Shown here: positions 1 through 64,000 of the stretch, piece by piece
Layout: each line of letters starts with the position of its first letter
Position numbering within the stretch: the stretch's first letter is position 1
Origin: Desmonostoc muscorum LEGE 12446
GTDB lineage: Bacteria; Cyanobacteriota; Cyanobacteriia; Cyanobacteriales; Nostocaceae
NCBI RefSeq assembly: GCF_015207005.2
Contig: NZ_JADEXS020000001.1
Location: 7,711,001-7,775,000, forward strand
Reading direction: 5' to 3'
Length of the DNA stretch: 64,000 nucleotides
The notes under the pieces: model-generated
Seen by the model: only the letters and a program-made list of their open reading frames with translations
The model's database searches: none
What the model was told of the DNA's origin: nothing
Translations under genes and position numbers: made by a program

Positions 1-602
<602 letters not shown>

Positions 603-664
603 TTATCCTTCCCAGAAGTCACTCTTTTTACTTATCAAATCACGTACTGTGCAACTTTCCCACA

Positions 665-690
665 CCCCGCTCTTTCCCCCTTGAGCGGGG
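665..690 (-). promoter_or_regulatory. Stem-loop in the presumed rbcL leader
   Basis: CCCCGCTC at 665-672 pairs perfectly with GAGCGGGG at 683-690, leaving a 10-nt loop. It sits 66-91 bp upstream of the rbcL ATG. Cyanobacterial rbcL usually has a long 5' leader, so this would be transcribed as an 8-bp GC-rich hairpin. No poly-U run follows in the rbcL direction, so a simple terminator is unlikely. A regulatory role is inference. Confidence 0.45.
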
Positions 691-1244
691 AGAAGATCGG
701 GAAAAACTTTTGTTAGGGGTTGCCTTTGGTAGAGGTTAGCAGCTTTTTTGCGGCGGACACTTTGGTAGCGGTGGTAACCCTCCTCACCAGTGTTCTCCCC
801 TTCTAGGGGCACACGACCTAGCGCTTCTACTGTTTCCTCTCCCTACACATCAAAATTCTTTTTTATCTGTTTCTCGCACTCGACTAAACCTTCTCAATTT
901 CACCAAAACTCCCGCATTTTGCGGTCAGCATTTAGATAATTCCCCCATAAACTGGGGTATTCAGGGGATTGGGCTGGCTGGCACACATTCCCGCCTCTAC
1001 ACTCCTTTTATCTTCCCCTTAGTTGGAAAAGATACTAGAAAAGAATTTGCTTGACAGAGATTTAGCAGAGTGGTAAGTGAAAGATAAAAAATTGCACACC
1101 ACGTAATTTGTAGCTTGTTTCACAATATATCAAGAATTCGATAAGTTATTCTTTGAAAGTTTTTAACTTATTTATTTAAATTTGTTATTACATAAAGATT
1201 TAAACTTTTTGTTAAGAAAGATTTACAAAATGTCATCAATGGTG

Positions 1245-1331
1245 TGGGGACTGGGGACTGGGGATTGGGGACTGGGGACTGGGGACTGGGGGCTGGGGAC
1301 TGGGGACTAGGGACTGGGGACTGGGGACTAG
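1245..1331. repeat. Heptanucleotide tandem repeat tract (GGGGACT type)
   Basis: About a dozen near-perfect copies of a 7-bp unit GGGGACT, with GGGGATT and GGGACTA variants. This is the short tandemly repeated repetitive (STRR) class known from heterocystous cyanobacteria. An inverted counterpart (CCCAATCCCCAGTC) follows at about 1366-1387, so the two could pair. Confidence 0.9.
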
Positions 1332-1454
1332 GAAATAAATATTTAGGAATACTTTCTTAGTCAGTACCCAATCCCCAGTCTCCAACCCCAATGTTTAAAA
1401 AATCGAAGCTAGGGGAACACTGAAGTTAACCAAAAGCCAGTTTAGGTAACGGCT

Positions 1455-2561
1455 ATGGGTAGTGTCTTCAAAGGAAATGCGATCGTGGTATTGTTTTGCA
1501 AGCGTACTAGTTTATTGATTACTTCTGTCTTGCTGGGGTTAATAACTCTACCCAGTATGGGATGGGCACAAAAAACGCCTGACATTAATTCATCTGATTT
1601 AGCTCCTGCTTACCCATCTTCACCACCGCCTCCGCGAGTAGATCCTTTACCCGATGCACGGGGAGTGCAAGAAAATTCGCCAGAAACCGATTATCGTGTG
1701 GGCAACTTACTGGCAGATGTTACGGGTAATCTTTGGGTAGGTTCTTGGCGGGGACTATCGCGGATTGACCCGAAAACTGGCAAGATTGTTTCTCGTGTGA
1801 GCTTACCGAATGTTGCCATTGGTGCTTTAGCCCAAGACAAAGTAGGACGCTTGTGGGTGGGAAGTTATGGCGGACTGATGCGAGTAGATCCCCGCACGAG
1901 CGAAATTACCGCGCAGAATTTATTTTTGCCTTCTAGACGGGTGTTGTCACTGTTAGTTGACAAACGGGGCTATTTGTGGGCTGGAACTGACAGTGGTTTA
2001 GCCCTAATTAGTCCCGACCAAGGTTTGATTATGACAACATTAAAAAATCTGCCTGGTGTCAGTGCTAATACCTTGACTTTGGATGCTGAAGGTCAACTGT
2101 GGGTTGGCACTCTTGATGGAGTAGTACGGGTTAATACTGCCAGTGCTGGGATTATGAAGCGAATCGCAGATTTACCGGGAACCACCGTCCAAGCCTTAGC
2201 TATCAGTCCAGAAGGCTTGATTTGGGCAGGAATGCCGAATAATTTGCTAGTTATTAACCCAAAAACTGGGGCAGTGTTGCGGTCTGTAACGCGGTTGCGT
2301 GGGCGTAACGTCACAGCAGTACGTTTTGCTAAAGATGGTAGTGTCTGGGTCGGTACTAACAATGGTTTGTTACGATTAAATCCAAATACCGGAGCTGTGT
2401 TAGACGCTGAAGTTGCTGGACTTCCTTCTAGTCGGATTCTTGCCCTTGCACCTGACATCGGCGATAAATTGTGGATCGGTACTAGTGAAGGTCTAGCTTG
2501 GTTAATGCCCAAAATGAGCAGTGCAAAACCCCATATTGCTTTCAGTCGCGCCGTGAAGTAG
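1455..2561 (+). CDS. Secreted beta-propeller protein with seven Reg_prop-like repeats
   Basis: 368 aa. The N-terminus has a basic stretch, a hydrophobic core (LLITSVLLGLITLPSMGWAQ) and a likely signal-peptidase site near residue 39, so export is predicted. After a proline-rich linker (about residues 50-75) there are seven repeats of roughly 42 residues, each with a core such as NLWVGSWRGLSRIDPKTG, RLWVGSYGGLMRVDPRT, SVWVGTNNGLLRLNPNTG or KLWIGTSEGLAWL. The W-V/A/I-G-T/S...GL-R-DP pattern is that of two-component-regulator propeller repeats. Seven copies fit one closed seven-bladed propeller. No kinase, output or catalytic domain is attached, so a binding or scaffold role in the periplasm is inferred. 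The ATG at 1455 is the first in frame that includes the signal peptide. Confidence 0.8.
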   Translation: MGSVFKGNAIVVLFCKRTSLLITSVLLGLITLPSMGWAQKTPDINSSDLAPAYPSSPPPPRVDPLPDARGVQENSPETDYRVGNLLADVTGNLWVGSWRGLSRIDPKTGKIVSRVSLPNVAIGALAQDKVGRLWVGSYGGLMRVDPRTSEITAQNLFLPSRRVLSLLVDKRGYLWAGTDSGLALISPDQGLIMTTLKNLPGVSANTLTLDAEGQLWVGTLDGVVRVNTASAGIMKRIADLPGTTVQALAISPEGLIWAGMPNNLLVINPKTGAVLRSVTRLRGRNVTAVRFAKDGSVWVGTNNGLLRLNPNTGAVLDAEVAGLPSSRILALAPDIGDKLWIGTSEGLAWLMPKMSSAKPHIAFSRAVK

Positions 2562-2597
2562 GGACTAGGGACTGGGGACTAGGGACTGGGGACTAGG
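2562..2597. repeat. Heptanucleotide repeat (GGGACTA/GGGGACT)
   Basis: Five consecutive 7-bp units begin at the stop codon of the propeller gene and continue into the panB upstream region. Same STRR class as at 1245-1331. Confidence 0.85.
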
Positions 2598-2681
2598 AAA
2601 ATTGATTCCTAATACCCAATACTTAATAACCAATGCCTAATCCCCAATCTAAAATCCAAAATCTAAAATCCAAAATTGGCA

Positions 2682-3452
2682 ATGGCAATCACTACCCAGC
2701 AATTAATTCAATGGAAACAACAGGGACGTTCAATTGTGGCGTTGACCGCCTGGGATTATGCGATCGCTCAACTCCTCGACGCAGCTGGTGTAGACTTAAT
2801 CCTCGTAGGTGACTCTATGGCAGTAGTTCTAGGCCATGAAACAACTCTGCCGATAACTTTAGATGAAATGATTTACCACGCCAAAGCTGTGCGTCGAGGA
2901 GTTAGACGCGCTTTTTTACTGGTTGATTTACCGTTTTTGACCTACCAGGAAAGCATCCAACAAGCGATACATTCAGCTGGTAGAGTTTTGAAAGAGACTG
3001 GAGCGCAAGGCGTCAAGTTAGAGGGTGGTTATCCAGAAATGGTAGAGACAGTTGCCCGTTTGGTGAAAGCCGGAATTCCAGTTATGGGTCATGTTGGTTT
3101 GACACCCCAATCAGTACATCAACTCGGTTTGCGACAACAGGGTAAATCCGAAGAAGCGAGTGAGAGAATTTTAAATGAAGCGATCGCTCTCGAACAAGCT
3201 GGTGCTTTTGCCATGTTGTTAGAGCATATACCCGCAGATTTGGCAATGCACATTACACAAAAACTTACCATTCCCACAATTGGTATTGGTGCAGGACCTC
3301 ACTGTGACGGCCAAGTTTTAGTTACCTCAGATGTACTCGGTCTTGCAGAGAAGAATCCACCATTTGCCAAGGTTTACACAAATTTGCGGGAGACCATTAC
3401 TAAAGCCGTGCAAGATTATGCCTTAGAAGTGCGAGAACGGAAGTTTCCCTAA
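2682..3452 (+). CDS. panB: 3-methyl-2-oxobutanoate hydroxymethyltransferase
   Basis: 256 aa. PanB makes ketopantoate from 2-oxoisovalerate and 5,10-methylene-THF, the first committed step of pantothenate (CoA) synthesis in the cytoplasm. Family motifs are clear: [34 protein letters not shown] (metal-binding Asp), [39 protein letters not shown]. Length is normal. The reading frame also contains a TTG two codons upstream at 2676; the ATG at 2682 (MAITTQQL) is preferred. Repeat-derived AATCTAAAATCCAAAATC units reach to within a few bases of the start, and no convincing Shine-Dalgarno is visible. Confidence 0.95.
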
Positions 3453-3964
3453 ACAAATGCGATGAATTTACAGAATCTGCGACGATTTTGATTTTCTACA
3501 GAAATATGTCTACATCGTAGGGGGATACATTCAAAGTCTCTGCCCTGGTAAGCTATCGATTATCAATTTTTAAACTTTTATTTTACAACCACATTGAACA
3601 CAGAGGTGTTAAATACCGTTAACAAACTAACACTGGTGATTGTGCTGAAAGCTGAGTTTTTATTAAAAATTATAAACAAAGCTATCAGTTTTTGGATAGT
3701 GAGTTACTACTCTCGAAAATGTTAAGAAAAATTCGGATAATTGATAGCCTATTAGGAGAGAGGTGTTGCAGATAAAAATTAAAAGTAAAATCGAATTTAA
3801 GTATTAAAGCGGAAACAACATAATTCACCTCCGAAAATTCCGCAATTGCCACCAGGACAATTGTAGAAACCCAGTGTAGTCTTTAACTAGAAAAACAGTA
3901 TCAGGCAGTTACTAGACAAAATGCCAACGATTGCCACTAAACTTTTATAATATTTGTCGTTCTT
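3453..3964. other. Intergenic region without recognised gene
   Basis: AT-rich, 510 bp. No long ORF, tandem repeat or clear inverted repeat was found on either strand. It probably carries the promoter of the 59-aa ORF that follows. Confidence 0.5.
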
Positions 3965-4144
3965 ATGACTCCAAAAGACACCAAAATTAAATTTCCTCTT
4001 TGGCAATATCTCAACCAGCCCTTATTTAGTAGCGATACTAAATTAGTATTGAATCCCCATCGCTTTGCATTGATCTGGCGTCTTCAACTGCTAGAACGCT
4101 GCTGGACCAAAGAATGTGACGCTAAGGGGCCTCAACAGCATTAA
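3965..4144 (+). CDS. Small conserved-looking protein of 59 aa, function unknown
   Basis: The ORF begins ATGACTCCAAAAGAC and encodes MTPKDTKIKFPLWQYLNQPL, then a SSDTKLVLNPHRFALIWRLQ stretch and LLERCWTKECDAKGPQQH. The composition (W, L, R, aromatic residues, one Cys pair) is protein-like rather than random. It converges on the symporter gene with only 20 bp between the two stop codons. I do not recognise a named domain. It is short enough to be missed by length cut-offs. No function is proposed. Confidence 0.6.
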   Translation: MTPKDTKIKFPLWQYLNQPLFSSDTKLVLNPHRFALIWRLQLLERCWTKECDAKGPQQH

Positions 4145-4164
4145 CTACATCAAAAGCCGACAAA

Positions 4165-5460
4165 CTAAGCCTCGTCTACAGTACGGGGCTTTTTACCGTC
4201 CAGTAAGGTACTAACAGTCATGTCTCCCATGACATTAATCGCAGTACGGCAGCGATCCAAAAACCAATCTACAGTCACGAGCAAAGCTATGTACTGGGTA
4301 GGTAAACCTACAGAAGTAAACACCAGTGTCATTGTTACTAGTCCAGCATTGGGAATGTTCGCTGCACCGACGGATGCAAAAATCGAGGTGAGGATGACAA
4401 TTACTTGCTGTCCCAGACTCAAATGTTGCCCAATTAGTTGGGAAATATACAATGCAGACATTGCTTCATAGAGGGCAGTACCATCATTGTTGAAATTTGC
4501 TCCTACTAATGCTCCCAGGGCAGCAGAGGATTCCCTTAAACCAATTTTTGTTTGCAAGACCTCAAAGGTTACGGGCATTGTCGCCGCCGAGGAAGAAGTC
4601 GAGAAAGCTGTCAAAAAGGCATCAGAACCGCCAGCTAGAAACTTTAGGGGGTGTACCCAAGAACCAAATTTGACTCTGGTGAGGTAGTAGCAAGCTTGTA
4701 TTAGCAGTGCTAGCAGCACCGCCACAATGAATGCACCCAAAGATTGAAAGGGGACAAAGCCTTCTTTGGCAACAGTTTTAGCTACAATCCCAAAGACTGC
4801 CAAAGGCACCAAGGCAATTACCCAATTGAGGATGCGGACTACTGCTTCAAACAAAATCCCGATGACGTCTTCAATGGGCTGATATCCGTTCTTTCCTTGG
4901 GCAATTTGTTCGGATTTTAATGCCCGCAGAACAATGCCAAAACTCAGGGCAATGACAATTAGTTGGATGACATTATTATCAACTAACGGCTTGAGGACAG
5001 CTTCTGGTACAGCATCTTTAATCAGTCCCCAAGGGTCAAGACTTTGACCTGTAATTTGTGTACTTGTTGAGGTGACTACATTATTGCCCCAGGTTCCTGG
5101 ACGCAGGACGTTTGCTACAAAAAGTCCCACTAAAATAGCTACGGTAGTGTTGGTTAAAAGTAGCACTGCTAGCCGCCGTCCGGCTGTACCAGGGATATTT
5201 GTAGTCATCAAAGTATGCAGCACTGCTACCAAAATTAGGGGTGTAGCTAAGGCGCGGAGAGCCTTTAACACCAACTCAGCCGGAATTGCTAAATTGTTAA
5301 TCAGGGCGGCGTTGGTGGGACTGGGATTTCCTGCACCAAGGGCAATGCCGACGCTAACGGCGGCTATTAAGGCGATAACAATTTGTAACGTCAGAGGAAT
5401 ACGCTGCCACCAAGGCCTAGCTTTGGTTTCAGGTGAAGTAGGATTTTCTGGATGACTCAT
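4165..5460 (-). CDS. Dicarboxylate/amino acid:cation symporter (DAACS family)
   Basis: 431 aa integral inner-membrane protein of the GltP/DctA type, which imports glutamate or C4-dicarboxylates with Na+ or H+. After a short polar N-terminus (residues 1-20) there are about eight hydrophobic segments. The family signatures are visible: a serine-rich hairpin (AFSTSSSAATMPVTFEVL, about residues 288-305) and the transport-domain motif GANFNNDGTALYEAMSALY, followed by ANIPNAGLVTM. The usual NMDGT is NNDGT here. Length is normal. It is transcribed divergently from dnaE-N. Substrate cannot be decided from sequence by eye. Confidence 0.9.
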   Translation of the reverse strand: MSHPENPTSPETKARPWWQRIPLTLQIVIALIAAVSVGIALGAGNPSPTNAALINNLAIPAELVLKALRALATPLILVAVLHTLMTTNIPGTAGRRLAVLLLTNTTVAILVGLFVANVLRPGTWGNNVVTSTSTQITGQSLDPWGLIKDAVPEAVLKPLVDNNVIQLIVIALSFGIVLRALKSEQIAQGKNGYQPIEDVIGILFEAVVRILNWVIALVPLAVFGIVAKTVAKEGFVPFQSLGAFIVAVLLALLIQACYYLTRVKFGSWVHPLKFLAGGSDAFLTAFSTSSSAATMPVTFEVLQTKIGLRESSAALGALVGANFNNDGTALYEAMSALYISQLIGQHLSLGQQVIVILTSIFASVGAANIPNAGLVTMTLVFTSVGLPTQYIALLVTVDWFLDRCRTAINVMGDMTVSTLLDGKKPRTVDEA

Positions 5461-5642
5461 TGGTTAGATGCGGATTGACTGCTGTAACTATTAAAACCAC
5501 ACTTGTGACAGTGGCAAATCCGGAAAAACAGGAGCTTTATTTTTGTGTAAAAACTGCTAATCTAAGATCCCGTTGTTTTGCAAAATTCGGCTCGAAAGGG
5601 TAGCCCCTGAGAGATATTTTTGGCTTGTGCTTGGAGGCGCTT

Positions 5643-8273
5643 ATGTCCTTTGTCCCTTTGCATATTCACAGCGACTACAGTTTGCTTGATGGAGCAAGTC
5701 AGCTACCAGAGTTGGTGGAGCGAGCGATCGCATTGGGAATGAAAGCGATCGCCCTTACCGATCATGGTGTCATGTATGGCGCAGTTGAATTGATTAAAAT
5801 TTGCCGTAGTCAAAATATTAAGCCGATTATCGGCAATGAAATGTATGTCATTAACGGCGATATTGAAAAACAAGAACGCCGTCCGAAATATCACCAAGTA
5901 GTTTTAGCTAAAAATACCAAAGGTTACAAAAATTTAGTCAAATTAACCACAATTTCTCACCTCAAAGGTGTTCAAGGCAAAGGAATTTTTTCTCGTCCTT
6001 GTATTAATAAAGATTTACTCAAAGAATATCATGAAGGGTTGATTGTTACTAGCGCTTGTTTGGGTGGAGAAGTTCCCCAAGCAATTCTCAGTGGTAGACC
6101 AGATGCAGCGCGGAAAGTCGCTCAGTGGTATAAAGATGTATTTGGTGATGATTATTATTTAGAAATTCAAGACCACGGTTCCCAAGAAGACCGAATTGTA
6201 AATGTTGAAATAGTTAAAATTGCGCGGGAATTAGGTATTAAATTTATTGCTACCAATGATTCGCATTTTATTTCTTGTTTTGACGTTGAAGCACACGACG
6301 CTTTGCTATGTATTCAGACTGGCAAATTAATTATTGAAGATAAGCGGATGCGTTATAGCGGCACAGAATATCTCAAATCTGGTGAAGAGATGAAGCAGCT
6401 ATTTCGTGACCATTTGCTGGATGATGTGATTGAAGAGGCGATCGCCACCACTGAAGAAGTCGCCGAGAAAGTCGAGCCTTACCATATTATGGGTGAGCCT
6501 CAAATTCCTACTCCGCCAATTCCCTCTGGTCATACTGCTGATACCTACGCCGAAGATGTTGCATGGAACGGACTTTTAGAAAGGTTAAGTCGCAAATCCC
6601 GGAATGAAGTCGATTCCGTCTATAAAGAAAGATTGGAATACGAACTAAAAATGATTCAGCAGATGGGATTTTCCAAATACTTTTTAGTTGTATGGGATTA
6701 CATTAAATTTGCCAGAGATAATAATATTCCCGTGGGACCTGGACGCGGTTCGGCGGCTGGTTCATTAGTTGCCTATGCAATGCGAATTACCAACATTGAT
6801 CCTGTACATCATGGGCTATTGTTTGAGCGGTTTTTGAACCCAGAACGAAAATCCATGCCTGATATTGATACGGATTTCTGTATTGAACAACGAGATAAAG
6901 TGATTGATTATGTAACTGAGAAATACGGTGCAGATCGAGTTGCTCAAATTATTACCTTTAACCGCCTAACTTCTAAAGCAGTTTTAAAAGATGTCGCCAG
7001 AGTATTAAATATTCCCTACGGTGAAGCCGACAAAATGGCGAAATTAATTCCTGTGGTGCGGGGGAAACCAACTAAACTCAAGGTGATGATTTCCGATCAA
7101 ACTCCAGAACCAGAGTTTAAAGAAAAATATGATAAAGAACCACATGTTCGCCATTGGATTGATATGGCGATGCGAATTGAAGGAACTAACAAAACCTTTG
7201 GTGTTCATGCAGCGGGTGTAGTGATTTCAGATGAACCACTAGATGAAATTGTACCGCTCCAAAAGAATAATGATGGTTCTGTAATTACCCAGTATTTCAT
7301 GGAAGATCTGGAATCAATGGGTTTGTTGAAAATGGATTTTCTGGGTTTGCGTAACTTGACGCTAATTCAAAAAACCCTTGATTTAATTCAAGAAACTAAA
7401 GGATATCGTGTTGATCCAGATGAAATTACCCGCCAGGAAAGAAAAGCACAAAAGATATTAGCTAAAGGCGAACATAGCACCCTGCCAAAAGATGTCCAAA
7501 AAACTTATGAACTATTAGAAGCTGGTGAGTTAGAAGGAATATTTCAATTGGAATCTTCGGGAATGCGTCAAATAGTCCGAGATTTGAAGCCTTCTAATAT
7601 AGAAGATATTTCTTCAATTTTGGCACTTTATCGACCGGGGCCATTAGATGCAGGACTGATTCCGAAATTTATTAACCGCAAACACGGTCGAGAAAATATT
7701 GATTATGAACACAGTATTTTAGAACCAATATTAGACGAAACTTATGGAATCATGGTCTATCAAGAGCAAATCATGAAAATTGCTCAGGATATGGCTGGAT
7801 ATTCTTTAGGTCAAGCTGATTTGCTGCGTCGGGCAATGGGGAAAAAGAAAGTTTCCGAGATGCAAAAGCAGCGGGAAAAATTCGTCGATGGCTCGGCAAA
7901 AAATGGTGTGAAAAAACAAGTAGCTGAAGAATTATTCGAGCAGATGTTGAAGTTTGCTGAATATTGTTTAAGTTCTGATACGGAAGTATTGACTGTAGAA
8001 TATGGATTTTTGCCGATTGGCAAAATTGTCGAAAAAGGCATTGAATGTAGTGTGTACAGTGTTGATAATTATGGGAATGTTTATAGTCAACCTGTGGCAC
8101 AGTGGCACGATCGCGGACAGCAAGAGGTGTTTGAATATTGTTTAGAAGATGGTTCAGTGATTCGGGCAACAAAAGACCATAAATTTATGACTATTGATGG
8201 TCAAATGTTGCCTATTGATGAAATATTTGAACGCGAATTAGATTTGATGCGGGTGGAGGGTTTGCCGAATTGA
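5643..8273 (+). CDS. dnaE-N: DNA polymerase III alpha subunit, N-terminal half with split-intein N fragment
   Basis: 876 aa from the ATG at 5643, which has GGAG seven bases upstream; the upstream in-frame TTG at 5625 is less likely. Residues 1-774 are the N-terminal extein of the replicative polymerase: PHP domain ([20 protein letters not shown]), then the Pol III palm with [16 protein letters not shown] and the catalytic PDIDTDF, ending KFAEY. Residues 775-876 are the N half of the naturally split DnaE intein. The second half (intein C plus polymerase C-terminus) is encoded elsewhere in such genomes, and the two products join by protein trans-splicing to give active polymerase. The separate stop codon right after the intein half confirms the split. 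Confidence 0.97.
7965..8270 (+). other. DnaE split intein, N-terminal fragment (IntN, 102 aa)
   Basis: Begins with the nucleophilic Cys1 ([14 protein letters not shown]) directly after extein residues AEY. Block B is [10 protein letters not shown] with the expected Thr-x-x-His. It ends with [14 protein letters not shown]. At 102 residues it matches the length of the well-known Nostoc punctiforme DnaE IntN. The fourth residue is Ser where the N. punctiforme version, from memory, has Tyr. Confidence 0.95.
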
Positions 8274-8310
8274 GATCAGGGAGTGGGGGAGACGCGGAGA
8301 TTAATGCCCA

Positions 8311-8417
8311 ATGACTAATAGACTTCTTGCATAAATATTTTTTTGTCTCACGCAGAGGCGCAGAGGCGCAGAGAAAAGAACGCAAAGAAAGACTTTTGCA
8401 AGAGGTCTAATGACTAA
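8311..8417. mobile_element. 91-bp MITE-like element with 8-bp flanking duplication
   Basis: TAGACTTCTTGCA at 8319-8331 and TGCAAGAGGTCTA at 8397-8409 form 13-bp terminal inverted repeats with one mismatch. ATGACTAA occurs directly at both outer edges (8311-8318 and 8410-8417), as expected for a target-site duplication. The interior contains GCAGAGGCGCAGAGGCGCAG repeats and no ORF. The right copy of the duplication abuts the stop codon of the VOC gene. Confidence 0.7.
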
Positions 8418-8795
8418 TTATGCTGGTTCGTGGCAAACAGCTTCTATGCGATACCCGTCGGGATCAATCACAAAAGCGGCATAATAATGGGGGTGATAAT
8501 TTGGGCGTAATCCGGGTTTACCGTCGTCCTTGGCTCCTGAAGCGATCGCTTGTTCATAAAAAGCATCGATATCAGCGCGATTATTAGCGGTAAATGCCAG
8601 ATGAAAGCCCCTTGATACCTCATGGGTAAACTTTTGGCGACTCATAAGCCAAAACCTGGGGAAATTATCAGCACCATAACCAGCAATGTCAGTCAAATTA
8701 AAAATCCGCTTGATGCCTAACGGCGCAAGCACAGCGTCATAGAAAGCTAGGCTGCGTTCTAAGTTACTGACGCCAAAGGATATATGGTCAAACAT
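8418..8795 (-). CDS. VOC (glyoxalase/bleomycin-resistance-like) family protein
   Basis: 125 aa, one complete vicinal-oxygen-chelate domain. It starts MFDHISFGVSNLERSLAFYD, the usual first beta-alpha unit with a metal-ligand His at position 4, and ends PHYYAAFVIDPDGYRIEAVC, where the DPDGxxIE motif supplies the glutamate ligand. The family includes glyoxalases, dioxygenases and resistance proteins; the substrate cannot be assigned. A 41-bp sequence that starts 24 bp upstream of its ATG is repeated beyond the neighbouring toxin-antitoxin pair. Confidence 0.85.
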   Translation of the reverse strand: MFDHISFGVSNLERSLAFYDAVLAPLGIKRIFNLTDIAGYGADNFPRFWLMSRQKFTHEVSRGFHLAFTANNRADIDAFYEQAIASGAKDDGKPGLRPNYHPHYYAAFVIDPDGYRIEAVCHEPA

Positions 8796-8818
8796 AAGCT
8801 TTGATTTTTAGATCAAGT

Positions 8819-8859
8819 ACTTACAATATTTTTCAACAAAACGGCATCTCAAGAGCGAT
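8819..8859. repeat. 41-bp direct repeat, left copy
   Basis: Begins ACTTACAATATTTTTCAACA and ends AAGAGCGAT. It matches 9726-9766 at 40 of 41 positions in the same orientation. The two copies bracket the DUF433/DUF5615 gene pair. Confidence 0.9.
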
Positions 8860-8966
8860 ATGAATACAAATAATCTGAGAATTTAAGTATAAAAAAATGT
8901 GCGAATTATTCGAGTGGATGATTCGTCTATACTAGATTGAAGTTTTAAACAGATCGCAAGACTGCC

Positions 8967-9281
8967 ATGACCTCTGAAATTACTTATCCTCACATAGAAA
9001 AACTACAGAGTCAGGCTGCTCACTTACAAAGACTGCCTCGCATTCGAGTCGCTCAACTTGTGATGGATTATATAGCTTATGGCTGGTCCGTTGAAGAGAT
9101 GTGCCGCCAGCATCCTTACTTACGCCCTGCTGAAGCCTACGCAGCAATGGGGTATTACTTTGACCATCAAGACGAGATTGATAATGAGATTCGCGCTGAA
9201 TGGGAACAAGCACAACAAGCGAAAGTTCAGGCTCCAACTTCTCCGTTTGCTATACGAATGAGGGCTAGGGGACTTTTATAA
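8967..9281 (+). CDS. DUF433-family antitoxin-like protein
   Basis: 104 aa. The core IRVAQLVMDYIAYGWSVEEMCRQHPYLRPAEAYAAMGYYFDHQDEID follows the DUF433 pattern: a short strand, an HTH-like helix pair with G-x-S-x-E-E, then a Y-x-x-x-H-x-x-E-I-D helix. DUF433 proteins are commonly paired with DUF5615 PIN-like proteins and are thought to be antitoxins. The stop codon is immediately followed by the GTG start of the DUF5615 gene, so translational coupling is likely. Toxin-antitoxin function is inferred from pairing. A paralogous pair lies at 62276-62931. Confidence 0.8.
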   Translation: MTSEITYPHIEKLQSQAAHLQRLPRIRVAQLVMDYIAYGWSVEEMCRQHPYLRPAEAYAAMGYYFDHQDEIDNEIRAEWEQAQQAKVQAPTSPFAIRMRARGLL

Positions 9282-9629
9282 GTGACAATTAAGTTGTACA
9301 TGGATGTTCATGTCCCTCAAGCCATCACCGATCAGCTTCGTCGCCGTAATGTAGATGTTCTCAGTGCGATCGAGGATAATGCAGATGAATTGCCCGACGA
9401 TGAACTTTTAGAACGTGTTCGATTGCTGGGGCGAGTAATTTTTACACAAGATATTCGCTTTAAGGCAATGGCCCAAGATTGGCAAGGCCAAGGTAAATCC
9501 TTTGCAGGACTTATTTTTGGGCATCAATTAGGAGGTACAATTGGGCAATATGTCAAAGATTTAGAGCTAATTGCACAAGCCTCTGAGCAGGATGAGTGGT
9601 TGAACACTATTGAATACTTGCCTTTGTAG
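9282..9629 (+). CDS. DUF5615 PIN-like toxin candidate
   Basis: 115 aa, GTG start directly abutting the upstream DUF433 stop. MTIKLYMDVHVPQAITDQLR carries the first acidic residue of a PIN-like fold (usual form LxDExL/V), and GRVIFTQDIRFKAMA the second (usual T-x-D-x-D-F). The tail SFAGLIFGHQL matches the GII/LI strand of the family. PIN-like proteins are Mg-dependent RNases; RNase activity here is inference, and some catalytic positions look altered (MDVH for LDED). The gene pair is bracketed by 41-bp direct repeats. Confidence 0.78.
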   Translation: MTIKLYMDVHVPQAITDQLRRRNVDVLSAIEDNADELPDDELLERVRLLGRVIFTQDIRFKAMAQDWQGQGKSFAGLIFGHQLGGTIGQYVKDLELIAQASEQDEWLNTIEYLPL

Positions 9630-10426
9630 TGAGCAGTCTCACTCGCTAGTTATGTAACCCATGTTTCTATAGTTTATCAATTCAGCATTCAGAATTCTGA
9701 TTCCTGTTTTCTAAAAAGTACTTACACTTACAATATTTTTCAACAAAACGGTATCTCAAGAGCGATCGCTTTCTTTACATCCCTCAAAGTTCTGTTTGCC
9801 CCTAGTTAGGACTTCCTTCGGTGTCAGACTAGCAGCAGCGGTATGGCAAAATCTTGAGTATCCTCTATGCCAGAGGCCGTTGTGGCAGCAGCGAATTTTT
9901 AGAAGATAGGAAAAAGTTATGTGTTAAAATCTTACAGCCGTTTATAACTTCGATCGCACTAGTATATGGGCAAGACTATTGAAAGCTTTAAGCAGTAAAA
10001 ATTTAGTAGCTGAAAACGCTATTATCGCAACGAACGAAATGTGGGAAAAGCTGTGAATCAGAATTCTGAAGGCAAGCAGTTAGGGAGTGAGAATCGTCAA
10101 TAATTCAAGACCACCGAATTTCAAATTTGCTGGAGAATTTCAAACTGTTGATTCATTCTCCACTCACTCAAGATTAATCTGAATTGTGACCGAATTTTAA
10201 ATTTTGGATTTTGGATTAAAAATTCAAAATTTAAAAAGGTTTCAAGCCCCTGAATTTATTCATGGCATAAATCTAAAATCCAAAATCTCAAATTTTAGAT
10301 TCAAGCCCCTGCATTAATGTATGGGGATAATCTAAAATCTAAAATCCAAAATCTAAAATTGAGTGACGAGTAATGTCTTGATTGTTTGTTGTTAAAATCA
10401 CATTGAATATTCTATAGATCCGAACG
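9630..10426. other. Intergenic region with dispersed repeats
   Basis: Beyond the 41-bp repeat copy I see no credible gene. At 10190-10360 there are copies of the AATCTAAAATCCAAAATCT word and two related small foldbacks, AAGCCCCTGAATTTATTCAT at 10244-10263 and AAGCCCCTGCATTAATGTAT at 10303-10322; the latter ends ATGGGG, which can pair with CCCCT. A third relative, inverted, lies at 27521-27545. Confidence 0.5.
9726..9766. repeat. 41-bp direct repeat, right copy
   Basis: Matches 8819-8859 with a single C/T difference. The six bases before it (ACTTAC at 9720-9725) are an extra short duplication of its own first bases. Confidence 0.9.
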
Positions 10427-11080
10427 ATGAGTAGTATAAATTTTAATCCGATTCCCGAAATTTCAGTCATATTAAGTACATATAACCGAGAAAATTATTT
10501 AAATAATTGCATCGATAGTGTGATTAATCAAACCTTTAAGGATTGGGAACTCATCGTAGTTGATGATGGAAGCCAAGATAACACTTTTACTGTTGTCAAT
10601 CCTTATTTGCAAAAATTTAATAATGTCCGTTATCTCAAACACCAAAATCGCAAAGCTGCTTATGGGCGAAATGCTGGTATTCAAGCATCATTCGGCAACT
10701 ACATCACATTCATAGATAGCGATGACACATACAAAACAAATCATCTAGAGTCACGGTTTGAATATATGAGAGCTAATCCTGAAATTGATTTAATTGAAGG
10801 CGGATACGAAATCGAAGAAGAGTTTTTCGTTGCTGATTATTTTAAACCAGGTGAAAAAATTAGCATTCGAGAATGTGTTGTAGGCGGGACATTTTTTGGC
10901 AAAAGAAAAGTATTTTGGGAGTTGAAAGGATTTAATAATATTCATTATGGAGAAGATGCAGATTTGTGGTCTCGCGCCGAAAAAATATTTAAAACTCAAA
11001 GAATAAAAGAGCCAGAATCTTATGTTTATACTAGATCGGAAACTAGTACTACCAAGATTTTTATGGATAATATCTCCTAA
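10427..11080 (+). CDS. Family 2 glycosyltransferase
   Basis: 217 aa. It starts with the GT-A fold: EISVILSTYNRENYLNNCID, then WELIVVDDGSQDNT (nucleotide binding), GRNAGIQASFGNYITFIDSDD (the DxD metal site as DSDD at about residue 98). The C-terminal part (GGTFFGKRKVFWELKGF, YGEDADLWSRAEK) has the ED acceptor/catalytic motif. GT2 enzymes build surface polysaccharides or glycolipids; substrate unknown. It is soluble, with no membrane anchor seen. It is 19 bp upstream of a sugar-binding lipoprotein gene and probably co-transcribed with it. Confidence 0.88.
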   Translation: MSSINFNPIPEISVILSTYNRENYLNNCIDSVINQTFKDWELIVVDDGSQDNTFTVVNPYLQKFNNVRYLKHQNRKAAYGRNAGIQASFGNYITFIDSDDTYKTNHLESRFEYMRANPEIDLIEGGYEIEEEFFVADYFKPGEKISIRECVVGGTFFGKRKVFWELKGFNNIHYGEDADLWSRAEKIFKTQRIKEPESYVYTRSETSTTKIFMDNIS

Positions 11081-11099
11081 ACTTGCATAAATACTTGGT

Positions 11100-12431
11100 A
11101 TGAAAATCACCTTTTCTCTATTTCCAATAAAAAATATATTTCTTCAGCATACTAGCTATAAATGGCAAACCTCATTTTTAGGAATTGTCCTGAGTTTATG
11201 TCTATTATTTTTATCTAGTTGTCAAAGTGCAACACCAAAAGACAACGGTGCAATTCATCTAACACTTTGGCAAAGTATTAATCCACCTCCTCATCGGGAT
11301 CTATTTAATAAATTAGTAGATAAATTTAATCGGACTCATCCTGACATTTATGTAGATTCTATCTATGTCGGAGGAGACGGAGTATTACCGAAAATATTGA
11401 TATCTGTTATTGGCAATGCGGCTCCAGATATATTGTCATTCTCCCCACAAATGACAGGTCAGTTTGCACAACTAGAAGCAATTCAACCTCTGGAAAATTG
11501 GCTCTCCAAATTGCCACAAAAGTCGGAAATTTTTCCTAGTTTATTTGAGGAATTGGAATTTGACGGTCACATTTGGTCAGTTCCTTTGACTACTGCTAAT
11601 ATGGGCATTTTTTACCGTCCTAAACTTTTCCAAGCAGCAGGAGTTACGCAAATGCCTAAGACTTGGGAAGAATTGAGGGAAGTTGCTAAAAAATTAACTA
11701 TAGATCGCAATGGTGATAATCGACCGGAACAGTATGGAATTTTATTGCCTCTAGGAAAGGGAGAATGGACTGTCTTTAGTTGGTTCCCCTTTTTATTAGG
11801 TGCGAAAGGAGAAATTGTCACCAATAATCGCCCAAATTTGATGAATCCGGGAGCGATCGCCGCGTTAAAATTCTGGCAAGATTTATTAAAAGATGGTTCA
11901 GCAACTCTTTCTCCCCCAGAACGAGGTTATGAGGAAGACGCTTTTCTTTCAGGTCGTGTGGCCATGCAAATCACAGGCCCCTGGACTTTGATTATGAAGT
12001 CCAATGTTGATTTCCAAGTATTTCCCATACCTGGAAACCTCCAGCAAGCCTCAGTCAAAGGCACTGGAAATTTGTTTTTGATGAAAACTACACCCGCAAA
12101 AGAACAAGCCGCACTCAAATTTTTTGAGTATGTTTTGAGTGAAGAATTCCAAACAGAATGGAGTATTGGAGCGGGTTTTTTACCAACAAACATAAAATCA
12201 GCCAATAGTCAAACTTATCAAGAATTTCTGAAGCAAAAACCTATTTTGAAAATTTTTCTTGACCAAATGTCTGTATCAGGCTATAGACCAAATCTTCCTG
12301 GTTATAGTCGTTTGTCTGATGCTCTGGGTAGAGCGATCGAAGCTACCATGCTCGGTGCGTCTCCAGAAACAGCACTTCAAAAAGCCCAAACCAACCTTGA
12401 CTCAATTTGGGATTCCCTACAACCTAGATGA
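11100..12431 (+). CDS. ABC transporter extracellular sugar-binding lipoprotein
   Basis: 443 aa family 1 extracellular solute-binding protein. A hydrophobic segment (LGIVLSLCLLFLSSCQS) ends in the lipobox LSSC, so the mature protein is probably anchored by a lipidated Cys near residue 42. The body has family features: HLTLWQSINPPPHRDLFNKL, FNRTHPDIYVD, PDILSFSPQMTGQFAQL, GRVAMQITGPWTLIM, FLPTNI. These proteins deliver oligosaccharides or polyols to an inner-membrane ABC permease; no permease or ATPase gene is adjacent, so partners are elsewhere. Its TGA overlaps the ATG of the LD-carboxypeptidase gene, indicating translational coupling. Confidence 0.9.
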   Translation: MKITFSLFPIKNIFLQHTSYKWQTSFLGIVLSLCLLFLSSCQSATPKDNGAIHLTLWQSINPPPHRDLFNKLVDKFNRTHPDIYVDSIYVGGDGVLPKILISVIGNAAPDILSFSPQMTGQFAQLEAIQPLENWLSKLPQKSEIFPSLFEELEFDGHIWSVPLTTANMGIFYRPKLFQAAGVTQMPKTWEELREVAKKLTIDRNGDNRPEQYGILLPLGKGEWTVFSWFPFLLGAKGEIVTNNRPNLMNPGAIAALKFWQDLLKDGSATLSPPERGYEEDAFLSGRVAMQITGPWTLIMKSNVDFQVFPIPGNLQQASVKGTGNLFLMKTTPAKEQAALKFFEYVLSEEFQTEWSIGAGFLPTNIKSANSQTYQEFLKQKPILKIFLDQMSVSGYRPNLPGYSRLSDALGRAIEATMLGASPETALQKAQTNLDSIWDSLQPR

Positions 12432-13327
12432 AATCTAAAATCCTGCCAGCACCCCTGAAACCTGGTGACTTGTTACGAGTCATTGCTCCTAGCGGTGCTT
12501 TACGAGAATTTGAGGCATTTGAGCGCAGTATAGAAATTTGGCGATCGCGCGGCTACCAAGTTGAAATTAGCCCTAAGGTGGATGACAAATGGGGATATTT
12601 AGCAAGCACCGATGAAAACCGCCGCAACCAGCTAGCAGCCGCATGGCAAGACCCAGATTGTCGCGGTATCCTCTGCGCCAGAGGTGGTTTCGGTAGCACC
12701 CGCATCTTAGAAAATTGGCATTGGCAACAAAACTCAGAATTTCCCAAGTGGTTGATTGGCTTTTCTGACATCACCGCCCTGTTGTGGAGTCTTTATAACG
12801 TGGGAATTTCCAGCGTTCATGGCCCTGTGCTGACAACCCTTGTTGATGAGCCAGATTGGTCAATCGAGCGATTGTTTAATTGGGTAGAAGGTCGTTCTGT
12901 GGCTTCTATTAAAGGTTGTGGTTGGGGTGGTCGAATTGCAACTGGCATTTTGTTACCAGGAAACTTGACAGTAGCAACTCATCTTTTAAGTACACCAATC
13001 CAACCAAATTTTGATGGTGTAATTTTGGCACTGGAGGATGTTACAGAAGCACCCTACCGCATCGATAGAATGCTTACACAGTGGCGTTTAAGTGGTGTTT
13101 TGGCAAAAGTTCGCGGCATTGCTTTGGGTGGTTTTACTCGTTGTGAAGCCCCGCCAAACGTGCCTAGCTTTAGTGTAGAAGAAGTATTGCGCGATCGCTT
13201 GGGTGATTTGGGGATTCCTGTTGTCTCTGATTTGCCTTTTGGTCACAATAGCCCGAATGCAGCCTTACCAGTGGGTGTAGAAGCAACTTTAGATGCGGAT
13301 GCAGGGACTTTGGTTATCAATAATTGA
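12428..13327 (+). CDS. LD-carboxypeptidase (peptidase family S66, LdcA/MccF-like)
   Basis: 299 aa. The family cleaves the L,D-bond of peptidoglycan tetrapeptides during murein recycling, or microcin-like amides. PLKPGDLLRVIAPSGAL opens the N-terminal Rossmann-like part, and CARGGFGSTRIL precedes the nucleophile motif LIGFSDITALLW. The catalytic Glu lies in ALEDVTEAPYRIDRML and the His in DLPFGHNSPNAALPVG, so the Ser-Glu-His triad is complete. No signal peptide, so it is cytoplasmic. It overlaps the preceding lipoprotein gene by 4 bp (ATGA). The partner genes suggest a shared cell-envelope theme, which is inference. Confidence 0.9.
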   Translation: MKSKILPAPLKPGDLLRVIAPSGALREFEAFERSIEIWRSRGYQVEISPKVDDKWGYLASTDENRRNQLAAAWQDPDCRGILCARGGFGSTRILENWHWQQNSEFPKWLIGFSDITALLWSLYNVGISSVHGPVLTTLVDEPDWSIERLFNWVEGRSVASIKGCGWGGRIATGILLPGNLTVATHLLSTPIQPNFDGVILALEDVTEAPYRIDRMLTQWRLSGVLAKVRGIALGGFTRCEAPPNVPSFSVEEVLRDRLGDLGIPVVSDLPFGHNSPNAALPVGVEATLDADAGTLVINN

Positions 13328-13445
13328 CTGTAAAAATTTCACCATTGCTCATTTTTACACAGACAAAAAACAAAAAGGCATTGTTACAATTAAATTCAAT
13401 TTAACAAAGTATGTTCAGTTTAATTCCCCTGCCTCTACAGGCAGA

Positions 13446-13483
13446 ACGTTTTGTGTCGGGGTTAAATCCCCGTTACAAAACGT
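13446..13483. terminator. Perfect bipartite hairpin between convergent genes
   Basis: ACGTTTTGT (13446-13454) pairs with ACAAAACGT (13475-13483) and inside it CGGGG (13457-13461) pairs with CCCCG (13468-13472), with symmetric 2-nt spacers and a TTAAAT loop. It lies between the convergent LD-carboxypeptidase and methyltransferase genes, so it may end transcription from either side. It could equally be a copy of a dispersed palindromic repeat. Confidence 0.55.
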
Positions 13484-13516
13484 AATTACGAATTACGAAT
13501 TACGAATTACGAATTA
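13484..13516. repeat. ATTACGA heptanucleotide repeat
   Basis: Four and a half perfect copies of a 7-bp unit AATTACG lie just before the methyltransferase stop codon. STRR class. Confidence 0.85.
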
Positions 13517-13518
13517 TT

Positions 13519-14262
13519 TTAACTCCATTTATGGTAACAACGAGCTGTCATCTCGTAAGGGTGAAAAACTTCTAAGAAGTTGGTCTGAATTGTTTGGAAG
13601 AAGGTCTTTACTACTTCTGGATCATCCATGTGCAAAGGATGCTGTTGATTAATACCTTTATAGAAACACCAGTTGAGAATCACTTTGCCCTCAGGTTTGA
13701 GAATTTCATGGAACCGTAGCAGCTGCTGACTGGGGTCTGGCAAATGTTCTAAAACGTCAAAACAAATAATTGTATCAAAAGTCTCTTCAACGGGTATTTC
13801 CTCAGAAAAAGTGATTTTATTACTCAACCCTAACTGTTCAGATCGATAACGGGCAAAATCACGACTAATAGGATTAATATCACAGTAAAACACTTGCTCA
13901 ACTTGAGGGCAAAGGGCAGCAGCAATTGTGTGAGTTCCAATGCCACCACCAAAATCTAATACCCGACCTTGAGCATGATCTGCAATCAATAGCAGTGTTT
14001 TTTCAATATAGTCATACTCTGCTAAATGCCACGATCCTAAATCAAATAAGTAAACCTCTTTTACCTTCTCACGATAAAAAGCTGCTGCTTGTTCCCAATC
14101 AAAATCCTTATGACCTAACTCAGCCATTTGTTGCTCACCAGCCTTTAACTTCAACTCTAGTGTTTCGGAATCTAAATCCAAAAATCGCTGTAGATGTTGC
14201 TTCAAGTTAAATGAATCTGTCCAATGGCTACTTAAAAAAGATGGAACTGGTATTTTACTCAT
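13519..14262 (-). CDS. Class I SAM-dependent methyltransferase
   Basis: 247 aa. The SAM-binding motif I is GRVLDFGGGIGTHTIAAAL (about residues 99-117), followed by VEQVFYCDINP (motif with acidic ribose ligand) and DTIICFDVLEHLPDPSQQLL (post-motif I/II with VLEHL typical of Methyltransf_11/12). The first about 80 residues form a lead-in helical region. Its ATG overlaps the stop of the upstream glycosyltransferase (ATGA at 14259-14262), so the two are translationally coupled and may modify the same product, for example a glycosylated lipid or pigment; that is inference. A truncated second copy of its N-terminus lies upstream of the glycosyltransferase. Confidence 0.87.
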   Translation of the reverse strand: MSKIPVPSFLSSHWTDSFNLKQHLQRFLDLDSETLELKLKAGEQQMAELGHKDFDWEQAAAFYREKVKEVYLFDLGSWHLAEYDYIEKTLLLIADHAQGRVLDFGGGIGTHTIAAALCPQVEQVFYCDINPISRDFARYRSEQLGLSNKITFSEEIPVEETFDTIICFDVLEHLPDPSQQLLRFHEILKPEGKVILNWCFYKGINQQHPLHMDDPEVVKTFFQTIQTNFLEVFHPYEMTARCYHKWS

Positions 14263-15590
14263 AATTTGTATTTATTTTTGTCAAAAATCTTAGTTTGATG
14301 AACTGATACAATCTCATTAATCACCGGCTTATTTGTCGATATTGCCTGTTCAATAATATCAACGGCACGGGGAACTCCTCCTGCTTGGCGAATTGCGCTT
14401 TGCAACCTGACAGCATTTTGTTTGTAAGATTCTTGGGTCAGTACTTTTTGAATAGCTTGACGCAACCTACTAATATTTAAACGTGAAGTGGTAATCAGTT
14501 GCCCCGCACCAGTCCAAACAATACGTGCTGCTACACCTAGTTGATCATTAGTAATAGGAATAGCAACCAAAGGCACACCGTTAGAAAGTGATTCCATTGT
14601 CGTATTCATTCCAGCATGGGTAATAGTCAAGCTGGCTTTTTGTAGCAATTCTAGTTGTGGCGCATATTTAACAACTAACGGTTTTCCTGGTAGGTTTGGC
14701 AGGGCTTCCGGTTCAAGTCCACCACCAAGAGAAATGACCAGTTGAGCATCTAAATCAACACAAGCTTCAGCAATCTGGTAAAAAATATGCTGTAGCCGAT
14801 TTTGTAATGTCCCCATTGAAGCATAAATTAGGGGTTGGCCATTCAACTTCTCAAACGGAAAATCTACCGCTTTCCTGGCTGCGGAGTCCGAGTGAGGACC
14901 TGTAAAGTGGAGTATGTCTGCCAATTCACGTCTTGGGTATTCAAACTCTGGGGGTTGTTGACTAATGATTGCTAACTTGGAAACAGAGTAATAGTCATTG
15001 ATATTAGAGCAGGGAGGCAAATTCCACTGACGGCGATACTGGGAAACTATATTCCGAATAGGTTTCGAGAACGCATTTAGGACAGCATAACCAGCACGGT
15101 TACGTAGCCGTGCCCACCAGTCTGGATTATACTTCCAGGTTGTGAAGTATGGAGGAATAGAGTCTTCAAAACCGTTTACTAATGCAGAACAGGCTGTAAC
15201 AAATGGGATGTTAAGAAAGTCTGCTAAAGTGCTGCCTCCAAATATACCTTCATCGAATACAAGGGCTTCTATACCAGCTTCTTTAATAACTAATGGCGCA
15301 TCCTGCAAAAAGAAAGTTGTTGTTTTTACAGATAAATTGGTAGTGTATTGTAATGCTGCCAAGCCACTGAGTTCTCCTAGCCGTTCATGTAATTTTGCCA
15401 TTGCTCCCGGAGGATATTCAGAGGCAGATATGGCGCGAAATTCTAAACCAGCAGCCCTGACATTAGGTTCGGCATCGGCCATGCCCAAATACGTGACGCG
15501 ATGACCACGCCTTAGTAGTTCACGCCCTAAAGCGGTCATGGTGTTGAGGTGACCAGTTGCGGCAGGGCAGATAGCACCGAAATGAGTCAT
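14259..15590 (-). CDS. UGT/MGT-type glycosyltransferase (CrtX-like)
   Basis: 443 aa from the ATG at 15590 (MTHFGAICPAATGHLNTMTA). An in-frame GTG at 15608 exists but lacks a ribosome binding site. GT-B fold of family GT1: the N-terminal domain starts with the acceptor-site GHLN, and the C-terminal donor site reads YASMGTLQNRLQHIF, then KYAPQLELLQKASLTITHAG and MNTTMESLSNGVPLVAIPIT with the usual H-x-G...E/D...G-x-P. Bacterial relatives glucosylate carotenoids (zeaxanthin), macrolides or lipids. The ATG overlaps the stop codon of the small methyltransferase remnant (15587-15742). Confidence 0.85.
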   Translation of the reverse strand: MTHFGAICPAATGHLNTMTALGRELLRRGHRVTYLGMADAEPNVRAAGLEFRAISASEYPPGAMAKLHERLGELSGLAALQYTTNLSVKTTTFFLQDAPLVIKEAGIEALVFDEGIFGGSTLADFLNIPFVTACSALVNGFEDSIPPYFTTWKYNPDWWARLRNRAGYAVLNAFSKPIRNIVSQYRRQWNLPPCSNINDYYSVSKLAIISQQPPEFEYPRRELADILHFTGPHSDSAARKAVDFPFEKLNGQPLIYASMGTLQNRLQHIFYQIAEACVDLDAQLVISLGGGLEPEALPNLPGKPLVVKYAPQLELLQKASLTITHAGMNTTMESLSNGVPLVAIPITNDQLGVAARIVWTGAGQLITTSRLNISRLRQAIQKVLTQESYKQNAVRLQSAIRQAGGVPRAVDIIEQAISTNKPVINEIVSVHQTKIFDKNKYKL

Positions 15591-15742
15591 ACAATGTATA
15601 GACTCCACACATTATATTTGTCGGCTAACCACGCCACGAGGATTTCTGAATCTAAATGGAAAAATTCTTGTAGATGTTGCTTGAAGCTCAATGAATTTTC
15701 CAAATAGCTGCCTAAACAAGGCCACCTCAGCAATCTTACCAT
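15587..15742 (-). pseudogene. Truncated copy of the methyltransferase N-terminus (51 codons)
   Basis: Reading from ATG at 15742 gives a 51-codon ORF that includes CLGSYLENSLSFKQHLQEFF and HLDSEIL. It aligns with residues 9-36 of the intact methyltransferase downstream (SFLSSHWTDSFNLKQHLQRF, LDLDSETL). After that the homology ends and the frame runs to a TGA that overlaps the ATG of the glycosyltransferase (ATGA). So a second methyltransferase gene, or a partial duplication, has been cut down here. The surviving short ORF could act as a leader peptide coupled to the glycosyltransferase; that is inference. Confidence 0.75.
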
Positions 15743-16073
15743 AAGTGCTTTTGTCTAAATTAAACCAAACTTGCTGATTATACTATACAAACCATGTTAT
15801 TCTACTTAAGTTGGTTTACTGGTAATAATTCAATTGCCAATTGAGTAAGTAGGCGGCAAAATTGACGAGTATGTAATCAAAAATCATTAGACTCGTTCGA
15901 GTGAAATTTAAGTACTAAAGCACTAAAGAGAAAATTTTGAGTCATTTATTTTTATTGATCTTTAGTGAAAGTTTAAGTATTCTTAAGAATTCTACAATTT
16001 TTTTACCCATTGAAGTATTTGTTTGATTTATGTGTTATTCAATAATATTTCATATTAATATTACCTATAATTT
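15743..16073. other. Intergenic region
   Basis: AT-rich, 330 bp, between divergent genes. No ORF or repeat stands out; it should contain promoters for the glycosyltransferase and the membrane-protein gene. Confidence 0.5.
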
Positions 16074-16694
16074 ATGAATATTTATCGTTCTATATTTTGG
16101 CTTAATGGTTTATGTTTATTACTGGTTTTTGCTTTGATTGCTCATGCCAAACTATTTAATTCATCAGTAGGAGGTTTATTTTTGCCGCCTCCTTCTCCAG
16201 AATATCCCAGTGCAGGTTTATTAACACATAGTTTTCAATTACTATGTTGTGTACCACCGTTAGTTTGTGCTTTTAGCTTGGGATTACTCAAAAAAATTTC
16301 CCCTCGTAATCAAAATAATAAATTTATTTTTTATTCGTCTTTATTAACAACAGGTTTTCTGCTCAACGAAATTTATCGAATTCATATAATTTTCTTGCAA
16401 GTTGGTATTCCTAAATTAGTAACTATCTGTTTCTACGCTATTATTGCCATATCATATGGGTTAGCTTGTTGGCGACAAATAAAATCAACACCATACTTCT
16501 TACTCACAATTGGGATAAGTTTATTGTTCATTGCTATTGCAGTTGACTCATTACACTTAAACGGTAATGCAATTCCCAGTTTGCTAGAGGGAATACCCAA
16601 GTTATTTAGCGGTATAAATGTTGCACTTTATTTTTGGGTTATTTGTTATGAGGAGGTACTAAATTCCCTGAAAACAGCGAACAGTTATCAGTGA
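16074..16694 (+). CDS. Membrane protein of unknown function
   Basis: 206 aa with about six hydrophobic segments: SIFWLNGLCLLLVFALIAHA, HSFQLLCCVPPLVCAFSLGL, FIFYSSLLTTGFLLNEIY, LVTICFYAIIAISYGLACW, YFLLTIGISLLFIAIAV and LFSGINVALYFWVICYEEVL. The region is AT-rich. I recognise no domain and propose no function. It stands alone, with a MITE starting 19 bp after its stop. Confidence 0.7.
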   Translation: MNIYRSIFWLNGLCLLLVFALIAHAKLFNSSVGGLFLPPPSPEYPSAGLLTHSFQLLCCVPPLVCAFSLGLLKKISPRNQNNKFIFYSSLLTTGFLLNEIYRIHIIFLQVGIPKLVTICFYAIIAISYGLACWRQIKSTPYFLLTIGISLLFIAIAVDSLHLNGNAIPSLLEGIPKLFSGINVALYFWVICYEEVLNSLKTANSYQ

Positions 16695-16712
16695 ACAGTT
16701 ATCAGATAATTG

Positions 16713-16844
16713 TAGTGGTCTGTCCCATTAATTTTGCTGGGTCAATTCATCGAAAACGTCTCTTCTTTTTCTTCTTTCTTCGTGTACTTCGCGCCTTTGC
16801 GGTTCGTTATTTTAACCCCTCAGAACTTATGGGACAGACCACTA
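16713..16844. mobile_element. 132-bp MITE with perfect 16-bp inverted ends and TA target
   Basis: TAGTGGTCTGTCCCAT at 16713-16728 is the exact reverse complement of ATGGGACAGACCACTA at 16829-16844. The terminal TA at each edge fits a TA target duplication as made by IS630/Tc1-type transposases. The interior is CT-rich and non-coding. Confidence 0.8.
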
Positions 16845-16901
16845 GCTTCCTAAAAATCAAATATGAGTCCCATAGCAAATTATGGAATATTTTGATAAAA
16901 A

Positions 16902-17642
16902 TCATGGAGAAATTCCACTTTGGCGGGGTGAATTTCTTTTCAAAGTACACAGACCAATTGCTGGGATAGCTCCCAGAATGATTGCTGTAAGTCCTTGTCC
17001 ACTCCAATACAAGATAAAATTACGGGTTGCTTCTGGAATGAAATTTTGCACAAGAAAAAGCAACCAAACCAAAATAGTAATTAATAAGAAAGAGATTGAA
17101 GGTAAAAAATTCCACCACCAAGCGCTTGCTGTATATCTTCTTAATACCAGCCATTGGCAAATCCCTAGCCAAATACCAGAAATAATATAAGCGATCGCAG
17201 ATAGAAATCCCAAAATAAAAGTCTGTTCAGGAGATAAAGTTTGATTTAACGATGAGGCAAAGGATGAAATGTAGTTAATCCAAGCTGTAGAAACACCGTT
17301 GGCAATTAACCAACCAACACTAGTAGCAAATATCCATTGCCAACCAGATAAATATCGGTAAAGGACAAGGGCTTGGTCTGCGGCGAAAATCAGCGCAAAC
17401 ACAATATTGCCCAGACCTCTGACCACAATGCTCCAGGTTTGCAGCTCTAGGGATAGGTTTTGGAGAATAATTTTCTCTAAAGCGATACTGGCAACGCCAC
17501 CGACAACCCATCCGATCAGCGTCATTAAGGTAAACTGAAAAAAGAACTTCTGTCGCTGCGATCGCGGAATCAAAAACTTTCCTGGGTTAGGCTCGTTATT
17601 AGCAGATGCAAGATGATCGGGACTGTTGGAGTCAGATTGCAT
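16902..17642 (-). CDS. Membrane protein of unknown function
   Basis: 246 aa from ATG at 17642 ([20 protein letters not shown]). The reading frame is open for a further 48 codons upstream, but that stretch is built from heptanucleotide repeats (repeated [11 protein letters not shown]), so the internal ATG is preferred. After a polar N-terminus of about 45 residues come hydrophobic segments: [94 protein letters not shown] and [16 protein letters not shown]. Repeated W-x-x-A/G-x-x-x-G patterns resemble cyanobacterial multi-pass proteins of unknown role. No function proposed. Confidence 0.72.
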
Positions 17643-17644
17643 AG

Positions 17645-17876
17645 GGGGACTGGGGATTAGGGACTGGGGATTGGGGACTGGGGATTGGGGACTGGGGAGA
17701 TGAGGGAGATGAGAGAGACGCGGGGACGCGGGGACGCGGGGACGCAAAGAAAAACAAATGACAAATGCCCAATGCCCAATGCCCAATTCCCAATTCCCAA
17801 TTCAATATTGATTCCTGTTTTATCCTATTTCCCAGTCCCCAGTCCCCAGTCCCCAATCCCCACTCCCCTTTTATTC
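17645..17876. repeat. Dense cluster of short tandem repeats upstream of hemE
   Basis: Successive blocks of GGGGACT/GGGGATT, GGGGACGC (three units), TGCCCAA (three units), TTCCCAA and CCCCAGT. The G-rich blocks on the left and the C-rich blocks on the right can pair with each other. This separates the divergent 246-aa membrane protein gene and hemE. Confidence 0.85.
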
Positions 17877-17946
17877 TGAAAAAGCGTAATCCCAGAATGA
17901 TAAGCTAAACAGTGGCATAAAAAAGTGACTTAGGATGAAGTGATAA

Positions 17947-19008
17947 ATGGGTGTTTCGTTGACAACTCCTCATCTGTTACGGGCTGCTCGTGGTGAAGTA
18001 GTAGATCGTCCCCCTGTATGGATGATGCGACAAGCGGGACGATATATGAAAGCATATCGAGACTTAAGAGATAAGTATCCTTCGTTTCGCGATCGCTCGG
18101 AAATTCCAGAAGTGGCAATTGAAGTTTCCCTGCAACCCTGGAAAGCTTTCCAGCCAGATGGCGTAATTTTATTTTCTGATATTGTCACCCCATTACCTGG
18201 TTTGGGCATTGACATGGACATTGCCGAAGGTAAAGGGCCAATCATTCATTCGCCCCTCCGCACTCAAGAACAAATTGATAACCTGCATCCCCTAGAACCA
18301 GAAGCAGCTCTACCTTTTATCAAAACAATTTTGCAGGCGTTGCGGTCTGAAGTAGGCGATAAATCCACGGTGTTGGGCTTTGTGGGTGCGCCGTGGACAT
18401 TAGCGGCTTATGCGGTGGAAGGAAAAGGTTCTAAAACCTATTCCATCATCAAAAACATGGCATTTTCCGATCCGACGATATTGCATCAATTGTTAACAAA
18501 ATTAGCAGATGCGATCGCCATCTATGCCCGTTATCAAATTGACTCTGGTGCCCAAGTTGTGCAAATGTTCGATTCTTGGGCGGGTCAATTGAGTCCCCAA
18601 GATTATGACACCTTTGCTCTACCTTATCAGCAGAGAGTTTTCCAGCAAATCAAGCAAACCCACCCCGATACACCGTTGATTTTGCTAGTTAGCGGTAGTG
18701 CTGGTGTGTTGGAAAGAATGGGCAAATCCGGTGCAGATATCATCACTGTAGACTGGGCAGTGGATATGGCAGATGCACGGGCAAGATTGGGCAAACAAGT
18801 CAAAGTCCAAGGAAATCTTGACCCAGGCGTGCTATTTGGCTCTAAAGAGTTTATCCGCGATCGGATTTATGATACCGTTCGCAAAGCAGGGAATTGGGGT
18901 CACATTCTCAACCTCGGTCATGGTGTTTTACCAGAAACTCCAGAAGAAAATGTCGCTTTCTTCTTTGAAACCGCAAAGGAACTAAATCTGGCAGGAGTTA
19001 AAGGTTAG
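17947..19008 (+). CDS. hemE: Uroporphyrinogen decarboxylase
   Basis: 353 aa. HemE removes the four acetate carboxylates of uroporphyrinogen III to give coproporphyrinogen III, on the path to haem and chlorophyll. Signatures: the N-terminal [39 protein letters not shown] (active-site Asp), [19 protein letters not shown] and the C-terminal [18 protein letters not shown]. Length is normal. It is preceded by the repeat cluster; no good Shine-Dalgarno is obvious (AGGATGAAGTGATAAATG contains AGGA 11 bp upstream). Confidence 0.97.
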
Positions 19009-19388
19009 GAGCCATTCAATTTTGGATTTTAGATTTTAGATTTTGGATTTTTTCTGCAATCCAAAATCCAAATTCTTCTTGAAAGCCACCAAAGCTGCGA
19101 CGCAAAATCTAAAATTTGCAAAGCTATCACCTATAAAGTTTTAAGTTGCAGCGGATTTCAAGAAACATGAAGTACACAAACTAGGACTAAAACCCATGTA
19201 TAAAGCCTGTTTTACTTCTCTTGTCGCAGCGGGGCGTAGCCCATTCTGAATTCTGAATTCTGAATTCTGAATTCTCCTCTATCAGTTGCGAAATCCAAAG
19301 TTATTTTTTATTCTTAACTCCTGATTCGGAACTTTTAACTTTATTCTTAATTCTTAACGTTTAACTCCTAACTTTTTAGAAATTATTT
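19009..19388. repeat. Intergenic region of tandem repeats and a foldback after hemE
   Basis: ATTTTGGATT (19040-19049) pairs with AATCCAAAAT (19058-19067) around an 8-nt loop rich in T, and may serve as terminator for hemE. At 19243-19274 there are four and a half copies of ATTCTGA, and at about 19312-19372 further TTAACTCCTAACT-like words. No gene is seen. Confidence 0.65.
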
Positions 19389-20327
19389 ATGAGCCAGAAA
19401 CGGATTTTAGTCACTGGTGCAAGTGGTTGTATAGGTCATTATCTAACAGAAGCTTTAATTCAAGAAACAGATTACGATCTGTTTCTGCTAGTTAGAAACC
19501 CAAATAAACTGCAAGTTGATACTGACGCACGTCCAGGTATCAATGTTTTGCAAGGCGATATGCAAAACATTAGCCAATTTGCTGATTTGCTATCAACAAT
19601 TGATACAGCAGTACTCACTGCCACAGCTTGGGGTGGTGAGCAGACATTTGATATTAATGTCAACAAAACTATAGAGTTGATGAAGCTCTTAGATCCAAAT
19701 AAATGCCAACAAGTAATTTATTTTTCCACAGCTAGCGTTTTGGATCGGCACAATCAACCATTAAAAGAAGCTGGGGAAATTGGTACAGATTACATCCGTT
19801 CTAAATATGATTGTTTACATGAAAAAGAAAAACTAGAAATAGCACCCAAAATCACCACAGTTTTTCCGACTTTAGTTTTAGGTGGTGATGCGAATAAACC
19901 CTATTCTCCTGTCACATCTGGAATTGCAGAAGTTACGAAATATATTAACTTGATTCGCTTTCTTGATGCAGATGGTAGTTTTCATTTTATCCACGGGCGA
20001 GACATTGCCACTGTAGTACAATATTTAATCGCTCATCCTCCTCAAAACGATCAATCACGTCGGTTTGTTTTAGGTCAAGCAAAATTAACTGCTAACGAAG
20101 CAATAGAAGAATTTTGTGCTTATTTCGGCAAAAAGATTTACTTTCGCATTCCCGTATCTATAGCTTTAGCAAATTTGATTATTGTTTTGTTCCGCATTCG
20201 GATGGCTGCTTGGGATAGGTTCTGCATGAATTATCGGCATTTCAGTTATGAAAATGCGATTAATCCTAGCAGTTTTGGCTTGTCAAATTACTGTGCAACC
20301 ATGAGTGATGTTTTGAAACTAACTTGA
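19389..20327 (+). CDS. NAD-dependent epimerase/dehydratase (extended SDR)
   Basis: 312 aa. The N-terminal RILVTGASGCIGHYLTEALI carries the extended-SDR dinucleotide motif GxxGxxG. VIYFSTASVLDR supplies the serine strand; the usual YxxxK appears as DYIRSKYDCLHEKEK (Y-x-x-S-K). IHGRDIATVVQYLIAH is the family's substrate-side motif. Likely role is sugar-nucleotide, steroid-like or flavonoid-like reduction or epimerisation; substrate unknown. The gene stands alone between hemE and rph. Confidence 0.82.
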   Translation: MSQKRILVTGASGCIGHYLTEALIQETDYDLFLLVRNPNKLQVDTDARPGINVLQGDMQNISQFADLLSTIDTAVLTATAWGGEQTFDINVNKTIELMKLLDPNKCQQVIYFSTASVLDRHNQPLKEAGEIGTDYIRSKYDCLHEKEKLEIAPKITTVFPTLVLGGDANKPYSPVTSGIAEVTKYINLIRFLDADGSFHFIHGRDIATVVQYLIAHPPQNDQSRRFVLGQAKLTANEAIEEFCAYFGKKIYFRIPVSIALANLIIVLFRIRMAAWDRFCMNYRHFSYENAINPSSFGLSNYCATMSDVLKLT

Positions 20328-20459
20328 GGCTAGGTTGAAGAAGAGTTCAGAAGTCAGAATTTAGGGGTAAGAATGTTGTCAAAGCACAAAAAATGGGAGT
20401 AAGCCAAAACACTAAGGTAACCTTAAAACAGTATTTCATAAAATCTTGAGGCAACTCCA

Positions 20460-21206
20460 ATGGCTTGGCAGCGTCCAGACGGTCGTCTTCCCTACGAACT
20501 ACGTCCGTTCAGCTTTTACCCCAGTTTCACCCACTTTGCTCCCGGTTCTGTTCTCGCAAGATGCGGTGATACTCAGGTACTTTGTACCGTTAGTGTAACC
20601 AAGGGAGTTCCCAGGTTTCTGGAAGGAACAGGTAAAGGCTGGTTAACTGCTGAGTATCGGATGCTACCATCTGCTACACAAAAACGCCAAGAAAGGGAAT
20701 TATTGAAATTATCTGGACGGACACAAGAAATTCAACGCTTAATTGGACGCAGTTTACGCGCAGCATTGGATTTTGAGGCACTGGGAGAGCATACGCTGAC
20801 TGTGGATGCTGATGTGTTGCAAGCTGACGCTGGAACCAGAACCACAGCGATTACAGGTTCTTTTGTCGCCTTGGCTCATGCTATTTCTAAATTGTTGCAG
20901 CAGGGGACATTGGAGCGATCGCCTCTGTGTGGACAGATAGCAGCGATTTCCGTAGGATTACTGGAAAAAGAGCCGTTTTTAGATTTAAATTATATCGAAG
21001 ATGTGGCTGCAACAGTAGATTTTAATGTGGTGATGAATCAACATCTGGAAATCATTGAGGTCCAGGGAACAGCCGAAGAAGGTAGCTTTAGCCGTAGTCA
21101 GTTGAATCAACTGCTAGATGTCGCCCAAAAAGGAATCGAGCAATTGTTAATCGCTCAACGCGAAGCGATCGCTGACTGGGAAAACCTATTTGTGGGCAAT
21201 TTGTAA
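20460..21206 (+). CDS. rph: Ribonuclease PH
   Basis: 248 aa. RNase PH is a phosphorolytic 3'-5' exoribonuclease that trims tRNA 3' ends. Motifs: [88 protein letters not shown] and [17 protein letters not shown]. Length is normal. ATG at 20460 is preceded by TTGAGGCAACTCCA, with GAGG about 9 bp upstream. Confidence 0.96.
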
Positions 21207-21555
21207 TATATCATTAGTACCTACTGAAAATACACATTAAGGTAGCGCATCTGTGCTACCGTACTACCCAAAATTCAGTAATTAATTATTTTTATTAAAT
21301 TTTATTAATTTTTAATAAAATCAGCCATCTGGCGTCAATCAAGCAAGTATTAAGTAACAGGATGTCAATAAAAATTAATGATGACAGTAGTTAGTACGAC
21401 TGACTACTGACAACTTACACATGAAGGTGATAAGGTGCGTCTAAGTTTATTCAAGCTAGCTAATCTACGATGTTAAATGTTTCAAAAGTTAAAAAGGGGG
21501 ATTGTAAGAAGTTCGGTATTGTATTGCCAGAAGCCAGCAATATGATGATAAAGCT
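21207..21555. other. Intergenic region with a small hairpin
   Basis: GGTAGC (21241-21246) pairs with GCTACC (21255-21260) about 35 bp after the rph stop, a degenerate relative of the GTAGGGTAGCAC palindrome family seen elsewhere in the window. The rest is AT-rich and probably includes the pgl promoter. Confidence 0.5.
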
Positions 21556-22278
21556 ATGAACAAAACGGTTGAAGTTCTACCGGATCAGCCAGCGCTGGTT
21601 GCAAGAGCGCTAGAATTAGTTCTGTCCAAGTTAGAAACTGCCATTGAGCAGCGGGGGCGATTTACCATCGCTTTATCAGGCGGCAGTACACCTAAGCCGT
21701 TATACGAAGCGATCGCCAATCAAAAATTGCCTTGGGATAAAATTCATATATTCTGGGGGGATGAACGTTATGTACCGCCAGATCATCCCGATAGCAATGA
21801 ATTGATGACGCGTCGTGCATGGCTAAATCATGTTGATATCCCAGCTGCTAACATTCACCCCGTACCAACTTTAGAAGCTGAGCCAGCCCTGGCTGCTGCT
21901 AAGTATGAACAGCATCTAAAAGAATTTTTCAATTCTTCTGGGGCGGAGTTTCCCGTGTTGGATGTAATATTACTGGGGATGGGTGATGATGCACACACCG
22001 CATCTTTGTTTCCCCACACAGAGGCTCTGAAAGTACGCGATCGCTTGGTTACTGTAGGTAACAAAAACGAAAGCCTGCGGATAAGTTTCACATACCCCTT
22101 CATCAACTCTGCTCGCAGCGTGATTTTTCTGGTTGCTGGTGCTAACAAAAGACCAGCTTTGGCGCAAGTCTTTGCACCTGTAGCCGATGACTTCACTTAC
22201 CCATCCCGTTTAATTCAGCCCCAAGGAGAACTTTGGTGGCTGCTGGATGCAGCAGCAGGTTTGGAACTCCAACCTTAG
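21556..22278 (+). CDS. pgl: 6-phosphogluconolactonase
   Basis: 240 aa. Hydrolyses 6-phosphogluconolactone in the oxidative pentose phosphate pathway, the main source of NADPH in darkness and in heterocysts. Motifs: FTIALSGGSTPKPLYEAIA (phosphate binding), WDKIHIFWGDERYVPPDHPD and DVILLGMGDDAHTASLFPHT with catalytic residues. Length is normal. The gene stands alone; zwf/opcA are not adjacent. Confidence 0.96.
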   Translation: MNKTVEVLPDQPALVARALELVLSKLETAIEQRGRFTIALSGGSTPKPLYEAIANQKLPWDKIHIFWGDERYVPPDHPDSNELMTRRAWLNHVDIPAANIHPVPTLEAEPALAAAKYEQHLKEFFNSSGAEFPVLDVILLGMGDDAHTASLFPHTEALKVRDRLVTVGNKNESLRISFTYPFINSARSVIFLVAGANKRPALAQVFAPVADDFTYPSRLIQPQGELWWLLDAAAGLELQP

Positions 22279-22430
22279 GGAAGAGGGCATTGGGCATGGG
22301 AAGAGGCAGAGGGGCAGGGGGCGAGGGGCAAGGGGGAAAATGAAAAATTACCTCTTTCCCCTCTGCTCCCTGCTCCCCTGCTCCCCTGCTCCCGCGTCCC
22401 TCCGTCCCTTCAGGAGTAATTGCTAGAATC
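22279..22430. repeat. G-rich then C-rich short repeats
   Basis: GGGGCAGGGGGCGAGGGGCA words followed by CTCCCCTGCTCCCCTGCTCC. The two halves are near inverted copies and could form a long imperfect hairpin behind pgl. Confidence 0.75.
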
Positions 22431-22504
22431 GAAAGCTAAGGCCGCCCCTGGAGCTTGCCAATCCCACCATATTTTATGATGATCTTGAACAAAGGCTAAA
22501 ATCG

Positions 22505-23383
22505 ATGATCGTCTGCCCTAATTGCAATCATCCCAATCCTGACGGCGCTGTCCAGTGTGAAGCTTGTTATACGCCGTTACCAGCAACTACTCACTGTCCC
22601 AGTTGTGGGGCAACGGTGCAGGCAGATGCTGCGTTCTGTGGTCAGTGTGGCTATAACTTGCACTCAACAGGAGTTCCACATGTTCACGCCCCAGTGGCTG
22701 CAACAGTGACTCCCGATATGTCCGTAGAAGTACCGCCGTTAGTTTCACCCGATCCCCTTGTAGAACTTTTACAACCAGATGCGTTGGGAATTAGCGCCTC
22801 TGCCAACTCCCATCCTCCTGTTACCTCATCTTTACCACCAACAGCGGTGGCGGCTCCCCCAGTAACTCCGCCACAGCCATCTGTTACAGAAAACAGCCCC
22901 CCAACACCACCGCCAACTGTTGCAGTTCAACCCGTGGTATCTAGCCAAGGTATTCCTACACCACCACCTTTGGAACCACCACCACAAGAGCAAGCTGAAG
23001 TATCCGCACCAGCAGCACCACTAATGACAACTGCTGCGAGAACGCAATTGCAGCAGGTGAATGCCCGGTTAGTCCATGTTCAAACGGATATGCTGATTGA
23101 ATTGCCGCAAAATCTCTCTGTGATTCATATCGGCAAGCCCAATGACCGGATTCCTCCAGATATAGATGTTTCAGGATTTCCCAATTCAGAAATTGTCTCG
23201 CGGATTCATGCAGATATTCGCGTGGAAGGAGACGCTCACTATGTTGAAGATGTGGGAAGTTCCAATGGCACTTACATCAATAACTTGCCCCTCTTACCGG
23301 GGAACCGTCACCGCTTGCGCCCAGGCGATCGCATTAGTTTGGGCAAAGGAGACATGATGACATTCCTGTTTCAACTTGCTTAG
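22505..23383 (+). CDS. Double zinc-ribbon and FHA domain protein
   Basis: 292 aa. Residues 1-55 hold two treble-cleft zinc ribbons: CPNCNHPNPDGAVQCEACY and CPSCGATVQADAAFCGQCGY. Residues 60-180 are a proline-rich, disordered linker (TPPPTVAVQP, PPPLEPPPQ). The C-terminus is a forkhead-associated domain: VIHIGKPNDRIPPDID, SEIVSRIHADIRVEG with the phosphothreonine-binding S/R/H, and VEDVGSSNGTYINN. FHA domains read Ser/Thr-kinase phosphorylation, so it probably acts as an adaptor in such signalling. Partner unknown. GGAATGG-type Shine-Dalgarno is not clear; the ATG at 22505 begins directly with the first ribbon. Confidence 0.9.
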   Translation: MIVCPNCNHPNPDGAVQCEACYTPLPATTHCPSCGATVQADAAFCGQCGYNLHSTGVPHVHAPVAATVTPDMSVEVPPLVSPDPLVELLQPDALGISASANSHPPVTSSLPPTAVAAPPVTPPQPSVTENSPPTPPPTVAVQPVVSSQGIPTPPPLEPPPQEQAEVSAPAAPLMTTAARTQLQQVNARLVHVQTDMLIELPQNLSVIHIGKPNDRIPPDIDVSGFPNSEIVSRIHADIRVEGDAHYVEDVGSSNGTYINNLPLLPGNRHRLRPGDRISLGKGDMMTFLFQLA

Positions 23384-23786
23384 CGATTGCCAATTTTAGA
23401 TTTTGAATTTTGGATTTTGGATTGAAGAGAAAATCTAGAATCTAAAATCCAAAATTAAATGTCCTCAAATTCATCTGTGGGGAAAATCTAAAATCGGAAG
23501 AATTCAGGAGCGGAGCTTTTGAAAGCTTCGCCGACCGTCAGAAGTTAGGAGTCATAATAGTTAAAGAACCAAGAGAACATTTAATAAATTAATATACCAA
23601 TCACGCTCAATTCCTGATTAATGGGACTTACACATCCAGTACAAAATTTAGAGGCAGTTCATGAATTGCCCCTACGAGAAATCAAATATTTCAGGTCATT
23701 TTTGCGTAAATCCTGATTAATTCTGAGTTCTGACTCCTGAGTTCTGTATTGTAATCTAAAATCTAAAATCTAAAATTGATTTATTT
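23384..23786. other. Intergenic region with AATCTAAAATCC-type repeats
   Basis: Copies of the TTTTGGATTTTGGATT word and its complement flank each other at 23395-23460, and AATCTAAAATCTAAAATT occurs again just before the M50 gene. No gene is seen. Confidence 0.55.
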
Positions 23787-24524
23787 ATGAAGGAACCAAG
23801 CAAAAATTTTGAAAACTTGCTAACAACAGAAGCTCCGCCACTTGTAGAACGCATGGGGCTGAGGTGGCTAGTTGCAGCGGCGATCGCTACTGCTTTATTG
23901 TGGCAAGTTCCAGGAGGAGATTATATCTTATACCCATTTACAATCTTGGCAACTTGGTTTCATGAAATGGGTCACGGCTTAATGGCACTCCTATTAGGAG
24001 GACAGTTTCAGAAATTGGAAATTTTTAGCAATGGTTCCGGTGTTGCAACTTATGGCATTCGGTCATCATTGGGGCCAATCGGGCCGGCAATGGTAGCAGC
24101 AGCAGGACCAATGGGGCCACCTCTTGCCGGTGCAGCCTTGATTCTCGCTTCCCGCAGTTTTACAGCAGCTTCCTTGAGTTTGAAAATTTTAGGGAGTTTT
24201 TTGTTATTTTCTACATTAATTTGGGTGCGTTCTGCGTTTGGGTTGGTGGCAATTCCTTTGTTGGGTTTAATAATTTTGGGTATTGCTCTGAGGGCACCTC
24301 GTTGGGCACAAGGGTTTAGCATTCAATTTTTGGGTGTACAAGCTTGTGTGAGTACATACCATCAACTAGATTATTTATTTAGTAGCTCTGCTGGCCCCCT
24401 TGGACTCTCAGATACAGCACAAATGCAGCGGTATTTGCTTTTGCCTTACTGGTTTTGGGGTGGGTTAATGGCGATCGCATCGGGAGTGATTTTAGTCCAA
24501 AGTCTCCGCGTTGCCTATCGTTGA
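23787..24524 (+). CDS. M50-type membrane metalloprotease
   Basis: 245 aa polytopic membrane protein. The zinc-binding motif HEMGHG (about residue 57) lies in the first part of a hydrophobic helix, TWFHEMGHGLMALLLGGQF, the pattern of site-2-protease-like M50 enzymes. Further segments: FGLVAIPLLGLIILGIALRA and a C-terminal YWFWGGLMAIASGVILVQ. The usual third ligand motif (NxxPxxxxDG) was not found; instead there is LDYLFSSSAGPLGLSDTAQM. So it may be a divergent member or inactive. Substrate unknown. Confidence 0.8.
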   Translation: MKEPSKNFENLLTTEAPPLVERMGLRWLVAAAIATALLWQVPGGDYILYPFTILATWFHEMGHGLMALLLGGQFQKLEIFSNGSGVATYGIRSSLGPIGPAMVAAAGPMGPPLAGAALILASRSFTAASLSLKILGSFLLFSTLIWVRSAFGLVAIPLLGLIILGIALRAPRWAQGFSIQFLGVQACVSTYHQLDYLFSSSAGPLGLSDTAQMQRYLLLPYWFWGGLMAIASGVILVQSLRVAYR

Positions 24525-24557
24525 GCATAATAGTATATTTAGGCTCACAACCCAATT

Positions 24558-25301
24558 ATGGCAAAAAAACTTACAGGGAAAGTTGCATTAGTCACTGGTG
24601 GCTCCCGTGGTCTAGGGGCGGCGATCGCCAAACGTCTGGCGGACGATGGCGCAGCAGTAGCCCTCACCTACACTACCTCGCCACAAAAAGCCGACGAGGT
24701 AGTGCGTGCGATCGAATCGGCAGGTGGACGAGCTTTAGCGATACGTGCCGATAGTGCCGATGTCGAAGCGGTAAAAAACGCCGTCGCCGAGACGGTGACA
24801 GCCTTTAGTCGTCTCGATATCCTCGTTAACAACGCCGGGATCGCTACCATAGCCCCCATCGACCAGTTCTCTTTGGAGGACTTTGACCGACTCGTTGCGG
24901 TTAACATCAAGGGTGTCTTCGTGGCTACCCAAGAAGCTATCCGCCACATGGGCGAGGGTGGGCGAATCATCAACATCGGCAGCGTCAACAGTGACCTTAT
25001 GCCCGTTGCTGGCGGCTCTGTCTATGCTTTGACCAAAGGTGCGATCGCTAGTTTCACGCGTGGTCTCGCCCGCGATCTCGGACCTCGCGGCATCACGGTC
25101 AACAACATCCAACCCGGCCCAGTGGACACAGATATGAACCCGGCGGACGGTCCCTTTGCCGACAGCATAAAAGGAATGATTGCCCTCCAACGCTACGGAC
25201 ACAGCGACGAGATTGCTGGGATGGTTTCCTATCTCGCCAGTGCCGAGGCAGGTTTCGTTACCGGCGCAAGCTTGAAGATTGACGGTGGTTTTACAGCCTA
25301 A
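24558..25301 (+). CDS. SDR family oxidoreductase (FabG-like)
   Basis: 247 aa classical short-chain dehydrogenase. KVALVTGGSRGLGAAIAKRL is the TGxxxGxG cofactor motif, LDILVNNAGIATIAP the NNAG motif, IINIGSVNSDLMPVAGGSVY ALTKG the catalytic Ser/Tyr/Lys (S139, Y152, K156 approximately) and ITVNNIQPGPVDTDM the PG motif. NADP preference is suggested by SRG...YTTS. Base composition differs from its neighbours: many C- and G-ending codons (CTC, ATC, GAC, GCC) in an otherwise AT-leaning region, so recent transfer is possible. Substrate unknown. Confidence 0.9.
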   Translation: MAKKLTGKVALVTGGSRGLGAAIAKRLADDGAAVALTYTTSPQKADEVVRAIESAGGRALAIRADSADVEAVKNAVAETVTAFSRLDILVNNAGIATIAPIDQFSLEDFDRLVAVNIKGVFVATQEAIRHMGEGGRIINIGSVNSDLMPVAGGSVYALTKGAIASFTRGLARDLGPRGITVNNIQPGPVDTDMNPADGPFADSIKGMIALQRYGHSDEIAGMVSYLASAEAGFVTGASLKIDGGFTA

Positions 25302-25311
25302 TGGGTGGGCA

Positions 25312-25437
25312 TGGGGATGAGGGAGATGAGGGAGATAAGGGAGATGAGGGAGATAAGGGAGATGAGGGAGATGAGGGCAGAACTCCTAACTCCTAACTCC
25401 TAACTCAGCACTCCAAATGCCCAATGCCCAATGCCCA
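25312..25437. repeat. GAGATGAGG, CTAACTC and TGCCCAA tandem repeats
   Basis: Eight units of GGGAGATGA/GGGAGATAA (9-bp period), then three units of CTCCTAA, then three units of AATGCCC. They fill the space between convergent genes. Confidence 0.85.
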
Positions 25438-26310
25438 TCATCCCTGAGTATTTTCAAACAAGACTAAGCCATACTTCTCGCCAGTGGGTAGAAAGCCAAT
25501 TCCTCGATAAACTGCTTGTGCTGCTTGGTTGTCCTGGCTTGTAAATAGGATGGCACGTTTTACTCCGTGCGATCGCACTTCTAACAACGAGCCTGCTACA
25601 ACACTTTTGGCGTAGCCTTTACCCCGCAGCGCTGGCGGTGTCCATACTCCACCAATTTGGACAATATCTGGCAAGCTGGCATTAAACGCAGAGTAGGAAA
25701 CTGGAGTATTTTCTGCTAGCAATATCCAATGCATAGACGTAGCTTGACGCGCTTCAATTACCTGACGGCAAGCTGGTCGTAAATTCGGAGTTTCTGTTTG
25801 TCCTAAAGCTTCGATATTATAGGCAGCGCACCATTCACTCAGTAATTCCAATTCATCTGCATGTGGTAAACGACACTGCACTTCTTTTCCTGCTAAGGCT
25901 GGAGGTATTTGCAAGTCTGCTAGCGTTAGAGAAAATAATATCTCAGACTCATCAAGTTGAGTTAGTCGGTTGCTAAGTCCCAAAACGCTTTTTGTCGCTT
26001 CAACTTGTGCTGCTGGGCCACTAATTCCAGCAATGGGGTGTCCAGATTGAGTTACTGCCACTTGCACCACCTCTGCTAAATGTACAGGGGCTTGAACTAT
26101 TACCATCCCATTCCAAAAGTGCGCTGCAACTGCCACGATAGCTTCATTTATGTAGGCAGCTATATAAGTTCCTTGAAATCTTGCACCCTGGTCAACCAGT
26201 CCCGCAGCTCGCCAATTAGAGCGCAAAAACATTGAAGTATCCGCATGTTCCGAGAGGAAAGCTTCCAGTAATGGCTCATCTCCAGGTTGTAGGACTTTCA
26301 AGGTAGGCAC
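25438..26310 (-). CDS. GNAT family N-acetyltransferase
   Basis: 290 aa from a GTG at 26310, chosen because GAGGAG lies exactly 6 bp upstream; an in-frame ATG at 26331 would add seven residues but has no Shine-Dalgarno. The C-terminal third is the GNAT domain: IVQIGGVWTPPALRGKGYAK (Q/RxxGxG/A acetyl-CoA loop) and AILFTSQDNQAAQAVYRGIG. The N-terminal two thirds (FLSEHADTSMFLRSNWRAAG) resembles a degenerate second acetyltransferase fold. Substrate unknown; cytoplasmic. Confidence 0.85.
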   Translation of the reverse strand: MPTLKVLQPGDEPLLEAFLSEHADTSMFLRSNWRAAGLVDQGARFQGTYIAAYINEAIVAVAAHFWNGMVIVQAPVHLAEVVQVAVTQSGHPIAGISGPAAQVEATKSVLGLSNRLTQLDESEILFSLTLADLQIPPALAGKEVQCRLPHADELELLSEWCAAYNIEALGQTETPNLRPACRQVIEARQATSMHWILLAENTPVSYSAFNASLPDIVQIGGVWTPPALRGKGYAKSVVAGSLLEVRSHGVKRAILFTSQDNQAAQAVYRGIGFLPTGEKYGLVLFENTQG

Positions 26311-26485
26311 AAAAAACTCCTCAGTGGGCATCGGGCATTGGGCAAAAGAGTAGAGATCCTAACTCTATTCACAAGTATCAAAGACTCATTGATTGTCTAT
26401 AGCAAAAAGTACCCTTGAGAGTACTATTCATGCCCAATAGTATATTCCATTTCATACCAATTCTAATTGTACAAAATGCAGGATT

Positions 26486-26590
26486 CATACCATTTCACTT
26501 TTAAGTTGATACAAATACCTTGGTAGGGTAGCACAGCTGTGCTACCCTACGGTAAATCTATATTTATCAAGATTTTCGTGAAATGGTATG
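26486..26590. repeat. Foldback element with internal perfect 28-bp palindrome
   Basis: CATACCATTTCAC (26486-26498) and GTGAAATGGTATG (26578-26590) are perfect 13-bp inverted ends. Centred inside is a perfect palindrome, GTAGGGTAGCACAG at 26523-26536 and CTGTGCTACCCTAC at 26537-26550. The core is a member of a palindrome family that recurs across the window. Confidence 0.8.
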
Positions 26591-26723
26591 ACGCATGAGA
26601 TATAAAGAAAGAGTTTCTAGCTCCTGCCTCAAAAACCGTAAATTTTTACTTTATGCAAAAGAAAAAAACTGCTGTATATTTTTCGAGGCTATAGAACTAT
26701 TATTTGATTTTTGAAAAGATATG

Positions 26724-26832
26724 TAGTGGTGTGTCAAGACTAAAATATTGCATTAAAATTTTCTGAAAAATTAAAGTTTAAAAACATAATCAAATTTTTC
26801 TATTGCACTATTTTAGCCTTGACACGCCACTA
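26724..26832. mobile_element. 109-bp MITE
   Basis: Terminal inverted repeats of 29 bp (26724-26752 and 26804-26832) with three mismatches, starting TAGTGGTGTGTCAAG. TA at both edges suggests a TA target. The ends resemble those of the element at 16713-16844 in their first six bases (TAGTGG). Confidence 0.75.
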
Positions 26833-26978
26833 GAAATACTTAATTATGTTCAAAAATAAAACCGGATTCCTCTAGTACAGTAAGGCAGGAAGAAGAAGGT
26901 GAAACACTCAAAAAATCAGTTTTTTGCTTCTCTTAAATGCTATATTTATTCCTGCCTTCTTGTACTAGTACACTACCT

Positions 26979-27362
26979 TTAGCTTATGGACTCTTCGTAA
27001 GCAGACTGAATTGTGGTCAGTAACTTTGGAATATCAAATGGTTTATGAAGAAAATAGGCGATACCTAAAGATGAGGCTAATTTCTCTAGCTCGGTGTATG
27101 ACGAAATTAATACAACTGCCAATTTGATTCTATGCAATTGCAGGTGCTGATAAACTTCGGCTCCTGTTAGTTCTGGCATTTGATAATCTAAAATCAATAA
27201 GTTTGGTTGCGATTTCAACACCTTTTCTAATGCTTCTTTGCCATCTCTTGCTTGAGTTATTTCCCAGCCTTCATCCTCAAGTACAATAGTAAGACAAACT
27301 CGACTACTTTCTTCATCGTCTGCAATCAGTACTCTAGGTTTCGCTGAATTTTGATCTTTCAT
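26979..27362 (-). CDS. Single-domain response regulator (CheY-like)
   Basis: 127 aa from ATG at 27362, which has GGAAGGAAG 6 bp upstream; the frame is open further upstream but without a better start. Receiver domain: PRVLIADDEESSR (acidic pair), LLILDYQMPELTG (phospho-acceptor Asp), VVLISSYTE (Ser/Thr switch), FLHKPFDI (Lys-Pro). No output domain. It is the last gene of the phosphorelay cluster that runs leftward from 34.7 kb and is probably a partner for one of its kinases. Confidence 0.9.
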   Translation of the reverse strand: MKDQNSAKPRVLIADDEESSRVCLTIVLEDEGWEITQARDGKEALEKVLKSQPNLLILDYQMPELTGAEVYQHLQLHRIKLAVVLISSYTELEKLASSLGIAYFLHKPFDIPKLLTTIQSAYEESIS

Positions 27363-27520
27363 AACTACTTCCTTCCCAGTGGGAGGGTACATCAAACAAG
27401 CATTGTTGAGTAACTCTAATACAATCCGAGTTAGGATAGCTAGGTCAGCCCCTTCTGGAGCGAGACGCACTCGCGTTCGGGGAAGTCAAAAGTCACGCAT
27501 TCAAAAATCAAAAGTAAGAA

Positions 27521-27545
27521 CCCCATAAATAAATTTAGGGGCTTG
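27521..27545. repeat. Small foldback related to 10244-10322
   Basis: CCCCATAAATAAATTTAGGGGCTTG; CCCC pairs with GGGG and TAAAT with ATTTA. Reverse complement matches the AAGCCCCT...ATGGGG units at 10.2-10.3 kb. Confidence 0.55.
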
Positions 27546-27599
27546 TACCTTTTTCTTTCTGGTCAGTAACTAGAGGCGGTAACTCGGAAGGAATTTCAT

Positions 27600-27785
27600 T
27601 CAATAAAATGAGGAAATTGGCTGTCTGACTAATGATGTGCTTTTTCTAGTAAAATTTAAAGTCCTCTTGTTCATTTCTGAACTCAGGTTAGGCATCTCTT
27701 GCCAGCAGTGGCGGCAGAACCAATAGGTTTCTTGTAAACGAATGTGACGAAGCATTTGGTTTGAACAGCAAGGGCAGTTTGTCAT
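27600..27785 (-). CDS. Small zinc-ribbon protein
   Basis: 61 aa. MTNCPCCSNQMLRHIRLQET and YWFCRHCWQEMPNL give two Cys pairs (CPCC and CRHC) suited to bind one zinc ion. The C-terminal half is basic and less structured. I recall similar short proteins in many cyanobacteria beside two-component genes, but no function is known to me. It lies inside the receiver-protein cluster in the same orientation. Confidence 0.75.
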   Translation of the reverse strand: MTNCPCCSNQMLRHIRLQETYWFCRHCWQEMPNLSSEMNKRTLNFTRKSTSLVRQPISSFY

Positions 27786-27980
27786 AAAATTGTTGTTTTA
27801 TTAAAAAAGTTAAACACAAAAAAGTCATTCGCTTTTGGCTTCACTGCCAACACCTTTAATTTATAAACAGAAAATAAAGAACTGATAAAGAAATGAAAGT
27901 AGTTAACAAGTTTTAAAAAATCTCAACAAGCACTGAATTAGCATAGGCTAGCAAGAACCGCAGGCATCGCTCATTTCCTA

Positions 27981-28187
27981 AGAGGATGTTTGAAAAGTCA
28001 TCTTATTGGTAGCAAAACGTTCTAGATCCCCCTAAATCCACGCCACTTGCTCATGGGGGAAACCCCCAAAACCGCAGTGGCTCCCCTTAAAAAGGGGGAC
28101 TTTGATTCCGGTTCCCACCTTTTTAACGGGGGTTAGGGGGGATCAATAAGTGCAAAGATACAGCCAACCACTTTTCAAACAACCTCT
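27981..28187. mobile_element. Nested foldback element of about 207 bp
   Basis: Outer ends AGAGGATGTTTGAAAAGT (27981-27998) and ACTTTTCAAACAACCTCT (28170-28187) are 18-bp inverted repeats with one mismatch. A second inverted pair, GATCCCCCTAA (28025-28035) and TTAGGGGGGATC (28133-28144), lies inside. The arrangement looks like one repeat inserted into another. No coding capacity. Confidence 0.7.
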
Positions 28188-28370
28188 AAGACAACGTGAG
28201 TTCGATGAACCTCTCCCCAACCCTTCTCCGTCTCGGCTATAAATCAATACGCTTGGGTTAAGGAAATTTATTTGTTAAAGCAGGCAGGGGAGGCAGGGGA
28301 GGCAGGGGAAGCAGGAGGAGAGAAAAAAGCTTAACTGAACTGTATTGGGCTATAAATGATGCATTTTTGT
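28188..28370. repeat. Intergenic tail with GGGGAGGCA repeats
   Basis: Three and a half copies of AGGCAGGGG (about 28281-28312) downstream of the 139-aa receiver gene. Nothing else is seen. Confidence 0.6.
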
Positions 28371-28790
28371 TTAATCCGTTAGTAAAGTAAAATCCCAACC
28401 CAGCAGTTGAGCAACTTGAGCAGGGAGGGTAACTGGATTAAAGGGTTTGAGGATTACACCTGCAACTTGATACTGTCGCAAAATTTGCGAATCGAGCCAT
28501 CGCGCTTTAGCACTGAGCAGTACTACAGGAATAGCTTGAGTTTCTGGATTATTTCTTAGTTTATTCATAAACTCAAAACTAGCCATATCACGGATTGAGA
28601 TATCTAATACAATCGCATCAGGATTATGGCGTACTGCATTCTGCAATCCTTCTAATGGAGAATCTGCTGTCACCACATCCCAACCAGCTAAATCCTTGAG
28701 GCAAAATTCTACTGTCTCACGTACATTGAGTTCATCATCAATGAGCAATATCGTTTTGCCGATTATATTTACCTCCCCTAGCATATTCAT
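28371..28790 (-). CDS. Single-domain response regulator
   Basis: 139 aa from ATG at 28790; a TTG-started extension to 28841 is possible but weaker. Receiver motifs: KTILLIDDELNVRETVEF, PDAIVLDISIRDMASFEFMN (phospho-Asp), IPVVLLSAKA and GVILKPFNPVTL (Lys). No output domain. It is 114 bp downstream of the next receiver gene in the same orientation, so probably a later phosphoacceptor in the same relay. Confidence 0.88.
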   Translation of the reverse strand: MNMLGEVNIIGKTILLIDDELNVRETVEFCLKDLAGWDVVTADSPLEGLQNAVRHNPDAIVLDISIRDMASFEFMNKLRNNPETQAIPVVLLSAKARWLDSQILRQYQVAGVILKPFNPVTLPAQVAQLLGWDFTLLTD

Positions 28791-28904
28791 GTCATTTAAT
28801 ACACTTTTGCAGTGAGATAAATTATTTTTATCTCCAAACAAAAAATATAGATTACAAAAATAAAAAACTAATAAAGATATAGGCTTTGTTACAAATCTTA
28901 AAAA

Positions 28905-29285
28905 TTAATCGTCCCACCCCAAAATTTTAGTAACTTCGTCGCAAATAGAGGTGGGTTCAAAGGGTTTGGTAATAATCCCGGCAATTCCCATCTGGGCGAA
29001 ACGGGCACGATCGCTCCCTTGGACTTTCGCTGTTAACAAAATCACTGGAATCCTTTGGGTTACAGAATTTTCCTGAAGTTTTTCGTATACTGCAAAGCCG
29101 TCAATATCAGGCATAGACACATCAAGTAGAATCGCATCAATGGGTTTTGTCTGGGCGATTTTCAGTCCTTCTTCCCCTGATGCAGCTGTCAGGGTGTCCC
29201 ATCCTCCCAAATCTTCTAAACAAGCTTGTACTAATTCGCGGATTCGTTCTTCATCATCCACAATTAATACTTGTCTGGTAATCAT
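28905..29285 (-). CDS. Single-domain response regulator
   Basis: 126 aa receiver: RQVLIVDDEERIRELVQACL, DAILLDVSMPDIDGFAVYEK (Asp), IPVILLTAKV, GIITKPFEP. It lies 20 bp downstream of the interrupted histidine kinase gene in the same orientation, so the kinase was very probably its phosphodonor. Confidence 0.9.
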   Translation of the reverse strand: MITRQVLIVDDEERIRELVQACLEDLGGWDTLTAASGEEGLKIAQTKPIDAILLDVSMPDIDGFAVYEKLQENSVTQRIPVILLTAKVQGSDRARFAQMGIAGIITKPFEPTSICDEVTKILGWDD

Positions 29286-29305
29286 TGACCCACACTCCCT
29301 ACTCC

Positions 29306-30285
29306 CTACTCCCTTTTTCCCGGCAATGGCAGAGTGAAGAAAAACGTGCTGCCGACACTAACAGTACTCTCAACCCAGATTTGCCCACCGTGCTGATCAA
29401 TAATACTACGACAGATTGCCAATCCCAAGCCTGTGCCGCCTTTGGTGCGAGAATCAGAGGCATCTACTTGCTGAAATCTTCCAAAGATTGCTTCTAACTT
29501 ATCTGCTGGGATACCTCGTCCTTGATCCGCGATCTGGAAAAGTACGCGGTCTGTTTGCTGTTGGACACTCAGGGTAATAGTAGAATCGGCAGGTGAAAAT
29601 TTAATCGCATTACCTAACAAATTGGTGAGTGTTTGCACAATGGCATCAGCAGCCGCCCAAACTTGAGCATTGCTGGGGTGGATCTTAAAGGTAATATTTT
29701 GCTGATTGGCGATCGCCTGCACTCCTGCTACTGCTTGTTGAATTAAATCAGCGGCATTGCAGGTGGTTTTTTCTAAGACAGCTCGATCCGATTCTAAGCG
29801 TTCCAAATCGAGAATATCGTTGACTAGACGCACTAAGCGATCGCTGTCGATGGCTGCAATCTCAATCATCCGCTTGAATTTGTCTGGTTTTTTGTCGTAG
29901 ATACCAGTTTGTAGTAAGCCCAGTGCGGCGCGAATTGCAGTTAAGGGAGTGCGGAGTTCGTGACTAACAATGCCAATAAACTCACTCTTCATCAGGTTAA
30001 TCTGCTCTAGTTCAGTGATATCTTCGGCAATACCAGCAATCCGAACTACCTCGCCTAATTCATTTTTGATTGGAAATGCGCGATCGCGAATCCAACGGAT
30101 TGAGCCATCAGGCCGGATAATGCGATATTTTTTATCGTATTGCCCTGTTTTCATCTGTTCAATGAGTTCAAGTTCGACGCCCTGGCGATCTTCTGGGTGA
30201 ATTGCATCTAACCAATCTGAATAGTTGTGATACAAGTCCTCACAACTTTTTTGCCAGATGGTTTGGTATGCATTGCTCACATATA
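29306..30285 (-). pseudogene. Histidine kinase, C-terminal part separated by an IS element
   Basis: This is the downstream part of one gene whose upstream part is 31222-32828. It carries the rest of a PAS domain (YVSNAYQTIWQKSCEDLY, then RIIRPDGSIRWIRDRAFPI), a HisKA dimerisation helix with the phosphorylated His in IGIVSHELRTPLTAIRAALG, and the ATPase boxes NLLGNAIKFSPADST, DQGRGIPADKLEAIFGRF, GGTGLGLAICRSIIDQHGG. The catalytic core is intact and a GTG codon at 30280 could in principle start a soluble 324-aa kinase, but without the membrane and GAF sensory parts. Confidence 0.88.
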
Positions 30286-31221
30286 GAACCCATTTGACAT
30301 CTAAGAAGGTGCTGCAAGCCTCTTAATCATTAGCCTGATGAAGCAGATATTGAGTTTGGCAGTGGCACTAACCAGGGTTCGTTCAAAGTTCTTAACCAGA
30401 ATTTTACAGCGCTCCATCCAAGCATTGGAGCGTTCGATCACCCATCTAGCTATTGCCGGAACAAATCCAGATTTTCCTTGTGCCGCTTTCTCTTGTTTTG
30501 AGGGTTTCGTAGAAAGTTGAAACTGAATTTTGGTCATGATCTCTGGGTAAATTCGCTCTAACTCCTGAGTCAAATATTCTGGGTGATACCCATGATCTAG
30601 CAGGATAGTAATCTTGGGAATATCGATAGGTTTTGACTTGAAGTAGTCGATGTTGAGAGTAAACATCTCAATTAATCCGGCATCATCCGAGACATTGGCG
30701 CGAGTACAGAGCGTAAAAAAGGGAAACCCAAGGGTGTCAATAGCCAAATGCCTTTTAATACCGTTGGTGGCTTTGTAGAAGCAAAAACCTTTCGACTCCA
30801 CACTGGCGTTGCAGGTATTTTTCACTGCTTGGGAGTCAATGATGATCAATGTCGTCCAGTGCGGTTTTTTTTTTACCTGTTCACGCACTTGTCCATGTAA
30901 GACACTCATCAGTTCCTCAAATACCCCGGCTGCTCGCCACTGTTTGTAGTGCCAATATACAGTGGAATAAGGGGGGAGGTCTTTAGGTAAGTCTTGCCAA
31001 TTGCATCCATTTTTTAGTTGATAGAGAATTCCATTGAAGATATCTCGCTTTGGCCAGTTGGTCGGTCGAGTCTGCTTCTTAGTCGGTAATATCTCTTGCA
31101 ATAAGGGTTCAAAAATTTCCCATTCTGCATCAGTGAGGTTGCTGGAATACGCCATTAGTATTGGATTTTAGATGCTGAGGAGTACCTTAATTCAAAACCT
31201 CACAAGATGTCAAATGGGTTC
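30286..31221. mobile_element. IS5-type insertion sequence, 936 bp, intact
   Basis: Both ends start GAACCCATTTGACATCT reading inward (30286-30302 and complement of 31205-31221), and TATA flanks both sides (30282-30285, 31222-31225). One ORF fills the interior. Intact ORF and ends suggest recent insertion. Removing the IS and one TATA restores the histidine kinase frame exactly. Confidence 0.92.
30301..31155 (-). CDS. IS5 family transposase
   Basis: 284 aa, uninterrupted. MAYSSNLTDAEWEIFEPLLQ is the IS5-type start, followed by GILYQLKNGCNWQDLPKDLP and YWHYKQWRAAGVFE. DDE catalytic residues are visible in LIIIDSQAVKNT, ITILLDHGYHPE and RWVIERSNAWMERCK (the YREK-like region). It is transcribed in the same direction as the kinase it interrupts. 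Confidence 0.93.
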   Translation of the reverse strand: MAYSSNLTDAEWEIFEPLLQEILPTKKQTRPTNWPKRDIFNGILYQLKNGCNWQDLPKDLPPYSTVYWHYKQWRAAGVFEELMSVLHGQVREQVKKKPHWTTLIIIDSQAVKNTCNASVESKGFCFYKATNGIKRHLAIDTLGFPFFTLCTRANVSDDAGLIEMFTLNIDYFKSKPIDIPKITILLDHGYHPEYLTQELERIYPEIMTKIQFQLSTKPSKQEKAAQGKSGFVPAIARWVIERSNAWMERCKILVKNFERTLVSATAKLNICFIRLMIKRLAAPS

Positions 31222-32828
31222 TATAGAACTTGCTGATTTTGAATATCAGTCATCCAAAATACTGCTTGGATGTTTTCTGCCAGCTGACGAAACTTTTCTT
31301 CGCTCTCGCGTAAAGCTTCTTGAATGCCTTTGCGCTGAGTGATATCTTGGTGAACTGCAACCAGAACGTCGCCGTAGTCGGGATGTCTGAATACAGAAGT
31401 CGTCACACTACACCAAAATGGTGTACCGTCTTTTTTAAGATTCTGGACTTCGTAGGTAGCTTCGGTATTTTGTAAGAGGGCAGAAAAAGTGCCTTGATTG
31501 ACATCTTCAGTAGTTACCGATTTTGTGACATAGTTGACAATCGAAACGTGCTGACCGTTTAGTTCACTAGAGTCATAGCCAAACATCTGCTCAAATTTAG
31601 GATTGGCATAGATAATGATTGCATTATCTATTCTCACCAAGCAAATGCCTTCCCCCATATTGCGGGTGATTACGGCCTGAAGCTCTAGCATTTGCGCTTG
31701 TTCTAAAAGTGTGAGTTGGGTTTGTTGCTGCTCTATCACTGTTTTTTGCAGGCGATCGTTCGTCTCTGTCAGTTGTGCAGTGCGTTCTTGCACCCGTTGT
31801 TCAAGTTCGGCATTTAGTTGTTGTAGGTCAATTTCTGCCTGTTTGCGCTCCGTTAGTTCTATCTGTAACTGTTTGAACAAAGCTGCTTGCTGGATAGCAA
31901 TGCTTACTTGCGCTCCTAACTGCCGCAACAGAGTAATTTCTGAAGATTGCCACTCACGAGGAGCCGCACATTGATGAGCCGCCAGTAATCCCCACAATTC
32001 ATCTCCCAAGGAAACAGGAACGACGAGATTTGCCCTTACCTGGAGACTTTCCAAAAATTCAACGTGACAGGGACTAATTCCGGCAGTATAAATATCAGTT
32101 TTCGCAGTGACTAGGCCTTGTTTAAAGGGTTCGACGTTTTCTTCACCAATGCAAGGGTCGTAAATCTGGAGTGGTAAAAGAGCCATCCATTCCGGTGCAA
32201 CAGACTCAACAACAATCGTTCCACCCCAACCTGGATAAAATTGGAAGATAGTGACGCGATCGCACTTCAGAAAATGCCGCACTTCATCGACAGTGGTTTG
32301 CAAGATATCTTGTAAATTGAGCGATCGCCGGATACGCTGACTCATCTCCATCACTAAACGCTGTTGTTCAAATTGCTGTTGCAGCGTTTCTTGTGTTTGT
32401 TTGCGTTCGGCTTTGCCGCGCTTGCGCTCGTCAAGAGTCATCCGCAATTGCTCGGCATTTTCCTGAGATAATTGTTGATTGAGTTGTTGAATCTTCTTTC
32501 TGCTGTACTGAAGATTGCCAGTGACCAGGTTAATTATCAAGGCAACCAGTAGGAAAAGTCCTAGCCGCAATACATCTTCTGGTTGATTAATCCCCAGTTG
32601 ATATCGAGGGGGAATCAAGAAATAATCAATTGCCAGTGTGGAAAGGACAACTGTAACGATCCCTGGTCGAAAGCCACCATACCAAGTACTTGCGATGATA
32701 GCTATGTAGAAAAATGCACCAATGGTTCGAGAAATCAGCAGTTCTAGCCAGAGTGACAGCACCAGGGCGATGGCAGTTAAGCCAATAGCAACACCGTACT
32801 TTAATAATCGCCGATAATTTCCGATCAT
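31222..32828 (-). pseudogene. Histidine kinase, N-terminal part (membrane, GAF, PAS) cut by IS5
   Basis: The frame runs 535 codons and ends in a TAG created at the IS junction. Residues 1-115: four hydrophobic segments of DUF4118/KdpD type (YGVAIGLTAIALVLSLWLEL, PGIVTVVLSTLAIDYFLIPP, LGLFLLVALIINLVTGNL). About 115-165: coiled coil. About 165-320: GAF domain (FLKCDRVTIFQFYPGWGG, ANLVVPVSLGDELWGLLAAH). About 325-375: second coiled coil. About 380-500: PAS with PAC (DGTPFWCSVTTSVF). Then the start of a second PAS broken at QNQQVL. Joined to 29306-30281 the protein would be 860 aa. The ATG overlaps the stop of the upstream hybrid regulator (ATGA). Confidence 0.9.
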
Positions 32829-34678
32829 TCTTTACTTCTCCATGCCTGAGGGCGCCAGCGCGTTCTTTGAATCCGGCTCAGTACCCGTGTCACAAGTTCT
32901 GGTCCTAGCACTGGCTTGCTGATAAAATCATCGGCTCCGGCAGCAAAAGCTTGCTGAAGGAATTCTGCTTCAGTATGAGATGTAACTACTAAAATAGGTA
33001 AATCTCCCCATTGGGCATCCTGTCGCACGACTTGACATAACTCTAAGCCGTTAACTATTGGCATTTCTAAATCTAGCACGATTAAATTTGGAGATGTTGC
33101 AATTAGCACCTGCCAAAATTGCTGTGATTGGGAGAGAGTTGTTACTTCCAGCCCCCAAGGAGTTAGCAACGCCGATAATCCAGCGAGCATTACAGGGTCA
33201 TCATCTACGATTAAAACTTTGGCTTCGGAAGTTTTAGGTTGAGGTAAGACACGAGCGATCGCCTGAAAAATCTGCTCGGTTGTCGCCGGTTTATGCAAAA
33301 ATTGTCTAGCTCCTAAACGCGATACTGCCAGCCGATCTGCCAGAGTATCTCGTCCTGTAAAAACAATTACTGGGATATTTGGCGATCGCTCTACTATCTC
33401 GCTCAATAATATTAATCCGTCTTCCTCTGTTGTCGGAAAACTCAAATCCAGTAAAACAGCGTCAGGAGTTTTTAAGGAAAAAAGCGATCGGGCTGTTGCT
33501 AAGTTTGGTGCAACCTTCATCCTGATACCCCATGAGTCGGCTTCTGCCTGCAACCGCTCCGTCAGCATCACATCATCATCGATGACTAACAGACGATAAG
33601 TTTGGTTCATCGGTAAGTTTTGAGCGGTGGAAGTGACAGCAGGCTTGGTTAACTCTTGCTGTAATGCTGTTACCAGTTGCGAAAAATCAGAGATTTGATC
33701 TGGAGATAGAGAGAAATCTTCAAGTAGGAAATGCTCTATTTTCCGTGCTAGCCGCGAACCCTCTGGATAACCGAACGACCCCATCGAACCTGCTAGCTTA
33801 TGGGCTTCACGCAATGCATGTTGTTGTAAATCTTCATTTAAATTCCCTGCTAAGAGTGCAGTTTTTGCCTGTTCCAGCACTATAACCTGTCCGGCAAAGG
33901 AATTCCGAAATCGCTCCAGCACACGATTTACAGAAGTCATATCTTTGGGGATGGGTTTTTTCTTTCCATCTTGATTCTTTTCCCCAACAGAGATGGAGCG
34001 ATGAGGTGCAGGCTTGATGCGATAGCCCATGCCATATACGGTTTCTAGAAATTCTTCTGCTAGCCCTGCTGTTTTCAGTTTCTTTCGCAAGTCTTTAATA
34101 TGAGTCGTCACTGCATTTTCAGTCGGTGCATCCCCAAATCCCCAAAGCCGATCTAGAATTACTGCACGACTAAAGATCCGATCTGGGTTTTGCAAAAATA
34201 ACTCCAGCAGTTTATATTCTGTTGCTGTGAGGAGAATTTCCTGCTCATTACAAGTTACTCTGCCCGCATTTGGATCTAAACAGACATTTCCCCAGGTTAA
34301 AGTGGATGATGAGATTGCCTCATTGCGTCGTAATAAAGAGCGAATTCTTGCTAGTAATGCTTCTGGATCGAATGGCTTGATGACGTAATCATCTGCTCCG
34401 GCATCTAACCCTGCCACAATATCTGCATTAGAATTTTTCCCTGTTAGCAAGAGAATAGATTTACGATAGCCTTGCGATCGCAGTTGCCGACACAAGGTAA
34501 TGCCATCTAGTTTTGGAATTAGCCAGTCCAGCAATATCAACTCATATTCAGTCGATATCGCTAGCTCTAATCCAGCTTGTCCATTGCTTGCTATGTCGAT
34601 AGTATAACGATTTGCACTCAACAACTCGAAGAGTGCTGTACTCAGTAATACATCATCCTCTACCAACAAGATTTTCAT
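32825..34678 (-). CDS. Multidomain response regulator: REC, winged helix, HPt, REC, REC
   Basis: 617 aa. About 1-118: receiver (KILLVEDDVLLSTALFELL, LILLDWLIPKLDG, LLTGKNS, YVIKPFD). About 128-225: OmpR-type winged helix (LTATEYKLLELFLQNPDRIF, ENAVTTHIKDLRKKL, VYGMGYRI). About 250-345: HPt with phospho-His in REAHKLAGSMGSFGYPEGS. About 355-475: second receiver (LLVIDDDVMLTERL, AVLLDLSFP). About 490-610: third receiver (KVLIVDDDPVMLAGL, LIVLDLEMP). One chain thus holds DNA-binding output, a His transfer domain and three acceptors. It is first in an operon and overlaps the kinase gene by 4 bp. Confidence 0.93.
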   Translation of the reverse strand: MKILLVEDDVLLSTALFELLSANRYTIDIASNGQAGLELAISTEYELILLDWLIPKLDGITLCRQLRSQGYRKSILLLTGKNSNADIVAGLDAGADDYVIKPFDPEALLARIRSLLRRNEAISSSTLTWGNVCLDPNAGRVTCNEQEILLTATEYKLLELFLQNPDRIFSRAVILDRLWGFGDAPTENAVTTHIKDLRKKLKTAGLAEEFLETVYGMGYRIKPAPHRSISVGEKNQDGKKKPIPKDMTSVNRVLERFRNSFAGQVIVLEQAKTALLAGNLNEDLQQHALREAHKLAGSMGSFGYPEGSRLARKIEHFLLEDFSLSPDQISDFSQLVTALQQELTKPAVTSTAQNLPMNQTYRLLVIDDDVMLTERLQAEADSWGIRMKVAPNLATARSLFSLKTPDAVLLDLSFPTTEEDGLILLSEIVERSPNIPVIVFTGRDTLADRLAVSRLGARQFLHKPATTEQIFQAIARVLPQPKTSEAKVLIVDDDPVMLAGLSALLTPWGLEVTTLSQSQQFWQVLIATSPNLIVLDLEMPIVNGLELCQVVRQDAQWGDLPILVVTSHTEAEFLQQAFAAGADDFISKPVLGPELVTRVLSRIQRTRWRPQAWRSKE

Positions 34679-34833
34679 AAGTTGTATCTAAAGAAGATGC
34701 TTATGACATCTTCGCGATCAGAGCGCATATTATCTGCATGGTCAAACTGCTGTATGATTTTAATATATTGTTACAAACTTTACAATAAGTTAATTTAAAT
34801 TTTGCTTTTTTAATAGTACATAGACCCTCGGTG

Positions 34834-34901
34834 TAGGGGCACAGCACTGCTGTGCCCCTAAATAGACCACGTTGTAGGGTAGCACCGCTGTGCTACCCTA
34901 C
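34834..34901. repeat. Two consecutive palindromes of the GTAGGG family
   Basis: TAGGGGCACAGC/GCTGTGCCCCTA at 34834-34860 (3-nt loop) and GTAGGGTAGCAC/GTGCTACCCTAC at 34874-34901 (4-nt loop), both perfect. They lie between the stop of the EF-G paralogue and the hybrid-regulator promoter region. They could act as terminators; the same family recurs elsewhere. Confidence 0.75.
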
Positions 34902-34970
34902 CGGGGATTGTGGTTCAAATAGATGAAAAACGCTGTAAACTACTTCAAAATGCTAATTGCGAATGTCAAT

Positions 34971-37058
34971 TCATGACTGTTTATAGCAGGCAAATTCCAT
35001 TGAAAAGGTAGCCATCCCAGAAGTGAGCGATCGCAATTCTGTAGAATACCCAAACATTCGCGCCAGCGGTACTTCTGCCCGAATCACTGAATATCCTTGC
35101 ATTGTCTCGGAACCCAACAGCAAACCTCGACGGGATGAGAGGTCACCTTGAACCCTTCCCATGAAGTCGTTTGGTGTTTCCACTTCTACAAGCATAATGG
35201 GTTCGAGGATGTGGGGTTTGGCTTTGGCGATCGCACTTTCAAGTGCTTGATGGGAAGCCGACCGAAACGCCAATTCTGAAGAGTCAATGGGGTGATAGGA
35301 ACCCCCCTCCAAAATGACTTTCACCCCGGTCACCGGATAGCCTGATAGCTTTCCTGATTCCATCGCCTCCCGGAAACCCTTCTCACAAGCAGGGATGTAC
35401 TCTCTGGGAATCGCACCCCCAACTACCCGATTCTCAAAAACAAATGGCTCATCTGTCGGTTCAATCCACCCATTAACATGAGCATACTGACCAGGGCCAC
35501 CTGATTGTTTTTTGAATCGGTAGTCAAAGCTAGCTTTTTGTCCAATGGTTTCCCGGTACGCCACGGCGGGAGTACCAACATAAACTTCAGCATTGTATTC
35601 CCGTTGAATCCGCTCTAGGTAAATTTCCAGGTGTAGTTCACCCATCCCAGAAATTAGGGTTGCTCCTGATTCCGGGTCGATGGTCAAGCGGAAGGTGGGG
35701 TCTTCCCGTTGAAAGCGGTTGAGTGCTTTGGAAAGGCGATCGCTATCTTCCTGTTTTTTGGGCGTAATTGCCAGTGTAATCACTGGTTCTGGCACATACA
35801 TCCTTTCCAGAGATACTAGTGTTTCTCCGGTACAAAATGTATCGCCAGAGGCACAATCTACACCCAAGAGAGCAACAATATCCCCAGCAACTGCAACTTT
35901 CACCTCTTCGCGCTTGTTGGCGTGCATTCTCACCAAGCGACCGATTTGCACCCGTTGTTCTGTACGGGAGTTATAGACGGTATCACCCGCCTTTAATGTC
36001 CCAGAGTAAATACGAGTGTAGGTCAACTGTCCGAAGGACTCAACGGTGAGTTTGAATGCCAAAGCCACCAAGGAAGCATCCGGGTTAGGGATTAGGGATT
36101 GGGTATTGGGTACTGGGGATTGGGGATTGGGTATTGGGGATTGGGGATTGGTTATTTCCCTTGTCCCTTTATCCCCTAGTCCCCAGTCCCCAGTCCCTAG
36201 TCCCCAGCCCCTATCCACCGGAGATGGTAGATAAAGAGCGATCGCATCCAACAGATTTTGCACTCCTTTGTTTTTGAATGCTGAACCCAGCAGTACCGGT
36301 GTCAGTTCCAGACTCAAGGTTGCTTGGCGGATGGTTTGCCAAATCAGTTCTTGGGGAATCTCCTTACCTGACAACAACATTTCCGTCATCGGTTCAGAGA
36401 ACAGCGACAAAGCATCTAGCAACTTCTCGCGTGCTTGTTGTGCCTCCTCTACCAGAGTGTCGGGAATTGGCTGTTTTACCCAATTTTCCCCGTTTTCACC
36501 CCCAAAGTAGTGAGCGGTCATTTCCACCAGGTCAATTACACCTTGGAATTGGTCTTCACTACCGATGGGATATTGCAGCAAGACAGCGTTTAATTGTAGG
36601 CGATCGCGGATTGCCTGTACTACACGAAACGGATTTGCACCCATGCGATCCATCTTGTTGATGAATGCCAAACGCGGCACACGGTAGCGTTTCATCTGCC
36701 GATCCACTGTGATGGACTGGGATTGCACACCCGCCACGGCACACAACACCATCACTGCCCCATCCAGTACCCGCAGGGCACGCTCTACTTCAATGGTGAA
36801 ATCAACATGTCCTGGTGTATCAATTAAATTGATTTGAGTATCGTGCCACTGACAGGTTGTCGCAGCCGAGGTAATGGTAATACCATGTAGCTTTTCCTCC
36901 GGCATAAAATCCATCGTTGCACCCTTGCCGCCTCCCTTCACCTCCTCAATAGCATGGATTCTGCCTGTGTAGAAGAGAATTCGCTCTGATAGCGTAGTTT
37001 TACCAGAGTCGATGTGGGCAGAAATACCAATATTGCGGACGCGTTCTCGGGGAATCAT
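34971..37058 (-). CDS. Elongation factor G paralogue with in-frame repeat insert
   Basis: 695 aa translational GTPase. G domain: P-loop [12 protein letters not shown], switch [25 protein letters not shown] at about 134-137 (FINKMDRMG), and GSAFKN. Domains II-V follow ([59 protein letters not shown]). Domain order and length match EF-G, which translocates tRNA and mRNA on the ribosome. Residues about 283-327, between the G domain and domain II, are encoded by heptanucleotide repeats ([27 protein letters not shown]) and are absent from normal EF-G. Cyanobacteria carry several EF-G-like genes; this one is not beside rpsL/rpsG/tuf, so it is likely the paralogue rather than the main factor. Confidence 0.9.
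36078..36212. repeat. Heptanucleotide repeats inside the EF-G coding sequence
   Basis: Blocks of GGGATTG/GGGTATT on the left and CCCCAGT on the right, about 45 codons, in frame. They encode a G/W-rich then P/N/S/Q-rich linker at the boundary of the GTPase domain and domain II. Confidence 0.9.
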
Positions 37059-37520
37059 AAAATTTCCTTTTGTTTAAGCAACAAACAGTCACCACCTCAG
37101 CGGTGATATATTTTGTATTATATATGTAGTACTGTAAAAAGAAAAGGCTGTTAAACTCATCCCACCGCTAAAAGGGGATGGGATTTCACGTTGACTGTTG
37201 ACTGTTGACGGTTAAGAGTCAACGAATTTTGGATTTTAGATTTACGATAGCGCTGGCGGCAAGCGAGTCATCTCCCTTGGCGCTAGCCTCTCCCTTTGGG
37301 AGAAGGGGAGACGCTCGTTGCGCAACGAGCGTCTTTTGGATTGACCCCGCGCTACTTGCGGTACGGGGCTTAGGGATGCAAGAATTTTAAATTTTGGATT
37401 TATTCCGCCCACAAGGGGGAGCCACTGGGGTGGACGGGAAACCCTGCATAAAGCAAGTGGCATCGGGGCATAAGCCGAAATAATCTAAAATCTAAAATCT
37501 AAAATTGGCGCGGTCAACAG
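37059..37520. other. Intergenic region with a 24-bp perfect palindrome
   Basis: GACGCTCGTTGC/GCAACGAGCGTC at 37310-37333 is a perfect 24-bp palindrome without loop. Next to it, CTCTCCCTTTGGGAGA (around 37289-37303) is another foldback. AATCTAAAATC words occur near both ends. A tract TATTATATATGTAG at 37118-37131 may hold the promoter of the EF-G gene. No gene is seen. Confidence 0.6.
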
Positions 37521-39320
37521 TTAACAATCAACCTCTTTGAGTTTTGCAGCACAAACCCACCGATTGCGTCCTTGTTCTTTAGCTTTATACAAAGCTTTAT
37601 CGGCTGCATCAACTAACTCTTGAGCAGAACTTTTAGCTGTTGGTATTTGAGTCGCCACACCTAAACTGACGGTGACAAAATCTTGAAAGCTATTCTTTTT
37701 CGTATGAGAAATCTTTAATTTTTCAATAGAGTGATGAATCAACTTAGTTACTTTAATAGCGCCTAATTCGTTTGTATTGGGCAAAAGGACAATAAATTCT
37801 TCGCCACCATAACGAGCTAGTAGATCCGTAGGACGTTTTAATACAGTTTGTGCTGCACGAGCAACTTGTATTAAGCATTCATCCCCTGCTAGGTGTCCAT
37901 AATAATCGTTATAATCTTTAAAATAGTCAATATCCAATAAAATTAAAGATAAATAATTCCCAGTTTGTTTCAGTCGATTCCATTCCCGCTCTAAAAATTC
38001 ATCAAAACAACGACGGTTAGCTATTTTGGTTAGACCATCTAGCTTACTAAGTTTTTCTAACTGAGAATTTGCCACTCCTAAAGCATGATTCGCTTGAATC
38101 AATTGATTAGCTTGAAAGCGGGACTGCTGTAATAATCCTGAATGTTCTAAAGCCACATTAAACTGACCTGCTAATTGTCGGATAAATTTAATTTCCAACG
38201 TTTTCCAGTCGCGTGAGCCACGGCACTGATGAACACATAGTAATCCCCATAAAGTTTTTCCTTTCATTAGGGGTACAACGATTTGCGCCTTGATTTGAAA
38301 TTGCTCTAGCACTGCAAGGTGACAATCTTTTATCCCAGCTTGATAAACATTTGATAATACCTGTATACGCCCTTGGTGATAAGGAACTGCATATTTTTCA
38401 GCAAAACAATGATCCTTCACTTTTATGCCAATCACCGAATCGCAATCAGGCAATACATTCTCGGAGACAAATTCACCATAAGTATAGTTCGATTCAGGAT
38501 CAAATCGAAATATCCCGACGCGATCTGCACGGAGAGCTTTACGAACTTCTCGTACAGTTGTCTTAAACAAAGTGCCTAAATTCAGAGATTCACGAATTTC
38601 AGCGACTAAATTAAACAGAATCTCCTCCTGCTGATTGGCTTTATGCAGTTCTGCTGCTTTTTGTTCTGCGTGAGCTAACAATTCTGCTTGTTTGACTGCA
38701 AATCCTAACTGTGTTGCAATCTGAGACAGAAATTGTATTTCTAATTTTTTCCATTCATGTGGCTGTGAGTGCTGATAAGCAGCAAGTACTCCCCACAGTT
38801 TTTTTCCCACAAAAATTGGTGCAGTTGCATAAGCTCGAATATGGAACTGTTCTAAAATTTCTAAATGGCATTGAGACAAGCCTGCTGAGTAGACATCTGA
38901 AACTACCAAAGTTTCATTATTACGATAACGTCCACCTTGATGTTCTTGTAGATAAGAGTCATTCCAAACTGTATTTTTTCCTAATGTATCTACATCATCC
39001 CATCCAGGCTCTGCAAACTCAAAGTCGTTGACAAATTCTCCACCCCAGTCATTATGGAAACGATAGACGGCAATCCGCTCAACGCGGAGTAACTTACAAG
39101 TTTCTTTAGTGGCTGTACGAAAAATTGTTTCTAACTCCAGAGAAGCTCGGATTTTGCTAATGACTCTATAAAGCGCCCTTTCTTGGTCTTCTAGTTGGTG
39201 AATTTGAACATTTTTGTCATGCAATTGAGCTTTTAAATCACTAACACTAGGCTGTCCTAAAAGTTTACAAAATAAATCAGCAGATACTTTGGTGATGTTA
39301 TGTAAAAATTTTTCTAACAT
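37521..39320 (-). CDS. Diguanylate cyclase with two GAF domains
   Basis: 599 aa. Residues about 45-215 and 235-405 are GAF domains (FRTATKETCKLLRVERIAVY, FHIRAYATAPIFVGKKLWGV; FKTTVREVRKALRADRVGIF, FQIKAQIVVPLMKGKTLWGL). Both have the W-G-L/V-L-x-x-Y/H-Q style of cyanobacterial phytochrome-like GAFs. No canonical bilin-binding Cys was picked out with certainty. The C-terminal GGDEF domain (about 435-590) has RRCFDEFLEREWNRL, LILLDIDYFKDYNDYYGHLA and an active GGEEF site; RPTD five residues before it is the c-di-GMP inhibition site (RxxD). So it should make c-di-GMP with product inhibition. Soluble. Confidence 0.92.
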   Translation of the reverse strand: MLEKFLHNITKVSADLFCKLLGQPSVSDLKAQLHDKNVQIHQLEDQERALYRVISKIRASLELETIFRTATKETCKLLRVERIAVYRFHNDWGGEFVNDFEFAEPGWDDVDTLGKNTVWNDSYLQEHQGGRYRNNETLVVSDVYSAGLSQCHLEILEQFHIRAYATAPIFVGKKLWGVLAAYQHSQPHEWKKLEIQFLSQIATQLGFAVKQAELLAHAEQKAAELHKANQQEEILFNLVAEIRESLNLGTLFKTTVREVRKALRADRVGIFRFDPESNYTYGEFVSENVLPDCDSVIGIKVKDHCFAEKYAVPYHQGRIQVLSNVYQAGIKDCHLAVLEQFQIKAQIVVPLMKGKTLWGLLCVHQCRGSRDWKTLEIKFIRQLAGQFNVALEHSGLLQQSRFQANQLIQANHALGVANSQLEKLSKLDGLTKIANRRCFDEFLEREWNRLKQTGNYLSLILLDIDYFKDYNDYYGHLAGDECLIQVARAAQTVLKRPTDLLARYGGEEFIVLLPNTNELGAIKVTKLIHHSIEKLKISHTKKNSFQDFVTVSLGVATQIPTAKSSAQELVDAADKALYKAKEQGRNRWVCAAKLKEVDC

Positions 39321-39745
39321 AAAAAGCAGAATTTAAATTATTTGACGTATAAAAAAAGGGAATAAACGGTATACTGAGGTAATTATTTTGACTTGATATT
39401 AACTTATACCAAAGCTTTCTTTAAGTCTAACTCTGCGACAAATTATTGTGTTAAAAGATTCAATTAAAATACCAAGCATAATACTTGCTGTTTATTAGTA
39501 TTCTAGACCCATTCCGAACAAGTTAAAAATACGTAAATAGGACTTACGCACTGTACAAAATACTCATCTTGTGAATCAACGTAAATACGTAGTTACAGGT
39601 TTTTACTAATCATTTTTTGATGGTAAATAGACCTGCGCTGTAGGGGCACAGCATTGCTGTGCCCCTACGACAGATGTAGTTTTTCAAACTACTCATATTT
39701 TGTCTTTCCTGTCAATGCGTAAGTCCTAGTAAATTTTGCCAATGA
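39321..39745. other. Intergenic region, mostly a MITE
   Basis: Upstream of the cyclase gene. The right half is the 191-bp element at 39538-39728. The left half is AT-rich with no repeat noticed. Confidence 0.5.
39538..39728. mobile_element. 191-bp MITE with TAGGACTTACGCA ends
   Basis: TAGGACTTACGCA (39538-39550) and TGCGTAAGTCCTA (39716-39728) are perfect 13-bp inverted ends. Inside lies a perfect GTAGGGGCACAGC/GCTGTGCCCCTAC hairpin (39640-39668). The element at 42474-42583 has the same left end. Confidence 0.8.
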
Positions 39746-40356
39746 GATAATCAGATTGTTGTAATTAGTGAAAAAGTTCTCAAGCGTCTTGGGCGTCGTG
39801 TTTCTAGAAGAGTAAAAGGTTCAAAGAACAAGGGCAAAGCTAAGACTTTTTTAGCTCATCGCCACCTCAAAATAAGTAGGCAATCGTATTGCACCATGCT
39901 GTGAAATTAGCACGGTGCGTAGTTCAGTCTAACGACTTGATAGCCCATGAAGATTTGAGGATTAAAAATATGGTGAAAAATCATTGTTTAGCCAAGTTCA
40001 TTAATGACGCATCTTGGTATCAGTTTCGTGTATGGGTTGAGTACTTTGGTAAGGTATTTAAGCGTGTCACGGTTGCGGTTAACCCGCAATATACAAGCGC
40101 TGTTTGCTCTAGTTGCGGTGTCATTGTTAAGAAAACATTATCCACTAGGACGCACGTCTGTAAGTGCGGTTGTATCATGGATCGCGATGAAAACGCAGCT
40201 AGAAATATCCTTAGTCGGGGATTGGGTACGGTAGGGCATATCGGAACCTTTGCGCTAGACGCAAGCAACGCTTTAGGAGATGTGACCACAACTCATGTTG
40301 GAGTAATCCTGGATGAGCAAGTCATGTCTTTGATTAAAGAATCCCCGTCTCTTTAG
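39746..40356 (+). pseudogene. TnpB-like (IS200/IS605 OrfB) remnant, truncated and frameshifted
   Basis: The first segment reads NDNQIVVISEKVLKRLGRRV SRRVKGSKNKGKAKTFLAH then stops; a one-base shift near 39888 continues with NDLIAHEDLRIKNMVKNHCL, FVWVEYFGKVFKRVTVAVNP-like sequence, and the zinc finger CSSCG...CKCG, then DRDENAARNIL with the last catalytic Asp. This is the C-terminal half of TnpB, an RNA-guided nuclease of IS200/IS605 transposons. The N-terminal half, including the first RuvC Asp, is missing; the left border is near the MITE at 39728. It cannot encode an active nuclease. Confidence 0.88.
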
Positions 40357-40363
40357 AGCGGGG
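40343..40363 (+). other. Right-end hairpin of the IS200/IS605-type remnant
   Basis: CCCCG (40343-40347) pairs with CGGGG (40359-40363), extended by CTC/GAG inside. Subterminal hairpins like this at the right end are recognised by TnpA in IS200/IS605 elements, and the same region overlaps the omega/reRNA scaffold of TnpB. The following GAGTGTCAA runs into the stop codon of the SWIM gene on the other strand. Confidence 0.65.
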
Positions 40364-40367
40364 AGTG

Positions 40368-42146
40368 TCAATCCATGCCCCTTTGGTTAAACATTGCCAT
40401 CAATTTACGCTTACGACCATGCCTTTGCATCAAATTTTCTCGATAGCTTAACCAGTCAGCCTTTCTGCTAGATTCCAAGTAGGCAGTACGTGCTTTTTTT
40501 AGCCATTCCACGGCGTAGTAGTAGTATTCTGCTTTACCTGCATCCATAATTTTTTCAGCACGGCTACGGGCGTTGGCAATTACCCAGCCAGGATTATGAG
40601 CGATCGCAGCGTCCATGACTCGGTGAATCAACTCAGAATCATAAGAACTAAGTTCACTAACGATCGCAATTGCATCATCAATTAATCCCTCGTGCAATAA
40701 AATATCCACTTTGGCTGGTTCTGTTCCCCAACCACTATAACTGCGGATGATTTTCAGCAAATCTGTTTTGAGACTTTCCCAGTTTTCGCCAGCTAATTCT
40801 TGCATCTTTTGGTAGTCAAAAAACGAGGGCTTGACTTGGAAAGCCGCTTTGATTGCTAATAAAGCAGCTTCACCATTACCCAATTCAACAGCTAAATCAC
40901 TTGTCCAAATTCCCAACTCGTACTGACAATTACCTGGTAAATTTAATCCACTCTGGGCGATATCTAGTGCTTGCTGTAATGCTCCCTGAACGCTTACGAG
41001 TGTTTTTGCTAGGGCAAAGGCTTCTGCCATTGAGTTCATCTGAGTTTGAGCAGCATCAATTGCTTCTTCTACTCTGCCTAAACGCCCCAGCATTGTCAGA
41101 TATTGCTCGGTTTGCCCTTCCGCTTCAGCCAAATACAGGTATTCTTGGTAACGTTCCTGACGTTCGAGAATTTTTAGGCGGATTAGTGCCAAATCATCTG
41201 CATAGTCTGGCACATCTTCTTCCCAAGCTCCTCTTTCGGTGATATCACCTTGGAGAACTTGCACCAGGGGTGGATAATCCCAGCCTTGGCGTAAAGCCTC
41301 CATAATCATGGTAAAGTCAGCGTTCCATTCATCTTGCCATGCTTCTAAATTTATTTGAATATCGACTTTTTCCTCTGGGGTGAGGTTGGCGGCGAGAATT
41401 GCTTCACACCAAGCCTGATTTAATTCTTGGACAATTTCATCATTGTCAGCACCATATTCTGCAACATCGTCCCAATTTTCCACGCAGGTAGAGGTAATCG
41501 CTTCTAAAATAGCGATCGCATTTTCACCCTCTCCCCGTTCGCTAAAATCTAGAGCAGTTTCCACTACACTTAGCAATTCTTCAACAATTGGGTCTTCTTC
41601 GTAACCCTCCTCGAAATACCGCACAGCTTCTCGGAGAATCTGCTGCACTTGCCGGCGAAAGGGAGCCGGATCGATAGTACTGCGCCGTAAAGATTTTATA
41701 CTTTTTTCTTGGGCAACAGGAGCAATCATCCAGCTAACACGACGGTCAATCGCCTCAATTAGTGGCGGGTATTCTGCTACCAAATCTTGCACTAGCCTTT
41801 GAGTTTGGATATGATCCAGGCGATCGAGTAATTCTTCTAGGGTAGGACGCTGCTCAATATGTTCTGAGTGACGCGCACACACGAGCATCGTTGCCACAAT
41901 ATGTTTGCACCACCCATCAAAGTTGTAGGCACAGGTGCAGTTAACAGAAGTCAATCCACTGCTATCGAAATTCAAGCTGACATGATAAGGTATGGCTTCA
42001 CTGCCCACAACATCTGCCTGAAGCAGATCGCCACGTTGGGTGATAGCATTAACAGCACCAGCTTCATAGTATGCCTCGCCCCGCTGGAAAGATTTGGCGT
42101 TGGCATGACGGCGGATAGTAAACTCACTAATTTGGGGAATAGACAT
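40368..42146 (-). CDS. SWIM zinc-finger protein
   Basis: 592 aa. SWIM motif near residues 70-85: VNCTCAYNFDGWCKHIVATM (CxC...CxH). Upstream is a small beta domain (RHANAKSFQRGEAYYEAGAV) usual in this family. The remaining 450 residues are helical with TPR-like runs (EAEGQTEQYLTMLGRLGRVE, AEYYYYAVEWLKKARTAYLE). SWIM proteins bind DNA or protein; role unknown. The stop codon (TCA on the plus strand at 40368-40370) lies within the right end of the TnpB element, so the natural C-terminus may have been changed by that insertion. A 21-bp tandem array starts 119 bp upstream of the ATG. Confidence 0.87.
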   Translation of the reverse strand: MSIPQISEFTIRRHANAKSFQRGEAYYEAGAVNAITQRGDLLQADVVGSEAIPYHVSLNFDSSGLTSVNCTCAYNFDGWCKHIVATMLVCARHSEHIEQRPTLEELLDRLDHIQTQRLVQDLVAEYPPLIEAIDRRVSWMIAPVAQEKSIKSLRRSTIDPAPFRRQVQQILREAVRYFEEGYEEDPIVEELLSVVETALDFSERGEGENAIAILEAITSTCVENWDDVAEYGADNDEIVQELNQAWCEAILAANLTPEEKVDIQINLEAWQDEWNADFTMIMEALRQGWDYPPLVQVLQGDITERGAWEEDVPDYADDLALIRLKILERQERYQEYLYLAEAEGQTEQYLTMLGRLGRVEEAIDAAQTQMNSMAEAFALAKTLVSVQGALQQALDIAQSGLNLPGNCQYELGIWTSDLAVELGNGEAALLAIKAAFQVKPSFFDYQKMQELAGENWESLKTDLLKIIRSYSGWGTEPAKVDILLHEGLIDDAIAIVSELSSYDSELIHRVMDAAIAHNPGWVIANARSRAEKIMDAGKAEYYYYAVEWLKKARTAYLESSRKADWLSYRENLMQRHGRKRKLMAMFNQRGMD

Positions 42147-42264
42147 CGGGCGATCGCCTGCGTAAATCCTCTGGATAAATCCAGCTTAGGTCTTAAACTA
42201 ACGCACTGTAAAGAATCATAACTGTGGATGAATTAGACAGAACCTTCCCTTCCAAAAAAGGGAC

Positions 42265-42474
42265 AAAAGCTGCTTTTTATGTCGCAAAAGCTGCTTTTCA
42301 TGTCGCAAAAGCTGCTTTTCATGTCGCAAAAGCTGCTTTTCATGTCACAAAAGCTGCTTTTCATGTCGCAAAAGCTGCTTTTCATGTCACAAAAGCTGCT
42401 TTTCATGTCACAAAAGCTGCTTTTCATGTCACAAAAGCTGCTTTTCATGTCGCAAAAGCTGTTTTTCATGTCAT
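42265..42474. repeat. 21-bp tandem array, 10 units (array 1)
   Basis: Ten head-to-tail copies of AAAAGCTGCTTTTCATGTCGC with exact 21-bp spacing. Each unit contains the inverted repeat AAAAGC-T-GCTTTT. The main variable site is position 20 (GTCGC or GTCAC). The first and last units each carry one change in the GCTTTT/CATG part. The array lies upstream of the SWIM gene, and its last base is the first base of a MITE. Several frames are open on both strands, giving heptapeptide repeats, but no protein is credible. Confidence 0.95.
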
Positions 42475-42583
42475 AGGACTTACGCATGGGTAACGGAAAA
42501 TCGTAGACGCGAAGCAGCTTCCCGCAGAAGACGCAGAAGACACCGAGAAATAAGAGTTTTAGAGAGTTATTGCATAAGTCCTA
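42474..42583. mobile_element. 110-bp MITE with TAGGACTTACGCA ends
   Basis: TAGGACTTACGCA (42474-42486) and TGCATAAGTCCTA (42571-42583) are 13-bp inverted ends with one mismatch. Same family as 39538-39728 but with a different, shorter interior. Confidence 0.78.
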
Positions 42584-42831
42584 TAGCAATTTGAAAAAAG
42601 AATGCGACAAATCGATCATTTGTAGAGACGCGATTCATCGCGTCTTCACCCAAGGATGTGTCGCAATTATTAATTGAATTGGTATAGGACTCATATTTGA
42701 TTTCTGAAAAAAATCCGTACACTTACGAAGTACTTTTTCCTACTCCCTACTCCCCACTCCCAGCATACGCAGATAATTTCAAAAATCAAAACGGATTCCT
42801 ATATTAGTGTTTCGGTCAAAAGCAGAACTGT
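42581..42831. repeat. Foldback sequence next to the MITE
   Basis: CCTATAGCAATTT (42580-42592) and GAATTGGTATAGG (42677-42689) form imperfect inverted ends around the perfect hairpin AGACGCGAT-TC-ATCGCGTCT (42626-42645). The rest up to 42831 includes CTACTCCCTACTCCCCACTCCC words. No gene is seen. Confidence 0.6.
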
Positions 42832-43284
42832 TTATTTCCCAGAGCAGTAGCTATTAATTTCCTTGACTATTGAACTTTCTTCCTGACCACTCTTTTGCAG
42901 AGATGCCAAAGAGGTTTTTGCCGCTGGCAGATTCTTTTTATCTATAGCTGTTGCTGCATTCTTCAATTCCTTAGTAATGTCCTGATAAAGTGTGAGAAAG
43001 CGTCCTTGAAAACCTTGGAGTTTTTCATCTTTAATTTCTAGTGCTTTCATTTCTTGGGCAAGTGGGTCTATCTTGGCAGCAAGTTCAGTTAAAGCTTTAG
43101 AACCTTTTGCCGGATTGGGATTTTTACCGAATTCCTGACCTAGAGCAGATGCCTGATTGGCAACCTTGATAATTTTGTTACATTGGGCAACTTTACTTTC
43201 TCCACAACTTGCAAATAATAATGCGATCGCAGTTGTGACTGAAAGTATAAAACTTTGCTTTACTATATGTTGCATAGGTTCCAT
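42832..43284 (-). CDS. Predicted lipoprotein, function unknown
   Basis: 150 aa. SFILSVTTAIALLFASCGES is a lipoprotein signal with lipobox FASC (Cys near 27). The mature part is helical and Lys/Ala-rich (ALTELAAKIDPLAQEMKALE, AATAIDKKNLPAAKTSLASL) with two further Cys residues (AQCNKII and NSYCSGK) at its ends that could form a disulfide. Start is ATG 43284 or ATG 43275; GGAG upstream is slightly better placed for the latter. No known function. Confidence 0.8.
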   Translation of the reverse strand: MEPMQHIVKQSFILSVTTAIALLFASCGESKVAQCNKIIKVANQASALGQEFGKNPNPAKGSKALTELAAKIDPLAQEMKALEIKDEKLQGFQGRFLTLYQDITKELKNAATAIDKKNLPAAKTSLASLQKSGQEESSIVKEINSYCSGK

Positions 43285-43662
43285 GATCTCCGACTATGTT
43301 TCGCTAAGGTTGGGCAAAGGAAATTGATAGTCAGCAAAAATACTTTTCTTTTTGTCAAAAATTTCTATTTCTGCTTCTGGTATCACGTCCGGCTAATCAC
43401 TTATGATTCAAATCTCTGTGCATTAGGGCGTCAGTTTAAACAATAGAACAGAATTCAGGAGTCAGAATTCAGAATTCAGAATTCAGGAGTCAGAATTCAG
43501 AAGTAAAACGACCTTTACACTTGGCTTTGAGAGTGAAGTTGTGTACTTCAGCAACTTAAAATCTGCTGTAAGTTTTCAACAGGACATGATATGACTTTTT
43601 TATCCCTGCTACTTTATACTGCATTTTGTCGCAGATGTGTATGTGATTTTACTTAAATAAAC
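43285..43662. repeat. Intergenic region with ATTCAGA repeats and MITE remnants
   Basis: TATCACGTCCGGCTAATCAC at about 43381-43400 and AGGACATGATATGAC at about 43583-43597 resemble the two ends of the element at 58962-59065. Between them are AATTCAGA/AGGAGTCAG tandem words (43450-43502). No gene is seen. Confidence 0.6.
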
Positions 43663-46239
43663 TTATTCTGCTAATTTTGGCATTAATTTCAATGTGGCAG
43701 TAGTATTTGCTGTAACATTATTTTGTTGCCACAGCATGGGGTGGTATTCAATCTGACGCCAAAGGTCAACCATATCGTTGTAGTGTCTATGGAAGGCATG
43801 GCCTGATTGTCCAGGGGTATGAATGAAGAGTGAGTTATCCAAATTTCCCAAATCTACAATCATCCGCAATGAAGGAATATCCGTGACTTCAAAGGATTTG
43901 TTTGCCTTCCAGCGGTTAGCATTCACTGTTTCGCCGTTACCAGCCGTGGCAAAAGCACCACGATTAAACAAAGCTTCAATGGGTGCAACCCCAGATTTAC
44001 CCAAGGTGGCATTACGAAAAGTAACAGTATGTAGTTTGCCCCAATTCCAGTTTTTTGGGTTTTTACCTTGAATGCGTTCTAGTTCATCTACGGCTTTTGT
44101 AAAAGATTCTTGGAGGATTTGGTCGCGGTTCTCAACTTTTGGGGTGTTGCGATTATCCCACCAAGAACTATTGGGCTGTTTGACTAGATTGGCCATTACA
44201 GCGTACCAGCGATCGCCGCCACTAGGAAAATATCTTTCAGGCAACTGATCGTGAAATGTATCTGCCAAAAAGTTTTTCCAGAATACTTCAAATAAAGCCG
44301 CAGCAGGTGATGTCATTCCCAACTGCAAATTCCAATCTTGTAGCAGTTTTTGGGCTGCTTGCAAGCGGGGTGTATCAACTGCAAGGGATTGCAGTAATGG
44401 TACTAGTGTTTGGGCATTGAGATTGCGATCGCTACCCTGTATCTGTTGTACATCCTTCAAGGAAATCGGCTGAGTTTGTTGTAAAATCATCTCAACAATT
44501 TGCTTTGCCCGATAACCATAAACCCAATCTGCGGTAATTAAATAAGGATATTCACGGGAAACTAAATTATTAGCAGTAGCAATAAAACCTGCGGATGGAT
44601 TGAAAGCTTTGGGCAACTCTTCAAAGTCAATATAGCCTTGCCACTCATATTCATCCGTCCAACCAGGAACGGGATAACGCCCATCTCCCTTGGCTCTGAT
44701 GGGGAATTTACCAGGCATTTGGTAGCCAATGTTGCCATCAATGTCAGCGTAGACTAAATTTTGAGCAGGAACATCATAATTCTTGGCAGCAGTACGAAAT
44801 TCCTCCCAATTTTGGGCGCGATTGATTTGGGGAATAGCATAGCCTAGCTTAGAAGGTTCTAGGGCAGTCCACCGCAGGGCAACGGCGTAGTTTTGCGGTA
44901 ATTTTAGGGGCTGACTGGGTTGGAATTGCTGGAGATTCGGCGAAACATCAGAGAGAATCGGCCCGTGTCGGGTGTAGCGAACCGTTTGGATAATTGGCTG
45001 ACTTCCTGCAACTTGAATCGTCTCTGGAACGAGTTGCATATCAACCCATTTGTCATTTACCTCATATTGGTTGGGGTTTTTGGGGTTGATTTTCTCGATG
45101 TATAAATCCATGACATCAGATTGTACATTGGTGACACCCCAGGCAATGCGATCGCTATGACCGATAATTATTCCGATCATTCCCGCAAAAGAAAAGCCAG
45201 CAACGTTGTAAGGACATTCTGTACTTTTAGGCGTGCAATGCAAACCAACCTCATACCAAATCGAGGGAATTTGCACACCCAAATGGGGGTCATTGGCCAA
45301 AATCGGCTTACCTGTAGCGGTGCGTTCCCCAGATATCACCCAGTTATTTGAGCCAATGCCAATTCCCGTAGAACCAATTAGTTTTTCCAAAGCCATCATC
45401 GGCTGAGTAATTGACTCTAAAGCAGAGAAGAGGGAAGAAGACGTGGGGAAAGAATTCTCGCTGTCCTCTTTCACCGCGTCCCCGCGTCCCCGTGTCTTTG
45501 CGTCTGCTTTCTTCTCAAATTCCGGCAAAATCACTGGTAAATCTGGAGGATACGGGGGAAAAAGTTCCTCAACTTGAGTAGGGGTCAGAGTTTTAAGCAG
45601 TATTGCTCGTTCAATTTCGCTCTGGAAATTTCTGCCCAAATCATAAGCCATTACCTTACCCCAGGTCAGAGAATGGAGTATTTGCCAAGGTTCTGGCTGA
45701 TATGCAGGATTGAGGAACTTTAGCACAGCGTATTCTAAACTCAGGGTGCTGCCTTGATGGTTTGCTAAATAAGCGTTGACGCCATCGGCGTAAGCTTCCA
45801 GGTATGCCTTCATTTCTGGATTGATTTGCTGGATTTCTTGCTGCGCCACCCTCGCCCAACCCATTGTCCGCAGATATTTGTCAGTCTCAACTTGAGAGGA
45901 ACCAAACATTTCTGAGAGTCGCCCAGAACCAATGTGTCGCCAAAAGTCCATTTGCCAAAAGCGATCTTGGGCGTGAATGTAACCTTGCGCCATGAACAAA
46001 TCGTGGGAATTGGCAGCATAAATATGGGGAATTCCCCATTTATCACGCTGAACGGTTACTTCGGCTTTTAGTCCAGGTAGTTGAATTGTGCCACTCTCTT
46101 GGGGAAATGATTGGCGCACAATGTTTGTGGCAAGTCCCATTAACAATAGCCCCAGGACTAACAGCAAAATCAGAATAGTTTTGAGTGTTTCAAGTAACCA
46201 ACGTTTCCTAGAGCTTTTGATTTGGGCTTGCCGTGGCAT
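43663..46239 (-). CDS. Penicillin acylase family protein (Ntn-hydrolase)
   Basis: 858 aa. One N-terminal membrane segment (LETLKTILILLLVLGLLLMGL) directs export. The alpha chain includes VQRDKWGIPHIYAANSHDLF and QDRFWQMDFWRHIGSGRLSE. The autocatalytic cleavage and nucleophile site is GIGSNNWVISGERTATGKPI (Ser before NNW). The beta chain carries LANDPHLGVQIPSIWYEVGL and a C-terminal HTPGQSGHAFHRHYNDMVDL. Members deacylate penicillins, acyl-homoserine lactones or lipopeptides; the substrate is unknown and quorum quenching is only a possibility. In the alpha-to-spacer region (about 45440-45510) a repeat-derived stretch (KKADAKTRGRGDAVKEDSEN) interrupts the family pattern in frame. Confidence 0.92.
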   Translation of the reverse strand: MPRQAQIKSSRKRWLLETLKTILILLLVLGLLLMGLATNIVRQSFPQESGTIQLPGLKAEVTVQRDKWGIPHIYAANSHDLFMAQGYIHAQDRFWQMDFWRHIGSGRLSEMFGSSQVETDKYLRTMGWARVAQQEIQQINPEMKAYLEAYADGVNAYLANHQGSTLSLEYAVLKFLNPAYQPEPWQILHSLTWGKVMAYDLGRNFQSEIERAILLKTLTPTQVEELFPPYPPDLPVILPEFEKKADAKTRGRGDAVKEDSENSFPTSSSLFSALESITQPMMALEKLIGSTGIGIGSNNWVISGERTATGKPILANDPHLGVQIPSIWYEVGLHCTPKSTECPYNVAGFSFAGMIGIIIGHSDRIAWGVTNVQSDVMDLYIEKINPKNPNQYEVNDKWVDMQLVPETIQVAGSQPIIQTVRYTRHGPILSDVSPNLQQFQPSQPLKLPQNYAVALRWTALEPSKLGYAIPQINRAQNWEEFRTAAKNYDVPAQNLVYADIDGNIGYQMPGKFPIRAKGDGRYPVPGWTDEYEWQGYIDFEELPKAFNPSAGFIATANNLVSREYPYLITADWVYGYRAKQIVEMILQQTQPISLKDVQQIQGSDRNLNAQTLVPLLQSLAVDTPRLQAAQKLLQDWNLQLGMTSPAAALFEVFWKNFLADTFHDQLPERYFPSGGDRWYAVMANLVKQPNSSWWDNRNTPKVENRDQILQESFTKAVDELERIQGKNPKNWNWGKLHTVTFRNATLGKSGVAPIEALFNRGAFATAGNGETVNANRWKANKSFEVTDIPSLRMIVDLGNLDNSLFIHTPGQSGHAFHRHYNDMVDLWRQIEYHPMLWQQNNVTANTTATLKLMPKLAE
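45440..45510. repeat. Short-repeat insert within the penicillin acylase gene
   Basis: CGCGTCC/CCGCGTCCCCGTGTC units (the same GGGGACGC repeat found intergenically at about 17.7 kb) in frame in the spacer region just upstream of the Ser nucleophile segment. This is the part normally removed during maturation. Confidence 0.8.
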
Positions 46240-46413
46240 TGTTGAGTTAAATCACCCGACGTTACAAAGTTGATATTACATTAAAGTTGACAACGGGGGA
46301 TATTTGGCAGTTTGGTAGCTTCCAACGAGAAAAGCGGATGATAACTCAAGACTTAATGCTTTAAAAGACTCTTTGCCCCCCTTAAAAGGCTACACTGTGC
46401 ACACAAATTTGTT

Positions 46414-46630
46414 GACCTGCACCTTTGATGCATCGACCTGCACCTTAGTTGCATCGACCTGCACCTTTGATGCATCGACCTGCACCTTTGATGCATCGCC
46501 CTGCACCTTTGATGCATCGACCTGCACCTTTGATGCATCGACCTGCACCTTTGATGCATCGACCTGCACCTTTGATGCATCGCCCTGCACCTTTGTTGCA
46601 TCGCCCTGCACCTTTGATGCATCGCCCTGC
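46414..46630. repeat. 21-bp tandem array, 10.3 units (array 2)
   Basis: Ten full copies plus seven bases of GACCTGCACCTTTGATGCATC with exact 21-bp spacing. Each unit includes the palindrome GATGCATC (mutated to GTTGCATC in units 2 and 9). Units 5, 9, 10 and the partial one begin GCC instead of GAC. It begins 175 bp upstream of the penicillin acylase ATG (46239). Open in several frames on both strands but not credible as coding. Confidence 0.95.
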
Positions 46631-46664
46631 AAAAATTAACTCACCTTAAGTTAGACAATCCTTT

Positions 46665-46894
46665 GTAGGGGCGCACAGCTGTGCATTGGTGTCAACTTAA
46701 GCTCAAACGCGTGTCCCACATACGCTTTACCCCACCCCCAATCCCTCCCCTTGGTAAGGGGAGGGGCAGTTTTGGCTTTAGACAAAACCGGGGTGGGGTG
46801 ACGCGGTGAGTAACCGTAAGTGAATGAACTCAATATCAGGTCTTCACAAGGGTTTCACGTTAAGTTGACACCTATGACAGCTGTGCGCCCCTAC
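46665..46894. mobile_element. 230-bp nested foldback element
   Basis: GTAGGGGCGCACAGCTGT at 46665-46682 and ACAGCTGTGCGCCCCTAC at 46877-46894 are perfect 18-bp inverted ends, and GTGTCAACTTAA (46689-46700) pairs with TTAAGTTGACAC just inside. A further inner pair, ACCCCACCCC and GGGGTGGGGT, and a CTCCCCTT-GG-TAAGGGGAG core follow. No ORF. The nesting suggests successive insertions or a large structured unit. Confidence 0.75.
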
Positions 46895-46907
46895 CCTATA
46901 GTTTAAT

Positions 46908-48021
46908 CTGACTTTTCCCGTTAAGTCTTGAAAGGCTTACTAGTAAAGGATTTAAGAAACAGCACAGCAAATACGGTAAAGTAATTGCAATCGAGTGCTA
47001 AAGGTGACAAGCAATGCTGGACTGGTGGGAGAAAAATTTTGCAACCCTAGAACTAGGCGATAAGCCTGACGGCATGGCTACGCTTACCGCCGATTGAATG
47101 AGCGTGCAATGTCGATAGGCTATGCTCTAAGCCTTGGATTTGGGAAAGGACTGTCAGAAATCTTCAGCAATGGAACAGTACTTAAAAGAGCCTATGAGTT
47201 TTTGCCAACCCAAAAGTGCAATTTCCAAGCGTGATTGAGCCGCACTGTCAAATGACGGCGGAGACTGTTGCAGAAAGCGATGTAATGCTGTGCGTCGGAG
47301 ACACAACTTTTCTTGATTATGGCAGTATAGAGTCTAAAAAAGAAGGTTACGGCCCAATTGGGAAAGGCGGTAACGGCTTAATATTGCACAGTGCATTAGC
47401 TGCGTTCTGCTCGTAAAGCCAAGTTGGCTGTACGATTTTGTCCGGTAAATCTCCGTACTCCCTATCGTTTTGATAACCGTGACCCTCTATCCGTATATGC
47501 TGTTTATGCCACAGAAATTGATTGTCCCGAAGCTGAAACACCTGTAGAATGGATGTTGCTCACCACAGAAATTGTTGCAGATAGCCAGACAGCTTCTCTG
47601 ATTTTACGCTGGTATACGTATCGTTGGCGGGTTGAAGAGTATCATAAAATTTTCAAGTCTGGATGTCAGGTGGAACGATACAGACTTGCTGCTGAGGGTA
47701 TGAAAACCTTAGTTGGCTTTTTGAGTGTAATTGCTGTAGAACTGTTGCAGTTGACTTATCTACACCGCACCCAGCCTTCAGCCCCCGCCATTGAAATTCT
47801 GAATCCTTTAGAACTCAAGATTTTAAAAGCTAAGTCTCTCAAACCGACTAAACTCCTCACAGTTAATTGGGCTATCGAAGCGATCGCTCGTCTTGGCGGC
47901 TACCTAGAACATCGAGGCAAAACACCAATTGGTATCCAGGTACTGTGGCGAGGCTGGTTAAAATTGCATGACCTTTGTGAAGGTTGGCAGCTTGCAAAAG
48001 AGACTTAACGGGAAAAGTCAG
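46908..48021. mobile_element. Defective IS4-type insertion sequence, 1114 bp
   Basis: Ends are perfect 21-bp inverted repeats beginning CTGACTTTTCCCGTTAAGTC (46908-46928, complement at 48001-48021). The interior is a decayed transposase. No target duplication is apparent at the borders (AGTTTAAT left, CCCAGGCA right), so it may be old or have recombined. Confidence 0.85.
47014..48008 (+). pseudogene. IS4 family transposase, disrupted
   Basis: Opens with MLDWWEKNFATLELGDKPDG, matching the N-terminal DNA-binding part of Tn5/IS4Sa-like transposases, then several stops and frameshifts. VMLCVGDTTFLDYGS carries the first catalytic Asp in a second frame. The longest intact piece, 47424-48008, has LILRWYTYRWRVEEYHKIFK, the YREK-like segment with the catalytic Glu, and the typical tail. 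It is non-functional as a single protein. Confidence 0.85.
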
Positions 48022-48251
48022 CCCAGGCATCGCTCAAATTTACCCTTTGAGTGCATCAATAAAAAATTATCCAAAAAAATTTACGCCTGCGCTAACTCTT
48101 GGGAAGGCATATATATCCTTGAGCAAATAGCCCCTCGCTCCCGCATCGATGGACTGGGCGACATACCTATCATCGAAAACCTTAGGCTGCGTAGTTGGGT
48201 TTCATTTTTCAACCCAACTTACGATTCTGACTCCTGAATTATTCTTAAGAT
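48022..48251. terminator. Hairpin region before the convergent PhoD gene
   Basis: GTTGGGTT (48194-48201) pairs perfectly with AACCCAAC (48211-48218) around TCATTTTTC. It lies 34 bp from the PhoD stop codon and may terminate that gene; the same hairpin word is a common dispersed repeat in this group. Nothing else is seen here. Confidence 0.5.
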
Positions 48252-49832
48252 TTACTTTTCTGGTGGCAAATCTACACTATAAACAGTCTTCCCTTCCAAG
48301 TTACGCAGGGTTACTGTCATCACTTTTGTATTTGCATTAATTTTAACTCCTCCAAAGAATTGCAAACCTTCACTTGGGGGTCGATTTGCTTTTGTACCTT
48401 CAGGAAGGCTTTGAAATACCAATTGTGGACCAAAAGTATTTTCCAATTGGTTAGGGCCAAATGTACCAGAGTTCAAGGGACCGGCGACGAATTCCCAAAA
48501 AGGTTTAAAGTCGGTAAACTGTGCTTTTGCAGGGTCGTAATAGTGAGCTGCTGCATAATGTACATCAGCAGTTAACCAAACAACATTCTGGATATTTTTG
48601 TTTTTAATAAATCGGAGTAAATCTGCAAGTTCTAATTCTCTTCCTAAAGCCGGTCCGTCTCCGTTAGCCCAAGCTTCAAAATCTGTGGTACCGTCTCTAA
48701 CTATCAATCCCAAAGGCATATCACTAGCAATCACTTTCCATGTTGCTTTTGATGATAGTAATTGCCTTTTTAACCATTGTATTTGTGTTCTGCTTAAAAA
48801 TTCCGTTTCTTTACTTGGTATCGTCTGATTATTAGGAGTATTTGGCCCCCGGTAAGTGCGCTCATCCAACATGAAAATATCTAATAATGGACTATACTTG
48901 AAGGAGCGATAAATTCTTGCTTTATCTGGATTGTTTGTTTCATACCCAATAGGCATATATTCTAAAAATGCTTGCCTTCCCCTTTGGGCTAGCAAGTTAA
49001 CATCTTTAACTGTATAGCGACTATCGCTTAAAAGAACTTCTCCAGGATACCAGTTATTTGTGATTTCGTGGTCGTCCCACTGTGCCAACATGGGAACTTC
49101 TGCGTTAAAACGCTTAATATTTTCATCTAGTAAATTGTAGATATAATTGCCACGAAATTCTGTCAGGGTTTCTGCAACTTTGGATTTTTCTGGTGTGATA
49201 ATGTTTTTCCAAATTGTGCCATTATCTAGGGTAACTTGTGCTTGAATTGGACCATCAGCATAAATATTATCGCCAGAATGAATGAAAAAGTCAGGATTAA
49301 GTTGGCGCATGGTTTCATAAATTGTCATTCCACCAAACTCAGGATTAATTCCCCATCCTTGACCGGCGGTGTCGCCACCCCAAACAAAGAATATATCTCT
49401 TCCATATTTGGGGGGAGTCCGGAAACTGCCTTTGACAGCTGCGCTATAGGTATTTTTATAATCTAAATCTTGGAAAATCACCCGATAAAATATTTTTTGG
49501 TCTGGTGGTAAATTCCTCAAAAAAAGTCGTGCTGTAAAGTCACTGTCTTTTAAAGCATTTGGCCCCAGAACTCGCTGCACATTTTTAAAAGACTCACTAG
49601 TGGAATATTCTACGATCATTTTGGCGGGGCGATCGCTCTTACTCCAAATCACAATGCTATCCTTGGATATATCTCCGCTAGCTACGCCATAAGGTATAGC
49701 AGGACGCATTTTATCAGAGGTGATAATTGCAGGTGCTTCGGCAAAAACTTGTGACTTTGATACAACATTCGTGGTGATAATTCCACCTGCTGTGACAGCG
49801 GAACGCAGCAAAAACTGGCGACGGTTTACCAT
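48252..49832 (-). CDS. PhoD-like alkaline phosphatase/phosphodiesterase
   Basis: 526 aa from ATG at 49832. MVNRRQFLLRSAVTAGGIIT is a Tat signal (RRQFL), so it is exported folded. An N-terminal fibronectin-like PhoD_N domain (PAIPYGVASGDISKDSIVIW) is followed by the metallophosphatase: FFVWGGDTAGQGWGINPEFG, HSGDNIYADGP, LAQWDDHEITNNWY and VVWLTADVHYAAAHYYDPAK, which supply the usual metal-binding Asp, Asn and His residues. PhoD enzymes need Ca and Fe and release phosphate from mono- and diesters under phosphate limitation. No Pho box was identified by eye. Confidence 0.93.
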   Translation of the reverse strand: MVNRRQFLLRSAVTAGGIITTNVVSKSQVFAEAPAIITSDKMRPAIPYGVASGDISKDSIVIWSKSDRPAKMIVEYSTSESFKNVQRVLGPNALKDSDFTARLFLRNLPPDQKIFYRVIFQDLDYKNTYSAAVKGSFRTPPKYGRDIFFVWGGDTAGQGWGINPEFGGMTIYETMRQLNPDFFIHSGDNIYADGPIQAQVTLDNGTIWKNIITPEKSKVAETLTEFRGNYIYNLLDENIKRFNAEVPMLAQWDDHEITNNWYPGEVLLSDSRYTVKDVNLLAQRGRQAFLEYMPIGYETNNPDKARIYRSFKYSPLLDIFMLDERTYRGPNTPNNQTIPSKETEFLSRTQIQWLKRQLLSSKATWKVIASDMPLGLIVRDGTTDFEAWANGDGPALGRELELADLLRFIKNKNIQNVVWLTADVHYAAAHYYDPAKAQFTDFKPFWEFVAGPLNSGTFGPNQLENTFGPQLVFQSLPEGTKANRPPSEGLQFFGGVKINANTKVMTVTLRNLEGKTVYSVDLPPEK

Positions 49833-50330
49833 ATTAAATAATATCAAGCCTAAGAAGTATTACACGATAAGTGTTTACCATATCTTCCTATGGCAATAAG
49901 TAAAGATCGAGTTATCGAAGGGTTAATAAAAAAATATTGATTTTTCGTAATTTTATTTAATATAATTTAAATTTAAAAAGATTATCTTTAGCGTATTGGT
50001 TTATTAACTAAGTTTCAAGTAAGAGATAAATGAAATATGAGCAATTCAGACTTCATTTTTATTTTTCCTCTTCAGAAATAAAAATTTTGACAGATTGGTT
50101 ATGCTTTTGTTCTTTACTTGATGTTACAGCTAAAGAGCGATCGCCCAGCTTTTGTTTACTCGTGCTGCAAATATAATTTTGCTGTAATAAATTATACAGT
50201 TAAATCAATAATAGCTACTTTGGCGGACTTAATTTTTCCACATCTACCCTGTGAATTTTGGGTAGGAATTTGGGAAAAATAAGTTTGTAACAATTGATGA
50301 AGTTTAAAATTAGCGAGATAGTTGTTCAGG
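49833..50330. other. AT-rich intergenic region
   Basis: About 500 bp between divergent genes. One short ORF (50030-50176, 48 codons, MKYEQFRLHFYFSSSEIKIL) was considered and given low weight. Promoters for PhoD and the kinase should lie here. No repeats noticed. Confidence 0.45.
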
Positions 50331-50699
50331 ATGTTACCACAAATATTACCTCAACAGTCGAGTCTTGAGAGTATGATGGCTACAGGTGGCATAAAAAATG
50401 CTAATCAGCCGAACTTGCGATTAGAGTCAACTTTACAAGAATTACCCTTTTGGCAAGTTCACGTAGAAATAGAGCGTCCAGGCAATGATTTAGCTACGCT
50501 TTTTAATCAAGAGCCTTTACTGCCAGGAATTATTCTGAATAATAATCAAGAATATATGGGGATGATTTCACGGCGGAAATTCTTTGAGCATATGAGCCAT
50601 CCCTATAGTTTGTCACTATTTTCTCTCAGGCCGATTGGAATTCTCTACAAGTTTTTCCAGAGAGACGTATTAGTACTTTCTGAGCATATGACCATTGTC
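50331..50699 (+). pseudogene. Histidine kinase, N-terminal part, cut by ISAs1-type element
   Basis: 123 codons from ATG at 50331 (MLPQILPQQSSLESMMATGG) to the target duplication. It includes LPFWQVHVEIERPGNDLATL and GIILNNNQEYMGMISRRKFF, resembling CBS-like sensory modules (low certainty). The frame continues 21 codons into the IS and stops. The continuation of the gene is at 51893-53032. Joined after removal of the IS it reads HMTIVKATEITLQRPHEIAY in one frame. Confidence 0.85.
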
Positions 50700-51882
50700 C
50701 AGGGCTATTTCATTCTAAAAAGCTGCTTGAGTGTGTCTAGTCCAAAAGAACATAAACGTTGAGCTTGTGCCATATTTTTAAACATATTGTTTCGGTATAA
50801 ATTGAGTGAAAAATTGCGAGTGAGCGCAAAAATCTGAGGTAAGGGTGTAGTGCGAATTCGGGATGCATCTTCACCTTGGGTAACGTCCCGAACGTAATGA
50901 ACTTTATTCTCAACACCCCAATATCCTCTGATTCGTTCAGCTATTTGTTGAGCCGTTTCAGTTAGAGATGAAATGTAATAACGAGTCTCAGTAGTTACTT
51001 CAATTACATTGTGTGTGAAAACCTGACGTTCTGATTTGACTTGAATCAAAGTGGTAAGTCCAGGCCAAGGACGAATACCATCAAGATTTTGACAAATACT
51101 GACATGTCGCTTTTCGATTCGACCATGACCTTTATTTATCTGCTCAAAAGAAAATTCCGGTGTAAAATTAGTTTTGATATCTTTGAATAAACTAGGTTGA
51201 TTCCCTTTCAAGGCAGCAATATAATCATTGCCACTGTTGATAATCAACTCACAAGTTTTTTTTGTGTATTAATAGCATCAAAGGCAAAAACTACTCCCCT
51301 GAGAGCCAGTTTCTCAATCAACTCAGGTAATGCTTTTATTTCGTTGGTTTTGGCATCAACTTCAAACGGTTCTAAAATCAATCCTCGCTCTACAAGGTAA
51401 GCACTGACCAACATAATTGCTGGGTGGGAATCAGAATGTGGATTATCATTTTCTACTTGATATGAGCCTTTGAGGACTTTACCATCCATACCAACAGTTT
51501 CTCCAGGCAGTGGTTTGATGTCAAAGAAATTCGCAAGGCATACGGAATACTCTTCGTAATTTATGTGTAATAAATTACGACGGACTGTACTGTAAGAAGG
51601 AAGCCTATTCTTTGTCGGTTTCAAGAGGTCTATCAACTCCTCACGGTAGCTTGAAATCCAATCTCCAATTGCTAGAAATCCTTTATTGCCTGCGGCGATC
51701 GCCAATGTGAACAGCGCAAGACATAATGGTAGAGTATGTCGCTGTCCGGCGCGGCGACGGGGGTCTTCTAGACCTGCAAAAGCTTTGATAATTTCGATTT
51801 CAGACACGGTAGTAGATACTTGAAGTAGAGCTGGCGATGAATTCTACCATATTGCGTCTACATTTAGAATGAAATAGCCCTG
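50700..51882. mobile_element. ISAs1-type insertion sequence, 1183 bp, with 10-bp target duplication
   Basis: Both ends read inward CAGGGCTATTTCATTCTA (50700-50717 and complement 51865-51882). GACCATTGTC flanks both sides (50690-50699, 51883-51892). The transposase is on the minus strand and split by a frame change. Confidence 0.93.
50705..51807 (-). pseudogene. ISAs1 family transposase, split at an A8 run
   Basis: First segment, 51244-51807 (187 aa): MSEIEIIKAFAGLEDPRRRA, SYSTVRRNLL, GETVGMDGKVLKGSYQ (first Asp) and VVFAFDAINTQKK (second Asp). Second segment, 50705-51247 (180 aa): NDYIAALKGNQPSLFKDIKT, GHGRIEKRHVS (Glu) and YWGVENKVHYVRDVTQGEDA. Together 367 aa, normal for the family. The join is at eight consecutive A residues (minus strand, about 51256-51263): a -1 slip gives QKKTCELIINSGNDY. 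Either a deletion from a nine-A run or slippage; the clean ends and target duplication favour a recent copy. Confidence 0.88.
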
Positions 51883-51892
51883 GACCATTGTC

Positions 51893-53032
51893 AAAGCTAC
51901 TGAGATAACTTTGCAACGACCACATGAAATTGCCTATGAGCCGATTTTAGTTAAAAGTACATCCGGAAAATATAGGTTGGTTGATTTCCATCAATTACTT
52001 TTAGCCTACTCTCAAATTCATGTGTTAACACTAGTTCAATTACAGCAGGTAGAAGAACAATCGAGAGTTGCCAAAGCAGGCTTTCGGGATCTGCAAGAAA
52101 ATTATACCAGATTAATCCAGAATGAAAAAATGGCTGCCTTGGGACAACTCGTGGCTGGAATTGCCCACGAAATTAACAACCCAGTCAACTTTATTGCTGG
52201 TAATCTTGTCCATGCCATCGAATATAGTCAGAATTTGCTGAGTTTAATTAGATTGTACCAACAATGTTATCCTGAACCAGAAGTAGAAATTAAAAATGCG
52301 ATCGCTCAAATTGAACTTGATTTTTTAACCAAGGATCTTCCTAATCTTCTCAACTCTATGGAGGTAGGTACAAAACGAATCGAGCAAATCATTCTTTCCT
52401 TGCGAAATTTTTCCCGCCTTGATGAATCTGAGAAAAAATTAGTTGATATCCACGAAGGTATTGATAGTACTTTGTTAATTTTACAAAGTCGTTTCAAAAA
52501 TCATCAAACCGGTAAAACCATAAACTTGATTAAAAAATACGGAAATCTTCCCCTAGTTGAGTGTTACCCTGGGCTACTCAATCAGGTATTTATGAATATT
52601 TTAGCAAATGCTATTGATGCTATAGAACAGGAAGTGGGGAGTGGGGAGTTGGGAGGGGGGAGTGGAGATGAGGGAGATGAGGGAGATGAGGGAGATGAGG
52701 GAGATGAGGGAGATTATAAAAAAGCTTCCCAGACTTCCAATGCCCAATGCCCAATGCCCCAAATTCGGATTTGCACTGAAGTCATTGAGGACAGGGAAGT
52801 AATTATTCGGATTGCTGATAATGGTTCTGGAATTCCAGAAAGTTTACAAAAGCGATTATTTGATCCATTTTTTACTACTAAACCTGTTGGTAAAGGTACG
52901 GGATTAGGGTTATCTATCAGTTATCAAATTATTGTAGAAAAACATGGTGGTCAACTTGAATGCATCTCTGCTTTTGGCAAAGGAAGTGAGTTTATCATTA
53001 AAATTCCAGTTCAACTTAATTCCTGTTTTTAG
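51893..53032 (+). pseudogene. Histidine kinase, C-terminal part (HisKA and ATPase)
   Basis: Continuation of 50331-50699; the restored protein would be 502 aa. It has a coiled coil (QLQQVEEQSRVAKAGFRDLQ), the H box AGIAHEINNPVNFIAGNL, N box NQVFMNILANAIDAI, G1 IRIADNGSGIPESLQKRLF, F box FFTTKPVGKGTGLGLSIS and G2. Between the N and G1 boxes the ATPase domain carries about 42 residues encoded by short tandem repeats (GDEGDEGDEGD, NAQCPMPQ), at 52634-52760, in frame. A TTG at 51911 could start a shortened protein. The IS and repeat insert make its activity doubtful. Confidence 0.88.
52634..52760. repeat. Short tandem repeats inside a kinase ATPase domain
   Basis: GTGGGGA units, five GGGAGATGA units (9-bp period) and TGCCCAA units, all classes also found between genes in this window. 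The whole tract keeps the reading frame. Confidence 0.9.
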
Positions 53033-53052
53033 TTAATCTAAACGATTAAATG

Positions 53053-54156
53053 CTAGCTATAAGTTCCTGCTGTCTCACTTGTGACATTCTGGGCTGCTAA
53101 CTCAATATCATCAATTTTATTAAACTCGCCAGCACGCCAGCTATCTGCGGCATCCTTGATAAAACTGGCAACAGGAATTGCAATTAACAAACCCAGCACG
53201 CCTCCTAGTTTAGCCCCCAGTAATAAAGAAATTACCACCCACACGGGATTTAAGCCAGTTAAATTGCCGATAATTCGGGGTGCAATAAAATTAGAATTAA
53301 CTTGGTCGATGGCAACAGCTACACCTAAGACTTCCACTCCTAGCCAAAAGTTTTGCAACGCTACCAAAAGACTGACTATAGCAATACCAATTCCTGTACC
53401 AAAGGGGAACAAAGAAAACAAGCCAATACCGATGCCAAAAAGTAGCGCCAAGGGAACTTGCAAAATCCAAAATGCTAGTGTAATAGTCAATCCCAGTACA
53501 GCACCCAATGTCGCCTGACCAATAAAGTAATTGTGGAAATCCTCTCTGAGTAATTGCCGGATTTTTGATCCAAAATTAGGGGGAAACCACTGAAAAATCC
53601 CATCCCAAAGACGTTCACCGTTTAATATTAGGTAGATAGTCAGCACCACCGCCAGTAGTACGTTGACTACAATACCAATGGTATCGACAGCAAAACTGAG
53701 AATTCTCCCGGTGAACGACTGGAGTTGATTAGATAATTTTTCTAAAATTTCGCTAGCTAAAGCACTTAAATTAATGGGTAAGTGCTGTTGACTTAACGCC
53801 CAATCTTGGAAAGCTTGTAACTGCTGAGTGCCAGAATCAATCCAACTAGGCAAAATATTAGCTAATTCGTTGAGCTGTTCTATGATCAGGGGAACTAAAG
53901 TGACGCCTAAACCCACTATAATCACCACAGTCAAAAGTAACACGCCAACGATCGCCAAGTCACGTTTCACTCCTTGTCGCTGAAGAAACTGGATTGGATA
54001 GTCCAAGACAAAAGCCAGCAGGATGGCGGCGGCAATAACACTCACCAATGGTTGAAAATACTGTACAACCTGGAGCAACAGCCAGCCGTTGAGAATAATA
54101 ATGGGAAATGCCAATCCTATACTTAACCATCGCGGCAGTTTGTTTGCTGATTGCAT
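53053..54156 (-). CDS. AI-2E/PerM family membrane transporter
   Basis: 367 aa. About eight hydrophobic segments with the family layout: three near the N-terminus (LSIGLAFPIIILNGWLLLQV, SVIAAAILLAFVLDYPIQFL, LAIVGVLLLTVVIIVGLGV), a long amphipathic middle, then LLAVVLTIYLILNGERLW and a C-terminal block (ATLGAVLGLTITLAFWIL, LLFGIGIGLFSLFPFGTGIG, LLLGAKLGGVLGLLIAIPVA). The P-F-G-x-x-I-G and G-x-x-x-x-G-L-I-A-I-P-V motifs are diagnostic. Substrates in the family range from autoinducer-2 to Na+; unknown here. Confidence 0.9.
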   Translation of the reverse strand: MQSANKLPRWLSIGLAFPIIILNGWLLLQVVQYFQPLVSVIAAAILLAFVLDYPIQFLQRQGVKRDLAIVGVLLLTVVIIVGLGVTLVPLIIEQLNELANILPSWIDSGTQQLQAFQDWALSQQHLPINLSALASEILEKLSNQLQSFTGRILSFAVDTIGIVVNVLLAVVLTIYLILNGERLWDGIFQWFPPNFGSKIRQLLREDFHNYFIGQATLGAVLGLTITLAFWILQVPLALLFGIGIGLFSLFPFGTGIGIAIVSLLVALQNFWLGVEVLGVAVAIDQVNSNFIAPRIIGNLTGLNPVWVVISLLLGAKLGGVLGLLIAIPVASFIKDAADSWRAGEFNKIDDIELAAQNVTSETAGTYS

Positions 54157-54199
54157 TAGTGATGACTACTCCACAAGAGTTTTAACTTGATTTTGGCTG

Positions 54200-54407
54200 G
54201 TGGGGAGTGGGGAGTGGCGGGAGATGAGGGAGATGAGGGAGATGAGGGAGATGAGGGAGATGAGGGAGATGAGGGAGAGGGGGGAGAGGGGGGAGACTTG
54301 GGAGAAAGATTGCTACCTTATCCCCCTTGTCTTCCTTGTCCTCTTCCCATTCCCCATTCCCCAGTCCCTATTCCCCAGTCCCCATTCCCCATTCCCCACT
54401 CCCTAAT
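54200..54407. repeat. GGGAGATGA tandem repeats, then C-rich repeats
   Basis: Seven or eight copies of the 9-bp unit GGGAGATGA, followed by GGGGGGAGA and then CCCCATTCCCCAGTCCC words, between the PerM-type gene start and the NUDIX stop. Left and right halves are partly complementary. Confidence 0.85.
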
Positions 54408-54839
54408 CTACTGATTCTTCTCAATAAAATCCAACATAATTCGCTGATGCATTTCCCCTAATGGTCGCACTTCGCCGGCATTTTTTGAATAACAGTTACC
54501 TTGGTGAATATCTTCTGGAGTCAATAATCCCATATCCCAGCCTTCATTCAAAACCAATTCATTTAACTCCACCAAGAGTGGTGCATGAAAAACATGACGG
54601 ACAACTTTTTCATCGTGATAACACCCAAATTCAACAAACGGTGGTAAGATATAGCCGATTTCTTCTAAAATTTCTCGTTTGACTGCGACATCTGGCGTTT
54701 CACCAGGTTCGATATGACCACCGAATAGTGCCCAGTAACCGGGATAAGGAATAGTGGGGATATTGTCCCGTAGTTGCATGAGAAATTTGTTTTTTTGGTA
54801 GAGAATAGCGATCGCTACATGTACTGGTTGATTGCTCAT
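54408..54839 (-). CDS. NUDIX hydrolase
   Basis: 143 aa. The Nudix box is GGHIEPGETPDVAVKREILEEIGY (residues about 40-63; Gx5Ex7REUxEExGU), complete with the metal-binding glutamates. Upstream MQLRDNIPTIPYPGYWALFG is the usual MutT-like lead-in. Such enzymes hydrolyse nucleoside diphosphate derivatives, for example oxidised nucleotides or nucleotide sugars; substrate not determined. It is 22 bp downstream of the lipoprotein gene, same strand. Confidence 0.92.
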   Translation of the reverse strand: MSNQPVHVAIAILYQKNKFLMQLRDNIPTIPYPGYWALFGGHIEPGETPDVAVKREILEEIGYILPPFVEFGCYHDEKVVRHVFHAPLLVELNELVLNEGWDMGLLTPEDIHQGNCYSKNAGEVRPLGEMHQRIMLDFIEKNQ

Positions 54840-54861
54840 ATGTTCATTTTTAATTGCTGAA

Positions 54862-55350
54862 TTATTCTTCTTCTAAATAAATTTCCCCGAGTTCTTTGCC
54901 AGCTAAAGGGATACTTCTATAACGAACTTTACCCTTGAACACTACTTGCGATCCCTCTGGCAAACTTTTTTGATTAGTCACAACCCAAATTTTGCCTGTT
55001 GTGTCATCTATTTGATAAGCCCACTGCTTCATCAGGGGAGCTTGCTTTTCTACCTTCCCTTGAATGTAAACTGTAGCTTGATTCTTTTGTTCTGGTTTAA
55101 TTTCTCCAATTGGGGTAACATTGGCGCCAAATTTTAAGCCAGTTCCACTCAAGCCAGAGGAAGGTAAATTACCACAACTCGAAAGTCCTGCTACTAGGAA
55201 AAAAGCTAACCCTACACGGTAGATAACAATACTTTGTCCGTACAAGAAGCCAAGGGAGGAATTTCTCGTTTGTTGCATGAAAGCCACCGATTGAGCAAAT
55301 TTTTGCTTCACTGCTTGTTTTGTCGCCACTTTGATCAGGTCAGTTCCCAT
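54862..55350 (-). CDS. Predicted lipoprotein with OB-fold-like domain
   Basis: 162 aa. A hydrophobic segment (VIYRVGLAFFLVAGLSSCGN) ends with lipobox LSSC, unusually far in (Cys near residue 59), so the true start may be later; a possible ATG start at MQQTRNSSLGF (55278) would give a normal-length signal. The mature part, ATVYIQGKVEKQAPLMKQWA, GKIWVVTNQKSLPEGSQVVF and KGKVRYRSIPLAGKELGEIY, resembles a small OB-fold (bOB_YgiW or nucleic-acid-binding type). Function unknown. Divergent from folD. Confidence 0.75.
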   Translation of the reverse strand: MGTDLIKVATKQAVKQKFAQSVAFMQQTRNSSLGFLYGQSIVIYRVGLAFFLVAGLSSCGNLPSSGLSGTGLKFGANVTPIGEIKPEQKNQATVYIQGKVEKQAPLMKQWAYQIDDTTGKIWVVTNQKSLPEGSQVVFKGKVRYRSIPLAGKELGEIYLEEE

Positions 55351-55719
55351 CTATAATACTTTCTTCTGAATTGGGCATGGGCATTGGGCGTGGGAAGAAG
55401 CAGGGGGCAGGGGGCGGGGGGCAGAGGGGAAGATTTTCTCCCCTGCTCCCTGCTCCCTGCCTCCTCATCTCCCTTATCTCCCTCATCATCATCCTGGCTA
55501 GTTCACTCTATTTATTCTTCAGATGATGCCCTTGATCTGAGAAAATAAACATTATGGATTTACTGTGAGAGAAACGCTACGACATCAAACAGCAACACAA
55601 TAATAGTTAAAAGTCAAGGATCAAAATTCAAAACGCTGCGTGCGAGACTAGAGATTAGGCAAAAAAGGCTCCAGGAACAAGAAGTAGGGTGCAGGAGGCA
55701 AAAAATAGTGGAGTTTTAT
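55351..55719. repeat. Intergenic region with GGGGGCA and CTCCCTG repeats
   Basis: GCAGGGGGCAGGGGGCGGGG (55402 on) and the inverted CTCCCCTGCTCCCTGCTCCC (55438 on) could pair. 55500-55719 shows nothing recognisable. Confidence 0.6.
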
Positions 55720-56034
55720 GCTTGTTCACGAGTATCAAGGACTCTTTGACGGTGTTAAAAGACTCGCTCACGAGTACTAAACACTTGTCCACGAGTATCA
55801 AACACTCGCCCACGAGTATCAAACACTCGCCCACGAGTATCAAACACTCGTTCACGAGTATCAAACACTCGTCCACGAGTATCAAAGACTCGCTCATGAG
55901 TATCAAAGACTCGCTCACGAGTATCAAAGACTCGCTCACGAATATCAAACACTCGTCCACGAATATCAAACACTCGCTCACGAGTATCAAACACTCGCTC
56001 ACGAGTATCAAAGACTCGCTCACAAATTTTAATT
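55720..56034. repeat. 21-bp tandem array, 15 units (array 3)
   Basis: Fifteen units at exact 21-bp spacing from 55720; consensus ACTCGCTCACGAGTATCAAAC. Unit 2 (55741) and unit 15 are degenerate. Each good unit contains ACTCG-NNCA-CGAGT, an inverted repeat with a 4-nt spacer. The first two spacer bases vary freely (CT, TC, CC, TT) while the arms are mostly kept, and the last unit base alternates C/G. It lies between the divergent lipoprotein and folD genes. Confidence 0.95.
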
Positions 56035-56061
56035 TATACGAAATATATAGTTATAAATTAT

Positions 56062-56187
56062 TCTCCCCCTACTCCCCCTGCTCCCCCTGCCTCCCCTACT
56101 CCCCCTGCTCCCCCTACTCCCCCTGCTCCCCCTGCTCCCCCTGCCTCCCCCACTCCCCACTCCCCACTCCCCACTCCCCACTCCCCT
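56062..56187. repeat. C-rich short repeats upstream of folD
   Basis: About ten copies of CTCCCCCTG/CTCCCCCTA (9-bp period) then five of CACTCCC, ending about 40 bp before the folD ATG. Confidence 0.85.
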
Positions 56188-56226
56188 TTTCAATCAGACT
56201 TGCGACAAAAGACGAACATAATTTTC

Positions 56227-57105
56227 ATGAAAACACAAACTGCCAAACTCCTTGATGGAAAAGCAATAGCAGCAAAAATTCAGCAAGAACTTTCTGTTGC
56301 CATTACCGAATTACAACCAAAAGTTGGACGACCCCCTGGCTTAGCAGTGCTGATGGTTGGCGATAATCCAGCCTCAGCTGCTTATGTACGCAATAAAGAA
56401 AAAGCCTGCGCTAAAGTTGGTATAGCCTCTTTTGGCAAGCATTTTCCTGTGCAAACGACCCTTGGGGAATTAGAAGAGGTCATTGCTACACTCAACCACG
56501 ATGAACGTGTGGATGGCATTCTCGTGCAGCTACCCTTACCTAACCATTTGGATGCTGTTAGCTTGTTACATCAAATTGATCCCGATAAAGATGCCGATGG
56601 ACTGCACCCAGTGAACTTGGGGCGACTAGTACGGGGAGAAATCGGTTTACGTAGCTGCACTCCTGCTGGCGTCATGCGGCTTTTAGAAGAATATGAAATT
56701 CCTTTGCAAGGAAAACAGGCAGTAGTGGTAGGACGTAGTATTTTAGTGGGTAAGCCAATGGCGTTAATGCTATTAGAAGCTGATGCTACAGTCACCATTG
56801 CTCATTCGCGATCGCACGATCTCAAAACTATCACCCAAAATGCTGATATTCTGATTGCAGCAGTGGGTCGTCCCGGATTGATCTCTGCTGATATGGTAAA
56901 ACCAGGCGCTGTTGTGGTAGATGTGGGAATGAATCGGGTCACTGATGCCAGTGGCAACAGTCGCCTAGTTGGCGATGTCGATTTGGAATCAACTGCTGCC
57001 GTAGCAGGATTTATCACCCCAGTTCCTGGTGGTGTTGGACCAATGACTGTCGCCTTATTGTTGCAAAATACATTTACCAGCTATTCCAAGGCAGTAAGAA
57101 AATGA
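56227..57105 (+). CDS. folD: Methylene-THF dehydrogenase/cyclohydrolase
   Basis: 292 aa from ATG at 56227 ([20 protein letters not shown]); an in-frame TTG at 56200 is not needed. FolD interconverts methylene-, methenyl- and formyl-THF using NADP. Motifs: [20 protein letters not shown] (catalytic Lys in YxxxK), [59 protein letters not shown] and the C-terminal [15 protein letters not shown]. Length is normal. It starts a plus-strand run folD, crtE, PAP2-like that I recall as common in cyanobacteria. Confidence 0.97.
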
Positions 57106-57190
57106 GGAGTTAAGAGTTAGGAGTTAGGAGTTATGAGTTACATTCCCAACTCCTAACTCCTAACTCCTAACTTCTAACTTCCAACTCTTC
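57106..57190. repeat. GAGTTAG and CTCCTAA repeats
   Basis: Four copies of GAGTTAG (57107 on) and four of CTCCTAA (57152 on) are inverted relative to each other and could form a hairpin after folD. Confidence 0.8.
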
Positions 57191-57263
57191 ATTTTTTCAG
57201 TCCCACAGCACCTTAAAATTGTGACTTATAAGACGAAAATCACAAAATGTCAGGAATTGAAGA

Positions 57264-58196
57264 ATGGTAGCAACTGATAACGTTCAAAAGACACCACCAG
57301 AGGAAGCCAAATTTAACCTAGCAGGCTATCTCAAAGAACGGCAAAAGCTTTGTGATACTGCTTTAGATCAGGCTATTCCCATCGTTTATCCAGAAACAAT
57401 TTATGAGTCGATGCGCTACTCCTTATTAGCTGGAGGTAAGCGTGTACGCCCGATTCTTTGCCTTGCTACCTGTGAAATGATGGGTGGCAGCATCGAAATG
57501 GCTATGCCAACAGCTTGCGCGGTGGAGATGATCCACACAATGTCTTTGATTCATGACGACCTCCCGTCAATGGATAATGACGATTATCGTCGTGGAAAGC
57601 TGACAAATCATAAAGTCTATGGCGAAGATGTGGCAATTTTAGCTGGAGATGGTTTGTTGGCTCTGGCTTTTGAATATGTTGCCCTTCAAACTCCTCAAAA
57701 TGTTCCCAAAGATCGAGTCTTGCAGGTAGTTATCCGTCTCGGTCGGGCTTTGGGGGCTGCTGGTTTAGTCGGCGGTCAAGTTGTGGATTTACAATCTGAA
57801 GGGAAATCAGATATTTCTCTAGAAACGCTGAATTTCATTCACGAACACAAAACAGCCGCTCTTTTGGAAGCATGTGTAGTTTGTGGCGGGATCATAGCTG
57901 GGGCATCATCTGAAGATGTGCAACGACTAACCCGTTATGCTCAAAATATTGGGCTAGCATTTCAGATCGTAGATGATATTCTGGATATCACTGCGACCCA
58001 GGAGCAATTAGGCAAAACAGCTGGCAAAGACCAAAAAGCGATGAAAGTTACGTATCCCAGCCTTTGGGGACTAGAGCAATCCCGCTTAAAAGCCCAAGAG
58101 CTAGTTAAAGCAGCTTGTGCGGAATTAGAACCATTTGGGGAGAGAGCCGTGCCACTCCAAGCGATCGCTCATTTTATCATCAGTCGCAATAACTAG
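57264..58196 (+). CDS. crtE: Geranylgeranyl diphosphate synthase
   Basis: 310 aa trans-prenyltransferase that makes C20 geranylgeranyl-PP for carotenoids, phytol and quinones. First aspartate-rich motif: [20 protein letters not shown] (DDxxxxD); second: [20 protein letters not shown] (DDxxD). [19 protein letters not shown] is the isopentenyl-PP binding stretch. [10 protein letters not shown] with residues before it ([10 protein letters not shown]) fits the C15-C20 class. Length is normal. Confidence 0.95.
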
Positions 58197-58365
58197 TACA
58201 AAAAGGCAAAAGGTACAAATGCTCATAGCATCAACTTTTTGTCTATTTTTAACCGTCGGGTTATTTTAGACCTGATGTACTAGGTTAATTTGGGATTTTG
58301 GGTTGAATCTAAATGTTTCCTCAACCAACAACTGCTGCTCATATTACTAATCTAACCACAATACC

Positions 58366-58821
58366 ATGCAGGACATAGGCAACATTTTAGACAATCGGGT
58401 GCTGCTGGTTGCTCTGGTAGCTTGTTTAATTGCTCAAGCATTAAAACTGATAATCGAGATCGTCAAAAATCGCAAGCTGAATATACGTGTTTTAGTGACA
58501 ACCGGAGGTATGCCCAGTGCCCACTCAGCTTTAGTTACAGCTCTAGCTGCTGGTGTCGGCCAAAAACTTGGTTGGGCATCTCCTGATTTTGCGGTAGCAA
58601 CGGTTTTTGCCATCATCGTTATGTACGATGCAGCCGGAGTTCGCCAAGCAGCTGGCAAGCAAGCTCGTATCCTCAATCAAATGATTGATGAATTATTTCA
58701 TGAAAAACCAGACTTTAGCCAAGACCGTCTTAAGGAATTACTTGGACATACACCAGTTCAGGTAATAGCTGGGTCGGCTTTGGGTATAACCGTTTATTGG
58801 TTAGCTAGGTCTGCTTATTAA
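58366..58821 (+). CDS. Divergent PAP2-family (DUF212) membrane protein
   Basis: 151 aa. VLLVALVACLIAQALKLIIE is the first membrane segment; VLVTTGGMPSAHSALVTALA holds the PSAHS phosphatase-like motif; FAVATVFAIIVMYDAAGVRQ AAGKQ and VIAGSALGITVYWLARSAY complete the family pattern. The family is related to acid phosphatase/vanadium haloperoxidases; a role in polyprenyl- or lipid-phosphate hydrolysis would fit the neighbouring crtE but is inference. Confidence 0.9.
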   Translation: MQDIGNILDNRVLLVALVACLIAQALKLIIEIVKNRKLNIRVLVTTGGMPSAHSALVTALAAGVGQKLGWASPDFAVATVFAIIVMYDAAGVRQAAGKQARILNQMIDELFHEKPDFSQDRLKELLGHTPVQVIAGSALGITVYWLARSAY

Positions 58822-59213
58822 AGGAAGAATGCAGAATTGGTGAATACAGAATTCAGCAATCTTTTAGTGGGGGATTTAACCCGCTACTTTCTTGTTGACC
58901 ACTAAATTCTACTCCTACGGGGAAGCAAGCTAGGCGCAGGTCTCGTAGAGCAGATTGAGTGATATCATGTCCGACTAATCACTTATCATTAAAATTTCTC
59001 CGCGTCCCCGCGTCCCCGTGTCTCCGCGTCGGTCTAAATAATAAGTCTTTTCCCGGACATGATATGAGGGACTTAAACCCACTAACTTCACCGCCACTTA
59101 TACAGAATTAATACTGAATTCTGAATCCTGAACGGCAGTTGCTTTATGCCGGCGGCAGTTCCTCTTTGGGGAAACCACCAAGACCGCACTGCCTCCTCCT
59201 GAATTCTTTATTC
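58822..59213. other. Intergenic region with a MITE
   Basis: Holds the element at 58962-59065. The remainder has repeat-like words (GGAAGCAAGCTAGGCGCAGG; CTGAATTCTGAATCCTGAA). No gene. Confidence 0.5.
58962..59065. mobile_element. 104-bp MITE with ATATCATGTCCG ends
   Basis: ATATCATGTCCG (58962-58973) and CGGACATGATAT (59054-59065) are perfect 12-bp inverted ends. The interior contains CGCGTCCCCGCGTCCCCGTG repeats. A degenerate relative lies at about 43381-43597. Confidence 0.78.
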
Positions 59214-59858
59214 TTAAAGTCGCACAGTTGAGCGCAACAAAATTACCTTACGACTATCTACGATACTGGCAACAAAACCGCGATCGTTTAGCTTTTGTAA
59301 TGTGTTGTATGCTTCGCTTTGGTTAGTAGTATAAACTGCCAGCAAGTAGGGGCGTTGTCCATAAGAAGCAAAACCTACGTTACCTCCCACCACTTGTTGT
59401 ACACTAGTTGCCAGTTCTGGGCGATTGTAATAATCTACCAATACTGCATAACCTTCTCCTAAGGCTTGAGGATTATAATTAACTGTCTGCTGTTGAGGTG
59501 GCTGTGCTTGTACAACATCTGGTGCTGTTGGTCGAGTAGTAATTATGGCAGACAAACCGACAATATTACTGACATACCTTGCCCAGCGATTGGCATCGTC
59601 AATTTGATTAAAGCCGCCGATGCGCGTCACAGTTTCGTTGAGATATTTGCAGGTAATGGTCTTGAGTTCAGGCGGTAGGGCACTACGCAACTGCTTTTGA
59701 TTTTCTGCCGTGGGACTGACTACTAATAAAAGATACTCGCCTGCACTCGGTGGTTGACAATTGGGAATGGCTTGTTGAGCAAAGACAGAACTCATGCCAC
59801 CAATCAACCCTGCGAACGCTAATCCTAAAACACTTGGTAAAGTCTGAAATCTCTGCAC
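59214..59858 (-). CDS. Secreted protein with SPOR-like repeats, function unknown
   Basis: 214 aa. Signal peptide: LPSVLGLAFAGLIGGMSSVF AQQ, cleavage near residue 28. Two similar halves follow: GEYLLLVVSPTAENQKQLRS with TRIGGFNQIDDANRWARYVS, and EGYAVLVDYYNRPELATSVQ with YLLAVYTTNQSEAYNTLQKL. The V-x-V/G...N/D-A-N/Y-x-x-A/L pattern resembles SPOR domains (which bind denuded glycan strands), but I am not certain. Two Cys in the first half may pair. Function unknown. Confidence 0.75.
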   Translation of the reverse strand: MQRFQTLPSVLGLAFAGLIGGMSSVFAQQAIPNCQPPSAGEYLLLVVSPTAENQKQLRSALPPELKTITCKYLNETVTRIGGFNQIDDANRWARYVSNIVGLSAIITTRPTAPDVVQAQPPQQQTVNYNPQALGEGYAVLVDYYNRPELATSVQQVVGGNVGFASYGQRPYLLAVYTTNQSEAYNTLQKLNDRGFVASIVDSRKVILLRSTVRL

Positions 59859-59910
59859 AAAAGTTACATATATAAATGGATGGTGTCTTAAAAGATTTTA
59901 TAAAGAAAAA

Positions 59911-60017
59911 TGGGGAATGGGGACTAGGGACTGGGGACTGGGGACTGGGAAAGACTTTTTCAATAAGTATTTAATACCTAATCCCCAGTACCCAATACCC
60001 AGTACCCAATCCCCAAT
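59911..60017. repeat. GGGGACT and CCCAATA repeats
   Basis: GGGGACTGGGGACTGGG at about 59930-59949 and inverted CCCCAGTACCCAATACCC at 59982-60001. They flank a short AT-rich loop and can pair. Confidence 0.8.
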
Positions 60018-60020
60018 TGT

Positions 60021-60350
60021 TTAAGACACAGTAGCCAAAGATGCCAAGGGATCGGGTATTGTCTCAGAAGGAGCTGGGAATTCTCCTGTGATGACGTATT
60101 CTAAGCGCAATTTTAACCAAGTAATAAATTGAGGATTAGTAGAAATAATTGCTACTGCTGGTTGGGGACACTTGGCTTTTGCCTCTGCAAACTGGGGCGC
60201 TTCTAAGAAAGCAGGTTGCTTAATCAGCCAAAAATCAATTTGTTTTTCTTGTTCGTGGTAATGACGGGTGCGTTCTTTGAGAACTTCCTCTATCGGTTCT
60301 TCTTGGAGGAGAAAACGTTGACTGGCCAAAACGTAATGATATGTTTGCAT
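60021..60350 (-). CDS. ycf54: Ycf54 protein, Mg-protoporphyrin monomethylester cyclase subunit
   Basis: 109 aa from ATG at 60350, with AGGA 5 bp upstream; the ATG at 60356 overlaps that Shine-Dalgarno. TYHYVLASQRFLLQEEPIEE, HEQEKQIDFWLIKQPAFLEA, TNPQFITWLKLRLEYVITGE and PSETIPDPLASL are characteristic of Ycf54. It is an auxiliary subunit of the oxidative cyclase (AcsF/CycI) that forms ring E of chlorophyll. Length is normal. Confidence 0.94.
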   Translation of the reverse strand: MQTYHYVLASQRFLLQEEPIEEVLKERTRHYHEQEKQIDFWLIKQPAFLEAPQFAEAKAKCPQPAVAIISTNPQFITWLKLRLEYVITGEFPAPSETIPDPLASLATVS

Positions 60351-60383
60351 TTTCATCCTTTGCTTGTTATGTGAATAATTTCA

Positions 60384-60415
60384 GGGCACAGCACTAAACG
60401 CTGTACCCCTACGAA
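60384..60415. repeat. Degenerate GTAGGGGCACAGC palindrome
   Basis: GGGCACAGC...GCTGTACCC with one mismatch. A decayed member of the palindrome family listed at 26523, 34834, 34874 and 39640. It lies between two minus-strand genes. Confidence 0.5.
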
Positions 60416-61132
60416 TCAACTTTTGTGGAACTTCTTGAACCAACTGAAGGGACAAGCACTTCCTTGGTTGTCTGCATTTGCCTGTTTGCCACCAGATGTT
60501 AGCTTCGTTAAGAACAGACTATTGTCGAAGTAGTGTTCTAAGGAAACAATTTTCAAGTCATCGGTAACTTTTGCAATGCTCATGCCGATAATTTCCACCG
60601 TCTCTCCAGTAGGTGCATGGTCTTTGTATTGTCCGTTAAAATGTCCCCAGTGCCGCCACTTGAATGTTACATTCGGTGGCCCTGAGAAAACTTCCAGCAC
60701 TTCCCAAGGAAATCCTTGGGGAAATGTTGTGTGGAAGACTTTTGCGGATGATTCAAAGCTTTCTTCTGAAGCCTTGTAGTGTTCTGAATCAGCCATAAAT
60801 AGATTGTAAGTACCTTGGGCTGATAAATCTGCTGCTGTGTAGTCCACCCCGCCATTGGTACTGACGCGAAACTTATCATTGACAATAGATAACCACTGTT
60901 GCGGGTTAGCTTTAAAGGATACTTCCATCTCGAAGGTTCGCACCAAGTTTTGCACGATCGCTTCTAGTGTACCTTCAAGGTGATTGCGCGTACTTTCTTG
61001 AGCTAGATTTTCTTTGGAGCGAGAATAATCCGGTGGTGTCTGGTAGCGCCACTCGGTATCAATACTTTCTGCAATCACGCGATCGCGATCCTGTACCCAA
61101 AGTGGCAGGTTGTTAGACTGTGTTGCGCTCAT
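60416..61132 (-). CDS. NTF2/SnoaL-like domain protein
   Basis: 238 aa. MSATQSNNLPLWVQDRDRVI starts a helical lead, and the core TFEMEVSFKANPQQWLSIVN, SGPPNVTFKWRHWGHFNGQY, GETVEIIGMSIAKVTDDLKI forms a curved-sheet pattern seen in SnoaL-like and plant pathogen-related-like proteins. Such proteins bind small hydrophobic ligands or act as cyclases or isomerases. Function here unknown. The end (CPFSWFKKFHKS) has a CPFxWF motif often seen with haem or lipid proteins, noted without claim. Confidence 0.75.
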   Translation of the reverse strand: MSATQSNNLPLWVQDRDRVIAESIDTEWRYQTPPDYSRSKENLAQESTRNHLEGTLEAIVQNLVRTFEMEVSFKANPQQWLSIVNDKFRVSTNGGVDYTAADLSAQGTYNLFMADSEHYKASEESFESSAKVFHTTFPQGFPWEVLEVFSGPPNVTFKWRHWGHFNGQYKDHAPTGETVEIIGMSIAKVTDDLKIVSLEHYFDNSLFLTKLTSGGKQANADNQGSACPFSWFKKFHKS

Positions 61133-61186
61133 AGAAGTTTTTGCTGAAGATTTCTTTCTAGATTTCGCAGTTACAACCCCTCTTTT

Positions 61187-61296
61187 GGGGAGGCAGGGGA
61201 GGTAGGGGAGGCAGGGGAGGCAGGGGAAGAAATAACCAATGCCCCAGTCCCCAGTCCCTAGTCCCCAGTCCCCATTCCCTATTCCCCATTCCCTCT
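61187..61296. repeat. GGGGAGGCA and CCCCAGT repeats
   Basis: Four copies of GGAGGCAGG/GGGAGGTAG (61189-61227) then CCCCAGTCCCTAGTCCCCAG words up to the pdxJ stop; the last of them provide the final pdxJ codons. Confidence 0.8.
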
Positions 61297-62004
61297 TATG
61301 GCTTCTTTCATCTCGCGGACTGCTCGTTCTATGCCTACTAAAGCTGCCCTACTGATGATGGTATGACCGATGTTTAGTTCTTCCATGCCTGGAAGTACAG
61401 CCACCGGGTAGACGTTCCAGTAGGTGAGTCCATGTCCAGCGTTGACTCGCAGTCCGCCTTGAATTGCTTGTTCACACCCTTTAGCTAAGACGGCTAATTC
61501 TCGGTGGCGATTTGTTTCGTCTTTAGCCTCAGCATATTGTCCGGTGTGCAATTCAATAAATTTCGCCTGCACCTTGACAGATGCTTCGATTTGTGCTGGT
61601 TCGGCGTCGATAAATAAACTAACTGGAATGCCAGCGCTTTGCAATTTATCGACTATTTCACCTATTCTACCAATTTGCCCAACGATATCTAGTCCGCCTT
61701 CTGTTGTGACTTCTTCGCGTTTTTCGGGAACTAAAGTTACATAATCTGGTTTGATGTCAAGGGCGATCGCTAACATTTCATCTGTAGCGGCCATTTCTAA
61801 ATTTAAGTGAGTTCTCACTGTTTGTCTTAAGATTCGCACATCTCGATCTTGGATATGCCGCCGGTCTTCCCGCAGATGCACTGTAATGCCATCTGCACCT
61901 CCTAATTCTGCCAGCACCGCCGCTGCTACGGGGTCTGGTTCCACTGTCCGCCGTGCTTGCCGGATAGTGGCGATGTGGTCAATGTTAACGCCTAGTGTAG
62001 ACAC
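61279..62004 (-). CDS. pdxJ: Pyridoxine 5'-phosphate synthase
   Basis: 241 aa. Condenses 1-deoxyxylulose-5-phosphate with 3-amino-2-oxopropyl phosphate to give pyridoxine phosphate (vitamin B6). [20 protein letters not shown] (catalytic His), [39 protein letters not shown] (catalytic Glu), [15 protein letters not shown] and [16 protein letters not shown] are family motifs. Length is normal. Sequence from 21 bp upstream of the ATG, and a 22-bp piece of its coding region, recur together beyond the neighbouring toxin-antitoxin pair. Confidence 0.96.
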
Positions 62005-62024
62005 CCCAAATTTCTCCCGAATCC

Positions 62025-62109
62025 ACTGTCTTCAGAACTTGATTTTACAGGAAATAAGGGGAGTTTGCCGTGAGAGCTATGGATGCCACAGATAATAAAT
62101 GCGATGTCT
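62025..62109. repeat. 85-bp direct repeat, left copy (pdxJ upstream)
   Basis: Matches 62982-63066 at 80 of 85 positions by eye, same orientation; begins ACTGTCTTCAGAACTTGATT. It lies 21 bp upstream of pdxJ and is followed by ACGACGGGCTACGCCTAA, which recurs near 63119-63136. Confidence 0.9.
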
Positions 62110-62275
62110 ACGACGGGCTACGCCTAAGTAAGTCGGCGTAAATAATTATCGTTGGGATAAGGCAGGGAGCAGGGGGCAGGGAGCAGGGGGAGAAAGAGTT
62201 TGAGCCTTATTTACTTTTCTTTACACAGTTTGGTTTTATTGCACCGACTTACTTACGCTCGAAATTAAACTGAGT
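62110..62275. repeat. Spacer with GCAGGGAGCAGGGGG repeats
   Basis: GGCAGGGAGCAGGGGGCAGG units at 62161-62191, and the inverted pair AAGTAAGTCGG(CG)/CCGACTTACTT at about 62127-62137 and 62243-62254. No gene. Confidence 0.6.
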
Positions 62276-62626
62276 TTATCTCTTGAGAAATTCCAGATTA
62301 TTCTGCATTTCTTGGGTAGACTTTGTTGCTATTAATTCCAACAGTTGTCTCATCTGCTCACCTATTGAGTAACGTTGTTGAGAGGCAAGGATGATTCCAG
62401 CATGAGTTTTGCCTTCTGTCAGATATTTTATGTGCAAACGATAGAAATCTCCTTTGTTAAAAGAGTACAAAACGCGTCCCAGACTGGTTGCATAGTCCAA
62501 ATGGTCTGTATCGCTATACCCAAGCATTCCGGCATCACTGGCTGTAATCACATCTACTCCCCGTGACCGAAGCGCAGTTACCAAATCCCGATCCATCGAG
62601 TCCTCATCCAAATAGAGCAGGAGCAT
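62276..62626 (-). CDS. DUF5615 PIN-like toxin candidate (second pair)
   Basis: 116 aa. MLLLYLDEDSMDRDLVTALR has the complete LDED acidic motif and GVDVITASDAGMLGYSDTDH, GRVLYSFNKGDFYRLH and HAGIILASQQRYSIGEQMRQ follow the DUF5615 pattern with the N-x-x-D-F signature. It looks closer to the family consensus than the pair at 9.3 kb. It lies 14 bp downstream of the DUF433 gene. RNase toxin activity is inferred. Confidence 0.82.
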   Translation of the reverse strand: MLLLYLDEDSMDRDLVTALRSRGVDVITASDAGMLGYSDTDHLDYATSLGRVLYSFNKGDFYRLHIKYLTEGKTHAGIILASQQRYSIGEQMRQLLELIATKSTQEMQNNLEFLKR

Positions 62627-62640
62627 GATTACTTAGTGAG

Positions 62641-62931
62641 TTAAGATTTACAATGCTGTTGTTCAAACAATTTTGTCTCGGCTTCTTCTGCTGCAATGTC
62701 TGATTCAATTTCCTCGCGGTTGGCATGATAATAAGTGAGAGCAGCATAAATATGTGCCAAAGTTAACGTCGGATGCCCAATTCGATTGAGGATCTCTTCT
62801 GGCATGAGACCAAGTTTATACCAAAGGATGATACGACGGACAGTTAGTCCTGTTCCAGCAATGATTGGTCTGCCACCCCGAATGTCGGAAGAGGAGGTAA
62901 TCAGAGTACCAATATCAACTGTTGTAGTCAT
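62641..62931 (-). CDS. DUF433-family antitoxin-like protein (second pair)
   Basis: 96 aa from ATG at 62931; an in-frame TTG at 62946 has AGAGG directly against it, too close. SDIRGGRPIIAGTGLTVRRI ILWYKLGLMPEEI is the DUF433 signature (GGRPxIxGTxxxV), followed by LTLAHIYAALTYYHANREEI ESDI. It is upstream of and probably co-transcribed with the DUF5615 gene. The likely role is antitoxin and autorepressor, by analogy. Confidence 0.83.
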   Translation of the reverse strand: MTTTVDIGTLITSSSDIRGGRPIIAGTGLTVRRIILWYKLGLMPEEILNRIGHPTLTLAHIYAALTYYHANREEIESDIAAEEAETKLFEQQHCKS

Positions 62932-62959
62932 GTTTGTTTTGTTCAACCTCTTGAAGATA

Positions 62960-62981
62960 ATCTGTAGCGGCTATTTCTAAA
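62960..62981. repeat. 22-bp copy of an internal pdxJ segment
   Basis: ATCTGTAGCGGCTATTTCTA AA differs at one base from 61780-61801 inside pdxJ. It is joined directly to the 85-bp repeat copy that starts at 62982, as if 223 bp between them had been deleted from a second pdxJ 5' region. Confidence 0.8.
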
Positions 62982-63066
62982 ACTGTCCTGAGAACTTGAT
63001 TTTACTGGAAATAAGGGGAGTTTGCCGTGAGAGCTATGGACGCCACAGATAATAAATGTGATGTCT
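62982..63066. repeat. 85-bp direct repeat, right copy
   Basis: Copy of 62025-62109. Relative to the left copy about 52 bp are inserted between it and the following ACGACGGGCTACGCCTA word (63119 on). Confidence 0.9.
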
Positions 63067-63223
63067 GTCTTGAAAAGTGACGCTCCTACGTCGCTAATAG
63101 ATCGGCAAAAGCCGCCGCTACGACGGGCTACGCCTACACACAAAATCAAACTGAGTTAGCAAAACCTCATATTTGGGCAAAATAGTTGAAATAAATAGCT
63201 GATTTCACAAGAGTTGATCAAGC

Positions 63224-64000
63224 ATGAATATAGCAGTTGACCCGATTGCCAAGCTTCTAAACTATCAAATTACCGAGCAACTTTATACAAGCTTTAGAAC
63301 GCTGGTTTACCGCGCAATTCGAGAAGACGATCGACTTCCGGTGATTATCAAACTGCTTCACCAGGAGTATCCCACCTTCAGTGAACTACTCCAATTCCGC
63401 AATCAGTATACTATTGCCAAAAATCTCGACCTCCAAAGTATTGTTCGCCCCTACAGCTTAGAACCCTACCACAACAGCTATGCGTTGGTAATGGAGGATT
63501 TCGGCGGTATTTCTCTTCGAGAATGGATGAAAACAGCAATGGAGAGTAATCCCAATTTCTTGGAAGAGTTTTTAGATATTGCGATCGCTTTGAGTGAAAT
63601 TCTTGAGGGACTTTATCGCCATCGGGTGATTCACAAAGACATTAAGCCTGCCAACATTCTCATAAATCCGGAAACTAAGCAAGTCAAGTTAATAGATTTT
63701 AGTATTGCCTCGCTTTTGCCTAGAGAAACCCAGGAAATTCAGAATCCTAATGTCTTAGAAGGTACCCTCGTTTACCTTTCCCCTGAACAAACTGGACGGA
63801 TGAATCGCGGCATCGACTACCGCAGCGATTACTACTCGCTGGGAATTACATTTTATGAATTACTGACTGGACAGCTACCTTTTGAATGTAGCGATCCGAT
63901 GGAGTTGATTCACTGTCATATCGCCAAGCAGCCGCCAATATTGGCAAGGGGGGCAGGGGGCAGGGAGCAGGGGGGAGAAATTCCTCAAGTTCTCTGTGAT
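63224..64000 (+). CDS. Ser/Thr protein kinase domain of a large signalling protein (runs off right edge)
   Basis: 259 codons visible. MNIAVDPIAKLLNYQITEQL leads into a kinase fold: RAIREDDRLPVIIKLLHQEY (ATP Lys), YALVMEDFGGISLREWM, catalytic loop YRHRVIHKDIKPANILINPE (HKD for HRD), LIDFSIASLLPRE (DFS for DFG), GTLVYLSPEQTGRMNRGIDY RSDYYSLGITFYELLTGQLP. The MNRGIDYRSDYYSLG form is typical of cyanobacterial kinases fused to an AAA ATPase, GAF and histidine kinase (HstK type); the fusion is inferred since the rest is outside. After CHIAKQPPILA the sequence turns to repeat-encoded RGAGGREQGGE, then resumes IPQVLCD. Confidence 0.9.
   Translation, partial: MNIAVDPIAKLLNYQITEQLYTSFRTLVYRAIREDDRLPVIIKLLHQEYPTFSELLQFRNQYTIAKNLDLQSIVRPYSLEPYHNSYALVMEDFGGISLREWMKTAMESNPNFLEEFLDIAIALSEILEGLYRHRVIHKDIKPANILINPETKQVKLIDFSIASLLPRETQEIQNPNVLEGTLVYLSPEQTGRMNRGIDYRSDYYSLGITFYELLTGQLPFECSDPMELIHCHIAKQPPILARGAGGREQGGEIPQVLCD
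63946..63976. repeat. G-rich repeat inside the kinase gene
   Basis: GGGGGGCAGGGGGCAGGGAG CAGGGGG: the GGGGCAG/GGAGCAG repeat also found at 62161-62191, here in frame within the C-terminal lobe of the kinase domain. Confidence 0.85.

Follow-up and report, generated by a model that had tools for sequence, protein, structure and literature searches.

Exact 21-bp unit length, rather than the palindrome, as the preserved feature of dispersed tandem arrays in Desmonostoc muscorum and related cyanobacteria

What is kept in a tandem array whose letters change from unit to unit, while the units follow each other at exactly 21 bp? The question is raised by an array located upstream of folD in Desmonostoc muscorum LEGE 12446, within a stretch of 64,000 nucleotides called the window below (C1:7711001-7775000 of the 9.6 Mb genome). 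An earlier note on this DNA held that an inverted repeat was under selection in each unit. The results reported here suggest that the preserved feature is the exact unit length, and that the palindrome is not clearly what is kept.

The consensus unit of the array, ACTCG-NNNN-CGAGT-ATCAAA[C/G], defines what we call family 3 (features are collected in Table 1). All the units announced in the earlier note were found in register; numbers 1, 2 and 15 are degenerate, and TRF reported 12.7 copies at 55758-56023, with 90% matches and 0% indels. Spacers starting with CT, TC, CC and TT each occur among the units, as had been described, and the arm exceptions TTG, TGAGT and CGAAT were seen as well (CGAAT in two units), to which the degenerate units have to be added. 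Identity at lag 7 is 0.20, so the array is not a heptameric STRR of 7-bp period; its units are contiguous at 21 bp, so it is not a CRISPR either, where repeats are split by unique spacers. The two further period-21 arrays that had been reported in the window both exist. The unit of family 2 and the reverse complement of the common family-3 unit have the heptamer CTTTGAT in common, by eye. The family-1 and family-2 arrays belong to dispersed families as well, their patterns matching 29 and 26, respectively, of the 53 genomes of the genus.

Table 1. Coordinates of the arrays, their neighbours and the family-3 arrays of the same genome
Feature	Position	Strand	Description
Family-3 array (array 3)	55720..56034	+	15 units of 21 bp, exact register
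Left neighbour gene	54862..55350	-	162 aa; no Pfam match; lipoprotein-like by eye
folD, right neighbour gene	56227..57105	+	methylenetetrahydrofolate dehydrogenase/cyclohydrolase; Pfam PF02882, PF00763; start placed at ATG
Non-repeat intergenic stretch beside array 3	55500..55615 (limits approximate)		motif in 20 of 30 fetched folD loci; possibly a promoter element
Short repeats of 9 bp and 7 bp between array 3 and folD	56063..56186		TRF; repeat class distinct from the 21-bp array
Family-1 array	42264..42472		unit CAAAAGCTGCTTTTCATGTCG; TRF period 21, 10.0 copies
Family-2 array	46414..46631		unit GACCTGCACCTTTGATGCATC; TRF period 21, 10.4 copies
Family-3 arrays of the same genome	C1 0.77, 1.04, 2.98, 4.02, 5.18, 5.81, 7.47, 7.77 (window), 7.97, 8.69 Mb		

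Array 3 sits in a divergent gap, between the 162-aa gene and folD. The motif of the intergenic stretch beside it was absent, by eye, upstream of folD in genomes G300 and G291. Over the whole window TRF gave 72 rows scoring at least 40, chiefly short repeats of 7 and 9 bp and their multiples. Judging by eye from the translations, ORFs at 50705-51807, 47424-48008 and 39889-40356 are transposase-like; the pieces of this kind comprise two adjacent ones resembling one transposase, one fragment, and one TnpB-like zinc-ribbon piece.

Searching the genome with the pattern ACTCG-N4-CGAGT-N7-ACTCG gave 45 forward and 37 reverse matches, and 0 for the reversed control. Patterns and DNA similarity together yielded about ten family-3 arrays, one of them between an IGPS-like gene and trpA (about C1:7467072-7467345). 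Neighbour genes of family-3 arrays are unrelated, and include those for PEP carboxylase, TrpA, an acetolactate synthase-type enzyme, PhnJ, and TPR and HEAT proteins. Two arrays of this genome adjoin a TPR gene and one a HEAT gene (neighbourhoods L435, L439 and L440), possibly by coincidence. The family-3 pattern was present in 50 of the 53 genomes of the genus, in some as just one match. A stricter two-unit pattern, tried on 291 genomes drawn from the order, was found in 5, namely the four drawn of the genus and one of the 287 others. Named records among the matches listed were from Desmonostoc, Mojavia, Scytonema, Tolypothrix, Fischerella, Westiellopsis, Brasilonema and Fortiea, and also, less securely since these are MAGs, from Stenomitos and Coleofasciculus. 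A viral origin of the unit was considered and rejected, as none of 70 single viral-contig matches had two full palindromes 21 bp apart; these matches (mean GC 0.58) are probably due to chance. The same probably holds for matches in an Azoarcus, a Dysgonamonadaceae and a Myxococcales MAG, whose linkers differ. Unit types recur from array to array (uncorrected 114-record set, see below), which indicates exchange or common descent.

From 113 named stretches and the window, 111 array records with 1287 units were obtained. Anchor spacing, measured without imposing a register and up to 60 bp around each array, gave 1051 in-register units and 13 off-register intervals. Four of these 13 are true internal length changes, in three loci (twice in L071, once in L110 and in L118); the others are three array ends (L143, L080, L120) and six intervals containing N (L109, L124, L138, each counted twice). 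In an anchor scan over whole loci, a spacing of 21 was counted 893 times, one of 42 appeared 62 times and one of 63 twice, while 20, 22 and 23 occurred once each; these figures, like those for coding and unit-type recurrence, come from the uncorrected set of 114 records, in which three arrays are doubled in the wrong orientation and one array of the D. muscorum genome itself is mis-oriented.

The arrays carry 901 distinct substitutions, counted by array, column and base, and 376 distinct inner unit sequences, so that 4 length changes in 901 substitutions make a ratio of 0.004. The array flanks had 168 gaps per 870 mismatches, or 0.19 (44 segments), and the stretch upstream of folD 0.25 gaps per mismatch (190 overlapping pairs). 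Compared with the flanks, the ratio in arrays is thus about 43 times lower when the 901 changes are counted, and about 18 times lower with the 376 distinct units, in a comparison that sets net spacing for arrays against pairwise alignment for flanks, and whose flank yardstick includes short repeats that raise the flank gap rate. Short repeats of the sampled genomes gave 32 off-register steps for ∼99 substitutions (9-mers), 11 for ∼34 (8-mers) and 30 for ∼616 (7-mers), meaning that repeats of 7, 8 and 9 bp are less length-faithful per substitution than the 21-bp arrays.

TRF used with a mild gap penalty did align gaps in 85 of 140 arrays of period 21, 42 or 63, at 0.28 gaps per mismatch, versus 0.37 in repeats of 5 to 9 bp. 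We judge those in the longer-period arrays to be paired gaps that leave the net length unchanged. As TRF trades paired gaps for clustered substitutions, its indel percentage was set aside and the net anchor spacing used. A generic anchor count at period 21 found off-register 13 of 108 steps in the sampled genomes, 15 of 665 in family-3 loci and 3 of 145 in family-1 and family-2 loci. Steps of 7 or 14 bp account for 11 of these in the sampled genomes and for 11 in the family-3 loci, which we read as heptamer-built arrays or self-similar anchors. A unit fixed at 21 bp while its letters drift suggests a role at the level of DNA rather than coding.

Is period 21 a property of family 3, or of a wider class? 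Sixty evenly spaced stretches of 20 kb (1.2 Mb, window excluded) were sampled from the same genome, and TRF arrays were retained with at least 3.5 copies and a period of 10 to 70, after exclusion of microsatellites and of harmonics of 5- to 9-bp repeats. Half of the non-ORF arrays (8 of 16) had period 21, an enrichment over other periods that the earlier note had asked for; the remainder had periods of 63 (two, arithmetically 3×21), 40 (two), and 20, 12, 35 and 36 (one each). Four additional period-21 arrays fall in long ORFs, by a rule which is crude, since array 3 of the window was itself classed as in-ORF. The eight arrays do not represent eight families: by eye, two are of family 3 or its sub-type, one of family 1 and one of family 2. 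Arrays of several different sequences share period 21. In 400 kb from two other genomes of the genus, G168 had two arrays of period 21 and two of 63, and G314 none. Forty stretches from other genera of the order (781,695 bp) contained a single, weak non-ORF array of period 21 (57% matches), which means that the density found in D. muscorum does not hold for the order as a whole.

The palindrome was examined in 1038 inner units, taken from the 101 records that count six units or more. Mean within-array diversity was 0.100 in the arms (0.074 without column 5), 0.300 in spacer columns 6-9 (0.14, 0.41, 0.32 and 0.33) and 0.118 in the linker, in a set biased in favour of the arms because arrays were located via at least one perfect-arm unit. 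Thus, spacers vary more overall, and the statement that arms change rarely is right for columns 1-4, 11 and 12; it fails for column 5 (0.332), which is as variable as the spacer, a result in the direction that the earlier note had named as evidence against itself. Column 17 reached 0.396, and linker columns 18-20 (AAA), at 0.038, 0.020 and 0.010, are conserved at least as well as the arms. Compensating changes exceeded expectation for a single arm pair, 2/13, with 9 units in 5 arrays (shuffle mean 4.2, 9 being reached in 0 of 500 shuffles). The other pairs had 1 (1/14), 0 (3/12), 1 (4/11) and 12 (5/10), for within-array shuffle means of 2.2, 0.0, 0.4 and 12.3. One-sided arm changes numbered 51 to 352 per pair, and all five arm pairs were intact in 543 of the 1038 units. 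In the folD array of G291, the one-sided CGAAT arm was seen by eye in 10 of 13 units. A sub-type of family 3, in which GAGT has moved by one base and the linker is one base shorter, still measures 21 bp (50 of 1287 units, 24 loci).

The inverted repeat is no more a rule for the class. When the best inverted repeat was compared with shuffled units, the eight non-ORF period-21 units of the sample gave p values of 0.41, 0.50, 0.29, 0.58, 0.037, 0.91, 0.92 and 0.94, so that one of eight passes 0.05, and the four in-ORF units 0.50, 0.95, 0.78 and 0.69. The three units of the window gave 0.060, 0.37 and 0.030. An inverted repeat in every unit, which had been proposed as common to these arrays, was hence not borne out, nor was selection for it, four of the five arm pairs being without compensating excess. 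Despite pair 2/13 and the variable spacers, covariation and shuffled units do not support the palindrome as the general object of selection.

Copy number is narrow. The 116 arrays retained (at least 4 units, by selection) have a median of 13 units, a mean of 12.3 and an SD of 3.7; the ten arrays of the D. muscorum genome have 11 to 19 (mean 14.8, SD 2.5). Gene context was then read from a simple ORF-based gene model, after merging the arrays split over two records at four of the 111 loci, for flanks and placement alike. Family-3 arrays lay in 47 codirectional, 31 convergent and 13 divergent gaps, and a further 25 stood at the edge of a contig or locus. Among the remaining gaps in these loci that measure 350 bp or more, 45 were codirectional, 12 convergent and 37 divergent, and the convergent to divergent ratio differs (31/13 versus 12/37, Fisher p 1e-5). 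The bias holds when one array is kept per both-flank cluster (24 convergent, 33 codirectional, 11 divergent, 24 edges; other gaps 10, 40 and 28; 24/11 versus 10/28, p 4e-4). The arrays had been thought to lie all upstream of genes, as the ORF list of the window does indicate, but family 3 favours convergent over divergent gaps, and array 3 is atypical in occupying a divergent one. In 20 fetched loci each, family 1 had 20 arrays (13 codirectional, 5 convergent, 2 divergent) and family 2 had 17 (11 codirectional, 3 convergent, 2 divergent, one edge). Orientation relative to codirectional genes was the same for 26 family-3 arrays and opposite for 21.

Persistence of the arrays is real but patchy. 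Both flanks were common to the array of another record in 38 of 116 cases, forming 14 clusters, some of which adjoin repeat-protein genes, where paralogy could pass for orthology. Pairs defined in this way had the same orientation in 34 cases and opposite ones in 2, both at one locus (L440 versus L077 and L103), which suggests an inversion or an independent origin. Both flanks are kept across genera between Tolypothrix and Scytonema, Westiellopsis and Fischerella, and Desmonostoc and Nostoc. Following the acetolactate synthase-type gene, an array is found in 5 of 10 checkable genomes (G000, G304, G240, G265, G168); the pattern was not matched near this gene in G291-G295. For trpA, G292 and G293 have pattern matches beside the gene, which G291, G294 and G295 lack. 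Among 30 folD loci fetched from the 53 genomes of the genus, 6 have the array and 24 do not (20 of these lack any unit-like match and 4 have one), including one locus whose FolD is 99% identical. Patchiness at folD and near the acetolactate synthase-type gene means that arrays are dispensable. The orthologous folD array of G304, a genome of the same species, has 16 units instead of 15, with degenerate ends kept and internal units that differ: unit composition turns over at this locus. Beside the folD array of G291, a MITE-like insertion was noticed (L280, about 1320-1430, inverted ends GGGACTTCCAA...TTGGAAGTCTC).

Phased protein-binding sites in a REP-like niche are consistent with the length lock, the narrow copy number, the avoidance of promoters, the absence of a preferred orientation and the persistence of some arrays, and we give this reading a probability of roughly 0.42. 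Most arrays, with some 7 to 16 copies of a unit of two helical turns, would let the bound protein occupy one face of the DNA over roughly 150-340 bp. On family 3, contacts of this protein would fall on two conserved blocks, AAAgACTC and CGAGTaT, and columns 5-9 and 17 would matter little to it; for the families with a different sequence, one would expect different proteins or a single one of loose specificity. Placement off promoters and without fixed gene orientation suggests that the role would be topological or nucleoid-organising, between transcription units, rather than promoter control. The binding, the role, and helical phasing as the cause of 21 are inferred. The earlier proposal of a protein-binding array or chromosome-structure element thus stays the best guess, on the grounds of the length lock instead of the palindrome. 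A strict 10.5-bp phase would not predict arrays of 20 and 40 bp, and these exist. No obvious candidate for the binding protein was seen among 20 proteins scanned from the neighbourhoods of the ten D. muscorum loci.

Length-faithful copying would look like selection on length. In a neutral or self-propagating minisatellite, unequal recombination or template switching would copy the arrays in exact steps of 21, with no selection. The 24 folD loci that lack an array, the patchiness near the acetolactate synthase-type gene and the recurrence of unit types agree with such a process, and avoidance of promoters is also expected of neutral DNA tolerated in unregulated places. It accounts less well for the lower length fidelity of the 7-, 8- and 9-bp repeats in the same genomes, for the narrow copy number, and for the arrays that keep both flanks across genera. 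As arrays are missing from close relatives, we hold this neutral origin to be nearly as likely as the phased binding sites. A function at the RNA level, in which the arrays would be transcribed and form hairpins close to the 3′ ends of mRNAs as transcribed REPs do, appears improbable. The arrays do border on 3′ ends more often than on 5′ starts (109 versus 73), and at a shorter distance (median 112 versus 176 bp, p 0.01). However, the array is nearer the stop in 28 of 47 codirectional gaps, which is not significant (p 0.20), orientation shows no preference, covariation is confined to one of five arm pairs, other period-21 units lack an inverted-repeat excess, and nothing in the window reaches the gathering score of an Rfam family (three miRNA-family matches within 55600-56200 fall far under their cut-offs, best E 0.075).

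Coding had to be tested because coding repeats would be equally length-stable: 21 bp make seven codons, and a protein of 7-residue repeats would read SFTSIKD forward or LILVNES in reverse. These frames run without a stop through 84 and 91, respectively, of the 104 arrays, synonymous changes exceed uniform mutation (0.358 versus 0.244 and 0.347 versus 0.256), and stop-bearing arrays are fewer than simulated (20 versus 38.7 and 13 versus 36.0). Yet stops match the column-shuffled expectation (35 versus 34.9 and 41 versus 33.9), so they are not purged, and an in-frame start with an SD-like site upstream exists for 17 of the 84 and 7 of the 91 arrays. The reverse-frame ORF of the window, which was the frame searched, had 23 database matches at E up to 1e-5, in 22 singleton clusters and one of three, without Pfam domains; moreover, just one of the four true off-length intervals is divisible by 3. 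A coding heptapeptide repeat is therefore disfavoured, and we consider it very unlikely. Equally slim are the chances of a promoter-proximal operator array controlling folD or the 162-aa gene. The divergent genes flanking array 3 invite this interpretation, but no array lies upstream of folD in most of the genus loci fetched (24 of 30), family 3 avoids divergent gaps, and its neighbour genes are unrelated.

Several known systems resemble the 21-bp arrays, for which a literature search that covered few subscription papers, and that took in PMC5987646, PMC3542288 and PMC4692102, found no published description. Iterons of plasmid origins are protein-bound direct repeats of about two helical turns beside a rep gene; they are alike in this spacing, but stand at one origin, while the arrays described here are at about ten chromosomal sites among unrelated genes. 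The LTRR of heterocystous cyanobacteria, from the same group of organisms, are longer tandem repeats, with a unit of 37 bp. PMC3733652 describes REPs as palindromes of 20-40 bp tagged GTAG or CGTC, the GTAG ones often near RAYT genes. REP/BIME elements as presented there are likewise intergenic, dispersed, palindrome-bearing and chiefly in unidirectional and convergent gaps, as was found for family 3 (31 convergent, 47 codirectional, 13 divergent, 25 edges); they differ by their tag, since the 21-bp units are untagged, in contiguous head-to-tail arrays, with no GTAG or CGTC stem end in the family-3 consensus. The Nostoc heptameric repeats GGGGA[C/T]T (PMC4692102) are also tandem, in the same kind of genome, and short repeats flank array 3 too. 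Their units are of 7 bp, and 7-bp repeats proved less length-faithful per substitution here. The parS site of plasmid F, sopC (PMC6238139), consists of twelve 43-bp tandem repeats with inverted-repeat motifs. Copy number is similar and an inverted repeat per unit is seen in family 3 (the 543 fully paired units above), but sopC has longer units and is the partition locus of a single plasmid, versus dispersed units here. No ParA or ParB was present among the 20 proteins scanned by the ten loci of the genome, a scan that left some adjacent short ORFs outside.

In a broader and rather doubtful extension of the protein-binding reading, Nostocales chromosomes would carry many such two-turn-phased, length-locked arrays of unrelated sequence ("many" meaning dozens, as extrapolated from our sample), each with its own protein, as a distributed, sopC-like system of architecture or partition. 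If true, a multicellular bacterium would fix the geometry of its arrays and not their sequence, between transcription units and with vertical retention at some loci. To our knowledge, the length of non-coding repeats usually drifts along with their letters, and we know of no such structural DNA element in cyanobacteria. With a unit length held about 18 to 43 times tighter than neighbouring DNA across genera, the choice is between a structural DNA element and a duplication mechanism counting in helical turns. The main exception to period 21 in the D. muscorum sample was made of the 20- and 40-bp arrays (3 of 16), at L276:8700-8881, L398:6259-6424 and L246:16546-16698, which are apparently one family with units like TAAATCAAGTTTTGGACTTC. 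Finally, the 63-bp arrays L404:15298-15649, L327:8863-9142 and L329:3639-3883, encountered once in this sample and twice in G168, have common pieces (GCAGAAGTT, GCTACAG and GAAACGT), and by eye may be composed of three 21-bp sub-units.
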